From Croceivirga sp. (GTDB lineage Bacteria; Bacteroidota; Bacteroidia; Flavobacteriales; Flavobacteriaceae), in assembly GCA_028284285.1 (NCBI GenBank), contig JANQSA010000070.1, positions 1-47,949 of the forward strand: a stretch of 47,949 nt of DNA, written 5' to 3'. The notes under the pieces are model-generated. The model worked only from the letters and a program-made list of their open reading frames with translations. It was not told the origin of the DNA and searched no databases. This document shows positions 1 through 47,949 of this stretch, piece after piece; positions within the stretch are counted from its first letter, which is position 1; each line of letters opens with the position of its first letter. A program made the translations under genes and the position numbers.

Positions 1-1
1 G

Positions 2-1222
2 ACCGACCCTGACTTTTATGCTGGTATTGGAGGGGATGTCCGATTTTTATATGAATGGGTCAATAACCGGTTTGAGGGACAGACCTCGGATGACGGTTAT
101 CTGTTGAGCCGTTTTATGCTGCATACAGATGTACGACTGGGAAAAAACTTCAGGATGTTCGGCCAGTTGGGGAGTACCCAGGAAAACGGCAGACAGTTGG
201 GACCAAGACCCATCGATGAGGACAATGCTTTTATACATCAGCTATTTGCGGACATCAAAATCAATTTTCCGGTCAAAGGTAATATCGTTTTAAGGGTAGG
301 GAGACAAGAAACGGTCTTGGGGGCTTCGAGATTGGTCACTATGCGGGAAGGCCCGAACACACGGTTGAGCTTTGATGGAATCCGAACTTTAATAAATTGG
401 AGCAAATGGGACATCAACCTTTTGTACCTACGTCCAGTGAACAATCGGCGAGGCCCTTTTGACAACAGGATTTTTGAAAATGGCCGGGATCTGTTCGGGC
501 TATACGCCAACAAAAGGGTAAGAACCAATTTTGCCTATGACCTTTTCCTTCTGGGCTACAATAACGAAAATGCCCGTTTCCATCAAGGTAATGGTGATGA
601 AAATAGGTATATACTAGGGGCGCGTTTTTTCGGAAATCACGGGAACTTTGACTACGACATCGAAGGCGGTTATCAGTTTGGAACCTTCGACCAAGCTGCC
701 GGGAAAGGGAATATAAAGGCGTATGGTGGTGGCTTCAATGCAGGCTATACCTTCCAACAACTGTTCTGGACCCCAAGGATAGGGCTTAAGGCGGACTACA
801 TCAGTGGCGACCGTGATTCGGACGATTTGGACCTAAACACGGTTAACGTACTATTTCCTAGGCAGGGATACTTTAGGGGTGCAGCGGCGTTTGCGGCAGC
901 AAATCTTGCCAGTATCCATCCCGAATTAATACTCAAACCTACTAAGGACATGCAATTGGTGCTGGATTGGTCTTGGTACTGGAGGCCAAGTACAGCGGAT
1001 GGAACGTACGCCCCAAACGGGTTACCTAACAATCCATTATCGATTGGAAATGAGAGCTATTTGGGAAGTCAAGCGAATACGGAATTTTTCTGGAAGGTGA
1101 ACCGGAATATATCCGTCTTGGCCACTTATGCCCATTTTTTTGGGAGGGGAGCTATCGAGCAGAACCCGAGCCCTTCGGAGGTGGCTGATTTTTTGAACGT
1201 TTCGATTGCTTACAAGTTCTAG
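2..1222 (+). CDS. Alginate-export-family outer-membrane beta-barrel (5' truncated by window edge)
   Basis: The frame is open from base 2, so the N-terminus and signal peptide lie outside the window. An internal ATG at 104 is not the true start. The roughly 406 visible residues alternate polar and aromatic residues as in an outer-membrane barrel and end in the aromatic 'AYKF', the usual C-terminal barrel signature. Motifs such as 'RVGRQE' followed by 'GASRLV' and 'LSFDGIR' match the alginate export family (AlgE/OprD-like channels). The likely role is passage of an anionic sugar or other small solute across the outer membrane; the substrate cannot be told from this. No neighbour in the window suggests a pathway. 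The family call is fairly secure, the substrate is not. Confidence 0.75.
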   Translation, partial: TDPDFYAGIGGDVRFLYEWVNNRFEGQTSDDGYLLSRFMLHTDVRLGKNFRMFGQLGSTQENGRQLGPRPIDEDNAFIHQLFADIKINFPVKGNIVLRVGRQETVLGASRLVTMREGPNTRLSFDGIRTLINWSKWDINLLYLRPVNNRRGPFDNRIFENGRDLFGLYANKRVRTNFAYDLFLLGYNNENARFHQGNGDENRYILGARFFGNHGNFDYDIEGGYQFGTFDQAAGKGNIKAYGGGFNAGYTFQQLFWTPRIGLKADYISGDRDSDDLDLNTVNVLFPRQGYFRGAAAFAAANLASIHPELILKPTKDMQLVLDWSWYWRPSTADGTYAPNGLPNNPLSIGNESYLGSQANTEFFWKVNRNISVLATYAHFFGRGAIEQNPSPSEVADFLNVSIAYKF

Positions 1223-1455
1223 GTGGACTCTTCTTTCTCCAATCGGATAACCACCCATTGTAAAGTGGTTTTACAGGACAAAAAAGTAAAATCAATATCC
1301 ATTTTACTGTAAAGTCCCATATCTGGTCTTTTTTAGTGGTTCCGTTAATTCACCTTTTACGGAACCAATTTCTAATCCTATGGATAGGGAATACTTGGCG
1401 ATAGCAAAGATTCGAAACGACTTACAATAAGCATTTTTCTTACTTCTAATCACAT

Positions 1456-1483
1456 ATATGGTCATATCGTCATATGACCATAT
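1456..1483. repeat. 12 bp perfect inverted repeat
   Basis: Arms ATATGGTCATAT and ATATGACCATAT are exact reverse complements separated by CGTC. No T-run follows and the nearest upstream gene ends 230 bp before, so it is not an obvious terminator. It may be a recombinase or regulator binding site. Confidence 0.7.
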
Positions 1484-1519
1484 GATAATACTACAAAATA
1501 GTCATTGCTATATAGCAGT

Positions 1520-1547
1520 ATAGCATTATTCATAGCAATAATGCTAT
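1520..1547. repeat. 11 bp perfect inverted repeat
   Basis: Arms ATAGCATTATT and AATAATGCTAT flank the 6-base loop CATAGC. The word TATAGC recurs in direct orientation around it (near 1511, 1519, 1611 and 1617), giving an iteron-like look. Confidence 0.65.
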
Positions 1548-1703
1548 CCATATTCAATGGATTATTTATTACTATCTATATATGAATCGATATTTAAAGC
1601 ATTATATATAGCGATATAGCATTGAACATTTGAGGAATTCCATTTTTTTGGATAGCCTTTATAGTTCAACTGCAACCCTTTTTAAAACCTAAGGGTTCTT
1701 TTT

Positions 1704-1777
1704 CCCTAACCACAACTTTGGGTAACCCTTGTTTCAGAGAAGGTCCAAAGCGTTGCATTGGACTTTTGTGGTTAGGG
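1704..1777 (+). repeat. Foldable block closed by a 12 bp helix (possible structured RNA or single-strand DNA site)
   Basis: CCCTAACCACAA (1704-1715) is the exact reverse complement of TTGTGGTTAGGG (1766-1777). Inside are two further hairpins: GGG-TAA-CCC (1720-1728) and GTCCAA (1743-1748) pairing with TTGGAC (1758-1763), extended by GC/GC across an A-A mismatch to a GTT loop. Together they would form a three-way junction. No protein frame explains it. It lies 79 bp upstream of the next possible gene. Confidence 0.5.
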
Positions 1778-1855
1778 GAAGAAAGAAGCCGTTGATAACT
1801 ACCATTGATTTGTTACTCCGAATAAAATCAAATCACCTTAACTTTAAATCAAAAA

Positions 1856-2242
1856 GTGAACGAATCCCTTTTATTGACCAGTAAGGTTGTTGAATTTAGG
1901 AACACCTATCCCGAGTTGATTGCCCAATGGGAAAGGCAAATAGGTCGTGGGAATTACCATCCTGACCTTCATTTTTGTATGACCTTGGTAGATGATTTTC
2001 CAAAATTAGGCGCCTATCTGTGTATGTTAGAATATCGGATTGGTTTTGCCATTAACGCTTATATCATCCACTCCAAATGGCAACAGCAATTTATCCAATC
2101 CGGATATCATTATGGTTTGGCCCTAGAACTGGCCAATCATGAAATACAATTGACCTATAAATCCTTGAACGGAACGGAGACCATTTCGGCAAACCCAAAA
2201 GTTAACGTTTACTGTGATATTTTGACAGAAGAAATGCTTTAA
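1856..2242 (+). CDS. Hypothetical protein, 128 aa
   Basis: Unrecognised. The start is a GTG, after a long AT-rich stretch. The product is soluble in appearance, with no signal peptide or membrane segment, mixed alpha/beta composition, and several Tyr and His residues in the middle ('GYHYGLALELANHE'). It precedes the repeat array and the mobilisation genes, so it is likely cargo or an accessory gene of the mobile region. A small opposite-strand frame overlaps its last 40 bases, so one of the two may be false. Confidence 0.45.
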   Translation: MNESLLLTSKVVEFRNTYPELIAQWERQIGRGNYHPDLHFCMTLVDDFPKLGAYLCMLEYRIGFAINAYIIHSKWQQQFIQSGYHYGLALELANHEIQLTYKSLNGTETISANPKVNVYCDILTEEML

Positions 2243-2348
2243 TACCTTGCTGTTCCTTATATAGTGTATTAACATGGTCTCTTGACACTCTCGCCAGTCG
2301 TTTTTTGGCAATCGCGGCAAGCAATTGCTTTTTACTCTCCCTATCCAC
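2202..2348 (-). CDS. Possible small basic protein or gene remnant, 48 aa
   Basis: From a GTG at 2348 the minus strand reads a lysine/arginine-rich peptide with regular helical spacing ('KKQLLAAIAKKRLARVS') that ends in 'SKYHSKR' and a stop. Its composition looks more protein-like than the other frames here. The frame is closed by a stop 15 bases upstream of a preceding TTT run, so it could be the 3' remnant of a lost gene. No family recognised. Confidence 0.2.
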   Translation of the reverse strand: MDRESKKQLLAAIAKKRLARVSRDHVNTLYKEQQGIKAFLLSKYHSKR

Positions 2349-2384
2349 AAAATCCCTTAGAAAAAATTATCGACAGTTGCCACT

Positions 2385-2952
2385 AACGGTGCAGATAAAC
2401 TCATCTGCACCGTTGCCCTAAAATAGCATTCAATACTGATAGGTTTGTTCAATAATGAAAAATGAACAGACGCACATTGGTAATGGATTTTTACATAGTT
2501 TTCTTAAAGTTCAAAGATTTCCTATACAAAAAATTCTTTGGATTTCTTAGTAACGGTGTACATCAATTCATGTACGGCGCTGCTATTAAATGTCGTTTAA
2601 TGCTGCTAGGTTTGTTCAATGATAGAAATGGACAAATACGCATTATAGAAAGTTATTGCATAAATATTCTTCCGAGCTCAAAGATGTTCTCTATGCAAAA
2701 CCCTTGACCATCTCAAAAGTATCGTACATCAATTTGTGTTCGCTACCCGAGGAAAATGTCGTTCAATGCTGCTAGGTTTGTTCAATCATGGAAATGAACA
2801 GATCCTAATGGAAATGGGTATGAGGTATTGTTATCCAAAGATTTTCTAAAGGTTCTTAATCTTGGAAAATTTAGCATACATAAACCCATGTATGCCAAAC
2901 GCATAAAATCCTGTCCAATACCAGTAGGTTTGTTCAATACCGTAAATCATAA
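2385..2952 (+). repeat. Array of four diverged ~160 bp repeats, each with a hairpin and a TAGGTTTGTTCAAT core
   Basis: Each unit has a hairpin with a 6-base loop, then 26-31 bases, then the invariant TAGGTTTGTTCAAT. Hairpins: 2385-2414 (12 bp stem, AACGGTGCAGAT), 2552-2579, 2723-2742, and 2874-2895 (8 bp, GCATACAT). Cores start at 2440, 2607, 2773 and 2925, i.e. 167, 166 and 152 bp apart. The stem sequences differ between units but stay paired, apart from one mismatch each in units 2 and 3. After the core, units 1-3 carry a second small hairpin (TGTTCA with TGAACA or TGGACA). A CAAAGAT(T/G)T(T/C)CT block precedes hairpins 2-4. The core contains TAGGTTTG, which fits the TAnnTTTG -7 box, and the last copy sits about 30 bases before the ATG at 2965. 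The array may be a set of small RNAs, or tandem promoter/operator units for the helix-turn-helix gene. Confidence 0.65.
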
Positions 2953-2964
2953 AATCACTGCATC

Positions 2965-3255
2965 ATGAAACGAATATTTATAATGGATGATAGCGGAATA
3001 AGAGAATACGTTCCCGCTGATTCTCTCCAAAAGAACATCCCGCCACCAACAGAAAATCCCATAGAGGAAAGAGAAGTCGAAGACCAGTTATTGACAATAG
3101 CCGACCTCGTTAAAAAATTTAGGGTAACGAGGCCCACGATTTACGCTTGGATGGAAAAAGGGCTTTTAAAAAAGATACCCCTTGGTGGTAGAGTTCTCTT
3201 TCATCCCGATGATATCAATACGCTTATCGAAAAAATGAGGGAGGCATCTTCCTAA
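2965..3255 (+). CDS. Helix-turn-helix (excisionase/MerR-type) DNA-binding protein
   Basis: 96 aa. The C-terminal half is a helix-turn-helix of the excisionase-like type: 'LLTIADLVKKFRVTRPTIY' followed by a wing 'PLGGRVLFHPDDI'. The N-terminal 35 residues are polar and Pro/Glu-rich and have no visible domain. Such proteins precede mobilisation genes in many Bacteroidota mobilisable elements, where they act as excision or transfer regulators. Here it lies 140 bp upstream of the MobC-like gene with the putative oriT between them, and just downstream of the repeat array, whose last core copy could be its promoter. Confidence 0.75.
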   Translation: MKRIFIMDDSGIREYVPADSLQKNIPPPTENPIEEREVEDQLLTIADLVKKFRVTRPTIYAWMEKGLLKKIPLGGRVLFHPDDINTLIEKMREASS

Positions 3256-3314
3256 TACAAATGGAAGAAAACAAAATGTACAGTTCAAATGAAATAGTAA
3301 TCGGAGTTCGTGAA

Positions 3315-3382
3315 GCAAGCCATGTTTTTGCATGCAAAAACTGCTCACTCTGTTCGCATGGCTTGTTGGGGATACTCCCCAA
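3315..3382 (+). other. Probable origin of transfer (oriT)
   Basis: Directly upstream of the mobC-like gene lie three nested or adjacent symmetric elements: CAAGCCATG (3316-3324) with CATGGCTTG (3357-3365); a perfect 16 bp palindrome TTTTTGCATGCAAAAA (3325-3340) inside it; and the hairpin TTGGGGA-TAC-TCCCCAA (3366-3382). Hairpins beside the relaxosome genes are the usual layout of an oriT. The nick site itself cannot be placed. Confidence 0.6.
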
Positions 3383-3394
3383 ACCCCTAAAATT

Positions 3395-3751
3395 ATGGCA
3401 AGACCAAAAAAAGATATACAAGACTTGAAAGTGATTCGCGTAAACATAAGGATGACGATTTCAGATTATCTAACAGCGACTGAAAATGCCGATACCTTGG
3501 GAATCACGCTTCCTGATTTTATCCGGATGAAGACAAGGGGAAAAACATTGCCAAGAAAAAGGATATCACCGGAATATAGAAAGCTTTTTATCGAGTTGGG
3601 CCGTATTGGAAACAACCTGAACCAATTGACAAAAAAGGTGCATTTGGGAATGCGCAATGCCCCTTTATTGATAGAAAAGTTGTCCGAAGTGAAAGACACA
3701 TTGGATGCCCTAAAAGCAAATATTGTAAACCGTGATAGCCAAGCAGATTAA
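3395..3751 (+). CDS. MobC-like plasmid mobilisation relaxosome protein
   Basis: 118 aa from the ATG at 3395 (a longer reading from 3332 would run through the oriT hairpins and is less likely). It starts 'MARPKKD', then has a ribbon-helix-helix-like stretch ('VIRVNIRMTISDYLTATENA') and the late motif 'ELGRIGNNLNQLTKKVH', which is typical of MobC/BfmB-type accessory proteins that bind oriT and help the relaxase. The 3' end overlaps the relaxase start by 20 bases, indicating translational coupling. Confidence 0.8.
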   Translation: MARPKKDIQDLKVIRVNIRMTISDYLTATENADTLGITLPDFIRMKTRGKTLPRKRISPEYRKLFIELGRIGNNLNQLTKKVHLGMRNAPLLIEKLSEVKDTLDALKANIVNRDSQAD

Positions 3752-4778
3752 GGGAAAGGATTTCTACGGGGTGCTGGCCTATAACGAAAAAAAGGTGGAG
3801 CAAGGCGTGGGATATGTATTGGACACCAATATTTCCTATGGGAAAACCGTTGATATGACCCAAGAATTCAATATCGTCAGACAGCTCCGACCAAGATTGG
3901 GAAAGGCGGTGTATCACGTTTCGTTGAACCTACCCTATGAGGATACATTAAGTGATAAAAAGTTTGTGGCCCTTGGAACCGATTATCTAAAAGGGATGGG
4001 GTTCGATGATAACCAGTATATCATCTACCGGCACAACGACCAAGAGCACGAGCATATCCATATCATTGCCAACAGGGTAAAGTTTTCGGGAGAACTGGTC
4101 AGTGACAGCAAAGATTATGAACGAAGTGAACGTTTGATCCGTAAACTGGAATTGAAGTATGGGCTGTCCCAACTTGAGGATATAAAATTGACCAGAAAGG
4201 CAACAATTACCCATAAAGAGATACAGAAGGTTTTTCGAACCGGGGAACCTCCAATCAAATTGATGCTTCAGCACCATCTTGAAAATGCCGTATTAAATTC
4301 CAGGAATACAACTGAGTTCATTAAGGAATTGGGCAAAAAGAAGATACACCCAAAGTTCAACATAAGTAAAAGTACGGGAAGGGTAACAGGAATATCTTTC
4401 CGGTACGATGATGTGATTTACAAGGGAAGTACCCTGGGACGAAAATATTCGTGGAACAATATCATTAAGAACATTGATTATGAACAAGTCAGAGACCGTA
4501 GAATTATTCTCGAAACTAATATTTCAAAACGAGGAACAGGTGGAGCTTTTGAGGAAAATTCATGGACAGCAAGAGGAACTAAGGAAAAGGCAAAGCATAC
4601 TGCACGATTGCCAGACCAGACTATTGAGCAATCAAAATCAAATATGGAAAAAGCTCAACGAATTGGATTGAAATCCCAACAAATTGATGATAATCCTTGG
4701 AATGCATTTAAGTTGGAGCTTGATGATGTTGACCGATTCAAAAAGAAGAAGCGAAAAAGAAAAGGCCTAAGGCTTTAA
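3732..4778 (+). CDS. Relaxase / mobilisation nuclease (MobA-type)
   Basis: 348 aa. The N-terminal relaxase domain carries 'VLAYNEKKV' with the likely catalytic Tyr17, and the metal-binding histidine cluster 'HEHIHII' at residues 106-112, followed by 'ANRV'. It would nick one strand at oriT, stay bound to the 5' end, and pilot the strand into a host mating apparatus. The C-terminal 80 residues are charged and low in predicted fold, ending in a Lys/Arg-rich tail. No conjugation (tra) genes are in the window, so the element would need a helper. A coiled-coil-like frame overlaps its end in the +1 frame (see findings). Confidence 0.88.
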   Translation: MIAKQIKGKDFYGVLAYNEKKVEQGVGYVLDTNISYGKTVDMTQEFNIVRQLRPRLGKAVYHVSLNLPYEDTLSDKKFVALGTDYLKGMGFDDNQYIIYRHNDQEHEHIHIIANRVKFSGELVSDSKDYERSERLIRKLELKYGLSQLEDIKLTRKATITHKEIQKVFRTGEPPIKLMLQHHLENAVLNSRNTTEFIKELGKKKIHPKFNISKSTGRVTGISFRYDDVIYKGSTLGRKYSWNNIIKNIDYEQVRDRRIILETNISKRGTGGAFEENSWTARGTKEKAKHTARLPDQTIEQSKSNMEKAQRIGLKSQQIDDNPWNAFKLELDDVDRFKKKKRKRKGLRL

Positions 4779-4833
4779 TAGAAGGTTAAGTTTTCTCTTG
4801 GTAAAAATCGAAGAATATTGGTAATAATTGCTA

Positions 4834-5055
4834 CTATAATTCTAAATTTCCTAAGGATTTAAAATGATTACTTGAGAAATAGTTTTTAAAAAAGGATGCG
4901 GTGAGAGTATTGGACTTGAAATTTTTTGGAAAACCTACATTTTCAAAATTTAGGTTAGGCTCGTATTTTAAACATTGGGTAGGAATACTCATATAACAAA
5001 GCAGAAAAATAGCGTTTGAATCGATTCTAGGACCATTAAAAATCCAACAAATCAT
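4834..5055 (-). CDS. Possible small protein, 73 aa, coupled to the peptidase gene
   Basis: The ATG overlaps the TGA of the upstream cysteine peptidase gene (ATGA at 5052-5055), a common sign of translational coupling. The product has three Cys, many Phe/Asn, and no recognised motif. The DNA is AT-rich, so a chance frame is quite possible. Confidence 0.3.
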   Translation of the reverse strand: MICWIFNGPRIDSNAIFLLCYMSIPTQCLKYEPNLNFENVGFPKNFKSNTLTASFFKNYFSSNHFKSLGNLEL

Positions 5056-6569
5056 AAAGCTTTAATAATGAAGTTATAGTAATTTCCCTTATCCTTATGC
5101 CTAATAAGAGGTTCGAGAATACCTTTATTATTTCTAAGGAAATCCTTTAATTTTATTCTAATGGGTCGGGGCAGAAAGCATATTACATCAAGTCCCAACA
5201 TAGCGTTATGGACACCCGTTGCATCAAAGACAAACTCCATCAATATTTGATTGGCCACGTAGCAATTGGCAACCCAGACATATTTTGGGTAAGGTCTTGT
5301 CAATCGCTTGATTTTAGCGGCTTTAGTTAAGGTGGAGTGTTTTATGGCTTCCTTATGTTTTTGGGTATAATGAATTTTTATGTCCCAGACCAAATCAGAG
5401 ATGATTTGGTTTCCAAAGAACAACCTCAGAATAACATCAAGCCCTAAAACAATTGCTTCAATGTTCTCATAGGAAATTCGAATTTTCGGAAATACTGGAA
5501 CTATAATATTCTGGACAAGGGTTGGTCTTGTTTTGGCATCAGATTTTGTCCAATGGTTTTCTATCTCTTTTTCATTTAAGAAGGTTATCCTCGCAAAAGG
5601 GCCCCATTGGTCATCATGGGCATAGATTTTTTCAATATTTTCAGAATACCATGTGATATCGTTCTTAGGTTGGCTGGGTTCCAATTTTTTTTGTTTGAAA
5701 CCTGAGACCGTTATGGCATGTGCCCCATAATTGGCTCCTATGGGAACCTTTATGACCAAAATTATTGGAATGCCAATCGCTGAGTACGCATTCAGTATCT
5801 TACGGAGATACGATCCGCTTACCACATATCCATGCTCTTCGTTATATTTTACATTTCCTCTTTTAACCTCGGATACAAGTCCAGAATTTACGATGGCTTG
5901 ACATATTTGAAGAAGATTCAGTCCCTTATTGGGAAAAAGCCTGCTCCCGTCTGACGATACGGTATCTGCATCACGGGTAATACGACTGGGAGATTTAAGG
6001 GTGGTGTAAAAATCGAGTGAGGCCTTGCTCAGCATAGACCATATTGCCGTAGTGGCACATGCGGCTATAACACTGTCTTGTTCTTGGAAAGCCAAGGAAT
6101 TGACCTTAAGCTTTTTCCCAAAGAAGTGAACTTCGTAATCCCTGGTGCCCCAGAATATTCGTGGTTGACTTTCATTGGCATAGGTACGTAATATAGTCAA
6201 CCCAATTACGGTAATCGGTATTGGCTTCACTACAATAAACCCTAGATAACCGTTCCAGAAGTCTTGATTGTCCTCCAGAATCTGCTGTGATAGGTCAGAT
6301 GAATTGAATCTTTTTGAAAAGAAATGTACCCTTCTACAATTCTTAGGATACCGCTCATAGCAATAGGCGTAGTAGGAAGAATATCCATCCAGAAAATCCT
6401 TACTTATATAATTTTCCTCAATGACAAGCGTTCGCGCCTTTATGTCCGGTGAGGAGAGATACTCAAAAAGGTAAACAAATTGGTTTTTACCGAGGATAAC
6501 ATCCTTGGAGGTGTGAGCGTTTTTTATAGCATTAGCAAAGGTTGATTTTGTAAATGAACGTACCTTCAA
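5052..6569 (-). CDS. Putative papain/C39-like cysteine peptidase, 505 aa
   Basis: I do not recognise the full-length family. The middle holds what looks like a papain-fold catalytic set in order: Gln164 and Cys171 in 'EQDSVIAACATTAIW', His284 in 'YGAHAITVSGF', and Asp319/Asp320 in 'AHDDQWGPFARI'. The spacing and the 'xxCxxTAxW ... GxHAxTVxG ... DDQxGP' pattern fit a C39- or papain-like thiol peptidase. The 160 residues before and the 180 after have no known domain; there is no signal peptide or membrane span, so it should act in the cytoplasm. It is the fourth gene of the XRE-ImmA operon, 10 bp after the small acidic protein, and diverges from the ubiquitin-like operon. I infer that it may cleave ubiquitin-like conjugates or act as an effector. 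The fold call is moderately sure; the role is a guess. Confidence 0.6.
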   Translation of the reverse strand: MKVRSFTKSTFANAIKNAHTSKDVILGKNQFVYLFEYLSSPDIKARTLVIEENYISKDFLDGYSSYYAYCYERYPKNCRRVHFFSKRFNSSDLSQQILEDNQDFWNGYLGFIVVKPIPITVIGLTILRTYANESQPRIFWGTRDYEVHFFGKKLKVNSLAFQEQDSVIAACATTAIWSMLSKASLDFYTTLKSPSRITRDADTVSSDGSRLFPNKGLNLLQICQAIVNSGLVSEVKRGNVKYNEEHGYVVSGSYLRKILNAYSAIGIPIILVIKVPIGANYGAHAITVSGFKQKKLEPSQPKNDITWYSENIEKIYAHDDQWGPFARITFLNEKEIENHWTKSDAKTRPTLVQNIIVPVFPKIRISYENIEAIVLGLDVILRLFFGNQIISDLVWDIKIHYTQKHKEAIKHSTLTKAAKIKRLTRPYPKYVWVANCYVANQILMEFVFDATGVHNAMLGLDVICFLPRPIRIKLKDFLRNNKGILEPLIRHKDKGNYYNFIIKAL

Positions 6570-6579
6570 TACATGTAAA

Positions 6580-6783
6580 CTATAGTTGCACTACGGTCCT
6601 CAATTCATCCTGATCAAGTTGGTTCAGGCGAAGGACCTCCATTTGTTGTTCCAGGGTTCTTTCGATAAGGGTATTCACGTCCTCACTCTCGTTTAATTTT
6701 TCCGATGTAAAGTCAGCCCCTTCAATGAATATGGATTCGATATTATGATCTTCAGTTTTCTTGGGTGTCTTTACAGTGCTCAT
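6580..6783 (-). CDS. Small acidic helical protein, 67 aa
   Basis: No family recognised. The product is acidic; residues 34-62 form a likely amphipathic helix ('TLIERTLEQQMEVLRLNQL'). It lies 132 bp downstream of the ImmA gene and 10 bp upstream of the cysteine peptidase start, so it is probably co-translated with the peptidase. It could be a chaperone, inhibitor or substrate for the peptidase; nothing in the sequence decides this. The 132 bp gap may hold its own weak promoter (TATCTTTA in minus-strand sense). Confidence 0.6.
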   Translation of the reverse strand: MSTVKTPKKTEDHNIESIFIEGADFTSEKLNESEDVNTLIERTLEQQMEVLRLNQLDQDELRTVVQL

Positions 6784-6915
6784 ATTTCTGGTTTTTAGTA
6801 TGTTATAACGCTACAGCCCTAAAGATAAACATATTTAGGACTTCTACTTAGGATGCCATCCACAAAACGTTGGAAAGTTTGGTAAATTGCAGGGGCAATA
6901 GGAATCCTTAAGGAA

Positions 6916-7446
6916 CTATTTTCCCGCGGTAAGGTTCAGATTTGACAAACGTATGGCCATAGCTATACTGCTCACATCAAAAGTGGCTGCCATTTCCTTT
7001 ACAACATTATCATCCGTCAAAAAGGGCTTCTCCTTATACAACAGATCAAGTTCCTTTTGAATCAAATGCCCTGGCATCAGAACCGTAGCGGCAAAAACAT
7101 TGGCTTCGCGCTCTTGTCTAATTTGTGCTCTGGTCGCATTCTGCCGACGGAACATCACTTTTACGTTATCCACGAAAAGGTCATCTTTCTTGTCCATACC
7201 GTGAAGAAGGTAATGGCCAAGTTCGTGGGCAATGGTGAAACGCTGTCTGACCTGCGATTCGGATGGATTATAGCCGATTCTCGCTTTGCCATTTTCGATG
7301 ACCAATGCCCCGGATACTTCATCGCCAAGGTTATAGGCCTGTAGTTTGATTCCGAGGTCTCTTACAATTTTTTTAATGGGGATGGGGACAGATTGCACAT
7401 TCAGCCTATTAAGAAGTTCCAACCCCTTCTGCTCTGCAATTTTCAT
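6916..7446 (-). CDS. ImmA/IrrE family zinc metallopeptidase
   Basis: 176 aa. The zinc motif 'HELGH' is at residues 74-78 in 'RFTIAHELGHYLLHG', and the third ligand is probably Glu113 in 'EREANVFAA'. Upstream is the usual short N-terminal part of the family and downstream the MPGHLI region. ImmA/IrrE peptidases cleave a partner XRE-type repressor upon a signal (DNA damage, phage entry). The partner is almost surely the XRE gene 22 bp upstream in the same operon. Length is normal for the family and all ligands are present. Confidence 0.9.
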   Translation of the reverse strand: MKIAEQKGLELLNRLNVQSVPIPIKKIVRDLGIKLQAYNLGDEVSGALVIENGKARIGYNPSESQVRQRFTIAHELGHYLLHGMDKKDDLFVDNVKVMFRRQNATRAQIRQEREANVFAATVLMPGHLIQKELDLLYKEKPFLTDDNVVKEMAATFDVSSIAMAIRLSNLNLTAGK

Positions 7447-7468
7447 TTAAAAAAATTAACGGTTTCTG

Positions 7469-7816
7469 TCAATTGGACTGACTTATAAACGAGTTAAGAT
7501 TTTCCATGGAGTCCTCATGGATATGTCCCTTTTCTGTCGATTCCTTAATAAATTTCTCAAACAGAGGGTTCAACTCGTTGGTAGATGTTTGAAATTCGGG
7601 AATAAAATTGCCAACATTTACCTCAAGGATTTCTGAGAGTGACCACAACAAATGAAGTGGTGGATGTTGCCTCCCTTTTTCAATATTAACGATGGATGCA
7701 CGGCTCATATTGACTTTTTTCGCAAGGCCCGCCTGGCTCATTGCTGCTTTAGTACGTGCTTTCCTAATGGACTTGCCTACCTGTATGTAGAATTGCTCCT
7801 TATCGTTATCCGTCAT
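7469..7816 (-). CDS. XRE-family helix-turn-helix repressor
   Basis: 115 aa. The Cro/CI helix-turn-helix spans about residues 12-68 ('MSQAGLAKKVNMSRASIVNIEKG'-like region; the recognition helix is around 'SRASIVNIE'). The C-terminal 45 residues are polar and may be the ImmA-sensitive part. It has a near-consensus promoter with a leader of only about 15 bases. It is first in the leftward operon and diverges from the ubiquitin-like operon, with a palindrome between the two promoters, so it is well placed to repress both. Confidence 0.9.
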   Translation of the reverse strand: MTDNDKEQFYIQVGKSIRKARTKAAMSQAGLAKKVNMSRASIVNIEKGRQHPPLHLLWSLSEILEVNVGNFIPEFQTSTNELNPLFEKFIKESTEKGHIHEDSMENLNSFISQSN

Positions 7817-7839
7817 ATTTTGATACGTGGTTTGTCTTG

Positions 7840-7871
7840 CAAAGGTAGGACATTATGTTGAATTATGCAAA
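7840..7871 (-). promoter_or_regulatory. Bacteroidota-type promoter of the XRE-ImmA operon
   Basis: Minus-strand reading: -33 TTTG (7868-7871), 20 bp spacer, -7 TACCTTTG (7840-7847). This fits TTTG-N19/20-TAnnTTTG. The transcript start would be about 15-17 bases before the XRE ATG at 7816. Confidence 0.75.
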
Positions 7872-7876
7872 CAGTT

Positions 7877-7890
7877 TGTAAAATTATACA
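7877..7890. promoter_or_regulatory. Candidate operator palindrome between the divergent promoters
   Basis: TGTAAAATTATACA is symmetric at 12 of 14 positions and sits between the -33 boxes of the leftward (7868-7871) and rightward (7912-7914) promoters. A repressor bound here could block both. The XRE protein is the obvious candidate. Confidence 0.45.
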
Positions 7891-7911
7891 CTTAAATTAT
7901 TTTTTTAAAAC

Positions 7912-7941
7912 TTGACATTTTAAGAAATTGATCTATCTTTG
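7912..7941 (+). promoter_or_regulatory. Bacteroidota-type promoter of the multiubiquitin operon
   Basis: -33 TTG (7912-7914) in 'CTTGACA', 19 bp spacer, -7 TATCTTTG (7934-7941): a perfect TTG-N19-TAnnTTTG. Transcription should begin near 7948, leaving a leader of about 280 bases before the first gene. Confidence 0.75.
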
Positions 7942-7948
7942 TTCTCAT

Positions 7949-8229
7949 ATTGTATTGAGATATGGAAAGGACATTTAAAATTGATAGCGGATAAAAAAAG
8001 AAAAATCCAATCCATTGCGGTAACAACAGATTGGATCACGATAAGGGAAATAAAGTTTGGACACTTGCGCATCGAGGCTTATCACCTTGATGGTTCCCCA
8101 GTTCTACTTACAATGTTAGCCATTTTCTCTATGTGGCGCAAGTAATTGGATCATAAAACTTACCTGAGTGGTAGTGTTCCCGAGCCGCTTTAAAACCGAG
8201 GGATTAAAAACAAAAAAATTATAAATATT
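7949..8229 (+). other. Long leader of the multiubiquitin operon with inverted repeats
   Basis: The expected transcript starts about 280 bases before the first gene. It contains two exact 8 bp inverted repeats: ATCCAATC (8005-8012) with GATTGGAT (8029-8036), and ACTTGCGC (8063-8070) with GCGCAAGT (8136-8143). A frame ending at 8145 could encode about 54 residues from a TTG at 7981, but has no recognised family. It may be a regulatory leader or a decayed small gene. Confidence 0.4.
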
Positions 8230-8898
8230 ATGAAAACCGAGTTTAGGTTTAAGGTAAACGCAAAGCGTTTTGAAACAAACAATCCAATTATCAATGGCCA
8301 CCAAATTCTAGAGCTAGCCGGCCTGGAGCCAACTGAAGACTACGAATTACTCCAACGCATCAACGAAAAGGGCTTCGAACCCGTGCAATTGGATGAGGAA
8401 GTGGACTTGAGGGAAGTGGGAATCGAGGGGTTCCGCGCCAAGCCTTACAAGCAGATTCCCATTGTCGTCGATGGAAAGACCATAAAAGTTGAGGAGTGTT
8501 TCATGACACCACTGGAAATTTTGAATCTGGTGGAAAAGGACCCTAACGACTATTTCCTCAAAGAAATCAGAAACGGGGATGTCGAAATCGGCTACGGAGA
8601 AGATTTGGAACACAAGGTGGGTCTAAATCGGAAATCTGTATTCGAGAGCTGCCCAATCAAGTTAGAATATCACCTCATTGTCAATGCGAGACCTGAGACA
8701 TGGTCTAAGGACACAATAACCTATGAGGAGGTAATAATCCTGGCCTTTGGTAGTATTTCCAACAATCCGTATATCTGTTATACGGTCAATTATAAGCGGG
8801 GGCCCAAGGGAAGTCCTGAAGGTAGCCTCGTACAGGGACAAAGCGTGAAAGTTCAACAAAAAATGGTGTTCAATGTCACTCGAACTGATAAATCGTAG
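8230..8898 (+). CDS. Multiubiquitin protein with three ubiquitin-like domains
   Basis: 222 aa, cytoplasmic. Three consecutive beta-grasp-like units: about residues 1-73, 74-142 and 145-222. The last is the clearest match to the multiubiquitin family: 'YHLIVNARPETW', 'ITYEEVIILAF', then 'GSLVQGQSVKVQQKM' and the tail 'FNVTRTDKS'. The second begins 'IPIVVDGKTIKVEE' with 'MTPLEILNLV', the same layout. The C-terminus is not Gly-Gly, unlike eukaryotic ubiquitin, so activation may use the terminal residues directly or after trimming. It is the first gene of a three-gene overlapping operon with an E1-like enzyme and a DUF6527-type protein; it overlaps the E1 gene by 26 bases. It is the protein modifier of the system. 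Confidence 0.85.
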   Translation: MKTEFRFKVNAKRFETNNPIINGHQILELAGLEPTEDYELLQRINEKGFEPVQLDEEVDLREVGIEGFRAKPYKQIPIVVDGKTIKVEECFMTPLEILNLVEKDPNDYFLKEIRNGDVEIGYGEDLEHKVGLNRKSVFESCPIKLEYHLIVNARPETWSKDTITYEEVIILAFGSISNNPYICYTVNYKRGPKGSPEGSLVQGQSVKVQQKMVFNVTRTDKS

Positions 8899-10054
8899 TC
8901 CAGATATTATGAAACTTCGTAACGAGGGTTACGAAGTTTCAATCCATGGGGCCTACTTGGTCATTACCAATGTACCTTATGTGGACCAGAGCAAACAAAT
9001 AAGAAGGGGAACTTTGGTTTCCGACATTACCATTGGTGCCGGAAAAGCTGTCCGCCCAAGGAGCCATGTAGTCCATTTTGCTGGAAGCCATCCTTGCAAT
9101 TCCGATGGAGCGATTATACAATCCATCCGACATGCATCATCCTCCAACGTCCTGGGCGGTGTCAGGGTCGACCATTCCTTTTCCAGTAAACCGCAAGGTG
9201 GATATGCTGACTATTATGCCAAGATGACACAGTATATCCAGATAATATCCAATCCCGCTAGGGCCATTGATAAGACCGTTACGGCCAAAACCTTCAAGGT
9301 GTGTGAGGATATCGAAGATGATTCAAAGTTTTTGTATCTCGACACCAACGCCAGCCGGTCACATATAGATCATATTGCAAATAAGGTGAAAGGTCAAAAG
9401 GTTGGAATAATTGGTCTGGGAGGCACCGGATCATATATTTTAGACAAAGTGGCCAAGACCAAGGCTGCTGAGATTCATCTTTTTGACGGCGATGCATTTT
9501 TTCAGCACAATGCTTTCCGGGCACCAGGTTCCGCCACTTTAAAGGAATTGAACCTCGGTATGCAGAAGGTTGATTATTATGCAAGCAAATACGGCCACAT
9601 GCATGGCACAATCATTCCTCACAACATTTATGTGGACGCAACGAATCTATCGCTTTTAGATGAATTGGACTTTGTCTTTATCGCCATTGACAGGAATGAG
9701 CCGAAAAAAATCATTTTTGAGCGCTTAATCAGTCTGGAAATCCCATTTATCGATGTGGGCATGGGCGTGGATAGAGTAGATGGTGCATTAACTGGTATGT
9801 TACGGGTCAGTCTCTGTACTGCAAAAAATGCCAAGACTTTCATGGATTCCAAGAGGATTTCGTTTGCGGATGAAGAGGATCATGGAGCTTACAATGACAA
9901 TATTCAAATTGCGGAGTTGAATGATTTGAATGCTTGTCTCGCCATCATAAAATGGAAAAAGCTATTTGGTATTTTTCATGATAATGAAGGTGAATTTAAT
10001 GCAACGTATTCCATCAACATCAACTCCATATACAATGAAGACTCTGGAGCCTAG
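8873..10054 (+). CDS. ThiF/E1-like adenylyltransferase with E2-like N-terminal domain
   Basis: 393 aa. The C-terminal half is an E1/ThiF fold: nucleotide loop 'GLGGTGS' (181-187), 'FDGD' (204-207), 'NAFRAPG' (213-219), 'GMQKVDYY' with Lys232, and 'AIDRNE' (271-276). It should adenylate the C-terminus of the ubiquitin-like protein. The N-terminal 170 residues ('RNEGYEVSIHGAYLVITNVPYV', then 'HVVHFAGSHPCNSDG') match the DUF6791-type domain that precedes ThiF in such operons. 'HPCNSDG' resembles the E2 'HPN...G' motif, but the Cys expected a few residues later is absent (see findings). The ATG at 8873 overlaps the multiubiquitin gene; a second ATG at 8909 is possible, yet the residues before it look conserved ('RSPDIMKL'). 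Confidence 0.85.
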   Translation: MSLELINRSPDIMKLRNEGYEVSIHGAYLVITNVPYVDQSKQIRRGTLVSDITIGAGKAVRPRSHVVHFAGSHPCNSDGAIIQSIRHASSSNVLGGVRVDHSFSSKPQGGYADYYAKMTQYIQIISNPARAIDKTVTAKTFKVCEDIEDDSKFLYLDTNASRSHIDHIANKVKGQKVGIIGLGGTGSYILDKVAKTKAAEIHLFDGDAFFQHNAFRAPGSATLKELNLGMQKVDYYASKYGHMHGTIIPHNIYVDATNLSLLDELDFVFIAIDRNEPKKIIFERLISLEIPFIDVGMGVDRVDGALTGMLRVSLCTAKNAKTFMDSKRISFADEEDHGAYNDNIQIAELNDLNACLAIIKWKKLFGIFHDNEGEFNATYSININSIYNEDSGA

Positions 10055-10424
10055 ATTTGTCGATACCATTCCAAGGGAACTTGAGGATGGCGTTCTCTAT
10101 TTTGCAATGGAGTATGGAACTGTGCTGCACAAATGTTGCTGTGGTTGTGGGAGCGAGGTTAACACCCCGCTCTCCCCCAAAGATTGGAACATGAAGTATG
10201 ATGGGCAAAAAGTCTCATTGAGCCCCTCAATAGGAAATTGGGACTATCCATGCAAATCTCATTATTGGATTAAAGAAAACAAAGTAGTATGGGATAGAAC
10301 ATGGAGTCAAATTGAGATAGATGAAAATCGCAGACTTGATAATCGGATTAAAACGAAAAACAGCTACCCCAATAAACAAAAGAATAAGAACTTGCTGAGA
10401 AAGATTTTAGACTGGTTAGCCTAA
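10035..10424 (+). CDS. DUF6527-type zinc-binding protein of the ubiquitin-like operon
   Basis: 129 aa from the ATG at 10035, which overlaps the E1 gene by 20 bases. A longer reading from 9966 only adds residues in the E1 overlap. Hallmarks of DUF6527 are present: 'HKCCCGCGSEV' (residues 32-42), 'SLSPSIGNW' (61-69) and 'PCKSHYWI' (72-79). The Cys and His residues suggest a zinc site; the invariant Ser and His residues could be catalytic. Proteins of this family sit with ThiF and ubiquitin-like genes, and I recall recent reports treating them as peptidases of Bub systems, which should be verified. The C-terminal 35 residues are lysine-rich. Its likely job is processing or removal of the ubiquitin-like protein. 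Confidence 0.8.
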   Translation: MKTLEPRFVDTIPRELEDGVLYFAMEYGTVLHKCCCGCGSEVNTPLSPKDWNMKYDGQKVSLSPSIGNWDYPCKSHYWIKENKVVWDRTWSQIEIDENRRLDNRIKTKNSYPNKQKNKNLLRKILDWLA

Positions 10425-10690
10425 AACTGAAATTCCAAATTATTTGGTCTGTAAGGGGGTTAGTACGTGGAATTATTTTGATGGTCAATTATAATACTTT
10501 GGGATTTTAATTGAACCAAATAAATCCAATAATCAACTTATCGATCTATTATTTTGAGCCAAACAAGTATTCTAATCGGCTCATTGAAAAAATGGTTGCG
10601 ATGTACTACGAAATTTGTAGTGTTTTGCAAACGTATTTTATGGGTTTGAATTATGTCATACCTTCTAGTGTAGAGGAAAATTTTACTTCA

Positions 10691-11455
10691 TCATACAATT
10701 TCAATACAACTATCCCTGGAAAAATCGTGATGCTCATTCATGTGAACATACCCTAATTGATTACTTAGCATGGTAGTACCTCCTAACTTCATACCACTGC
10801 CAACGTTTCGATGTATATGTCCATACATCCAATAATCGATATTGGACCTGGTAATAAAATCCGTTTTATCGACAACGAAGGCATCGTTGATAGCACTGTC
10901 CTTAAACTCTGTAGAATTACACAGCGGTGTAGGCAAATGGTGGGTTACCACAATTATTTTGCCTTCATGGTCATTTATACTTGTTGCGATAAAATCAAAC
11001 GCCTCAGCATGAAGCTGATTAAAATAGTCAATCGTTAAAATTTTATCACCTATTCTTATTTTATGGAAGTCATTGACGTAAACGGACACTGAAGTGCTGT
11101 TTTGGGGATGAATGTGAGTCCAAAGAGTAGAAAAGAGAAACCCAATGCTGTTTATTTCTACTGCTTGATTGTTTAGTAGGAACACATTTGGCTGCAATTC
11201 CCATTGAAAAGGCTTTTGATGTAAAGCCAAATCATATCCACCATAGTATTCATGGTTGCCTGGTATCACATAGGCCTGTTCGTAATGATCGGACACCCAT
11301 TTAAAAAAGTCAAGATTTTCAAAATCAGATCCGAGATAATGGGTGTCCCCGGCAATAATCAGAATCTCCCCAGAAGGAATCAAGGGATGGTTTGCCAGCC
11401 ACTTTCGGTTTTGGGGAAACTCCAAGTGTAAATCGGAACAGTATTGTACTTTCAC
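10691..11455 (-). CDS. Calcineurin-like metallophosphoesterase
   Basis: 254 aa. All metallophosphoesterase motifs are visible: 'SDLHLE' (7-12), 'AGDTH', 'GNHEYY', 'VVTHHLPT' and 'YGHIHRN'. It should bind two metal ions and hydrolyse a phosphoester; the substrate is unknown. No signal peptide. It converges on the ubiquitin-like operon, with 266 bp between them that hold no firm gene (an 81-codon frame from a TTG at 10511 overlaps this gene's end and is weak). It may be cargo of the same accessory region; small enzymes of this type also occur alone in genomes. Confidence 0.85.
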   Translation of the reverse strand: MKVQYCSDLHLEFPQNRKWLANHPLIPSGEILIIAGDTHYLGSDFENLDFFKWVSDHYEQAYVIPGNHEYYGGYDLALHQKPFQWELQPNVFLLNNQAVEINSIGFLFSTLWTHIHPQNSTSVSVYVNDFHKIRIGDKILTIDYFNQLHAEAFDFIATSINDHEGKIIVVTHHLPTPLCNSTEFKDSAINDAFVVDKTDFITRSNIDYWMYGHIHRNVGSGMKLGGTTMLSNQLGYVHMNEHHDFSRDSCIEIV

Positions 11456-11661
11456 TTTCTGCTTATTTCTTGAATGGAAAAGTAAGAAGATAACTTCGTT
11501 TTATTCTATTTTACTAGGGTTCCTTTTTTAGAAAAAAGAGTATTGTAAAATGCTGCCAAGAAGTAAAAAAGGCTCAAAAATGCAGCACGATTGCAGCACA
11601 CTGATTAACTTTTATTTAACATTAACATTTTTATAACACTGATAATCAGGTATATAAAAAT

Positions 11662-11687
11662 AAAAAAGCCCCGAAAAATCGAGGCTT
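11662..11687 (-). terminator. Terminator of tRNA-Asp
   Basis: On the minus strand AAGCCTCGA, loop TTTT, TCGGGGCTT form a 9 bp stem (one G-T pair), followed by a T-run. It follows the tRNA 3' end by three bases. Confidence 0.8.
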
Positions 11688-11690
11688 ATG

Positions 11691-11764
11691 CGGTCTGGAC
11701 GGGACTCGAACCCGCGACCCCCTGCGTGACAGGCAGGTATTCTAACCAACTGAACTACCAGACC
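11691..11764 (-). tRNA. tRNA-Asp (GTC)
   Basis: Minus strand: acceptor GGTCTGG, D-arm with GTTCAGTTGGTTAGA, anticodon stem CCTGC/GCAGG with loop CTGTCAC (anticodon GTC), T-loop GGTTCGAGTCC, acceptor CCAGACC and discriminator G. CCA is not encoded. It marks the step from the accessory region to core genes and is a common integration target for elements. Confidence 0.95.
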
Positions 11765-11883
11765 AATGATTTTATCCTGAGTAAGACTTTGACAACAGCC
11801 AAATTCAAATCTTGTTCAAACGCCTTTTACAAAGCGAGGGCAAATATACATTCCCTTTTCGGTTTCGGCAAAATTATTTTGGT

Positions 11884-12813
11884 TCATACAAACTTTTGCC
11901 GCTCCACCAGAAAAGTGTTGAGTACCGTGGTAAAACTGGAGTTAACGTCTGCCTCCACGTACTTGATCTTATACTGCATACATTTCAATTTTAAGGCAGT
12001 AAGGTAAGTACTCACCTTTTCCTCATAAGCTTCCCTGACATTTTCTGCATACAGATCCACATGACTTCCGGTTTCTACATCTATAAAGCGCTTCGGTAAA
12101 TTGTCAAACTCAAAATTCAATTCCAAACGCTTGTCCAATAAATGGAATAATACTACTTCATGCTTGTAGTACTTCAGATGCCGGAGCGCTTCAAACAGTT
12201 TTTCTTCCTCCACCTCCGTTTGAAACATATCCGAAAAAATAAAAATAAGACTCCGCCTATGGATCTTTTCCGCGATCTGGTGAAGAAAATGATAGGTACG
12301 TGTACTTTTTTCAGTCCCCTTATCCTGAGCAACCTGATTTAGTTGGGACAGTAGCATCTGAAAATGGCGTTCATTGCTCTTCTCGGGGGCATAAAAACGG
12401 TATTCTTCCCCATAGATACTTAATCCTACGGCATCCCGCTGCTTTTTAAGCAGTTGCATCAATGCTGCAATGGCTAATACCCCAAAACCTATCTTGTTTA
12501 ATGTATCCAGAGCAGGTTTCTGTATTTCAGGGTAGTACATGGAAGCGGAATTATCCAGGATCATGTGGCAGCGCAGATTGGTCTCCTCTTCATACCTTTT
12601 GGTATAGAGCTTGTCTGTACGGGCAAAAAGCTTCCAATCAATATGTTTGGTACTTTCACCGGTATTATAGATTTTGTGTTCTGCAAATTCCGCCGAGAAA
12701 CCGTGGAAAGGACTTTTGTGAATACCGCTAATAAACCCTTCCACTACTTGTTTTGCCAGCAGTTCCAGGTTTTGAAAAAGTCGGGCGCCCTGTAATTCCG
12801 ATTTTATATCCAT
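11884..12813 (-). CDS. DUF58 domain protein (MoxR-associated, vWA-like)
   Basis: 309 aa. It contains the DUF58 signature around 'IDWKLFARTDKLYTKRYEEE' (residues 58-77), followed by a von Willebrand A-like stretch with a partial metal site 'LDNSASMYY' and 'SLIFIFSDMF'. No membrane span, so it is the cytosolic form of the family. DUF58 proteins usually work with MoxR ATPases as chaperone-like partners for complex maturation or stress; no moxR is in the window. It stands alone downstream of trxA, with a strong terminator between. Confidence 0.85.
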   Translation of the reverse strand: MDIKSELQGARLFQNLELLAKQVVEGFISGIHKSPFHGFSAEFAEHKIYNTGESTKHIDWKLFARTDKLYTKRYEEETNLRCHMILDNSASMYYPEIQKPALDTLNKIGFGVLAIAALMQLLKKQRDAVGLSIYGEEYRFYAPEKSNERHFQMLLSQLNQVAQDKGTEKSTRTYHFLHQIAEKIHRRSLIFIFSDMFQTEVEEEKLFEALRHLKYYKHEVVLFHLLDKRLELNFEFDNLPKRFIDVETGSHVDLYAENVREAYEEKVSTYLTALKLKCMQYKIKYVEADVNSSFTTVLNTFLVERQKFV

Positions 12814-12830
12814 CTACCTTAAAAATAACA

Positions 12831-12860
12831 GAAAAGGCCTGGTATTTACCAGGCCTTTTC
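12831..12860 (-). terminator. Intrinsic terminator downstream of trxA
   Basis: A 13 bp perfect stem GAAAAGGCCTGGT / ACCAGGCCTTTTC with loop ATTT. It has A and T flanks on both sides. It lies 23 bp after the trxA stop and just before the DUF58 start, so it separates the two. Confidence 0.85.
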
Positions 12861-12883
12861 TAAATTTTAACGCTCCGCTTTAC

Positions 12884-13201
12884 TTATAGTACCGCGTCAA
12901 TAGCATCGGTATAGGCTTGCTTTGGAGATACACCAACCTGTCTGCTAACGATCTCCCCACCCTTGAATACTAATACAGTAGGGATGTTACGCACCCCATA
13001 CTTGGCGGCAAACTGTTGGTTGGCATCTACATCTACTTTCCCTACCACAGCTTTACCATCATATTCCTGGCTTACCTCTTCGATGATCGGACCTACCATA
13101 CGACAAGGACCACACCATGCCGCCCAAAAGTCCACCATAACCGGTTTATCATTTTTTAAAACTACTTCGTCAAAAGTTGCATCTGTTATTTCTAATGCCA
13201 T
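12884..13201 (-). CDS. trxA: Thioredoxin
   Basis: 105 aa, standard length. Active site 'WCGPC' at residues 29-33, the buried Asp26 region 'VDFWAAW', and the cis-proline motif 'NIPTV'. Cytoplasmic disulfide reductase for ribonucleotide reductase, peroxiredoxins and others. A -7-like CAAAGTTA (TAACTTTG on the minus strand, 13224-13231) lies 25 bases before the ATG; a good -33 is not seen. Confidence 0.96.
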   Translation of the reverse strand: MALEITDATFDEVVLKNDKPVMVDFWAAWCGPCRMVGPIIEEVSQEYDGKAVVGKVDVDANQQFAAKYGVRNIPTVLVFKGGEIVSRQVGVSPKQAYTDAIDAVL

Positions 13202-13302
13202 TATCTGTGTATTTTGAATTGCACAAAGTTAGTCAAATAAGACCCCGTTTCCTTACTTAGTTTAGATTTGTTTTGATTATCAATAGATTGGAAAAATCAA
13301 TA

Positions 13303-16300
13303 CTAATTCAATTTATAATGTACGTCCTGCTCTTCTAAGGTATCCAGCAATCCACTGGTGATGTTTACCTTTTGTTTCCTGCTGGACAAACTCAATTTGA
13401 TCTCGTCTGCCATCTCGTAAATTACAAAGTGAAGGGGATGTTTTCCCTTGTGGGAACCCAATGTGGTTTTCAACGCCCGGATCCGTTTTTCCTGTAAATG
13501 GTTTACATCCAGTTGTATGGTCAGTTTTTTCGCATAATTGTCCATCACATCCTGTAGCTGCTTAAAATCATTGTATTGCAATCTGGGATCGCCCATTTTT
13601 CCGGTTTCCCTATTGATCCATCCTTCCCGCACAAAGACCTTGGTATGGACAAAGGAGTTGATCATCAGAAAATGCCTGAACTTAAGATACTCCTCCCCAA
13701 ATATTCGAAACTCATGAGAATCTGTATAGTCTTCTACGGTAAACAGTGCCCATCCCTTTCCATTTTTGGATACCCGATGTTGCACATCGGTAATTACACC
13801 GGCAAAACATAACTCCCTGTTGACATACGCTTGCATATCTTCTTTAAACACAGCTATACCGGTATTGCAAAAAGCATCAATTTCCTTTTTAAAATCATCC
13901 AAAGGATGCCCGGAAATGTAGATCCCCACCACTTCTTTTTCGCGCCGCAATTTTTCCATAGTGCCCCAACTTTCACACGGAGGAACCACAGGTTCGGGAA
14001 TTTGAACTTCGCTGGCCTCTCCAAACAAGCTTACCTGAGCGGAATTCTGGTTTTCCTGATATTTTGCCCCATAACGCATCACCTTATCCAGAAATGAAAT
14101 CCCGTCATTTTCTTCATGAAAATACTGAGCGCGATGTGAAGTAGTGAAAGAATCAAACCCACCCGCAAGTGCCAGATTCTCAAAGGCTTTTTTATTAGCC
14201 GATCGGAGATCTACCCGTTTTGCCATGTCAAATACGGAACGGTAGTGCCCATTTTCCTTTCGTTCTGCAACAATAGCTTCCACCGCAGAACGCCCTACCC
14301 CTTTAATAGCTCCCATACCAAAGCGAATGGCATCGTTCTTATTCACCGAGAACTTATAGTAGGATTCATTGACATCCGGTCCAAGCACCTCAAGGCCCAT
14401 GCGTTTGCATTCCTCCATAAAAAAGGTCACTTGTTTAATGTCATTCATATTATTGGACAGTACCGCAGCCATGTATTCCGAAGGGTAATGGGCTTTTAGA
14501 TAAGCAGTTTGATACGCCACATAGGCATAACAGGTAGAATGACTCTTATTAAATGCGTAAGAGGCAAAGGCTTCCCAATCCTTCCAGATCTTTTCCAGGA
14601 TCTCCCGGGGATGCCCTTTCTTTTCACCGCCATCTAAAAACTGTGGTTGCAGTTTTTGAAGCAATGCAAATATCTTTTTCCCCATGGCTTTCCGGAGCAC
14701 ATCAGCATCACCCTTGGAAAAGCCTGCCAGTTTTTGAGAAAGCCGCATGACCTGTTCCTGGTATACCGTAATACCGTAAGTATCCTTCAAAAACTCTTCC
14801 ATTTCCGGAAGATCATAGGTAATGGCTTCCTCTCCGTGTTTTCTGGCAATAAAACTGGGAATATATTCCATGGGGCCCGGACGGTATAAGGCGTTCATGG
14901 CAATCAAATCGTCAAAAACAGTAGGCTTCAGGTGTTTAAGGTGCTTTTGCATCCCGGGGGATTCATATTGGAATATCCCTACGGTTTCCCCACGCTGAAA
15001 AAGGGCATAGGTTTTTTCATTATCCAGGGGAAACTCATCCGGTACCAACTCCACTCCGGACCTCGCCTTTACTATCTTTACCGTGTCCTTGATCAGGGTT
15101 AAGGTCTTCAGCCCCAGGAAATCCATTTTTAACAACCCGGCATCTTCTACTACGGAGTTATCAAATTGGGTAACATATAATTCCGAATCCTTTGCCGTTG
15201 CAACGGGGACAAAATTGGTAATATCATCCGGGGTAATAATTACACCACAGGCATGAATTCCGGTATTACGAACAGAGCCTTCCAGCACCCGGGCCATATT
15301 AACCGTTCTCCCCTCCAGGTCTTCGCCCTCGGAAATATTGAGAAGTTGGTGTACTTTCTCCAAATCATCGGAACGAAATGTTTTTTTCAGTTGGGCTTCT
15401 TCTACACCAAAAATCTTTTTGAACTTGCCCATGGTGGGAATAAGCTTGGCCAAACGATCAGCATCTCCCAAAGGCAAATCCAGCACGCGGGCTGTATCCC
15501 GGATAGAGGATTTAGCCGCCATTGTTCCATAAGTAATGATCTGCGCTACCTGATTGGCCCCATATTTTTCAATGACATAGTCCATTACTTTGCCTCTCCC
15601 TTCATCATCAAAATCAATATCAATATCGGGCATGGAAACCCGATCCGGGTTTAAGAAGCGCTCAAAAAGCAAATCGTATTTGATGGGGTCAATATTGGTA
15701 ATTTTCAGGCAATAGGCCACAACGGACCCGGCCGCAGATCCTCTCCCGGGACCCACGGAAACGCCCATATTTCGAGCCTCCCGAATAAAATCCTCAACAA
15801 TTAAAAAGTAGCCGGGATACCCTGAGTTTTCAATCGTCTGCAATTCAAAGTCGATACGTTCTTCCAGTTCCGGAGTAATTTCTTCATACCGCTCTTTGGC
15901 CCCTTCATACGTTAAATGCCTTAGATAAGCATTTTCCCCGCGTTTACCTCCGTCAATCCGGTCTTCTTCCGCTTTAAAAGCATCTGGGATATCGAACCTG
16001 GGGAGCAACACATTTCGGGCCAGATCAAAGGGTTGGATTTTGTCTACAATTTCTTGCAAGTTCAAAATAGCTTCGGGTACGTCTTTGAAGAGTGTCTTCA
16101 TTTCTTCGGAAGACTTGAAGTAATACTCCTGATTGGGTAAGCCGTACCGATACCCCCGGCCCCTTCCTATAGGGGTAGATACTTTTTCACCGTCCTTTAC
16201 ACAAAGTAAAATATCATGCGCTTCTGCATCCTCTTTTCTACCATAATAGTTATTATTGGTAGCCACCAATTTTACACCGTGTTTTTTGGAGAAACGCAGA

Positions 16301-17691
16301 AGTACTTCATTAACCCGATTCTCATCTTCCTGACCGTGCCGCATTACCTCCAGGTAAAAATCCGGTCCAAATTCCTTTTTCCACCATAGCAAGGCTTCCT
16401 CCGCCTGGTTTTCTCCTACGTTCAGGATTTTATACGGAATTTCCCCATAAAGATTCCCTGAGAGTACGATCAGGTTTTCTTTGTATTGCCTAATAATTTC
16501 CCTGTCAATTCGAGGTACATAGTAAAAACCGTCTGTATAGGCCAGCGAAGCCATCTTTATCAAATTCTGATACCCACTTTTGTTTTTGGCCAAAAACACC
16601 ATTTGATAACCGTAGTCCTTCACAGATTTGTTACTATGATCTTCACAGACATAAAACTCGCAGCCTACTACAGGTACAATTTCCCTGCCTGTCTCCTGTT
16701 CTCCTTTGGCTTCTGCTGCTTCGTTTTCTTGCCGAACCTTTTTATTATGGGCATTTACTTCTTTTACAAAATGGAAGGCCCCCATCATATTTCCATGGTC
16801 CGTTAAGGCTACTGCCGGCATTTTTGCAGCCACAGCCAATTGCACAAGGTCTTTTGTACTCATGGTGGATTGTAATACCGAGAATTGTGAATGGTTATGC
16901 AAATGGACAAAATCCACGTCGGCCAGACTCTGGGTATTGCGTTCCAGTTCTTGTTTCGAAATCCCCTCACTATCCTGTTCTTTTCTGGTCCCTGCAATTT
17001 GCTTTGAAGCCTCCCTAAGATTGATATGTTTTAGCCCGACCAGTGCAATTTCTTGCGGATTGGCCCCGGAGAAGCGCTCAAAATAATCCGAAGGAACATC
17101 TAACTGTTCCTGAGTAAACTGCTTTTTCCGTACGAGCTCCAGAAAACAACGTGTGGTGGCCTCAACATCTGCCGAAGCATTATGAGCTTCCGCAAAAGGT
17201 TCCCCAAATAGGTACTCGTGAAGTTCGGTTAACGTAGGCAACTTAAATTTCCCTCCTCTACCTCCGGGAATCTGACAAAGTGCCGCAGTATGTTCCGTAC
17301 AGGTGTCCAAAACGGGTAATTCCAATAAGGTGTTTTCTATTCCGGACCTATGGAACTCACAACCCATCACCTTGATATCAAACTCCACATTTTGTCCAAC
17401 TACAAATTTGGCCTGTGACAGCACCTCTTTAAACTTCGTCAATGCCTCAGCCAAAGGAACTCCTTGCTGTGCGGCTAGCGCTGTAGAAATACCGTGGATT
17501 TGTTCCGATTCATAGGGTATGTTAAAACCATCCGGTTGTACCAGATAATCCTGATGGTCCACCAGGTTACCCATGGAATCATGAAGCTGCCAGGCAATCT
17601 GAACACAACGCGGCCAATTGTCCGTATCGGTTATTGGGGCATCGTAACGTTTGGGTAATCCCGTGGTCTCTGTATCGAATATCAAGTACAT
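13303..17691 (-). CDS. dnaE: DNA polymerase III alpha subunit with N-terminal exonuclease domain
   Basis: 1462 aa, longer than E. coli DnaE because residues 1-190 form a DEDDh proofreading exonuclease (Asp6, Glu8, Asp105, His170, Asp175). The PHP domain follows from about 261 ('FVHLHNHSQFSVLQ'), then the polymerase with 'GPGRGSAAGS' and the catalytic 'PDIDIDFDD', the thumb and fingers, helix-hairpin-helix and an OB-fold region near the C-terminus ('CFAGVITDVQHRVSKNGKGW'). It is the replicative polymerase. Carrying polymerase and exonuclease in one chain is common in Flavobacteriia. It is transcribed alone, diverging from rpsP. Confidence 0.96.
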   Translation of the reverse strand: MYLIFDTETTGLPKRYDAPITDTDNWPRCVQIAWQLHDSMGNLVDHQDYLVQPDGFNIPYESEQIHGISTALAAQQGVPLAEALTKFKEVLSQAKFVVGQNVEFDIKVMGCEFHRSGIENTLLELPVLDTCTEHTAALCQIPGGRGGKFKLPTLTELHEYLFGEPFAEAHNASADVEATTRCFLELVRKKQFTQEQLDVPSDYFERFSGANPQEIALVGLKHINLREASKQIAGTRKEQDSEGISKQELERNTQSLADVDFVHLHNHSQFSVLQSTMSTKDLVQLAVAAKMPAVALTDHGNMMGAFHFVKEVNAHNKKVRQENEAAEAKGEQETGREIVPVVGCEFYVCEDHSNKSVKDYGYQMVFLAKNKSGYQNLIKMASLAYTDGFYYVPRIDREIIRQYKENLIVLSGNLYGEIPYKILNVGENQAEEALLWWKKEFGPDFYLEVMRHGQEDENRVNEVLLRFSKKHGVKLVATNNNYYGRKEDAEAHDILLCVKDGEKVSTPIGRGRGYRYGLPNQEYYFKSSEEMKTLFKDVPEAILNLQEIVDKIQPFDLARNVLLPRFDIPDAFKAEEDRIDGGKRGENAYLRHLTYEGAKERYEEITPELEERIDFELQTIENSGYPGYFLIVEDFIREARNMGVSVGPGRGSAAGSVVAYCLKITNIDPIKYDLLFERFLNPDRVSMPDIDIDFDDEGRGKVMDYVIEKYGANQVAQIITYGTMAAKSSIRDTARVLDLPLGDADRLAKLIPTMGKFKKIFGVEEAQLKKTFRSDDLEKVHQLLNISEGEDLEGRTVNMARVLEGSVRNTGIHACGVIITPDDITNFVPVATAKDSELYVTQFDNSVVEDAGLLKMDFLGLKTLTLIKDTVKIVKARSGVELVPDEFPLDNEKTYALFQRGETVGIFQYESPGMQKHLKHLKPTVFDDLIAMNALYRPGPMEYIPSFIARKHGEEAITYDLPEMEEFLKDTYGITVYQEQVMRLSQKLAGFSKGDADVLRKAMGKKIFALLQKLQPQFLDGGEKKGHPREILEKIWKDWEAFASYAFNKSHSTCYAYVAYQTAYLKAHYPSEYMAAVLSNNMNDIKQVTFFMEECKRMGLEVLGPDVNESYYKFSVNKNDAIRFGMGAIKGVGRSAVEAIVAERKENGHYRSVFDMAKRVDLRSANKKAFENLALAGGFDSFTTSHRAQYFHEENDGISFLDKVMRYGAKYQENQNSAQVSLFGEASEVQIPEPVVPPCESWGTMEKLRREKEVVGIYISGHPLDDFKKEIDAFCNTGIAVFKEDMQAYVNRELCFAGVITDVQHRVSKNGKGWALFTVEDYTDSHEFRIFGEEYLKFRHFLMINSFVHTKVFVREGWINRETGKMGDPRLQYNDFKQLQDVMDNYAKKLTIQLDVNHLQEKRIRALKTTLGSHKGKHPLHFVIYEMADEIKLSLSSRKQKVNITSGLLDTLEEQDVHYKLN

Positions 17692-17786
17692 AAAGGAATT
17701 TTGGAAGCAATAAAATTACCTAAAAACCAATAGGGCATTAAAAAGAGTTATGAGGAATTGTTAACCACAAAAAGAATGTAAAAAAA

Positions 17787-17816
17787 TTGTAGAATACAAC
17801 TTTTGCCGTATTTTTG
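17787..17816 (+). promoter_or_regulatory. Promoter of the rpsP operon
   Basis: TTG at 17787-17789, 19 bp spacer, TATTTTTG at 17809-17816: a consensus Bacteroidota promoter, about 70 bp before the rpsP ATG. Confidence 0.75.
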
Positions 17817-17887
17817 CATCCGCTTTCTTAAGAAAAGCAAATAAAGAATTAATAATCAGGGTCGGGCACCCTACAAATTAATGTGAT

Positions 17888-18502
17888 ATGCCAGTTAGAA
17901 TACGACTACAACGCCACGGTAAAAAAGGAAAACCCTTTTATTGGATAGTGGCTGCAGACTCCCGAGCAAAAAGAGATGGTAAATTCTTGGAAAAGTTAGG
18001 CACTTATAATCCTAACACCAATCCTGCAACTATAGACCTAAAAGTGGATAATGCTGTACAATGGTTGCGCAATGGCGCACAGCCTACAGAAACCGTCAGG
18101 GCGATTTTAAGCTACAAAGGTGCACTAATGAAAAAACACTTGTGGGATGGTGTTAAGAAAGGTGCTTTTGATGAAGCAGAAGCTGAAAAACGCTTTACTG
18201 CATGGTTGGAAGAAAAAGAAAAAGCCATCCAGGCCAAAAGAGATGGCCTGAGCAAAGCCGAACAAGAGACCCGGACCAAGGCGTTGGAAGCGGAAAAAGA
18301 AGTAAATGAAAAACGCATCGCTGCACAGCAACCTGAACCGGAAGTAGAAGAAACTCCGGAAACCACAGATGCTCCTGAAACAGAAGCTGCTGAAAGTTCC
18401 GAAACTGCAGCGGAGGTTACTGAAGAGCCTGCTGCTGAAGCGCCTACCGAAGAAGCTGCCCCCGAAGCGGAAGCCAAGGAAGAAGAAGCACCTAAGGAAT
18501 AA
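17888..18502 (+). CDS. rpsP: 30S ribosomal protein S16 with acidic C-terminal extension
   Basis: 204 aa against 80-90 for most S16 proteins. Residues 1-90 are the S16 domain ('MPVRIRLQRHGKKGKPFYWIV', 'DSRAKRDGKFLEKLGTYNP'). A helical Lys/Glu stretch and then an Ala/Glu/Thr/Pro-rich disordered acidic tail make up the rest. Extensions of this sort are seen in other Bacteroidota S16 proteins. It is first in an operon with rimM and a tRNA methyltransferase, which fits a ribosome-assembly unit. Confidence 0.96.
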   Translation: MPVRIRLQRHGKKGKPFYWIVAADSRAKRDGKFLEKLGTYNPNTNPATIDLKVDNAVQWLRNGAQPTETVRAILSYKGALMKKHLWDGVKKGAFDEAEAEKRFTAWLEEKEKAIQAKRDGLSKAEQETRTKALEAEKEVNEKRIAAQQPEPEVEETPETTDAPETEAAESSETAAEVTEEPAAEAPTEEAAPEAEAKEEEAPKE

Positions 18503-18514
18503 GAGTATTCGACC

Positions 18515-19045
18515 ATGCGCAAGGAAGAGTGTTTCTACCTGGGCAAAGTCGTTTCAAAATACAGTTTTCGCGGGGAGGTTTTAGTGAAGTTAGATACTGA
18601 TGAACCCGAGATCTACGAGCAAATGGAATCTGTTTTTGTTGAAATCAACAAAAACCTGATTCCATTTTTTATTGAAAAATGCCGCTTGCACAAATCTTCC
18701 TTATTACGTATTGCTTTTGAAGATGTCAAGGACGAGGCCTCGGCAGCCCAAATTATTGGAAAGGCGCTATATCTTCCCCTTTCCGCCCTTCCGCCGTTGA
18801 CCGGGAATCGATTTTATTACCACGAAGTAATTGGATTTACCTTAATGGATAAAACACATGGAAACATTGGGATCATCCAATCGGTAAACGACTCGGCTTC
18901 GCAGGTACTTTTTGAGGCCGAAAAGGACGGAAAGCTACTGTTGCTACCCATTTCCGATGATATCCTACAAAAAGTGGACCGCCGTACCCAAACGATTTAT
19001 GTGGAAACTCCGGAAGGGCTGGTAGATCTGTACCTGAAAGGCTAA
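18515..19045 (+). CDS. rimM: 16S rRNA processing protein RimM
   Basis: 176 aa. N-terminal RimM barrel ('CFYLGKVVSKYSFRGEVLVKLDTD') and C-terminal PRC-like barrel ('YYHEVIGFTL...GNIGIIQSV'). It helps 30S maturation and binds S19. It lies 12 bp after rpsP and its stop TAA shares its last A with the next ATG. Confidence 0.93.
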   Translation: MRKEECFYLGKVVSKYSFRGEVLVKLDTDEPEIYEQMESVFVEINKNLIPFFIEKCRLHKSSLLRIAFEDVKDEASAAQIIGKALYLPLSALPPLTGNRFYYHEVIGFTLMDKTHGNIGIIQSVNDSASQVLFEAEKDGKLLLLPISDDILQKVDRRTQTIYVETPEGLVDLYLKG

Positions 19046-19758
19046 TGGCTACCCACTTCAAATTCAAACAATTTACCATAGGCCAGGATCGCTGTGCCAT
19101 GAAGGTAGGTACTGACGGAGTACTACTAGGAGCATGGGTTCCATTACACTTTCAACCCCAAAGGATATTAGATGTTGGTTCCGGAACCGGTTTGCTGGCC
19201 CTTATGCTCGCCCAGCGCTCCAATGCCGCCACTATTGATGCTGTTGAAGTGGACAATGCCGCTTTTGAACAATGCGTGGAAAATTTTGAGGCCTCACCAT
19301 GGTCAGACAGACTATTCTGTTACCATGCTTCCTTTCAAGAGTTTTATATTGAAATTGAGGAGCGTTATGATCTTATCATTTCCAATCCTCCATTTTACGT
19401 TGAAGATTTTTCCAGTGGTCAGCTTTCCAGGGATACTGCACGCCAAAATCAATGGTTACCATTTGCCACCATTTTTGAAGGAGCGGATAAACTGCTTTCG
19501 GAAGACGGTAATTTAGCCATGATCATTCCCTACGCATCGGAAACATCTATTCTTAATTTGGCAAATACCTGTGGATTTTACCCCGTTAACCTTACCCACG
19601 TAAGAGGAAATCCAAATACCCTTATCAAACGAAGCTTGCTGCAGTTTTCCAGAACCAAAGGCAATCCAAATATCCAGGAGTTGGCTATTGAGTTGGAGCG
19701 CGATGTTTACACTCAGGAATACCGCAAGCTAACCCGTGACTTCTACCTAAAAATGTAA
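19045..19758 (+). CDS. trmN6: tRNA1(Val) A37 N6-methyltransferase
   Basis: 237 aa. Starts 'FKFKQFTIGQDRCAMKVGTDGVLLGAW', characteristic of the YfiC/TrmN6 family. SAM-binding 'LDVGSGTGLLAL' and the amino-methyltransferase catalytic 'SNPPFY' are present. It methylates A37 of tRNA-Val1. The start overlaps the rimM stop, so it is translationally coupled to a ribosome/tRNA operon. Confidence 0.9.
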   Translation: MATHFKFKQFTIGQDRCAMKVGTDGVLLGAWVPLHFQPQRILDVGSGTGLLALMLAQRSNAATIDAVEVDNAAFEQCVENFEASPWSDRLFCYHASFQEFYIEIEERYDLIISNPPFYVEDFSSGQLSRDTARQNQWLPFATIFEGADKLLSEDGNLAMIIPYASETSILNLANTCGFYPVNLTHVRGNPNTLIKRSLLQFSRTKGNPNIQELAIELERDVYTQEYRKLTRDFYLKM

Positions 19759-19813
19759 CAGAAGGTGTCTGCAATGTTATATTTGGTTAGTACATTTGAT
19801 AAAATTTTAATGG

Positions 19814-20992
19814 ATGAAGCCCGATTTGTTTGAAGCACCGGACTATTACCACCTGGATGATTTGTTTTCCGAAGAACATAAATTAGTGCGGGATGCTACC
19901 CGAGAGTGGGTTAAGCGCGATATTTCTCCCATTATTGAGGAATATGCTCAAAAAGCAGTATTTCCAAAACAGATCATTGGTGGCTTAGCGGAAATTGGGG
20001 CTTTTGGTCCATATATCCCTGAGGAATACGGTGGTGCCGGATTAGATCAGATCAGCTACGGGCTAATCATGCAGGAGATCGAACGTGGCGATAGCGGGAT
20101 CCGCTCCACTGCCTCTGTTCAGTCCTCCTTGGTCATGTACCCTATTTTCAGCTATGGCACGGAGGAACAACGCAAAAAATACCTGCCCAAATTAGCTTCC
20201 GGAGAATGGATGGGTTGTTTTGGCCTTACAGAACCCAACCACGGATCAAATCCTGGCGGCATGGAAAGCAAATTCAAAGATATGGGCGATCATTATCTAT
20301 TGAATGGAGCAAAACTATGGATATCCAATTCTCCTTTCGCGGATGTCGCAGTAGTTTGGGCAAAAAATGAAGAAGGTAGGATTCACGGTTTATTGGTAGA
20401 ACGCGGTATGGAAGGTTTTGGCACCCCGGAAACCCATAACAAATGGTCCTTAAGGGCTTCGGCAACAGGAGAGCTGACCTTTGACAATGTAAAAGTGCCC
20501 AAAGAAAACCTGTTGCCCGGGAAAAGTGGTCTTGGGGGCCCGTTGGGCTGTTTGGATTCTGCACGATATGGCATTGCATGGGGTGCCATTGGAGCCGCTA
20601 TGGATTGTTATGATACCGCTTTGCGTTACGCCAAAGAACGCACCCAGTTTGGCAAACCCATCGCCGGATTTCAGTTACAACAAAAGAAACTGGCCGAAAT
20701 GATCACAGAAATTACCAAAGCGCAACTCCTTGCCTTTCGTTTAGGACAATTAAAAAATGAAGGGAAAGCCACTACCGCTCAAATTTCCATGGCAAAACGA
20801 AACAATGTGGACATGGCGCTAAAAATAGCCCGCGAAGCCCGGCAAGTCCTGGGAGGTATGGGCATTACCGGAGAGTACTCTATAATGCGCCATATGATGA
20901 ATCTGGAAAGTGTCATCACCTATGAAGGTACCCACGATATTCATTTATTGATTACCGGAGCGGATATTACCGGAATACCCGCCTTTAAATAA
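19814..20992 (+). CDS. gcdH: Acyl-CoA dehydrogenase, probably glutaryl-CoA dehydrogenase
   Basis: 392 aa, full length. Acyl-CoA dehydrogenase motifs: 'GCFGLTEPNHGSNPGG', 'GAKLWISNSPFADV' and the catalytic base Glu371 in 'YEGTHDIH', followed by the 'ITG' tail. The N-terminal 'LDDLFSEEHKLVRDATREWV' and Arg in 'SLRASATGEL' agree with the glutaryl-CoA dehydrogenase branch, which oxidises and decarboxylates glutaryl-CoA to crotonyl-CoA in Lys/Trp breakdown. FAD-dependent and cytoplasmic. It probably has its own promoter: TACATTTG lies at 19791-19798. Confidence 0.85.
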   Translation: MKPDLFEAPDYYHLDDLFSEEHKLVRDATREWVKRDISPIIEEYAQKAVFPKQIIGGLAEIGAFGPYIPEEYGGAGLDQISYGLIMQEIERGDSGIRSTASVQSSLVMYPIFSYGTEEQRKKYLPKLASGEWMGCFGLTEPNHGSNPGGMESKFKDMGDHYLLNGAKLWISNSPFADVAVVWAKNEEGRIHGLLVERGMEGFGTPETHNKWSLRASATGELTFDNVKVPKENLLPGKSGLGGPLGCLDSARYGIAWGAIGAAMDCYDTALRYAKERTQFGKPIAGFQLQQKKLAEMITEITKAQLLAFRLGQLKNEGKATTAQISMAKRNNVDMALKIAREARQVLGGMGITGEYSIMRHMMNLESVITYEGTHDIHLLITGADITGIPAFK

Positions 20993-21143
20993 TCCTGATA
21001 CCAACGTTCTTTAATAATTTGGGGAAGGTTTGAGGAAGGCTCACTAAAACCTACCCTAACGCTATCATTGCTCATTTTAGATCATTTTAAACCATTTAAT
21101 GCTCTTACTTTTTGAAGCTAATACGGAATTTTAAGTTTACGAC

Positions 21144-22721
21144 ATGAACAAGAAATGTATTTCACTACTACTATTTGGTTATATGGCTATTGCAGGTATG
21201 TATGCCCAGGAGCCCAGGGTATATCAGGCCCCACTATTTGACGAGGAATGGAGCGAGCCTACGCTATATCCGGATAGGATTGTTTTAAGCCTTGGGGAGA
21301 ACCCCGCAACAACAGCAAGTGCTACCTGGCGCACCGCCAGCGAAATTGATACTGCGTTCGCCGAAATCGCTATTGCCACAGCGGCTCCAAAATTCTGGCG
21401 AAATGCAAAAACGCTTAAGGCGAGTACAACCACCTTTGACGGGACGAATGTTCTGACCGCCGGACTAATTTCAAACTATCATTCCGTAGAATTTTCCGAT
21501 TTACAGCCCGACACCACTTACGCCTATCGCGTAGGCGATGGGAAACGCTGGAGCGAATGGATCCAATTTCGTACTGCAAGTACCTCTAAAGACACCCCTT
21601 TTTCCTTTCTTTACGTTGGAGATACCCAAAACTTCATTTTGGAGTTATGGTCCCGTCTTATCCGCGAAGGGTACAAAAAAGCACCGGAAGCCAGTTTTAT
21701 CATCCATGCCGGGGACCTTGTAAATAATGCGCATAGGGAACAAGAGTGGCAGGAATGGTTCGACGCCGGGGGTTGGATACATGCAACATTACCCGCGTTT
21801 CCCATCCCGGGAAATCATGAATACCGCCCCTTGAATGAAGTAGAGCAAGCCAATAGAGTTCGTAGTTTGTCTGCACAGTGGAAATCGCAATTTACACTTC
21901 CTCAAAATGGTCCTGAAGGCCTTGAAGAGACCGTGTATTATATGGACTACCAGGACACCAGGATCATAGGATTAAACAGTAACGAACAATATGAGAAACA
22001 AACGGAATGGTTGGAAGACATCCTTTCAAAAACGACTCAGAAATGGAAGGTAGTTACGTTTCACCACCCCTTATTTTCAGCTTCGCAAGGTCGCGATAAT
22101 CCAAAATTAAGAGCATTATGGAAACCCCTTTTTGACAAATACAAGGTAGATCTGGTTCTTCAGGGACATGACCATAGCTATGCCAGAGGCAGGGTTTCTC
22201 CGGGAGAAAACGTACTGGATGGCGTAAATCTGAGGGATCAAACGGGAACGGTATATGTAGTTTCTGTGAGTGGCGGAAAAATGTACGGACTTCGTCCCAA
22301 TGCCTGGGAAGGATGGGATGCAGAGCGAGATCGAGCTGCCGAAAACACCCAGCTGTTTCAGGTAATTACCATTGCAGGAGACAGCTTGTCTTTTGAATCC
22401 TATACAGCCATCGGAGAACTTTATGATGCTTTTGATTTACTAAAAATCCCAAATGCTCCTAACAAGTTCATAGAGCGAAAACAAGAAGCCATCCCGGCCA
22501 GACGATTTGACAACACCATTCCCTACCAGGATCCGCTTCCTGAAGAAGTAGAGCGCATGCTATTGGAACGTCACAAAGGCTTTGAGGTGGATAGGGTTTC
22601 CTATGTGAAAGAAAATGATTTTGTAGGATACCGGGTGCAAATGGAAAAAGGAAATGAAGAGATCCATCTTGTGTTAGACAGCAAGGGCAAGATTCTGGAA
22701 GAAGTCTTTGAAAAAGATTAA
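21144..22721 (+). CDS. Secreted purple-acid-phosphatase-like metallophosphoesterase
   Basis: 525 aa. Signal peptide at 1-21 ('LLLFGYMAIAGMYAQ'). An N-terminal fibronectin-like purple acid phosphatase domain ('ATWRTASE', 'PDTTYAYRVGDG') is followed by the metallophosphoesterase domain with 'YVGDTQ', 'HAGDLVNNAH', 'PGNHEYRP', 'VTFHHPLF' and 'GHDHSYARG'. The last 60 residues are a small unassigned domain. It should be a periplasmic or secreted phosphatase for phosphate scavenging. Stands alone and converges on the molybdopterin oxidoreductase gene. Confidence 0.88.
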   Translation: MNKKCISLLLFGYMAIAGMYAQEPRVYQAPLFDEEWSEPTLYPDRIVLSLGENPATTASATWRTASEIDTAFAEIAIATAAPKFWRNAKTLKASTTTFDGTNVLTAGLISNYHSVEFSDLQPDTTYAYRVGDGKRWSEWIQFRTASTSKDTPFSFLYVGDTQNFILELWSRLIREGYKKAPEASFIIHAGDLVNNAHREQEWQEWFDAGGWIHATLPAFPIPGNHEYRPLNEVEQANRVRSLSAQWKSQFTLPQNGPEGLEETVYYMDYQDTRIIGLNSNEQYEKQTEWLEDILSKTTQKWKVVTFHHPLFSASQGRDNPKLRALWKPLFDKYKVDLVLQGHDHSYARGRVSPGENVLDGVNLRDQTGTVYVVSVSGGKMYGLRPNAWEGWDAERDRAAENTQLFQVITIAGDSLSFESYTAIGELYDAFDLLKIPNAPNKFIERKQEAIPARRFDNTIPYQDPLPEEVERMLLERHKGFEVDRVSYVKENDFVGYRVQMEKGNEEIHLVLDSKGKILEEVFEKD

Positions 22722-22783
22722 TATACTCGTTAGAAAGCATTTCCTCACCCCTTATCTGTAAACCAGCAAGGGGGATTTATTTG

Positions 22784-25084
22784 CTATTCATCCACTTTTT
22801 CCAGGGTAATCTTGATGGACTTACTAATAGGGGTCCGACTCTTGTCAGCAAACTCATCAATGGGCACCAAAAGATTTGTTTCCGGAAAATAGGCTGCTGC
22901 ATTGCCTTCCGGGATATTATAGGGTATGGCTAAAAAACGTTCCGCCCTTCTTTCCTTATCATTGTAATTACTGATCAAATTGAGCACCTGCTCTTTTTGG
23001 ATTCCCCGCTTTTCCATATCCCGGGTATTTAAAAAGATCACACGTCTTTCGTTATGTACCCCCCTATACCGGTCGTGCAAGCCGTAAATAGTGGTGTTGA
23101 ACTGATCATGTGAACGGATGGTCATCAGTAAAAGTTCATCTTCCTTCAAGTCATGTCCGGGCAAAGCGTTCAGGGTTAATTTTGCCTTACCGTTGGGCAA
23201 TCGGCTAAAATCACGTTCCCTAACATTATTGGGCAGGTAATACCCAAAACCTTTGGAACGCTCGCTGGTCTTTTCAAACCCTTTGACCGTGGTATCAATC
23301 AACTGCCGAATGGCCTCATAATCACAGGCCAAAGTTTTCCAGGACATGGGATGCGCTCCTTGAAAATACGTATGGGCCAACATCCCAATGATTTCCGGTT
23401 CACTTTTAATGTGTTCTGACACCGGTTTTAGTAAACCTTTGCTGCGTCTTACCTTACCCGAACTACTTTCCATAGTCAGGAATTGGGTTTCTCCCTGTTT
23501 CATATCTTTTTCCGAGCGCCCAAAAGTAGGTAACAACAAGGCGGTTTCTCCAGTGATAAGGTGGCTGCGATTCAGTTTGGTGCTGATCTGTACCGTGAGT
23601 TTACAATTTTGAACGGCCCGGGCGGTATACGCCGTGTCCGAAGCGGCCATTACGAAATTACCCCCAAGGCAAATAAACACTTTGGCATTTCCTTCATACA
23701 TGGCCTTAATGGCGCCTACCGTATCGTACCCTGCTTGGGTTGGGGGTTCAAACCCCAGATTCTCTGCGATACGCCGATTGAGTTCCCTGCTTACATAATG
23801 CATGATCCCAACGCTCCTATCCCCTTGTACGTTGCTATGGCCACGTACCGGACAGGTTCCGGCAAAGGGTTTCCCCAAGGCGCCTTTCAACAATAAGATG
23901 TTCACATATTCCTGGATGGTAGCCACTGCATTCTTGTGTTGGGTAATCCCCATAGCCCAACAAATGATGATATTGGGTTTTGCCGCCAGCAATTCCACGA
24001 CTTGCGTAATTTTTTCTTCCGGCACCCCTGTTCTTTCGAGAAGTTCAGCAGCATCAAAACGGTCTAAATCCTTCAGCAAGGTATCATACCCCTGCACATA
24101 ATTCTCGATAAAATCATGATCAAATACCTCTCCATTTTGTGCATCCAGGGCCGCCAGTTTCTTCAATAATAGTTTGGCCAGGGCAATATCTTCGTTGATC
24201 TTCACCTGAAGGTGTATATCCGCTATGGCGGTCCCGCTCCCCAACATAGCCCCTACTTTTTGGGGATTTTTAAATTTCACCAACCCTGTTTCCGCCAGCG
24301 GGTTAATACTGATTATCTTCCCGCCATTTTTCTTGCACTTTTCCAAAGCGGAAAGCATCCTCGGATGGTTGGTCCCCGGGTTTTGCCCTACGATCAAAAC
24401 AACATCGGCCCCGTACAAATCTTCCACTTTTACGGACCCCTTCCCTATTCCCAGGGTTTGGGAGAGCGCCACACCGGAGGATTCATGGCACATATTGGAA
24501 CAGTCCGGCATATTATTGGTGCCCAGGGCTCTGGCGAACATCCCGTATAAAAAAGCGGCCTCATTACTGGAACGCCCTGAGGTATAAAAAATGGCTTCGT
24601 CCGGATGATCCAGACCCTGCAATTCCGCAGCCATCAAGTTGTAGGCTTCTTCCCATGATATGGGTTCATAATGTACTTTTCCCGGGCGAAGTACCATGGG
24701 TTCCGTTAACCGTCCCAGTTTATTGAGTTCGTAATCACTATACCGGGATAGTTGTTCTACCGAATACTTTTGAAAAAAGTCTGCCCCTATTTTATCCAAA
24801 GTAGCTTCGTCCGCTAAAGCCTTGGCTCCATTTTCGCAGTATTCCCCAATACCGGATGGATTTTCGGGTACGGGCCAGGCGCAACTGGGACAGCGAAAAC
24901 CTTCTTCCTGGTTCATAGCCAACAAGGCTTTCATAGAGCGTACAATCCCCATCTCCTTAACACCGTGCCGCAAAGCTTCTTTCACCCCTAACATTCCGGC
25001 AGAAACTTCCATGGGATCTTTGAGTTGTAGTCCCGTAAACCGGATGTCGCCGGTAAGGGAAATGTTTCGTTTAAAATCGGACAT
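22784..25084 (-). CDS. FdhF/YdeP-family molybdopterin oxidoreductase
   Basis: 766 aa. N-terminal Cys65, Cys68 and Cys83 ('FRCPSCAWPVP', 'YCENGAKA') are as in YdeP-type proteins, which have this shorter cysteine set instead of the four-cysteine cluster of FdhH. The molybdopterin oxidoreductase and dinucleotide-binding domains follow ('YTSGRSSNEAAFLYG', 'GQNPGTNHPR', and near the end 'TIRSHDQFNTTIYG'). No signal peptide, so cytoplasmic. The physiological substrate of this family is not settled; relation to formate or acid stress is only by homology. It follows a small conserved gene by 9 bp. Confidence 0.88.
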   Translation of the reverse strand: MSDFKRNISLTGDIRFTGLQLKDPMEVSAGMLGVKEALRHGVKEMGIVRSMKALLAMNQEEGFRCPSCAWPVPENPSGIGEYCENGAKALADEATLDKIGADFFQKYSVEQLSRYSDYELNKLGRLTEPMVLRPGKVHYEPISWEEAYNLMAAELQGLDHPDEAIFYTSGRSSNEAAFLYGMFARALGTNNMPDCSNMCHESSGVALSQTLGIGKGSVKVEDLYGADVVLIVGQNPGTNHPRMLSALEKCKKNGGKIISINPLAETGLVKFKNPQKVGAMLGSGTAIADIHLQVKINEDIALAKLLLKKLAALDAQNGEVFDHDFIENYVQGYDTLLKDLDRFDAAELLERTGVPEEKITQVVELLAAKPNIIICWAMGITQHKNAVATIQEYVNILLLKGALGKPFAGTCPVRGHSNVQGDRSVGIMHYVSRELNRRIAENLGFEPPTQAGYDTVGAIKAMYEGNAKVFICLGGNFVMAASDTAYTARAVQNCKLTVQISTKLNRSHLITGETALLLPTFGRSEKDMKQGETQFLTMESSSGKVRRSKGLLKPVSEHIKSEPEIIGMLAHTYFQGAHPMSWKTLACDYEAIRQLIDTTVKGFEKTSERSKGFGYYLPNNVRERDFSRLPNGKAKLTLNALPGHDLKEDELLLMTIRSHDQFNTTIYGLHDRYRGVHNERRVIFLNTRDMEKRGIQKEQVLNLISNYNDKERRAERFLAIPYNIPEGNAAAYFPETNLLVPIDEFADKSRTPISKSIKITLEKVDE

Positions 25085-25093
25085 GGGAATATC

Positions 25094-25468
25094 TTACGGG
25101 TTCGTTTGCAATTTGGGATTGGGGTAATTATCGGATTGATCTTCCAGTGTATTGTCCAAACACGTAAAGTCTTTTTCCAACAAAAGATGTAGTGTTCGGT
25201 TTTGATTGACTTCCTGGAAATGTTCAAAGCCCACCCTATCCTCATGAAACCAGTTCTTGCCTAGCTTTTCGGGAAGAAAAAGGATGATTTTCTGATACTT
25301 GAATTCGGCGTGTAGCTGTGTTGCATCGGCATCCAATACCACTACATATCCAAAAACAGCTGTCTCAAAATGGGTCAACGCTTCTACTTTTCCTTCTTCG
25401 CCTAATGCTTTGACCTCGCTTTTGGTCAATCGGAATCTGACGGAATTCCCTTTGATACGTATTTTCAT
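25094..25468 (-). CDS. Small conserved protein upstream of the YdeP-type oxidoreductase
   Basis: 124 aa, function unknown. It begins 'MKIRIKGNSVRFRLTKSEV' and has a beta-rich layout with no catalytic motif. I associate this type of protein (DUF7009-like) with molybdopterin oxidoreductase genes, but cannot confirm the family here. The 9 bp spacing to the oxidoreductase suggests an accessory role, for example in cofactor insertion. Confidence 0.7.
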   Translation of the reverse strand: MKIRIKGNSVRFRLTKSEVKALGEEGKVEALTHFETAVFGYVVVLDADATQLHAEFKYQKIILFLPEKLGKNWFHEDRVGFEHFQEVNQNRTLHLLLEKDFTCLDNTLEDQSDNYPNPKLQTNP

Positions 25469-25472
25469 CTAT

Positions 25473-25742
25473 TTAAAAATTTTGTCTTTGGTTTAGGATA
25501 CGGTAGATGACTACCTCTTTTTTATCCACCTTATAATGTATGGAGTAATTAAACTGTTCAAAATTTAAAATTCGGATACCTCTATATTTAACTTGAAATG
25601 AATGGGGCGTGGTTTTCAAAAATTGAAGTTGCTTTGCAAAATCCTTTAAGAAATCGGCTGAAAGGTTTTTGGAAGCGAAATAACATTCGGCTACATGGAG
25701 CTCTATTGCGGCTTCCTTTAACATCAGGACCTTAAAGCCCAT
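25473..25742 (-). CDS. RelE/ParE-family toxin
   Basis: 89 aa. Short alpha/beta protein with the ParE/RelE layout: an N-terminal helical pair ('AIELHVAECYFASKNL'), 'PHSFQVKYRGIRILNFEQFNYSIHYKVD', and an end strand 'VVIYRILNQRQNF'. It overlaps the upstream antitoxin by 11 bases and ends 4 bp before the next gene. As a toxin it would act on the ribosome-bound mRNA or on gyrase; the sequence does not decide which. Confidence 0.82.
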   Translation of the reverse strand: MGFKVLMLKEAAIELHVAECYFASKNLSADFLKDFAKQLQFLKTTPHSFQVKYRGIRILNFEQFNYSIHYKVDKKEVVIYRILNQRQNF

Positions 25743-25977
25743 ACTTTCTTTCTATCTCTTCAATAGGGACATACTCCGCTTTTCCTTCCGCTACACGCGC
25801 CAACATATCATCCATCATCACTTTATATTCCTCTGATGGCGGCTCAAGTTTTCTCGCTACTTCTTCCAAAGTGTATTCCAGGTAACTTTTTAACGAACGT
25901 TTTTGTTTTTTGGCCTCAGCTTCCAAAACCTGGAGAGCACCCTGATCCATATCTATTAGCTTACGAACTTTTTCCAA
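25732..25977 (-). CDS. Antitoxin of the RelE/ParE pair
   Basis: 81 aa from a TTG start ('EKVRKLIDMDQGALQVLEAEA'), with a ribbon-helix-helix-like N-terminus and a C-terminal toxin-binding helix ending 'IEEIERKYGL'. An AT palindrome immediately upstream is a likely autoregulation site. Confidence 0.8.
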   Translation of the reverse strand: MEKVRKLIDMDQGALQVLEAEAKKQKRSLKSYLEYTLEEVARKLEPPSEEYKVMMDDMLARVAEGKAEYVPIEEIERKYGL

Positions 25978-25979
25978 CG

Positions 25980-25998
25980 TATATATTTTCTATATATA
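25980..25998. promoter_or_regulatory. Candidate operator of the toxin-antitoxin pair
   Basis: Two TATATA(T) blocks flank a short TTTTC core just before the antitoxin start. The symmetry and position fit a site bound by the antitoxin, but AT-rich DNA gives such symmetry easily. Confidence 0.3.
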
Positions 25999-26008
25999 AA
26001 GTTACATA

Positions 26009-28942
26009 TTAATTCTTGAATTTGGTCTTTTTTCTCTTCATTTTCATCTCCGCATATCTCGGGTCCGGGGTATAATCCTGTTTTTGCATCTTAATCACTT
26101 CAATACTCAAAAATCCAAACTCACTCACCACCTTGCCGTAAAAACGGTAAATACCTTTACCCCGAAAGCGATATTTGGCAGCAACCGGCGGAAAAAGCAC
26201 CGTATCAAAAACCTCTCCCTGTTGGTCGATAAATGTGGCAAAATGCATGCGTTTCCCAGTGTGAGTACTCGTATTCTTCACGGTAACGAGATAGCCATAC
26301 ATATCGATATGCCTGTTCAAATAACGCTGCAGGTCGCGTTGACCGTTTTGATTTTTAGGAGCTTCAGCCAATAGATCAAAGGGGCTGCATAAAGGAAACC
26401 CCAACAATTCCCACTGCTCAAAAGCTGTTTCCATCTGGGTAGTGTGCAACCTGGGAATAGTAAACTTCCGGTACTTGGGTGCAAAAAGCTTGGGGTATTC
26501 CAAACGCTTGCTTTTACCCAGCATTAAATGGGCTTTCCAAAGCAATTCGTGTTTGTTGCTCCCGGTAAACCGGAAAGCATCAATACGAATGAGAATACTC
26601 AATTGTTCTATGGAGATTCCTACCCTATCGATAAGATCTTCAAGCGAAGTGAATTTTCCATGGGTATCCCGTTCATGGACCACTCGTTGCATCACGCGTT
26701 CCTCCAGATCACGTAGATACATCAATCCCAAATAGATATGGGTGCCATAAATGACATTGGCAATATGGCTTTGATTGATACAGGGAGGATGTACGGTAGC
26801 CCCCAACATCCGGGCTTCGTGGACATAAAATTCGGAACGGTAAAACCCGCCTCCGTTATTCAGTACAGCCACCATATATTCCAATGGAAAGTAAGCACGA
26901 AGAAAGAGGCTTTGGTAGCTTTCCACGGCATAGGATGCGGAATGCCCCTTGGCAAAAGCGTACCCTGCAAAACTGGACACCTGGTACCATATTTCGGTTA
27001 TTAGCTTTTCGGGATAGCCTTTTTTCAAACAATTGGTCCTGAACTTCTCCTTCACTTTTTCAAATTCTTCCCGGGAACGAAACTTGCCGCTCATTCCCCT
27101 GCGGAGGACATCGGCTTCGCCCAAATCCAGGTCTGCAAAGTAGTGGGCCACTTTGATCACATCTTCCTGATACACCATCACCCCATAGGTCTCCGGCATA
27201 ATATCCAACATCACCGGATGGGCTTTTTCCTCGGTACGTCCCGGATGGCGATGTCTGAGAATGTATTCCCGCATCATCCCGCTTTTGGACACCCCCGGCC
27301 TGATGATAGAACTCGCCGCCACCAACCCCAGGTAATTATCCACTTCCAGTTTTTTGAGCAACATCCGCATAGCAGGCGACTCTACATAAAAACATCCCAT
27401 ACATTGCGCCGTCTTTATCAGGGTATTAATCTCCGGGTCCTTGTAAAAGGCTTTCACATCATGAATATCAAAATCGGCCTTTTCCGGTTGATTGCAGGCA
27501 ACAATAGCCAGAGTATCCTTAATTTTTCCCAGGCCGCGTTGCGCCAGCACATCAAATTTATACAGCCCCACATCTTCGGCAATGATCATGTCAAAATGTA
27601 CCGTAGCAAAACCTTTCGGGGGCAGCATCGTAGCCGAAAAATAGTGTAGCGGTTTTTCGCTAATAAGAATCCCACTGGCATGAACGCTTACATAATTGGG
27701 CATTCCTTTAATGAGACCCCCATATTTGAGTACCAGTTTCGCGGCACTGTCCAATTTGGACACTTGAAATTCGCCACTACTGAGGCTATCAATTTCCGCT
27801 TTGGGAAGCCCGAATACCTTTCCCAATTCCCGGATCACACCCCTCTCCTTGAAGGTCACATAGGTGCCTACTAAAGCCACATGTTCAAAACGTTCAAAAA
27901 TATAGTGGGTCATCGCCTCCCGGTCGCGCCAGGAAAAATCGATATCAAAGTCGGGCGGATTGGCACGATATAAATTGATAAAGCGTTCAAAATAGAGATC
28001 CAGATCAATAGGGTCTACATCTGTGATATACAGCAAATAGGCTACAATACTGTTGGCGCCACTCCCCCTGCCCACGTAATAAAACCCTCGTTCTCTGGCT
28101 TCGGAAATAATATCCCAATTGATAAGGAAATAAGAGACAAAGCCCATTTTCTTGATAAGACCGAGTTCTTTTTCCAGCCGGTTTTGAATGGAAACTGTAA
28201 TTTTTTCATATCGCTTAGGCAGACCTTCACGACACAACTTTTCCAATACTGCCTCATCCTCTTGCCTGTTACCCGTGTAGTATTTTAGGTTTTGCGGGGT
28301 TCTGTTTTTTGAAAAGTCAAAATGGATACTGCACTCATCAAGTAATTGTTGTGTATTCTCAAGAATATAGGTGTATTCCGAAAAAGCCGCGGCGAGGTTC
28401 TCAAGGGGGTACATCTGCTCATTTTTGCCTGCCAGTTCACTTTTATCCAGTTTGCTCAATAACACATTATTATCAATGGCACGTAAGAGGCAATGCGCAT
28501 TGAAGTCGCGTTTGTTCCGAAACGTCACAGGTTGTTGTATCACCAATCTGTCTTGATGCTCCCTAAGTCTTGAAAAGGGAAGCCTGCGCAGATCATTTAT
28601 GGAAATCCCTATAAACTCATGGGGCAAAAAATGCTGTTTGCCGTTGGTCAACACTTTTTCAAAAGGGTAGATCACAAAAGCATTTGCAAAAGGAGGTGCC
28701 TGCCCGGGAATGGAAATATCATGATGGAGGTGGTGCGACAAAAAGGTATTCAGCTCCTGGTAGCCTGTATTGTTTTTGGCAATCCCTACAAAGCATTGAT
28801 CCACGCCATTCCTGAAATCAATCCCCAGGACAGGTTTTACCTCATACTTCGGAGCTTTACGCACAAAATTCAGACAGGCCGAGGTATTGTTGATATCCGT
28901 TAACACCAATTGCTTTATATGATGTGTTTGGGCCAATTGCAA
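26009..28942 (-). CDS. Second DNA polymerase III alpha subunit (error-prone DnaE2-like)
   Basis: 977 aa from the TTG at 28942; the frame stays open to 29020. It is a C-family polymerase: 'YYVGRGSGANSIVAYLL', catalytic 'NPPDFDIDFSWRD', 'IRPGVSKSGMMREY', 'YQEDVIKVAHYFA' and an OB-fold region near the end ('LNRHIDMYGYLVTVKN'). It lacks the exonuclease of the main DnaE. Upstream of the TTG the same frame reads 'YLNCHTYYSLRFGTFSEEEL', the expected PHP N-terminus, with ATC (29003-29005) where an ATG would be (see findings). With DinB just upstream it forms a mutasome-like pair for translesion synthesis. Confidence 0.88.
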   Translation of the reverse strand: MQLAQTHHIKQLVLTDINNTSACLNFVRKAPKYEVKPVLGIDFRNGVDQCFVGIAKNNTGYQELNTFLSHHLHHDISIPGQAPPFANAFVIYPFEKVLTNGKQHFLPHEFIGISINDLRRLPFSRLREHQDRLVIQQPVTFRNKRDFNAHCLLRAIDNNVLLSKLDKSELAGKNEQMYPLENLAAAFSEYTYILENTQQLLDECSIHFDFSKNRTPQNLKYYTGNRQEDEAVLEKLCREGLPKRYEKITVSIQNRLEKELGLIKKMGFVSYFLINWDIISEARERGFYYVGRGSGANSIVAYLLYITDVDPIDLDLYFERFINLYRANPPDFDIDFSWRDREAMTHYIFERFEHVALVGTYVTFKERGVIRELGKVFGLPKAEIDSLSSGEFQVSKLDSAAKLVLKYGGLIKGMPNYVSVHASGILISEKPLHYFSATMLPPKGFATVHFDMIIAEDVGLYKFDVLAQRGLGKIKDTLAIVACNQPEKADFDIHDVKAFYKDPEINTLIKTAQCMGCFYVESPAMRMLLKKLEVDNYLGLVAASSIIRPGVSKSGMMREYILRHRHPGRTEEKAHPVMLDIMPETYGVMVYQEDVIKVAHYFADLDLGEADVLRRGMSGKFRSREEFEKVKEKFRTNCLKKGYPEKLITEIWYQVSSFAGYAFAKGHSASYAVESYQSLFLRAYFPLEYMVAVLNNGGGFYRSEFYVHEARMLGATVHPPCINQSHIANVIYGTHIYLGLMYLRDLEERVMQRVVHERDTHGKFTSLEDLIDRVGISIEQLSILIRIDAFRFTGSNKHELLWKAHLMLGKSKRLEYPKLFAPKYRKFTIPRLHTTQMETAFEQWELLGFPLCSPFDLLAEAPKNQNGQRDLQRYLNRHIDMYGYLVTVKNTSTHTGKRMHFATFIDQQGEVFDTVLFPPVAAKYRFRGKGIYRFYGKVVSEFGFLSIEVIKMQKQDYTPDPRYAEMKMKRKKTKFKN

Positions 28943-29002
28943 CAGTTCCTCTTCGGAAAATGTTCCGAAACGTAAGCTGTAATATGTATGACAATTTAAA
29001 TA

Positions 29003-29345
29003 GATATTAGACTTGAGATTTTAGATATTAGACTTCACATTAGATCATATTTTATGCTTAATAGTTTTATCTCTTCTCTCTTTTCTTTTCTCTTTTTCTC
29101 TCACATCTCACATCTCACATCTCATATCTCATATCTCATATCTTACAGCGAAGTGGTTCAGTATCAATCCATAAATTCCAAATCCCAAATCTCAAATCTC
29201 AATTATATTCTATCTTTTCTCTTTTTCTCTCACATCTCACATCTCACATCTCACATCTCACATCTCATATCTCATATCTTATATCTTACATCTATCAGCG
29301 AAGCGGTTCAGTATCAATCCGCAAATTCCAAATCACAAATTCCAG
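29003..29345. repeat. Low-complexity CATCTCA/ATATCTC tandem tracts with a duplicated ~120 bp unit
   Basis: Tracts of CACATCTCA and CATATCTCA words occur at about 29100-29145 and 29230-29290. Each is preceded by a TTTTCTCTTTTTCTCT stretch and followed by 'AGCGAAG(T/C)GGTTCAGTATCAATCC' and 'AAATTCCAAATC', so a unit of about 120 bp is present twice. Near 29003-29035 the word TAGATATTAGACTT occurs twice, abutting the polymerase gene. No gene is inside. Confidence 0.8.
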
Positions 29346-29348
29346 GGG

Positions 29349-29702
29349 CTATACAGATTTATTGATGATAGCCGAAAGTATTTTCTTTATCTCTAAAGCC
29401 TCTACTTTTAAACCCTCAATTTCATCTTGTTGAAATTCATTCATTTCTGAAAGCAGTCTCAGCCAATAATGGCTTTCTTTTGCCTCTTTTCGAGCGATTC
29501 TTAATCGCATTAAAAAGTCTTTGTCCCCTAATTTCTCATTTGCTTCGATATAGTTTGCCCCCGTTGCACCGGATGAACGTATTAATTGCCTTCCATCTTC
29601 AATATTGCTCAATGTTTTGGGTAGCGATTTAATCAGATTCCGGCATGCCTTGGCAAACATGTAAGTACGCTCTTCCAGATTATAGATTTTGGTAGTTGCC
29701 AT
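29349..29702 (-). CDS. Four-helix-bundle protein (rRNA intervening-sequence protein family)
   Basis: 117 aa, all-helical, with the family marks 'LEERTYMFAKACRNLIKSLPKT', 'QLIRSSGATGANYIEANE' and 'KEAKESHYWLRLL'. Proteins of this family were first found encoded in 23S rRNA intervening sequences, and occur as mobile-like single genes in Bacteroidota; the function is unknown. Here it is lodged between dinB and the second dnaE and is flanked by AAATTCCAAATC/AAATTTCAAATC-type repeats, which suggests insertion. Confidence 0.85.
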   Translation of the reverse strand: MATTKIYNLEERTYMFAKACRNLIKSLPKTLSNIEDGRQLIRSSGATGANYIEANEKLGDKDFLMRLRIARKEAKESHYWLRLLSEMNEFQQDEIEGLKVEALEIKKILSAIINKSV

Positions 29703-29743
29703 CTTTTTGAAATTTGCTATTTGAGATTTGAAATTTTAACATT

Positions 29744-30973
29744 TTATTGTTTCCTGTGTGCCAAAACCACCGGAGGCTGTCCGTTAAAGGGGTTATGCAT
29801 CCTGCCAATGGTTTTTGCCCCCATAGTCGAGGCCCGAAAGACACTGCGGTCGCCAAAGCGGCGACGTACCCTGTCCATGGCCTGATACAGCCGCAATGCT
29901 TCTTCCGTATCGTCAAAGAGGTTGATCTGATAGTTACCGGATACCAAATGACTAAAACGGATGCCCACCAAACGCACCAACATCCTTTTGTTGTACAGCG
30001 CCTTGAAGAGATCCATGATCCTGGGGATCAAAATATGATCCGCACTGGTGTAAGGAATGCGTTGCTGTTTGGAATAGGTATTAAAATCGGAATACCGGAT
30101 CTTGACCGCGATACAGGCGGTTAACTTATTCCCCCTGCGAAGTTGATAGGCCAGATTTTCAGTCATTGCCATCAAAATACCCTTTAATTTCACCACATCA
30201 ATGGTATCCCGATCAAAAGTGCGCTCTGTGGAAATGGATTTCCGGTCACAAAACGGGATTACAGGAGTATGATCTATACCATTAGCCCGTTTCCAGATAA
30301 CTGCCCCATTAGCGCCCAGTACCTGTTGCATCACATCTGGGGGCATATCCTGAATGGTTTTCACTTGCCGGATCCCCAAATTCCGAAGGGTTTGGTAGGT
30401 TTTGTCCCCCACCATAGGGATCTTTTTCACAGAAAGGGGCGCCAGGAAGGGTTTTTCCTCTCCAAAATTGATCCGCAATTGGTTATTGGGCTTGGCTTCA
30501 TTGGTGGCGACTTTGGAGACGACCTTGTTTACCGATAAACCAAAAGAAATGGGAAGCCCGGTTTCTTTAATGATCTTTTGCCGAAGCTCCGTAGCATATT
30601 GATAGGTCCCAAAAAAGCGGTCCATTCCGGACAGATCCGCATAGAACTCGTCTATACTGGATTTTTCAAATACAGGCACCGCTTCTTTGATGATCTCGGT
30701 AACCTCATCGGAATGTTTGCTATAGGTACCTGCATTGCCCCGGATGACTACGGCTTCCGGACACAATTCCTTGGCCATTTTCATGGACATCCCGGAATGT
30801 ATCCCATAGCCCCGGGTTTCATAGCTACAAGCGGCCACTACACCTCGGTCGCTGATGCCCCCAACCAAAAGCGGGCGCTCTTTTAGTTCCGGATTGATAC
30901 GGCGTTCAACAGACACATAAAAGGTGTCCAGGTCCATATGTAAAATTGTTTTGTCCACTACCCAAAAAAGCAT
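29744..30973 (-). CDS. dinB: Y-family DNA polymerase (DinB / Pol IV-like)
   Basis: 409 aa from the ATG at 30973. Catalytic residues lie in 'HMDLDTFYVSVERR' and 'SSIDEFYADLSG'; thumb 'VPMVGDKTYQTLRNLGI'-like helix-hairpin-helix and little-finger domain follow. An upstream ATG at 31015 would place the first 14 codons across an inverted repeat that looks like an operator, and a GTG at 30958 ('MDKTILHMDLD') would match the family's usual N-terminus best. It does translesion synthesis, probably with the second DnaE. The C-terminus 'PVVLAHRKQ' carries no clear clamp-binding motif. Confidence 0.9.
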   Translation of the reverse strand: MLFWVVDKTILHMDLDTFYVSVERRINPELKERPLLVGGISDRGVVAACSYETRGYGIHSGMSMKMAKELCPEAVVIRGNAGTYSKHSDEVTEIIKEAVPVFEKSSIDEFYADLSGMDRFFGTYQYATELRQKIIKETGLPISFGLSVNKVVSKVATNEAKPNNQLRINFGEEKPFLAPLSVKKIPMVGDKTYQTLRNLGIRQVKTIQDMPPDVMQQVLGANGAVIWKRANGIDHTPVIPFCDRKSISTERTFDRDTIDVVKLKGILMAMTENLAYQLRRGNKLTACIAVKIRYSDFNTYSKQQRIPYTSADHILIPRIMDLFKALYNKRMLVRLVGIRFSHLVSGNYQINLFDDTEEALRLYQAMDRVRRRFGDRSVFRASTMGAKTIGRMHNPFNGQPPVVLAHRKQ

Positions 30974-30978
30974 ACTAA

Positions 30979-31018
30979 TATATGGAATATTTCCTTTTTC
31001 TTGGATTTTTTCCATATA
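30979..31018. promoter_or_regulatory. Inverted repeat upstream of dinB (candidate operator)
   Basis: TATATGGAA (30979-30987) and TTCCATATA (31010-31018) are exact reverse complements 22 bp apart, two helical turns, directly upstream of the chosen dinB start. This may be the binding site of a damage-response repressor. Confidence 0.4.
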
Positions 31019-31033
31019 AAGTAGTATTAAAAA

Positions 31034-31053
31034 ACCCCGATCTGTATCGGGGT
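31034..31053 (-). terminator. Terminator of tRNA-Leu
   Basis: ACCCCGAT-CTGT-ATCGGGGT, an 8 bp perfect stem with a T-run on the minus strand, located 8 bp downstream of the tRNA 3' end. Confidence 0.8.
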
Positions 31054-31061
31054 CTTTTTAG

Positions 31062-31145
31062 TACCGAAGGTGGGAATCGAACCCACACGGTATTGCTACC
31101 ACTGGATTTTGAATCCAGCGCGTCTACCAATTCCGCCACTTCGGC
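31062..31145 (-). tRNA. tRNA-Leu (CAA)
   Basis: 84 bases. Minus strand: acceptor GCCGAAG, D-loop with TTGGTAGACGC, anticodon stem CTGGA/TCCAG with loop TTCAAAA (anticodon CAA), long variable arm (TGGTAGCAATACCG), T-arm GGTTCGATTCC and 3' CTTCGGT plus discriminator A. The first pair is G-T. Its first base is shared with the stop codon of the GIY-YIG gene. Confidence 0.94.
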
Positions 31146-31399
31146 TATTTACAATTCTTTCTGTCTCTTAAGCCCCGGAGTTTCTCTTTTCCGATGCCGG
31201 ACTTCCAATATTTTTCTCTTCCCCTGGCAACATGCCTATCGGAGCATTCTTCTGAATAGATCAATTCAAACGGAATGTAAGCTTTTGTTGATCGCTCTCT
31301 TCCGCTATTGTGTCTTTTCAACCTTTCTTCCAAATCCTTAGTCATGCCTACATAAATGTAGTTGAACTTTAAACTTGATATGGCATACACAACAATCAA
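31145..31399 (-). CDS. GIY-YIG nuclease domain protein
   Basis: 84 aa, a single GIY-YIG domain: 'IVVYAISSLKFNYIYVGMT' with the two Tyr-containing strands, then 'LEERLKRHNSGRERSTK' with the catalytic Arg and a late Glu in 'LIYSEECSDR'. Small stand-alone members are common in Flavobacteriia and their role is unknown; they resemble the UvrC nuclease half. The stop codon TAG overlaps base 1 of tRNA-Leu, and a partial tRNA-Leu copy lies upstream, so it may have inserted beside the tRNA. Confidence 0.88.
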   Translation of the reverse strand: MIVVYAISSLKFNYIYVGMTKDLEERLKRHNSGRERSTKAYIPFELIYSEECSDRHVARGREKYWKSGIGKEKLRGLRDRKNCK

Positions 31400-31409
31400 T
31401 TCAGAATTT

Positions 31410-31446
31410 CAGCGCGCCTGCCTAACGGCAGGCAGGACTTCGGCTA
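31410..31446 (-). repeat. Partial copy of the tRNA-Leu 5' half
   Basis: CAGCGCG (31410-31416) and ACTTCGGCTA (31437-31446) repeat CAGCGCG (31116-31122) and ACTTCGGCTA (31138-31147) of the tRNA-Leu gene in the same order. The D-arm between them is replaced by a hairpin CCTGCC-TAAC-GGCAGG. The two copies flank the GIY-YIG gene. Confidence 0.6.
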
Positions 31447-31508
31447 ACGGGTCTGCAAAGCTAAAAAATAATTTGAATCGCTAAACCAAAATACCTACAA
31501 TAATCCTT

Positions 31509-31536
31509 TTGCAACCGGGATTAATGTGTAAATTTG
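31509..31536 (+). promoter_or_regulatory. Probable promoter of prs
   Basis: TTG at 31509-31511, a 17 bp spacer and TAAATTTG at 31529-31536. The spacer is on the short side. It would start transcription about 45 bp before the prs ATG. Confidence 0.5.
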
Positions 31537-31588
31537 CACCGCTTTTAAACAGGCTATTGCTTTAGGTAGCCGTTTGTTATAATGTAAA

Positions 31589-32530
31589 ATGCCGTATCAA
31601 GTTCCGGAACCGAAGATTTTTGCCTGCACTCAAAGCACCGTACTTGGGGAAAAAATTGCTGCCGCTTATGGCGCTAATTTGGGAAAGATCAAATTTTCCC
31701 GATACAGTGACGGGGAATTTCAGCCTTCTTTTGAAGAATCTATCCGGGGCGCACGTATTTTTATTATCGGGTCCACGAATCCCGGTCCGGAAAACCTTAT
31801 GGAAATGTTGTTGATGCTGGATGCTGCCAAAAGAGCTTCTGCACGTCATATCACGGCAGTAATGCCATACTTTGGCTGGGCCCGGCAAGACCGTAAAGAT
31901 AAACCAAGGGTACCCATTGCAGCTAAATTGGTAGCTAAAATGTTGGAAACTGCAGGCGCCACCCGGATTATAACTATGGACCTGCACGCGGATCAAATCC
32001 AGGGCTTTTTTGAAAAACCCGTGGATCATCTATTCGCTTCCACCTTGTTTTTACCTTATGTGCAAAGCCTGAATTTGGAAAATCTTTGTATTGCCTCCCC
32101 GGATATGGGAGGGTCTAAAAGAGCCTATGCCTATTCCAGAGCTTTAGCAAGCGATGTGGTCATTTGCTACAAACAACGTGCAAAAGCCAATGTCATTTCC
32201 AAAATGGAGCTCATCGGAGAGGTGAAAGATAAAAATGTAGTATTGGTAGATGACCTGGTGGATACTGCCGGCACCTTGACCAGAGCAGCAGATCTAATGA
32301 TGGAAAGAGGAGCATCCAGTGTTCGTGCTATTACAACCCATGGTCTCCTGTCCGGAAATGCTTATGAAAAAATAATAAACTCAAAACTACAGGAATTGAT
32401 CATCACCGATTCTATTCCTACCCGTGAAAACAGTGAAAAAATAAAGGTATTGAGTTGTGCAGAGTTGTTTGCCGATGTAATGCACCGGGTACACCACAAC
32501 ACCTCAATATCTTCTAAATTCATAATGTAA
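31589..32530 (+). CDS. prs: Ribose-phosphate pyrophosphokinase
   Basis: 313 aa. Class I PRPP synthase: 'FSRYSDGEFQPSFEESIRG', 'PYFGWARQDRKDKPR', 'TMDLHADQIQGFF' and the PRPP loop 'VVLVDDLVDTAGTL'. It makes PRPP from ribose-5-phosphate and ATP for nucleotide, His and Trp synthesis. The gene order prs-rplY-pth is a familiar bacterial cluster. Confidence 0.96.
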   Translation: MPYQVPEPKIFACTQSTVLGEKIAAAYGANLGKIKFSRYSDGEFQPSFEESIRGARIFIIGSTNPGPENLMEMLLMLDAAKRASARHITAVMPYFGWARQDRKDKPRVPIAAKLVAKMLETAGATRIITMDLHADQIQGFFEKPVDHLFASTLFLPYVQSLNLENLCIASPDMGGSKRAYAYSRALASDVVICYKQRAKANVISKMELIGEVKDKNVVLVDDLVDTAGTLTRAADLMMERGASSVRAITTHGLLSGNAYEKIINSKLQELIITDSIPTRENSEKIKVLSCAELFADVMHRVHHNTSISSKFIM

Positions 32531-32549
32531 TTCTTAACATATATAATAG

Positions 32550-33188
32550 ATGAAATCAATTACGATCAAAGGATCCCAAAGAGAAAGCGTGGGCAAGGTA
32601 GCTACCAAAGCCCTACGTAATGCTGGAAAGATCCCTTGCGTGCTGTACGGAGGGGAAACACCATTGCACTTTTCAGCAGATGAACTATCGTTCAAAGAAT
32701 TAGTGTACACCCCTAACGCGTATACAGCGGTAATTGAACTGGAAGGTGGTGAAACTTTTGAAGCCGTATTACAGGATATTCAGTTCCACCCGGTAACGGA
32801 CAAGATCCTACATGTGGATTTTTACCAGTTATTCAAGGATAAGCCTGTTGCCATGAGCATTCCTGTCCGGTTGGAAGGAAATTCCCCGGGGGTGCGAAAT
32901 GGTGGACGATTGTTATTCCGTAAAAGAAAACTATCCGTTAAAGCGTTGCCGGATTTATTGCCGGATGAAATTACCGTGGATATTTCCAAATTGAAGATAG
33001 GTGGTAAAATTGCCGTTGAAACCTTAAGGAAGGGGGACTACACCATTATGCATCCCGATAATATCACCGTTGTGCAAGTGAAAGCTTCTAGAAACGTTGT
33101 AGCGGATGAAGAAGAGGAAGAGGAAGAAGAAGGTGCAGTAGCCGAAGGTGGTGAAACACCGGCAGCGGAAGCTCCTGCTGAAGAATAA
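32550..33188 (+). CDS. rplY: 50S ribosomal protein L25 (general stress protein Ctc form)
   Basis: 212 aa. N-terminal L25 5S-rRNA-binding domain ('[27 protein letters not shown]') and C-terminal TL5/CTC beta domain, ending in an acidic Glu/Ala-rich tail. It lies 19 bp after prs. Confidence 0.95.
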
Positions 33189-33213
33189 CCAAAAACTGGT
33201 TTAAAACATAGGG

Positions 33214-33246
33214 CATCCGTGGCAAATCCGTTGCGGGTGCTTTTGT
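33214..33246 (+). terminator. Probable terminator after rplY
   Basis: GCATCCG (33214-33220) pairs with CGGGTGC (33235-33241), one G-T pair, followed by TTTTGTATT. The T-run is interrupted, so strength is uncertain. Confidence 0.5.
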
Positions 33247-33375
33247 ATTTTTAGCACAAACTTTTAAAAGAACTCATTTAGACTTTTTCAATTGGCTAAA
33301 AAATCGCTCTTTTTCGCCCGCTTGTTGCATTTTTTTGGAAAAAGACCTGGCCCCCTACTTGCCGAAATTGATCCC

Positions 33376-33942
33376 ATGAAAAAATTTTTAATTGTTGGCC
33401 TAGGAAATATCGGCGAAAAATACGCCCGAACAAGACACAATGTCGGTTTCAAAATCCTGGAGCAATTGGCTCAAGAAGAAGGCTTTACCTTCCAGGATGC
33501 CAAACTTGGTGCTACAGGCACATTCAAATATAAAGGAAGGGCACTACTGTGCCTAAAACCTTCCACGTATATGAACCTCAGTGGAAAGGCCGTGAACTAT
33601 TGGATAAACAAAGAAAAAATCCCTATTGAAAATATCTTAATCATCTGCGATGATATCAATCTGCCCTTCGGCACACTACGGTTAAAGACAAAAGGCAGTG
33701 ATGGTGGCCACAATGGCTTAAAACATATTCAGCAGGTTTTAAACACCACGAAATACCACCGCTTTCGATTTGGTGTAGGTGCCGATTTTTCAAAGGGAAA
33801 ACAAGTGGATTATGTGCTTGGCGAATGGGGAGAAGCCGAACAAGATACCTTACCGGAACGTTTAGAACGTAGCACACAGTTGGTGCGCTCTTTTGTTTTT
33901 GCCGGACCCAAGAACACCATGAACCAGTTTAACGGGACATAG
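33376..33942 (+). CDS. pth: Peptidyl-tRNA hydrolase
   Basis: 188 aa from the ATG at 33376. Motifs: 'FLIVGLGNIGEKYARTRHNVGF' with the catalytic His, 'KPSTYMNLSGKAV', 'DDINLPFGTLRLK' and 'GSDGGHNGLKHI'. It recycles peptidyl-tRNA released from ribosomes. The frame is open upstream to a TTG at 33292 and the 28 extra residues look protein-like ('FFARLLHFFGKRPG'), so a longer form as in some relatives is possible. Confidence 0.94.
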   Translation: MKKFLIVGLGNIGEKYARTRHNVGFKILEQLAQEEGFTFQDAKLGATGTFKYKGRALLCLKPSTYMNLSGKAVNYWINKEKIPIENILIICDDINLPFGTLRLKTKGSDGGHNGLKHIQQVLNTTKYHRFRFGVGADFSKGKQVDYVLGEWGEAEQDTLPERLERSTQLVRSFVFAGPKNTMNQFNGT

Positions 33943-34048
33943 TATAACCTTAATCAACTACAAGGCATTTTCCCTTTACAGTCTGTCAGGCTTTCGTTTT
34001 ATTGTTTAGCGTTAGATATTTCAATACTTCTTCCGGATTATAAACTGC

Positions 34049-34738
34049 TTAAAAAACCCTGAAATCATATACTCCAGAGTCCGAGGTATTCCCAGAGGCG
34101 TCTATGGTGACAACCCTCCAATAGTAAACGGTTGCTGACTGCACAGGCGCCAAGGCCTCTGTAGTGTCGCTATCTGACGAAAGAAGTAACTCCTCCGGGG
34201 GATTCTGATCCGAAAAATACACTTCAAAAGTGGCAATATCTTCCTCCACATCTGCTCCTGACCATCTCAATAAAATTTGATCATTACCGTCTTTTTGCAC
34301 TGTTCTTCCCGGTTTTGGCACAATGATTTGAGCGGGAAAAGGCGCATAATTGTTTTGCGGTCCGGCATTGTAGAACAACCAGGAATCACTGGTAGCCGTC
34401 TCATCAGAATTGGAATTTGTGGAGAGCACTGACCAGGAAAACGGGGTTCCTTTTTCAATAGTTAATGCTCCTATCGTATCGGCTGTTGAGACGGTTCGTG
34501 TTGTATTGGTAAATAGGTTAATCACCGTAAGGGTATAGTTATCTGTATTTAGGCCCGACTGCCATTCAAACGTTACCTGGCTTAAGGTATCACTTACATC
34601 TATACCCGTAGTACATTCCGAATTTTGCGAGGGAAACACCAAAACGGCGCCTTCCGGGGAAGGTGGCTGCACATTGTCATCATCTCCACCGCAGCTTAAA
34701 AACAGTACTAGGACCACAAAACCAGATAAAACTCTCAT
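34049..34738 (-). CDS. Lipoprotein with fibronectin-III-like domains
   Basis: 229 aa. Lipoprotein signal peptide with lipobox 'LFLSC' (Cys16) followed by Gly-Gly-Asp-Asp-Asp, which is typical of surface-bound lipoproteins in Bacteroidota. Two beta-sandwich units follow ('VTFEWQSGLNTDNYTLTV' and 'LLRWSGADVEEDIATFEVYFS ... YYWRVVTIDASGNT'), similar to fibronectin III. Its start overlaps the stop of the large metallopeptidase gene by 4 bases (ATGA), so the two are coupled and may act together at the cell surface. Confidence 0.85.
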   Translation of the reverse strand: MRVLSGFVVLVLFLSCGGDDDNVQPPSPEGAVLVFPSQNSECTTGIDVSDTLSQVTFEWQSGLNTDNYTLTVINLFTNTTRTVSTADTIGALTIEKGTPFSWSVLSTNSNSDETATSDSWLFYNAGPQNNYAPFPAQIIVPKPGRTVQKDGNDQILLRWSGADVEEDIATFEVYFSDQNPPEELLLSSDSDTTEALAPVQSATVYYWRVVTIDASGNTSDSGVYDFRVF

Positions 34739-37700
34739 TTTTTCACTATTTTTTCTGTGTATCGTCTCTCCCCGGATTCAACCACCAAATAATATATACC
34801 ACTGGAAAGTGGTGAAACATTTAATTGTAAATCCGTAGTTGCAGTAGGCCACACTTCATTAAACACCAATGCACCGTTAGCACCATACAACCGAATTGTA
34901 ACTTCCTCTTCCGGCCAGTTTAAAGCTACCGTTAAACCGGACGTTACCGGATTAGGATAAAATATGGGGTCATTGGACAGGGAAAATGCCCTTTCGTAAA
35001 CACCCTGACAAGACAATCCGGTGGATATTTTTAATCTATTGAGACCCGCTTCCATATTTAGGGTAAGTTCTTCTTCTGAGGTTTGCGAAACTATCCCGTT
35101 CCATTCAATAGTATACGACCTTCCTCCAAACAACCGAAGCTGCAACTGATTTTCACTCTCCACAAGCGTAGCCAGTACCGTCAAAGGTTCAGGTTCCCTT
35201 ATCACCACATCAAAACAACTTTCTCGATAGTTAATAGTTCTATTTGTACCGGTTATGCATAAGGAATAAGTTCCCGCAGGCAAATCCTGAAAATCCTGAG
35301 TAGTTTCAAATTCTCCGGAAACATTAATTCCATTGCCCTGCAAAGTTGCGGTGTAGGTTATTGTAGCATCCGTGGCTTCTATGGTCACTCTACCATTATC
35401 ACTATCCCGGCAGGCTTCACTTTCAACCGAGATCCTGAAATTATCAGCAGGAAATCCGTTTAGTGGACAGCCCGAAGTATCTACGGATACTCCTTTGGGT
35501 GTTCCAGGGCAAAGATCGTCTCCGTCATCAAAAACCCCATCCCCGTCCTCGTCCGGCCTGAATACTCCCTCAACGCACAACTCCAGGGAAAATGCTATCA
35601 AAGTTCCCCCATCGGTGGGAACCGTATCTTCAATTTCCAAAGTCCATTCTCCAAAAGTAGGCTCTCCGTTAAAAGCCGCCAGTGAACCCATGGGTTGCAC
35701 TGTACCGCTTATAGCCGGATTCTCGTTACAGGAAATCGGAACCCCTTGATCGTCAAAGATGGCCAACAAATTTTCCCGATTCCCACAACTTTTGGAAACC
35801 AGTGTCACCCTGGTCCCTGACGGAGAAATAAGGCTCACTACCAAATCTTCCAGATATGTATGTGATAATTCCAGATGTACATTAACATCTGCAATTGTAA
35901 AATCCTGGGAAAAGAAAAATTTTGATTGTACGGTAGGCGTTCCTTCCGCTGAAATCACTAGGGGTTGCCCATCAGTTTCGAAAACTGAACAATTGACCAC
36001 CGAGGTCGTAAAACGAAATGGCGCTCCAAAAACACCTATACCACAATCATTTTCGGGTCGTACCCTCCAAAAGTAGGAGCTTTCGGCATCAAGCCCAAAA
36101 CTCTGGTAGCGGTTGGAAAACACCGAAGCAGATTCCACAATATCTAAAAAGGCACTGTCCGTCGCTATTTGGATGTCATATCCTGAACTATTTGTCTGGT
36201 CTATCCATCTAAATACCGGACGTAAAGAGATTCCAATTCCCACGTCTTCCGGAAAAGAGAGTGCTACCGGCTCAAAACTGTTCTCAAAAACGTTTACCTC
36301 AAAGGTAACAGCGTAGGAAACATTGCCATCCGAAGCCGTGATTTCCACTGGATACACTCCTGCGTCAACTGCTGAAAGATTTCCTAAAACCAAATCAATA
36401 GACGTTCCCCCTGCGATAACCGAAGTTTGTGAAAAATTTGCACTAATTCCCTGAGGAGCGTTGGCGGTTAAGCTCATTGTTTCCATGAATCCTCCATAGG
36501 TCTCGTACACAAATGGAATAACAATATCGTTGGGTTTGCAAGTAGAATAAGTTGCTTCTTCAAGATTCAGCACAACCGAAGATGCCTGAATGGTAAAAGG
36601 AGTGGTGTTTACAGCAAAAAAGACATTGTCTCTTGCCCGTATCATGATCCTTGCTTCGGAAGTGGCCTGTCCCGGAAACTGCACTTCCGCGGTACCGCTA
36701 TTAATCAGGTTTTCTGCCAGCACAAGAGGGAAGGTCTCACCACCATTCAAAGACAAAAGAATATCTACTCTTTCTACATTAACCGGAGCCCTATCAGTAT
36801 TGGCTACCTCCCAGGTAATTTCCTGGATACTTCCTCCTACATATACCTCCCCCGCATTTTGCGAGCTTACCCGGAAGGGTCCTGCCACATTAACTACCCT
36901 AATTTGTACCGAATCTGAAGCTACCTGACCCCCCTCGCTATTGTTGTCCCGTACGGTTACCGCAAAATTCATTGTGCGCTCCACATTGGAAATGGTTTCC
37001 CAAGCGTCATTCTCTTCAGGGTTTTCTTGTTCGAGTTCCCCCGCTATTATCCTGGAGAGTCTGGGAAAATAGCGTATAGGGTTGGAAGAAGGGGGCAGCG
37101 ATCTAAAATTTGCCCCCGAAACATTATTCGGGCCAAAAGTGGTAGTCGTCACTACGCCCTTATCTATCTGTTCCCAGGTGTAACTAAGCATATCTCCCTG
37201 GGGATCAGCGGCTTCTGTGGCTAAGGAAAAGGGCGTCCCCTTGGGAATTATGTAGTCGCCTTGTGGTACAATAACCGGTGCGTTGTTTGCTAATATTGTA
37301 GTCTGAGCGCAAGATATGGTTTCAAGGTAATTGGAGATTTGCGCAATGCTATTGTGATGAAAATAATCATCACTATTAGCAGCGACATTATTTCCTAATA
37401 CAATCCCTGCATATCCCATGATCGTGGTACCACTGGCAGGCTCTACCTGATTCACTCCTGTATCTTCCAATTCAAAAGACCAGGTATGATTGGCACCGAA
37501 TTGATGTCCAAGTTCATGGGCCACATAATCCAGATCAAAGAGATCTCCTTCCGGTTCCAATGCCGCGGAAAAAGCGCTCCCTTTGCGGTTATCCACACAA
37601 ACCGAACCTATAAATCCTGAATTACCACTGTCATTATCAGAATGAAACAAATGCCCAACATCATAATTCGCTTCTCCGATGACAGAGGTTAAGGTATTTT

Positions 37701-38484
37701 GCACTTGTGCATTTAAACTAATGCCGTAGGGGTCTGTAGCAGCATTTGTAAAAATCACGAGATCGTTACTAGGCACCAATTCCAACCGAACACCAAGATC
37801 GGTTTCAAAAACTTCATTCACCCGAGTAAGCGTGGCGTTTATAGCAGCTAGCGCATCACTTACCCTTCCACCGTGGTAATCCGTATATTCCCCCGTAGTG
37901 GATACTGCAATCCTAAAAGTTCTTAGCTGTTGATCATCCACTAAATTCCTGTTGCTTTGAAAACGTCCCGAAAACAAAGCATCCTTTGTCCCGCATTCAA
38001 ATCTGGTATCCTGCGATCGTTGATTAGCTTCATAGACACTGTACTGATTCTGAATATCTTTAATAGGCTCTACGAAGGAAGTTTTGCCGTGTTGGTAATC
38101 CATAACCATGGCTTTTACCTTGTTTGGGGACACGCTAAATCGAACTTTGCAGCTCTCCTTATGATTTACTCCGGTGTACGATTTAATCTGCGGATACTTT
38201 TTAGCCAGTTCCGGATGGAATACAGGGGTTTCCCTAACGGTATACGCTGTTAATTTTCCGGCTGCATCCGGAAAATATAGTGTAACACTTTGATCCCCGA
38301 TGGCACGGTCCAATGCCTTTGCAAAAAGTGCGGGGTTAAGTGTAAACTCACTTTTGGTAGTGCTTACGGAAGTTGCTAAGGATTTCGTTTGAGAAAGCTT
38401 GGGTTTCCAATACTGTTGCCCCAGCCCGTAAAACCCGCTAAAAAATATGGATATTGATAAAACAAAATGTAACTTAGCTCTCAT
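34735..38484 (-). CDS. Secreted reprolysin-like zinc metallopeptidase with T9SS sorting domain
   Basis: 1249 aa. Signal peptide at 1-22. Propeptide region, then an M12B-type catalytic domain with the zinc motif 'HELGHQFGANH' at residues 323-333. Beyond are Ig/cadherin-like and fibronectin-like units, a proprotein convertase P-type domain ('FTIADVNVHLELSHTYLEDL'), a calcium-binding 'PDEDGDGVFDDGDD' segment, and a C-terminal type A sorting domain ('FYPNPVTSGLTVALN ... LSSGIYYLVVESG ... YTEKIVKK'). The sorting domain directs export through the type IX system. It probably breaks down extracellular protein. It is coupled to the downstream lipoprotein gene. Confidence 0.94.
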   Translation of the reverse strand: MRAKLHFVLSISIFFSGFYGLGQQYWKPKLSQTKSLATSVSTTKSEFTLNPALFAKALDRAIGDQSVTLYFPDAAGKLTAYTVRETPVFHPELAKKYPQIKSYTGVNHKESCKVRFSVSPNKVKAMVMDYQHGKTSFVEPIKDIQNQYSVYEANQRSQDTRFECGTKDALFSGRFQSNRNLVDDQQLRTFRIAVSTTGEYTDYHGGRVSDALAAINATLTRVNEVFETDLGVRLELVPSNDLVIFTNAATDPYGISLNAQVQNTLTSVIGEANYDVGHLFHSDNDSGNSGFIGSVCVDNRKGSAFSAALEPEGDLFDLDYVAHELGHQFGANHTWSFELEDTGVNQVEPASGTTIMGYAGIVLGNNVAANSDDYFHHNSIAQISNYLETISCAQTTILANNAPVIVPQGDYIIPKGTPFSLATEAADPQGDMLSYTWEQIDKGVVTTTTFGPNNVSGANFRSLPPSSNPIRYFPRLSRIIAGELEQENPEENDAWETISNVERTMNFAVTVRDNNSEGGQVASDSVQIRVVNVAGPFRVSSQNAGEVYVGGSIQEITWEVANTDRAPVNVERVDILLSLNGGETFPLVLAENLINSGTAEVQFPGQATSEARIMIRARDNVFFAVNTTPFTIQASSVVLNLEEATYSTCKPNDIVIPFVYETYGGFMETMSLTANAPQGISANFSQTSVIAGGTSIDLVLGNLSAVDAGVYPVEITASDGNVSYAVTFEVNVFENSFEPVALSFPEDVGIGISLRPVFRWIDQTNSSGYDIQIATDSAFLDIVESASVFSNRYQSFGLDAESSYFWRVRPENDCGIGVFGAPFRFTTSVVNCSVFETDGQPLVISAEGTPTVQSKFFFSQDFTIADVNVHLELSHTYLEDLVVSLISPSGTRVTLVSKSCGNRENLLAIFDDQGVPISCNENPAISGTVQPMGSLAAFNGEPTFGEWTLEIEDTVPTDGGTLIAFSLELCVEGVFRPDEDGDGVFDDGDDLCPGTPKGVSVDTSGCPLNGFPADNFRISVESEACRDSDNGRVTIEATDATITYTATLQGNGINVSGEFETTQDFQDLPAGTYSLCITGTNRTINYRESCFDVVIREPEPLTVLATLVESENQLQLRLFGGRSYTIEWNGIVSQTSEEELTLNMEAGLNRLKISTGLSCQGVYERAFSLSNDPIFYPNPVTSGLTVALNWPEEEVTIRLYGANGALVFNEVWPTATTDLQLNVSPLSSGIYYLVVESGERRYTEKIVKK

Positions 38485-38534
38485 CCGAAAGGGGGCCTAA
38501 ATTAATCAAAAATAAGCCTTTTATTCTTTGTTCT

Positions 38535-39470
38535 GTGGAAACCATCCAAGGCATTTCTCAATTCAAAACCATCTCCAAAACCGCTTTAACCATTGGCACA
38601 TTTGATGGTGTACACATTGGTCATAGACGTATTTTGGAACGCCTCACAAATAATGCCAAAAATTACGATATCAAATCAGCGGTTCTTACCTTTTTCCCCC
38701 ATCCAAGAATGGTGCTTCAAAAGGATTCCAACATAAAATTGTTGAATACCCTGGAGGAAAAGCAACAGATATTGGCGGAAATGGGGTTGGATTATCTTAT
38801 TGTCCATCCCTTTACCAAATCATTTTCCCGACTCACCGCCCTGGAATTTGTACGGGATATCCTTGTCAATCAGCTAAAGGTGAAAAGTGTGGTTATTGGT
38901 TATGACCATAGGTTTGGTAGAAACCGAAATGCTAATATTAAAGATTTGGTGGGTTTTGGAGCCATTTATGATTTTAACGTAGAGGAGATTCCGGCACAAG
39001 AGGTGGAAGATGTTTCCGTGAGCTCTACAAAAATCAGAACTGCTTTGCTCAATGGTGATATCGCAACGGCCAATGCCTATCTTGGGTATCCTTACCTTCT
39101 TTCGGGAACCGTGGTAAAAGGAAAAGGCCTGGGCAAAGATCTGGGTTTTCCCACCGCTAATCTTGCCATAGATAAACCCTATAAACTTATTCCAAAGAAT
39201 GGGGTATACCTGGTCAATTGCAAAATGGGCGAAAAAACCATCAACGGTATGATGAATATTGGGCATAATCCTACAGTAGCCGGGAAAGAGCAAAGTATTG
39301 AAACACATTTTTTTGGGTGGGATACTCCATTATATGGAAAAACACTACAGCTAAGACTACTTAAAAAGCTACGTGAAGAACATAAGTTTCCCTCTGTGGA
39401 ATTACTGGTGGAACAACTGAAAAAAGATCAGGAAAACGCTTTTGAATTTTTTAGTAATGGACACTATTAA
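38535..39470 (+). CDS. ribF: Bifunctional riboflavin kinase / FAD synthetase
   Basis: 311 aa from a GTG start. FAD synthetase part: 'LTIGTFDGVHIGHRRIL', 'TFFPHPRMVL', 'GYDHRFGRNR' and 'VSSTKIRTALLNGDI'. Riboflavin kinase part: 'GKGLGKDLGFPTANLAI', 'NGVYLVNC' and 'GMMNIGHNPTV'. It makes FMN and FAD from riboflavin. It starts 50 bp from the diverging metallopeptidase gene and overlaps the HTTM gene. Confidence 0.95.
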   Translation: METIQGISQFKTISKTALTIGTFDGVHIGHRRILERLTNNAKNYDIKSAVLTFFPHPRMVLQKDSNIKLLNTLEEKQQILAEMGLDYLIVHPFTKSFSRLTALEFVRDILVNQLKVKSVVIGYDHRFGRNRNANIKDLVGFGAIYDFNVEEIPAQEVEDVSVSSTKIRTALLNGDIATANAYLGYPYLLSGTVVKGKGLGKDLGFPTANLAIDKPYKLIPKNGVYLVNCKMGEKTINGMMNIGHNPTVAGKEQSIETHFFGWDTPLYGKTLQLRLLKKLREEHKFPSVELLVEQLKKDQENAFEFFSNGHY

Positions 39471-40797
39471 CCAGTTCCTTTTTAAAAAGATAGACAACGC
39501 CCAATTAGTGGTTTTTCGGGTGTGTTACGGCCTGCTGATCTGTGCAGAGGCTTTTGGAGCTATTGCAACCGGTTGGGTAAGACGAACATTTATTGAACCA
39601 AAATTTACTTTTAACTTCATAGGCTTTGAGTGGCTCCAACCCCTTCCCGGAGACGGCATGTATTACTACTTTGTCCTGATGGGGATTTGTGGAATTCTTA
39701 TCACACTGGGATATAAGTATAGATTTAGTGCTTTTGCCTTTGCATTTCTGTGGTCCGGAGTGTACTTAATGCAAAAAACCTCCTATAACAACCACTATTA
39801 TCTCCTGATGCTCCTGGGCTTTATGATGGCGCTCTTACCGGCTAACCGCAACCTTTCCCTGGATGCGCATTTTAATCCCGGCATCAAAAGGGACTGGATG
39901 CATAACTGGATAAGGTGGCTCATCATCGGGCAATTGTTCATCGTGTATACCTATGCTTCTGTTGCCAAAATGTATGGGGATTGGGTGGATTTCAGCATTA
40001 TTGAAATCTTAATGCGTGGTAAAAAAGACTATTGGCTCATCGGGGAGCTTTTACAGGAAAAGTGGCTACACAAAGCGGTGGCAGTTTTTGGTATTATTTT
40101 CGATTTGCTTGTGATCCCAGCCTTGTTATGGAAACCCACCCGGAAATTTGCTTTCGGGTTTTCTATCTTTTTTCATTTGTTCAATAGCTATGTTTTTAGG
40201 ATTGGAATTTTCCCGTATCTCTCTATCGCCTTTTGTTTGTTCTTTTTTGAACCCCAGACGATACGAAACATCTTCTTACGAAAAAAATTAGCAGTTATTC
40301 CATCTACCCCGACTTTACCAAAAAATTACCGCTGGATCTCCGGTATGTTTATGGTGTACTTGCTTATTCAATTGCTGTTGCCGGTGCGGCATTATCTTTT
40401 CCAGGACAACGTACTCTGGACCGAGGAAGGCCATCGTTTAAGTTGGAGGATGATGTTAAGAACGCGTTCCGGCACCGCGCAGTTCAAGGTGGTGAATAAG
40501 GAAACCCAAAAAACAACAATGGTTAAAATGAACGATTACCTCACTAAAAAACAGCGTAGAAAAGTATGTAGTTATCCGGACTTTGCCTGGCAATTTGCAC
40601 AGCATCTAAAAAAAGAATATGAAAAAAAAGGGGAAGATATTAGCGTATACGTAAACTGTAGGACAAAAGTCAACGCGGGGAAATCCCGCCCCTTAATCGA
40701 CCCTAATGTAGATTTGGCGGCGGTTCCCTGGAAACATCTATCACACAATGAGTGGATTTTACCTGGTGAAGACAAAAAATCTATCCCAAAAAAGTAA
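39457..40797 (+). CDS. HTTM-domain membrane protein (vitamin K-dependent carboxylase-like)
   Basis: 446 aa from the ATG at 39457, overlapping the end of ribF by 14 bases. Several hydrophobic segments ('VVFRVCYGLLICAEAFGAI', 'YFVLMGICGILITLGYKYRF', 'YLLMLLGFMMALLPANRNLS') and a soluble C-terminal part. The 'FNSYVFRIGIFPYLSIAFCLFFF' and 'RHYLFQDNVLWTEEGHRLSWRMML' stretches match the HTTM family, relatives of gamma-glutamyl carboxylase. A bacterial role is unknown. It lies in a unit with ribF and serS. Confidence 0.88.
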   Translation: MDTINQFLFKKIDNAQLVVFRVCYGLLICAEAFGAIATGWVRRTFIEPKFTFNFIGFEWLQPLPGDGMYYYFVLMGICGILITLGYKYRFSAFAFAFLWSGVYLMQKTSYNNHYYLLMLLGFMMALLPANRNLSLDAHFNPGIKRDWMHNWIRWLIIGQLFIVYTYASVAKMYGDWVDFSIIEILMRGKKDYWLIGELLQEKWLHKAVAVFGIIFDLLVIPALLWKPTRKFAFGFSIFFHLFNSYVFRIGIFPYLSIAFCLFFFEPQTIRNIFLRKKLAVIPSTPTLPKNYRWISGMFMVYLLIQLLLPVRHYLFQDNVLWTEEGHRLSWRMMLRTRSGTAQFKVVNKETQKTTMVKMNDYLTKKQRRKVCSYPDFAWQFAQHLKKEYEKKGEDISVYVNCRTKVNAGKSRPLIDPNVDLAAVPWKHLSHNEWILPGEDKKSIPKK

Positions 40798-40820
40798 TTT
40801 TACCGCCTTAATACGTAACA

Positions 40821-42095
40821 ATGCTTGAACTCCAAAAAATTCGGGATCATACGGAAGAATATGGCGTTGCCCTGGCAAAGCGAAATATAGATGGGGATAC
40901 GCTCTTAAAGCAGGTACTGACGCTGGATGAAAAAAGACGTGCTACCCAGGCAGAACTGGACAATACCCTTTCGGAATCCAACAAGCTATCCAAAGAGATC
41001 GGCCTGTTATTCAAAGCCGGAAATGCGGCTGAAGCCAATGTGTTAAAGCAGACCACCGGAACTTTAAAAACCCGGTCAAAACAGCTGGCCGATACTTTAA
41101 GTGCTGTTGTGGAAGAAATGGACCAGGTACTCTACCAGATTCCCAATATTCCACATGTATCTGTTCCTCCGGGGAATACGGATGAGGATAATGAAGAAGT
41201 TTTTAGGGAGGGCGACATTCCAAAACTGGTTGAGAATGCGCTTCCTCACTGGGAACTGGCAAAAAATTACGACATTATAGACTTTGAACTGGGCGTAAAA
41301 GTAACCGGAGCTGGTTTTCCGGTATACAAGGGTAAAGGTGCCAGATTACAAAGAGCATTGATCAGCTATTTTTTGGACAGAAATACTGCTGCAGGCTATA
41401 CCGAACTGCAGGTACCGTATTTGGTGAATGAAGCCTCCGGATTTGGAACAGGACAACTACCGGACAAGGAGGGGCAAATGTACCACGTTGGTGCAGATAA
41501 TCTCTATCTTATCCCCACTGCGGAAGTGCCGGTAACCAACCTGTTACGTGATGAAATTTTGAAAGCCACGGATTTTCCTATTAAGTATACAGGTTACACC
41601 CCATGTTTTAGGAGGGAAGCCGGCAGCTATGGTGCGCATGTTAGGGGATTGAATCGTTTGCACCAGTTTGACAAGGTAGAGATCGTTCGGGTAGAGCATC
41701 CCAAAAACTCGTATCAGGCTTTGGACGAGATGGTAGAACATGTGAAGAATTTACTTCGGGAGTTACAACTGCCGTATCGGATCCTTCGGCTTTGTGGTGG
41801 GGACCTGGGCTTTACAGCAGCACTTACTTACGATTTTGAGGTATTTTCCACCGCGCAGCAACGATGGTTAGAGATCAGTTCAGTTTCTAATTTCGAAACC
41901 TATCAGGCTAACAGATTAAAACTTCGGTATAAAGAAGGCAATGAGAAGAGTCAGTTAGTACACACCCTTAACGGCAGCGCATTGGCGTTACCTCGTGTTT
42001 TAGCTGGAATTCTAGAAAACTATCAGACGGAAAATGGTATTAGGGTACCTGAGGTTCTGGTGCCGTATTGTGGGTTTGAGCGTATTGATGAATAG
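40821..42095 (+). CDS. serS: Seryl-tRNA synthetase
   Basis: 424 aa. N-terminal coiled-coil arm (about 25-105) and class II core with motif 2 'CFRREAGSYGAHVRGLNRLHQF' in part and motif 3 'GSALALPRVLAGILENYQTENG' in part. It charges tRNA-Ser. It lies 23 bp after the HTTM gene. Confidence 0.96.
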   Translation: MLELQKIRDHTEEYGVALAKRNIDGDTLLKQVLTLDEKRRATQAELDNTLSESNKLSKEIGLLFKAGNAAEANVLKQTTGTLKTRSKQLADTLSAVVEEMDQVLYQIPNIPHVSVPPGNTDEDNEEVFREGDIPKLVENALPHWELAKNYDIIDFELGVKVTGAGFPVYKGKGARLQRALISYFLDRNTAAGYTELQVPYLVNEASGFGTGQLPDKEGQMYHVGADNLYLIPTAEVPVTNLLRDEILKATDFPIKYTGYTPCFRREAGSYGAHVRGLNRLHQFDKVEIVRVEHPKNSYQALDEMVEHVKNLLRELQLPYRILRLCGGDLGFTAALTYDFEVFSTAQQRWLEISSVSNFETYQANRLKLRYKEGNEKSQLVHTLNGSALALPRVLAGILENYQTENGIRVPEVLVPYCGFERIDE

Positions 42096-42151
42096 CATTA
42101 TTTCAGAATCACTTAACATTAATCCTTTTTTTTCTCCGTTATCTTTAGACC

Positions 42152-43936
42152 ATGCAGCGCGTTTGTCTTGTTTCTTGTTTTTTCTTTATGGTTTCCATAC
42201 AATCCCAGGACAATTTCCTTGCCAAACAATATTTTAACGATGGGGAATTTGAAAAAGCACTGGTTTTCTATGAAAAGTTAGTGAAGCAACATCCGCGACG
42301 CACGGATTATTCAGAAGGATTAATTGCTTGTTACCAGCAACTGGAACGTTATAAAGATGCTGAAACCTTTTTGTTGGAAAAAGTAGCGCAACCGTATGCT
42401 TTTCCCACTTTTTTTATTGAACTCGGCTATAATTACACGCTGCAACAGCAACCGGAAAAGGCAGTGCAATACTATAAAAAGGCCGTGCAAAAAATAGAAG
42501 AAAATCCCAACTTTGGATATGCCATAGGGTATCGGTTTCAAAAATATGCCCTTTTGGATGAAGCTATAGCAGCGTACAACAAAGCTATGGGTTTAAATCC
42601 CGACTTGAATTACGATTTTCAATTGGCGCGTATATACGGAGAAAAAGGAGAGATTGAAAAAATGTACCAGGCCTACCTGAAGCTCATATATGAAGGAAGA
42701 ACATCCCGATCCAACGTATTGAGGAACCTGGAAGATTTCATTACGGAGAATCCAGAGGATCAAAACAACCAACTACTTAGAAAAGCACTTTTGCAAAACG
42801 CTCAAAACAATCCCGATGTGCTTTGGAATGAACTGTTAAGCTGGCTTTACGTACAACAAGAACAGTACAAGAATGCCTTTGCTCAGGAAAAAGCTATCTT
42901 TAAAAGAACCGGGCAATCCGGCTATGACAGGCTGGTGAATCTTGGAGAAATTGCGTTGGAAGCTAAAGACCTGCTAACGGCAACCTCCATTTTTGAGTTT
43001 ATCGTGGCCAATACGGAACAATCCACCACCAAACTGGACGCCGAATTGCGACTGATAGCGATTGACCTGATAAACGCCAGGGAAAAGCAATGGAATGCTA
43101 TTGAGAAAAAATTTGAGCAGTTATTGGAAGTCTACGGGTATGGTGGAACTACCTTGCAGCTGCAAATTGCCTATGCTAATTTCCTGACTTTTAAACGTGA
43201 AAATCCGGAGCCGGCGATCGCGCTACTAAAAAAGACCTTAGAACAACCCCTGGGAAGATTTGGAACCGCCTATTTAAAGTTAGCGCTGGGAGATATACTC
43301 GTATACACACAACGCTTTAACGAGGCCTTAATCTATTTTTCACAAGTACAAAAAAGTCTTAAAAATGATGTCCTGGGACAAGATGCCCGTTTTAAAGTGG
43401 CGCAAACCAGTTTTTATAAGGGGGATTTTGATTGGGCATTGACCCAGTTGAAGGTATTGCGAAGTTCTGCTTCCCAGCTAATTGCCAATGATGCCATGCA
43501 ACTTAGCCTGCTCATTTCAGACAATTCCCTGGAAGATTCTACACAAACTGCTCTTAAAAAATATGCACGTGCAGATCTGTTGGCCTATCAGAACAAAGAA
43601 AAAGAGGCTTTAACCATCTTGGAAGACATTCTCCAAAATCATAAAGGAGAAAAGATAGAGGACGAAGCACTGCTAAAGCAGGGACAATTGTTGGAGGAAC
43701 AAAAAAAATATAAGGATGCGGAATTCAACTACCTTAAGATAGTTGAGTTTTATGCTACTGGTATCTTGGCGGATGATGCGCATTTTGCTCTCGGACAGCT
43801 TTATGAGTACGCTCTTGAAGATCCCGAAAAGGCAAAATACCATTACGAAAAGATCATCTATAATTATGAAGACAGCTATTATTTCCCACAGGCAAGAAAG
43901 AACTTTAGAAAACTGCGTGGGGATTTTTTGAATTAA
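42152..43936 (+). CDS. Tetratricopeptide-repeat protein, exported
   Basis: 594 aa. Signal peptide at about 1-19 ('LVSCFFFMVSIQSQ'). Helical repeats of TPR type throughout, e.g. 'FNDGEFEKALVFYEKLVKQHP', 'KAVQYYKKAVQKIEENP' and 'DEAIAAYNKAMGLNP', and again near the end 'EDPEKAKYHYEKIIYNYEDS'. It is probably a periplasmic or outer-membrane-associated scaffold; the partner is unknown. 56 bp after serS. Confidence 0.87.
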   Translation: MQRVCLVSCFFFMVSIQSQDNFLAKQYFNDGEFEKALVFYEKLVKQHPRRTDYSEGLIACYQQLERYKDAETFLLEKVAQPYAFPTFFIELGYNYTLQQQPEKAVQYYKKAVQKIEENPNFGYAIGYRFQKYALLDEAIAAYNKAMGLNPDLNYDFQLARIYGEKGEIEKMYQAYLKLIYEGRTSRSNVLRNLEDFITENPEDQNNQLLRKALLQNAQNNPDVLWNELLSWLYVQQEQYKNAFAQEKAIFKRTGQSGYDRLVNLGEIALEAKDLLTATSIFEFIVANTEQSTTKLDAELRLIAIDLINAREKQWNAIEKKFEQLLEVYGYGGTTLQLQIAYANFLTFKRENPEPAIALLKKTLEQPLGRFGTAYLKLALGDILVYTQRFNEALIYFSQVQKSLKNDVLGQDARFKVAQTSFYKGDFDWALTQLKVLRSSASQLIANDAMQLSLLISDNSLEDSTQTALKKYARADLLAYQNKEKEALTILEDILQNHKGEKIEDEALLKQGQLLEEQKKYKDAEFNYLKIVEFYATGILADDAHFALGQLYEYALEDPEKAKYHYEKIIYNYEDSYYFPQARKNFRKLRGDFLN

Positions 43937-44023
43937 TCCGCATAAACACTCCTTTCTCCCCCGAAAGGATGGCATGTTATCCTTATTATATTTTACATTG
44001 CCTGAACGCTAAAAACATAAGGA

Positions 44024-44341
44024 ATGCTAATTTACAATGTAACCATTAACGTAGACGATGACGTGCATAGCAGCTGGTTATCCTGGATGAAAGAAAAACA
44101 TATCCCGGAGATGTTGGCCACTAAAAAATTCCATGCCGCCAAAATGTGCAGGGTTTTGGTTGAGGAAGAAACCGGCGGTACTACGTATGCCATCCAATAC
44201 AGTACCAGGGACAGGGAAACATTGGATCGCTACTATCGGGAGGACGCCGAGCGGATGCGATTAGAAGGAAACTTAAAATTTTCCGGTAAATTCGTAGCAT
44301 TCAGAACCGAGCTAGAAATAATCACCGAACAAACCCTTTGA
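44024..44341 (+). CDS. DUF4286 family protein
   Basis: 105 aa. Starts 'MLIYNVTINVDDDVHSSWLSWMKEKHIPEML' and has the ferredoxin-like layout of DUF4286 with 'YAIQYSTRDRETLDRYY'. Function unknown; the fold suggests a dimeric alpha/beta barrel. Its TGA overlaps the next start codon. Confidence 0.88.
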   Translation: MLIYNVTINVDDDVHSSWLSWMKEKHIPEMLATKKFHAAKMCRVLVEEETGGTTYAIQYSTRDRETLDRYYREDAERMRLEGNLKFSGKFVAFRTELEIITEQTL

Positions 44342-44655
44342 AACGTACGCAATATCTTTTTTCTTACGGTACTTTACAAGATAAAACAGTACAAAAAGAA
44401 ATCTTTGGCCGAGAGTTATCGGGCAAAAGAGATGTTTTGATAGGGTATTGTATTTCCAGAAAGAAAGTCATGGGTAAATATCCCGTTGTAGAAGCCACCG
44501 GTTCTATTTCGGATACCGTAGCGGGAGCTGCTTTTAAGGTTACGTATTTAGAGCTTCATTGGGCAGACCGTTACGAAACTGCGGCATATAAAAGAATTTC
44601 CGCCCCTCTAAAATCCGGTAAACAGGCATGGATCTACGTAGAGGATTCCGGTTGA
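44338..44655 (+). CDS. Gamma-glutamylcyclotransferase-like (AIG2 fold) protein
   Basis: 105 aa from a TTG overlapping the previous stop (TTGA). The N-terminal 'LFSYGTLQDKTVQKEIFGR' is the substrate-binding 'YGTL' motif of the family, and 'ELHWADRYET' holds the catalytic Glu region. It may release 5-oxoproline from gamma-glutamyl compounds; the substrate is not known. Confidence 0.85.
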   Translation: MKRTQYLFSYGTLQDKTVQKEIFGRELSGKRDVLIGYCISRKKVMGKYPVVEATGSISDTVAGAAFKVTYLELHWADRYETAAYKRISAPLKSGKQAWIYVEDSG

Positions 44656-44828
44656 TGGCCACTTGCCATTATGCCGTATACCTAATGGCAAGACAAGATT
44701 CCATCAGAAATTATCGCCACTCCATCGGAGTTCATTACCTTGCAATTAAAACGTCCTAAATGCCTAAGAAGGGGAGCAAAAAATACATTTCCAAGCAGGA
44801 CAAAAAGAAATTCGATACGAGCAATGGA

Positions 44829-45635
44829 ATGCAATCGGTTTACCCCAAAAAACATCTTGGACAACACTTTTTAAAGGATGAAGCAATAGCCAAAAAAATT
44901 GCAGGCACCCTCTCTCTAAAAGCATATAACAATGTCCTGGAAATTGGTCCGGGTATGGGCGTGCTTACTAAATATCTCCTCACACGTGACTTGGACCTGG
45001 TGGTTATGGATATTGATGAAGAATCCATAGTATATCTTACCCATAGTTTCCCTCTGGAACATCCTGAATTGTTACAAAACAATGCAAAGTTCAATGTGGT
45101 TGAAGCGGATTTCCTAAATTTTGATCTTAAACAACTCTACGGGGATGAACAATTCGCGATCATTGGTAATTTCCCCTACAATATTTCCAGTCAGATCGTT
45201 TTCAAAACCCTTGAAATGCGGAAACAGGTTCCTGAGTTTTCCGGTATGTTTCAAAAAGAAGTAGCGCAGCGTATTTGTGAACAACCGGGGAGCAAAACCT
45301 ATGGTATTCTCTCCGTGCTGGTACAGGCTTTTTATGACGCAGAATACTTATTCACGGTACATCCTCAGGTGTTTGACCCTCCTCCTAAAGTACAGTCGGG
45401 GGTATTGCGTCTTATCAGAAAAAAAAATGCGGATCTGGAATGTGATGAACGCCTATTTTTCAAAGTGGTTAAAGCAGCCTTTAACCAAAGGAGAAAAACC
45501 ATCAGGAACAGCCTTAAGACCTTCGATCTTACAGTAAATCTAAAGGAAGACAGTATATTTGACCAGCGACCGGAACAACTGGGAGTTCAAGATTTTATCA
45601 CATTAACCAGGATGATTGCCAATGACACCTTTTAA
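44829..45635 (+). CDS. rsmA: 16S rRNA A1518/A1519 dimethyltransferase
   Basis: 268 aa from the ATG at 44829 ('[15 protein letters not shown]'). SAM-binding '[16 protein letters not shown]' and the catalytic '[14 protein letters not shown]' are present, and the C-terminal domain has '[15 protein letters not shown]'. An in-frame ATG at 44760 would add 23 lysine-rich residues ('[16 protein letters not shown]'), unusual for the family but possible. It overlaps mgtE by 14 bases. Confidence 0.95.
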
Positions 45636-46974
45636 ACTCACGGACGAGCTTATTGGGAGAATACAACTTTTGATTGAAAATCGGGAGTCCGGTAATCTGC
45701 GTTCCATGATGAAAGAATTTCATTATGCCGATGTTGCTGAAATTGCCAATGAACTCAATGAAGACGAGGCTACTTACCTGATAAAGCTGTTAGACAGTGA
45801 GAAGACCTCCGATGTCCTTACGGAAATGGACGAGGATATGCGGGAAGCTGTTTTGGCCAATCTTTCCCCAAAGGAAATAGCCGAAGAGTTGGAAGCTCTG
45901 GACACGGATGACGCAGCCGATATAGTTGGAGAACTGCCCAACGATATTGTCCAGGAAGTCATCTCTGAAATTGAAGACCGTGAACACGCAAAATACATTG
46001 TAGATCTTTTACGCTATGATGAGGATTCTGCCGGGGGCCTAATGGCCAAAGAGTTGGTAAAAGTGAATGAGAATTGGAATGTGCTCAAATGTGTCAAGGA
46101 AATGCGGGCACAAGCCGAGAATGTTACCCGTGTACACTCTATTTATGTGGTAGATGACGATGACAAACTAAAAGGACGTCTCTCCTTAAAAGACCTTTTA
46201 ACCACCTCTACTACTACACCCATAAAAGAAGTATACATCCCCAAGGTAGATTATGTAAATGTTAATGAAAAACCAGAGGAAGTAGCAAAGATCATGTCAA
46301 AATACGATCTGGAAGCCATTCCTGTAGTGGATGAGATCGGGCGCCTGGTGGGGCGCATCACTATAGATGATATTGTGGATGTTATCCGGGAAGAAGCGGA
46401 TAAGGATTACCAACTGGCTGCCGGTATCTCACAGGATGTGGAAGCAGATGATAGTATATGGGAGCTAACCCGCGCCCGCCTACCCTGGTTAATTCTGGGC
46501 CTTTTTGGAGGACTGGGGGCCGCCGCCATTATGGGTGGTTTTGAAGAGATGATCAGCAAACACGCTATTTTGTTCTTTTTTACACCCTTAATTGCCGCAA
46601 TGGCAGGTAATGTTGGGGTACAATCCAGTGCAATAATTGTCCAGGGATTAGCCAATGATGACCTGAAGGGGAGTATTGGGAACAGGCTATGGAAAGAAAT
46701 GCTACTCGCCCTGCTAAATGGAGTGATCCTGGCTATTTTGCTGTTATTCTTTACCTGGATTTGGAAAGGGAAATTGGATACTGCTGTGGCCATATCGTTA
46801 TCCCTTGTGGTGGTGATCGTAGTAGCTGGCCTTATTGGTACCTTTATTCCCCTTTTTTTGGATAAAAGGAATATTGATCCCGCTATAGCTACTGGCCCCT
46901 TTATTACCACAAGTAATGACATTTTTGGTATCTTAATCTACTTCTGGATTGCCAAACTGATTTTGGGAATTTAA
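45622..46974 (+). CDS. mgtE: Magnesium transporter MgtE
   Basis: 450 aa from the ATG at 45622. N-terminal helical domain of about 120 residues with acidic repeats ('[18 protein letters not shown]'), two CBS domains ('[19 protein letters not shown]' and '[19 protein letters not shown]'), then about five membrane spans with '[18 protein letters not shown]'. The acidic cytosolic part senses Mg2+ and gates the pore. Translationally coupled to rsmA. Confidence 0.95.
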
Positions 46975-46984
46975 TTCCACAGCC

Positions 46985-47350
46985 ATGAACGCTATAAACT
47001 TAAAAGAGAAATACCAGTTGTTTTCCAAACAATGGCATCCGCATCAAATTGCGGTTGTTGATGACATGCAAGTCCTCCTTGCAAAAATTCAGGGTGAGTT
47101 TGTTTGGCATTACCACCAGGACGAAGATGAACTTTTTCAGGTTGTAAAAGGAACATTATACATGCAATTCAGGGATCGTACCGAGGTAGTTAAAGCTGGG
47201 GAAATCATTGTAGTGCCCAAAGGCATAGAACATTGCCCGGCGACAAAAAATGGTGAAGAAGTGCACGTCTTGCTTTTTGAAAAACTATCCACTGCGCATA
47301 CCGGAAAGGTACAACATGAAATGACGCAATCTCACTATCCCCATATATGA
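46985..47350 (+). CDS. Cupin-domain protein
   Basis: 121 aa, single cupin: 'FVWHYHQDEDELFQVVKGTLYMQF' (motif 1 with His and Glu ligands) and 'VPKGIEHCPATKNGEEVHVLLFE' (motif 2). A metal-binding small-molecule enzyme or sensor of unknown substrate. It starts 10 bp after mgtE and its TGA overlaps the next ATG. Confidence 0.88.
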   Translation: MNAINLKEKYQLFSKQWHPHQIAVVDDMQVLLAKIQGEFVWHYHQDEDELFQVVKGTLYMQFRDRTEVVKAGEIIVVPKGIEHCPATKNGEEVHVLLFEKLSTAHTGKVQHEMTQSHYPHI

Positions 47351-47949
47351 AGGTACTCCATTTAGACACCAACCATCCTTTACTCCTTGAGGCATTCATA
47401 GAACTGGGCTTTGAAAACCATGAAGATTATACTTCCTCCAGGGAAGTTGTGGAAAATAAGATCCATTTGTACGATGGTATTATCATTCGAAGCCGCTTTA
47501 CCATTGACCAGAACTTCCTGGATAGGGCTTCCCAATTAAAATTCATCGGGCGGGTAGGCGCCGGAATGGAAAATATTGATGCAACCTATGCCAAACGCAA
47601 AGGGATTTTCCTGGCCAATGCCCCTGAGGGCAACCGAAATGCCGTGGGTGAACATGCTTTGGGAATGCTGCTATCCTTACTAAACAAGATGATAAAATCG
47701 CATCGGGAAATCCGTAAAGGAAAATGGGACAGGGAAGGAAACAGGGGGGTAGAATTGGATGGAAAGACCGTAGGGATCATTGGATATGGAAATATGGGCA
47801 AAGCTTTTGCCCAAAAACTTCAAAGCTTTGATGTTGAGGTAATCTGTTTTGACATTGTAGGGGGTGTGGGGGATGAAAATGCCAGACAGGTAGGCATTAT
47901 GGAGTTCCAGCAAAAGTCGGATATCGTAAGCCTGCATGTTCCTCAAACC
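47347..47949 (+). CDS. D-isomer 2-hydroxyacid dehydrogenase, SerA-like (truncated by window edge)
   Basis: 201 residues visible; the 3' end lies outside. The ATG overlaps the cupin stop (ATGA). Readable landmarks are 'GRVGAGMENID', 'NAPEGNRNAVGEHALGMLL' and the NAD-binding 'VGIIGYGNMGKAFAQKL', all typical of phosphoglycerate dehydrogenase and related 2-hydroxyacid dehydrogenases. It may carry out the first step of serine synthesis, but the discriminating C-terminal part is missing. Confidence 0.88.
   Translation, partial: MKVLHLDTNHPLLLEAFIELGFENHEDYTSSREVVENKIHLYDGIIIRSRFTIDQNFLDRASQLKFIGRVGAGMENIDATYAKRKGIFLANAPEGNRNAVGEHALGMLLSLLNKMIKSHREIRKGKWDREGNRGVELDGKTVGIIGYGNMGKAFAQKLQSFDVEVICFDIVGGVGDENARQVGIMEFQQKSDIVSLHVPQT

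What the first reader, a model, noticed from the sequence alone, without database searches (positions are those of the whole stretch)
5052..10424. Ubiquitin-like conjugation locus with an ImmA/XRE switch and a linked cysteine peptidase
Rightward operon: multiubiquitin, E2-like/E1-like ThiF fusion, DUF6527-type protein, all overlapping. Leftward operon from the same 100 bp control region: XRE, ImmA/IrrE, a 67-residue acidic protein and a papain-like peptidase. Seen directly: gene order, overlaps, motifs. Established: ubiquitin-like, ThiF and DUF6527 genes form bacterial conjugation systems (Bub-like, found in defence islands, as I recall). Inference: all seven genes form one regulated system, where ImmA cleaves XRE on infection or damage and releases conjugation. 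It sits beside mobilisation genes, as defence systems often do.
Basis: partly seen in the sequence, partly recalled or inferred. Interest (0 to 1): 0.85.

Follow-up and report, generated by a model that had tools for sequence, protein, structure and literature searches.

The report
Bacterial ubiquitin-like locus with protease cassette
A bacterial ubiquitin-like protein-tagging locus with a known type of DNA-damage switch also carries a little-known protease gene paired with a tiny protein, and this pair turns up beside such tagging genes repeatedly in distant bacteria, which suggests a partnership still to be tested.

Summary
The seven genes are real. The rightward trio belongs to the polyUbl group 6e of 2006, now called Bub; its E1 model matches BubCD best. 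The divergent XRE and ImmA are CapH/CapP-like, and that pairing with Bub is published (219 of 544 Bub operons have CapW or CapH+CapP; PMC13373217). The control region is 413 bp, not 100. The less expected part is the leftward pair. The 505-aa peptidase has a Q/C/H/D set invariant in 56 of 56 rows and a staphopain/C39-like core, but no Pfam or NCBIfam family. Its tiny neighbour shares a conserved C-terminal tail with small proteins beside homologues (61 of 94 loci, against 0 of 411 control genes). The pair lies by a Bub E1 in 23 of 94 loci; 38 have none and 33 are too short to judge. Layouts differ, and at least 7 label changes on the tree are forced. Conversely, of 22 less selected Bub loci only the window has the peptidase. 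I read it as an accessory protease-inhibitor module repeatedly joined to Bub: likely, untested. The two main Bub papers could not be read.

The parts
5052..6569 (-). cysteine peptidase, 505 aa, TTG start; Q164, C171, H284, D319/D320
   Evidence: invariant in 56 of 56 rows; model pLDDT 93.1; staphopain/C39 core; no Pfam, NCBIfam or PADLOC hit
6580..6783 (-). 67-aa acidic partner of the peptidase, with conserved C-terminal tail ending ...LDQDELRTVVQL
6784..6915 (-). gap between ImmA and the small gene with a promoter-like stretch conserved in L081
   Evidence: role inferred
6916..7446 (-). ImmA/IrrE-type metallopeptidase (M78), CapP-like, HELGH
   Evidence: (capP 2.7e-33, profile positions 6-154 of 242)
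7469..7816 (-). XRE-family regulator, CapH-like
   Evidence: capH 5.3e-8
7817..8229 (.). 413-bp divergent control region and leader of the trio
7840..7847 (-). leftward -7-like motif TACCTTTG (Bacteroidota consensus recalled, from no call), conserved in L081
7867..7879 (.). palindrome GCAAACAGTTTGT, candidate operator; ACAAACTGTTTGT in L081
7934..7941 (+). rightward -7-like motif TATCTTTG; also scored as a sigma-70-like site 7912-7939, in a scan that found no more sites than its shuffles
8230..8898 (+). tandem ubiquitin-like protein (two Multi_ubiq domains), C-terminus ...TDKS
   Evidence: (PDB 9cd2 6.4e-20)
8873..10054 (+). DUF6791-ThiF protein, E1 of Bub/6e; I equate DUF6791 with 'domain X' of the 2006 table
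   Evidence: best fold match BubCD
10035..10424 (+). DUF6527 metal-binding-type protein (ORF runs from 9966; likely start 10035)
3332..3751 (+). NikA-like/MobC mobilisation protein
3732..4778 (+). MobA/VirD2-like relaxase

Best explanation
A mobilisable stress or anti-phage island made of three modules. (1) A Bub/6e conjugation trio: ThiF activates the C-terminal Ser of the tandem ubiquitin-like protein, with DUF6791 (where BubCD has a JAMM domain) and DUF6527 helping transfer or target choice. (2) A CapH/CapP-like switch: XRE represses the divergent promoters through the palindrome at 7867-7879; ImmA cleaves XRE after DNA damage or infection. (3) An accessory cassette: a staphopain/C39-like cysteine peptidase, probably cytosolic, and its cognate small partner, which most likely holds the peptidase inactive through its conserved C-terminal tail. 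When the trio is induced, conjugation (or loss of the small partner) would free or steer the peptidase, which acts as effector. Shown here: genes, families, order, recurrence, cassette, conserved catalytic set and tail. Inferred: all regulation, inhibition, activation and targets.
For: Trio families and best structural match BubCD. CapP and CapH profile hits. Published: 219 of 544 Bub operons with CapW or CapH+CapP (PMC13373217, passages). Palindrome conserved between window and L081. A Bub E1 within 6.5 kb of the peptidase in 23 of 94 loci: 19 of the 80 loci kept by the genome scan (L134 with a partial E1 and no Ubl seen on a short contig), the window, G334 and 2 of 4 plasmid hits; a Ubl is also seen in 20 of the 23 by my profile, and in L048 and L080 by a weak Pfam hit and by record annotation. 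At least four layouts, L152 a fifth. At least 10 label changes on the tree, 7 forced by supported branches, gains and losses not told apart. Clusters of ORFs of 90 aa or more within 7 kb of 94 peptidases: Bub E1 in 23 loci, Ubl 20, XRE/ImmA 20, DUF6527 19; one unidentified cluster in 13; the rest in 4 or fewer. Small partner tail: 61 of 94 peptidase loci at 4 bits or more, 1 of 9557 other small ORFs, 0 of 411 control genes. Peptidase core matches staphopains, including complexes with their small inhibitor staphostatin.
Against: 38 of 94 peptidase loci have at least 5 kb on both sides and no Bub E1 within 6.5 kb; 33 more were too short to judge. The Bub label is clustered on the tree (0 of 500 shuffles as low), so part of the count is shared descent. 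The peptidase is in 1 of 22 Bub loci of the phylum sample. Of 10 neighbours that I picked from 9 loci without Bub, PADLOC names type I restriction genes (L100, L115), a Snf2-type helicase and a PDC-S06 protein (both L117) and a caspase (L077), a weak Cas3-like hit in L116 is HrpB by Pfam, and four have no PADLOC hit; L086, L116 and L136 look like housekeeping. TrlF lies by L079 (annotation). A possible own promoter upstream of the small gene. Nothing shows inhibition. 33 of 94 loci fall below the tail score, among them L078, L080, L044 and L047-L052. Foldseek's top hits are TDE_0362 constructs, and TM-scores over the whole query are low (0.19-0.24). The 80 loci are the best of 262, so fractions are biased towards the window's kin. 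PMC13373217 says protection against phage has not been demonstrated for Bub.
Confidence: 0.5

Rival explanations
1. Defence-island company only: the peptidase plus small protein is a stand-alone toxin-antitoxin-like or defence unit, and Bub is just a frequent neighbour on mobile islands.
For: 38 of 94 loci with good flanks lack a Bub E1; other defence genes nearby in some loci; the cassette has its own conserved upstream gap.
Against: Apart from one unidentified cluster in 13 loci, no other ORF cluster recurs in more than 4 of 94 loci, whereas Bub genes recur in 19-23; several layouts and at least 7 forced changes on the tree.
Confidence: 0.25
2. The peptidase is a deconjugase or maturation protease for the ubiquitin-like protein, replacing the JAMM domain missing from the window's E1.
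For: Papain-like folds are common among eukaryotic deubiquitinases (PMC1779556, passages); the window E1 carries DUF6791 where others have a JAMM-like motif.
Against: 17 of 23 Bub+peptidase loci have an E1 with a JAMM-like motif, 5 the DUF6791 type, 1 undetermined (motif search); the Ubl C-terminus ends flush at Ser in 17 of 17 aligned Ubls of the DUF6791 type, 5 with and 12 without a peptidase seen, so no propeptide is seen (Ubls of the JAMM type were not aligned); 38 of 61 judged peptidase loci have no Bub E1.
Confidence: 0.15
3. The small protein is the substrate or precursor: the peptidase cuts it (C39-like, as with leader peptides) to make a signal or an active peptide.
For: C39 peptidases of PCAT1/ComA are among the structural matches; a small ORF lies beside 91 of 94 peptidases by a loose test (192 of 411 control genes also pass that test).
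Against: The conserved part is the very C-terminus, not an N-terminal leader; no cluster that I recognised as an exporter recurs (one cluster not identified).
Confidence: 0.15

Closest known systems
Bub pathway / polyUbl operon group 6e (Iyer et al. 2006, PMC1779556, passages; Ye et al. 2026 and Gong et al. 2025 not held, not read)
   Same: tandem ubiquitin-like protein, ThiF-type E1, metal-binding protein; 'domain X' in place of JAB is already in the 2006 table; best fold match BubCD
   Different: DUF6791 instead of a JAMM domain; no separate E2 gene in the window; peptidase-plus-small-protein cassette
CapH+CapP switch (PMC13373217, passages)
   Same: XRE plus M78 peptidase, divergent from an immune-type operon; profile hits capP 2.7e-33 and capH 5.3e-8
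   Different: ImmA is 176 aa and matches only positions 6-154 of the 242-position capP profile, so the C-terminal part is missing
Staphopain and its inhibitor staphostatin (biology recalled)
   Same: papain-like core fold (1cv8 3.9e-5, TM 0.63 over the target); small partner encoded next door
   Different: no hydrophobic N-terminal stretch; extra N- and C-terminal regions; partner mostly 55-70 aa with a conserved C-terminal tail, against about 105-110 aa recalled for staphostatin; no sequence match to the PDB
Peptidase C39 / Peptidase_C39_2
   Same: Q/C/H/D set and fold; weak Pfam hits in 7 of 56 members, best 6.5e-4
   Different: not part of a transporter; protein of about 500 aa; the window member itself has no hit

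Membership tests
Bub / group 6e | tandem ubiquitin-like protein | tested here: met
   two Multi_ubiq domains; PDB 9cd2 over residues 7-222
Bub / group 6e | ThiF-type E1 | tested here: met
Bub / group 6e | JAMM/JAB domain fused to E1 (BubCD) | tested here: not met
   DUF6791 instead, no JAMM-like motif; the 2006 table allows 'domain X' in 6e, so 6e membership holds but the BubCD architecture does not
Bub / group 6e | E2 or E2/RWD-like protein | tested here: inconclusive
   DUF6791 model has helix, strands, helix and invariant H65, P74, C75, G79 in 7 rows but no E2 hit by profile
Bub / group 6e | metal-binding protein | tested here: met
   DUF6527 with invariant C-x-C-G-C and C-x-x-H in 17 rows; that it is protein Y of 2006 is my equation
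Bub / group 6e | protein conjugation activity | not testable with these tools
   -
CapH+CapP | HTH repressor and M78 protease side by side, divergent from the operon | tested here: met
CapH+CapP | full-length CapP | tested here: not met
   positions 6-154 of 242 only; so CapP-like, not filed as CapP
CapH+CapP | ssDNA-activated cleavage of the repressor | not testable with these tools
   -
Staphopain (C47) | papain-like catalytic core | tested here: met
Staphopain (C47) | secreted zymogen (recalled feature) | tested here: not met
   no hydrophobic N-terminal stretch by a simple hydropathy window
Staphostatin | inhibits the neighbouring peptidase | not testable with these tools
   only adjacency and the conserved tail are shown
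Peptidase_C39_2 (Pfam) | profile match | tested here: inconclusive
   7 of 56 members, best 6.5e-4; window member none

The most novel reading that the evidence does not exclude
A new, widely spread two-gene immune module, a cytosolic papain-like protease locked by a tiny protein through its C-terminal tail (a protease toxin-antitoxin), which bacterial ubiquitin-like conjugation systems have repeatedly captured as their effector: conjugation of the lock or of the protease would unleash proteolysis.
Probability: 0.3. Interest if true: 0.85.

Novelty: new variant of a known kind. Interest (0 to 1): 0.6.

Why it matters
Bub operons have not been shown to protect against phage, and may be immune or general stress pathways (PMC13373217). 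A protease cassette that recurs beside them in several layouts is a concrete, testable candidate for an output, and the conserved small partner is a candidate inhibitor or conjugation target. The peptidase is also a family for which I found no own Pfam or NCBIfam model, spread over several bacterial phyla and two MAGs labelled archaea (L123, L135).

Tried and rejected
Peptidase as Ubl maturation protease: set low because the aligned Ubl C-termini end flush. Peptidase as stand-in for a missing JAMM domain: set low because 17 of 23 linked loci have a JAMM-like motif. Small ORF 7939-8145 as a gene: in the alignment with L081 the reading frame is broken (read by eye), so it is left as conserved leader. 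The metallophosphoesterase 10691-11455 as an eighth gene: relatives in only 2 of the other 117 loci, one of them weak. Rfam in the control region: nothing at E<=1. Peptidase in 50,697 phage records: none; in IMG/VR: 6 contigs, neighbours not examined. E1 in IMG/VR: the single-protein scan gave none, the alignment scan gave 4 loci. DUF6791, DUF6527 and peptidase profiles against the PDB: no useful hit. Peptidase model against viral models: nothing at 0.001.

Literature: no held paper has the word DUF6527. In the listings shown by searches (8 to 20 rows each, of up to 12,068 hits) I saw none whose title or abstract start links a cysteine peptidase to Bub. PMC12687455 (passages) says such operons can include 'a specific protease'; which one is not said in the passages. 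The two main Bub papers are not held, so absence from print is not shown.

Rows dropped or doubtful: 33 of 94 peptidase loci with short flanks were not used as 'no Bub'. L044 and L104 hold the same peptidase and L089-L091 are near copies. L045 was counted as 'no' although an E1-like ORF of 309 aa lies 6.7 kb away, just beyond the 6.5-kb limit and without a Ubl. In A1 the L046 row was given without its N-terminus. The random-sample Bub count used 23 loci plus the window, 2 dropped for short upstream sequence; L053 and G334:C14 were not in it. The PSSM was seeded with 16 loci chosen by eye and iterated; each locus was scored with itself and tails at 50% identity or more left out; controls were scored with the final matrix.
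Full report
What is there. Rightward: a tandem ubiquitin-like protein, a DUF6791-ThiF protein and a DUF6527 protein. The overlaps are 26 bp and, with the start suggested by the alignment (10035), 20 bp. Leftward: XRE, ImmA, a 67-aa protein and a 505-aa peptidase. The intergenic region is 413 bp, not 100. Mobilisation genes (NikA-like/MobC and relaxase) lie to the left. The same seven-gene order exists in Flagellimonas amoyensis (L081); the seven proteins are 54-75% identical, with synonymous change far above non-synonymous.

The trio is known. Iyer et al. 2006 (PMC1779556, passages only) list group 6e: polyUbl, E1 fused to JAB or to a distinct 'domain X', and a metal-binding protein Y. I equate X with DUF6791 and Y with DUF6527; that equation is mine. 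The current name is Bub. The Ubl matches PDB 9cd2 over residues 7-222 (6.4e-20), and the best structural matches of the E1 model are Citrobacter BubCD (1.2e-11; model pLDDT 70, seven rows). Whether DUF6791 is E2-like stays open: the model shows a helix, strands and a helix, and H65, P74, C75 and G79 are invariant in seven rows, but a profile found no E2 in the PDB. In L067 and L068 DUF6791 and ThiF are separate overlapping ORFs.

The switch is known too. ImmA hits capP at 2.7e-33 and XRE hits capH at 5.3e-8. PMC13373217 (passages) states that 219 of 544 Bub operons carry CapW or CapH+CapP. In a sample of 395 genomes of the phylum, 22 had Multi_ubiq. Of 24 such loci scored, 22 had at least 1.5 kb upstream, window included; 14 of these had an M78 gene within 3 kb, 11 of them divergent. 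The 37 ORFs labelled ImmA by my profile all carry HExxH and 10 of 10 tested are Peptidase_M78. The window's ImmA lacks about the last third of the capP profile. A palindrome at 7867-7879 is conserved in L081 and lies between two promoter-like motifs. One such site with up to one mismatch is expected 0.17 times per window by chance, and the sigma-70 scan found no more sites than its shuffles (17 against 16.6), so conservation in L081, not rarity, is the argument.

The peptidase. No Pfam, NCBIfam or PADLOC hit for the window protein; 7 of 56 relatives hit Peptidase_C39_2 weakly. Q164, C171, H284 and D319/D320 are invariant in 56 of 56 rows. The model is good (pLDDT 93.1). Its best Foldseek hits are TDE_0362 constructs, then staphopains, staphopain-staphostatin complexes and C39 domains; only the core matches (TM 0.19-0.24 over the query, up to 0.63 over staphopain 1cv8). 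Relatives: 10 of 395 genomes of the phylum by single sequence, 10 of 390 by profile, 4 of 72,556 plasmid records. A genome scan found 262 relatives and kept the best 80.

Its partner. Beside nearly every peptidase lies a small ORF: 91 of 94 by a loose test, but the same test is met by 192 of 411 control genes. The sequence is the stronger evidence. The last 18 residues follow a pattern, roughly hydrophobic-x-K-x-K/R-E-V/I-D-x-E-x-L-K-x-x-V/F-x-L/I at the very end. By a matrix that leaves out close copies, 61 of 94 peptidase loci reach 4 bits, against 1 of 9557 other small ORFs and 0 of 411 control genes. The other 33 do not reach it. Several of them show the pattern shifted by a few residues, by eye; in L047 and L049-L052 the small ORF lies downstream and its tail is only loosely similar, by eye.

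Link to Bub. Of 94 peptidase loci, 23 have a Bub E1 within 6.5 kb, 38 have none with at least 5 kb on both sides, 33 are too short. The 23 are 19 of the 80 scanned loci (one with a partial E1 only, L134), the window, G334 and two of four plasmid records (Pseudomonas aeruginosa and Mesorhizobium). A Ubl is seen in 20 of the 23 by my profile, in L080 by annotation and in L048 by a below-cut-off hit. Layouts: window-like (window, L081, L094, L099); downstream of the trio and codirectional (L085, L088-L092, L078, L105); convergent (L083, L095, L101, L048, L080); divergent from the trio without ImmA (L110, L111, L114, L118); L152 has a fifth. ImmA lies beside 15 of the 23, 16 with a weak hit in L099. 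The tree needs at least 10 changes of the label, 7 forced by supported branches (quick method, long branches present; gains and losses not told apart; the label is clustered, 0 of 500 shuffles as low). Among ORF clusters (90 aa or more) within 7 kb of 94 peptidases, Bub E1, Ubl, DUF6527 and XRE/ImmA recur in 19-23 loci, one unidentified cluster in 13, and the rest in 4 or fewer.

Against. The 80 loci are the best of 262, so 19 of 80 overstates the family-wide rate. In the phylum sample, 2 of 10 peptidase genomes had Bub beside it, one of these being the window itself, with 3 of the 10 (L044, L049, L051) too short on a side to judge. Conversely 1 of 22 Bub loci had the peptidase, G334:C14 not counted. 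Elsewhere the cassette sits by type I restriction genes (L100, L115), a Snf2-type helicase and a PDC-S06 protein (L117), a caspase (L077) or TrlF (L079), but also by genes that look like housekeeping (L086, L116, L136); these are 10 neighbours that I picked plus record annotation, not a census. A conserved promoter-like stretch precedes the small gene, so the pair may be expressed on its own.

How it most likely works. Under repression, XRE holds both divergent promoters. Damage or infection activates ImmA, XRE is cut, and the trio is made (inferred from CapH/CapP). The Ubl, which ends in Ser in 17 of 17 aligned proteins of its type, is activated by ThiF and attached to targets (inferred from Bub). 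The peptidase is kept inactive by its small partner through the C-terminal tail (inferred from adjacency, the conserved tail and the staphopain-staphostatin analogy, the latter recalled). Conjugation or loss of the partner frees it. It is unlikely to be the Ubl protease: 17 of 23 linked loci have an E1 with a JAMM-like motif.

Verdict. The trio and the switch are ordinary members of known kinds. I saw the peptidase cassette and its repeated pairing with Bub described in none of the listings and passages named above; the two central Bub papers were not readable, so this is not a claim that it is unpublished. A functional link is likely but unproven.

Noticed in passing
window 2421-2955: Four copies of a repeat of about 50 nt (64-90% alike to the reference copy, spacing 152-167) just before the HTH_17, MobC-like and relaxase genes; perhaps an oriT or regulator site.
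   Followed up: no
window 7980-8150: Part of the leader of the trio is well conserved in L081 although the ORF 7939-8145 is not; no Rfam match.
   Followed up: partly
window 6784-6915: Stretch AAATATRTTTATCTT before the small gene conserved in L081, promoter-like.
   Followed up: partly
L110, L111, L114, L118 between the Ubl gene and the peptidase: A 186-aa protein (four loci; no Pfam hit in the one tested, L114) and a 94-113-aa protein (three loci) lie near the peptidase cassette on the Ubl side in L114; no ImmA hit there.
   Followed up: partly
window 10691-11455 and L152 7756-8508: A metallophosphoesterase next to Bub plus peptidase in two distant genomes; may be coincidence.
   Followed up: partly
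L067 8742-9942, L068 7153-8338: DUF6791 and ThiF encoded as two overlapping ORFs, so DUF6791 may be a protein of its own.
   Followed up: partly
L161-L166: Six IMG/VR contigs encode distant peptidase relatives; neighbours not examined.
   Followed up: no
window 11690-11764: tRNA-Asp shortly right of the island, a possible insertion site; not tested, and no clear flanking repeat stood out in the repeat list.
   Followed up: no
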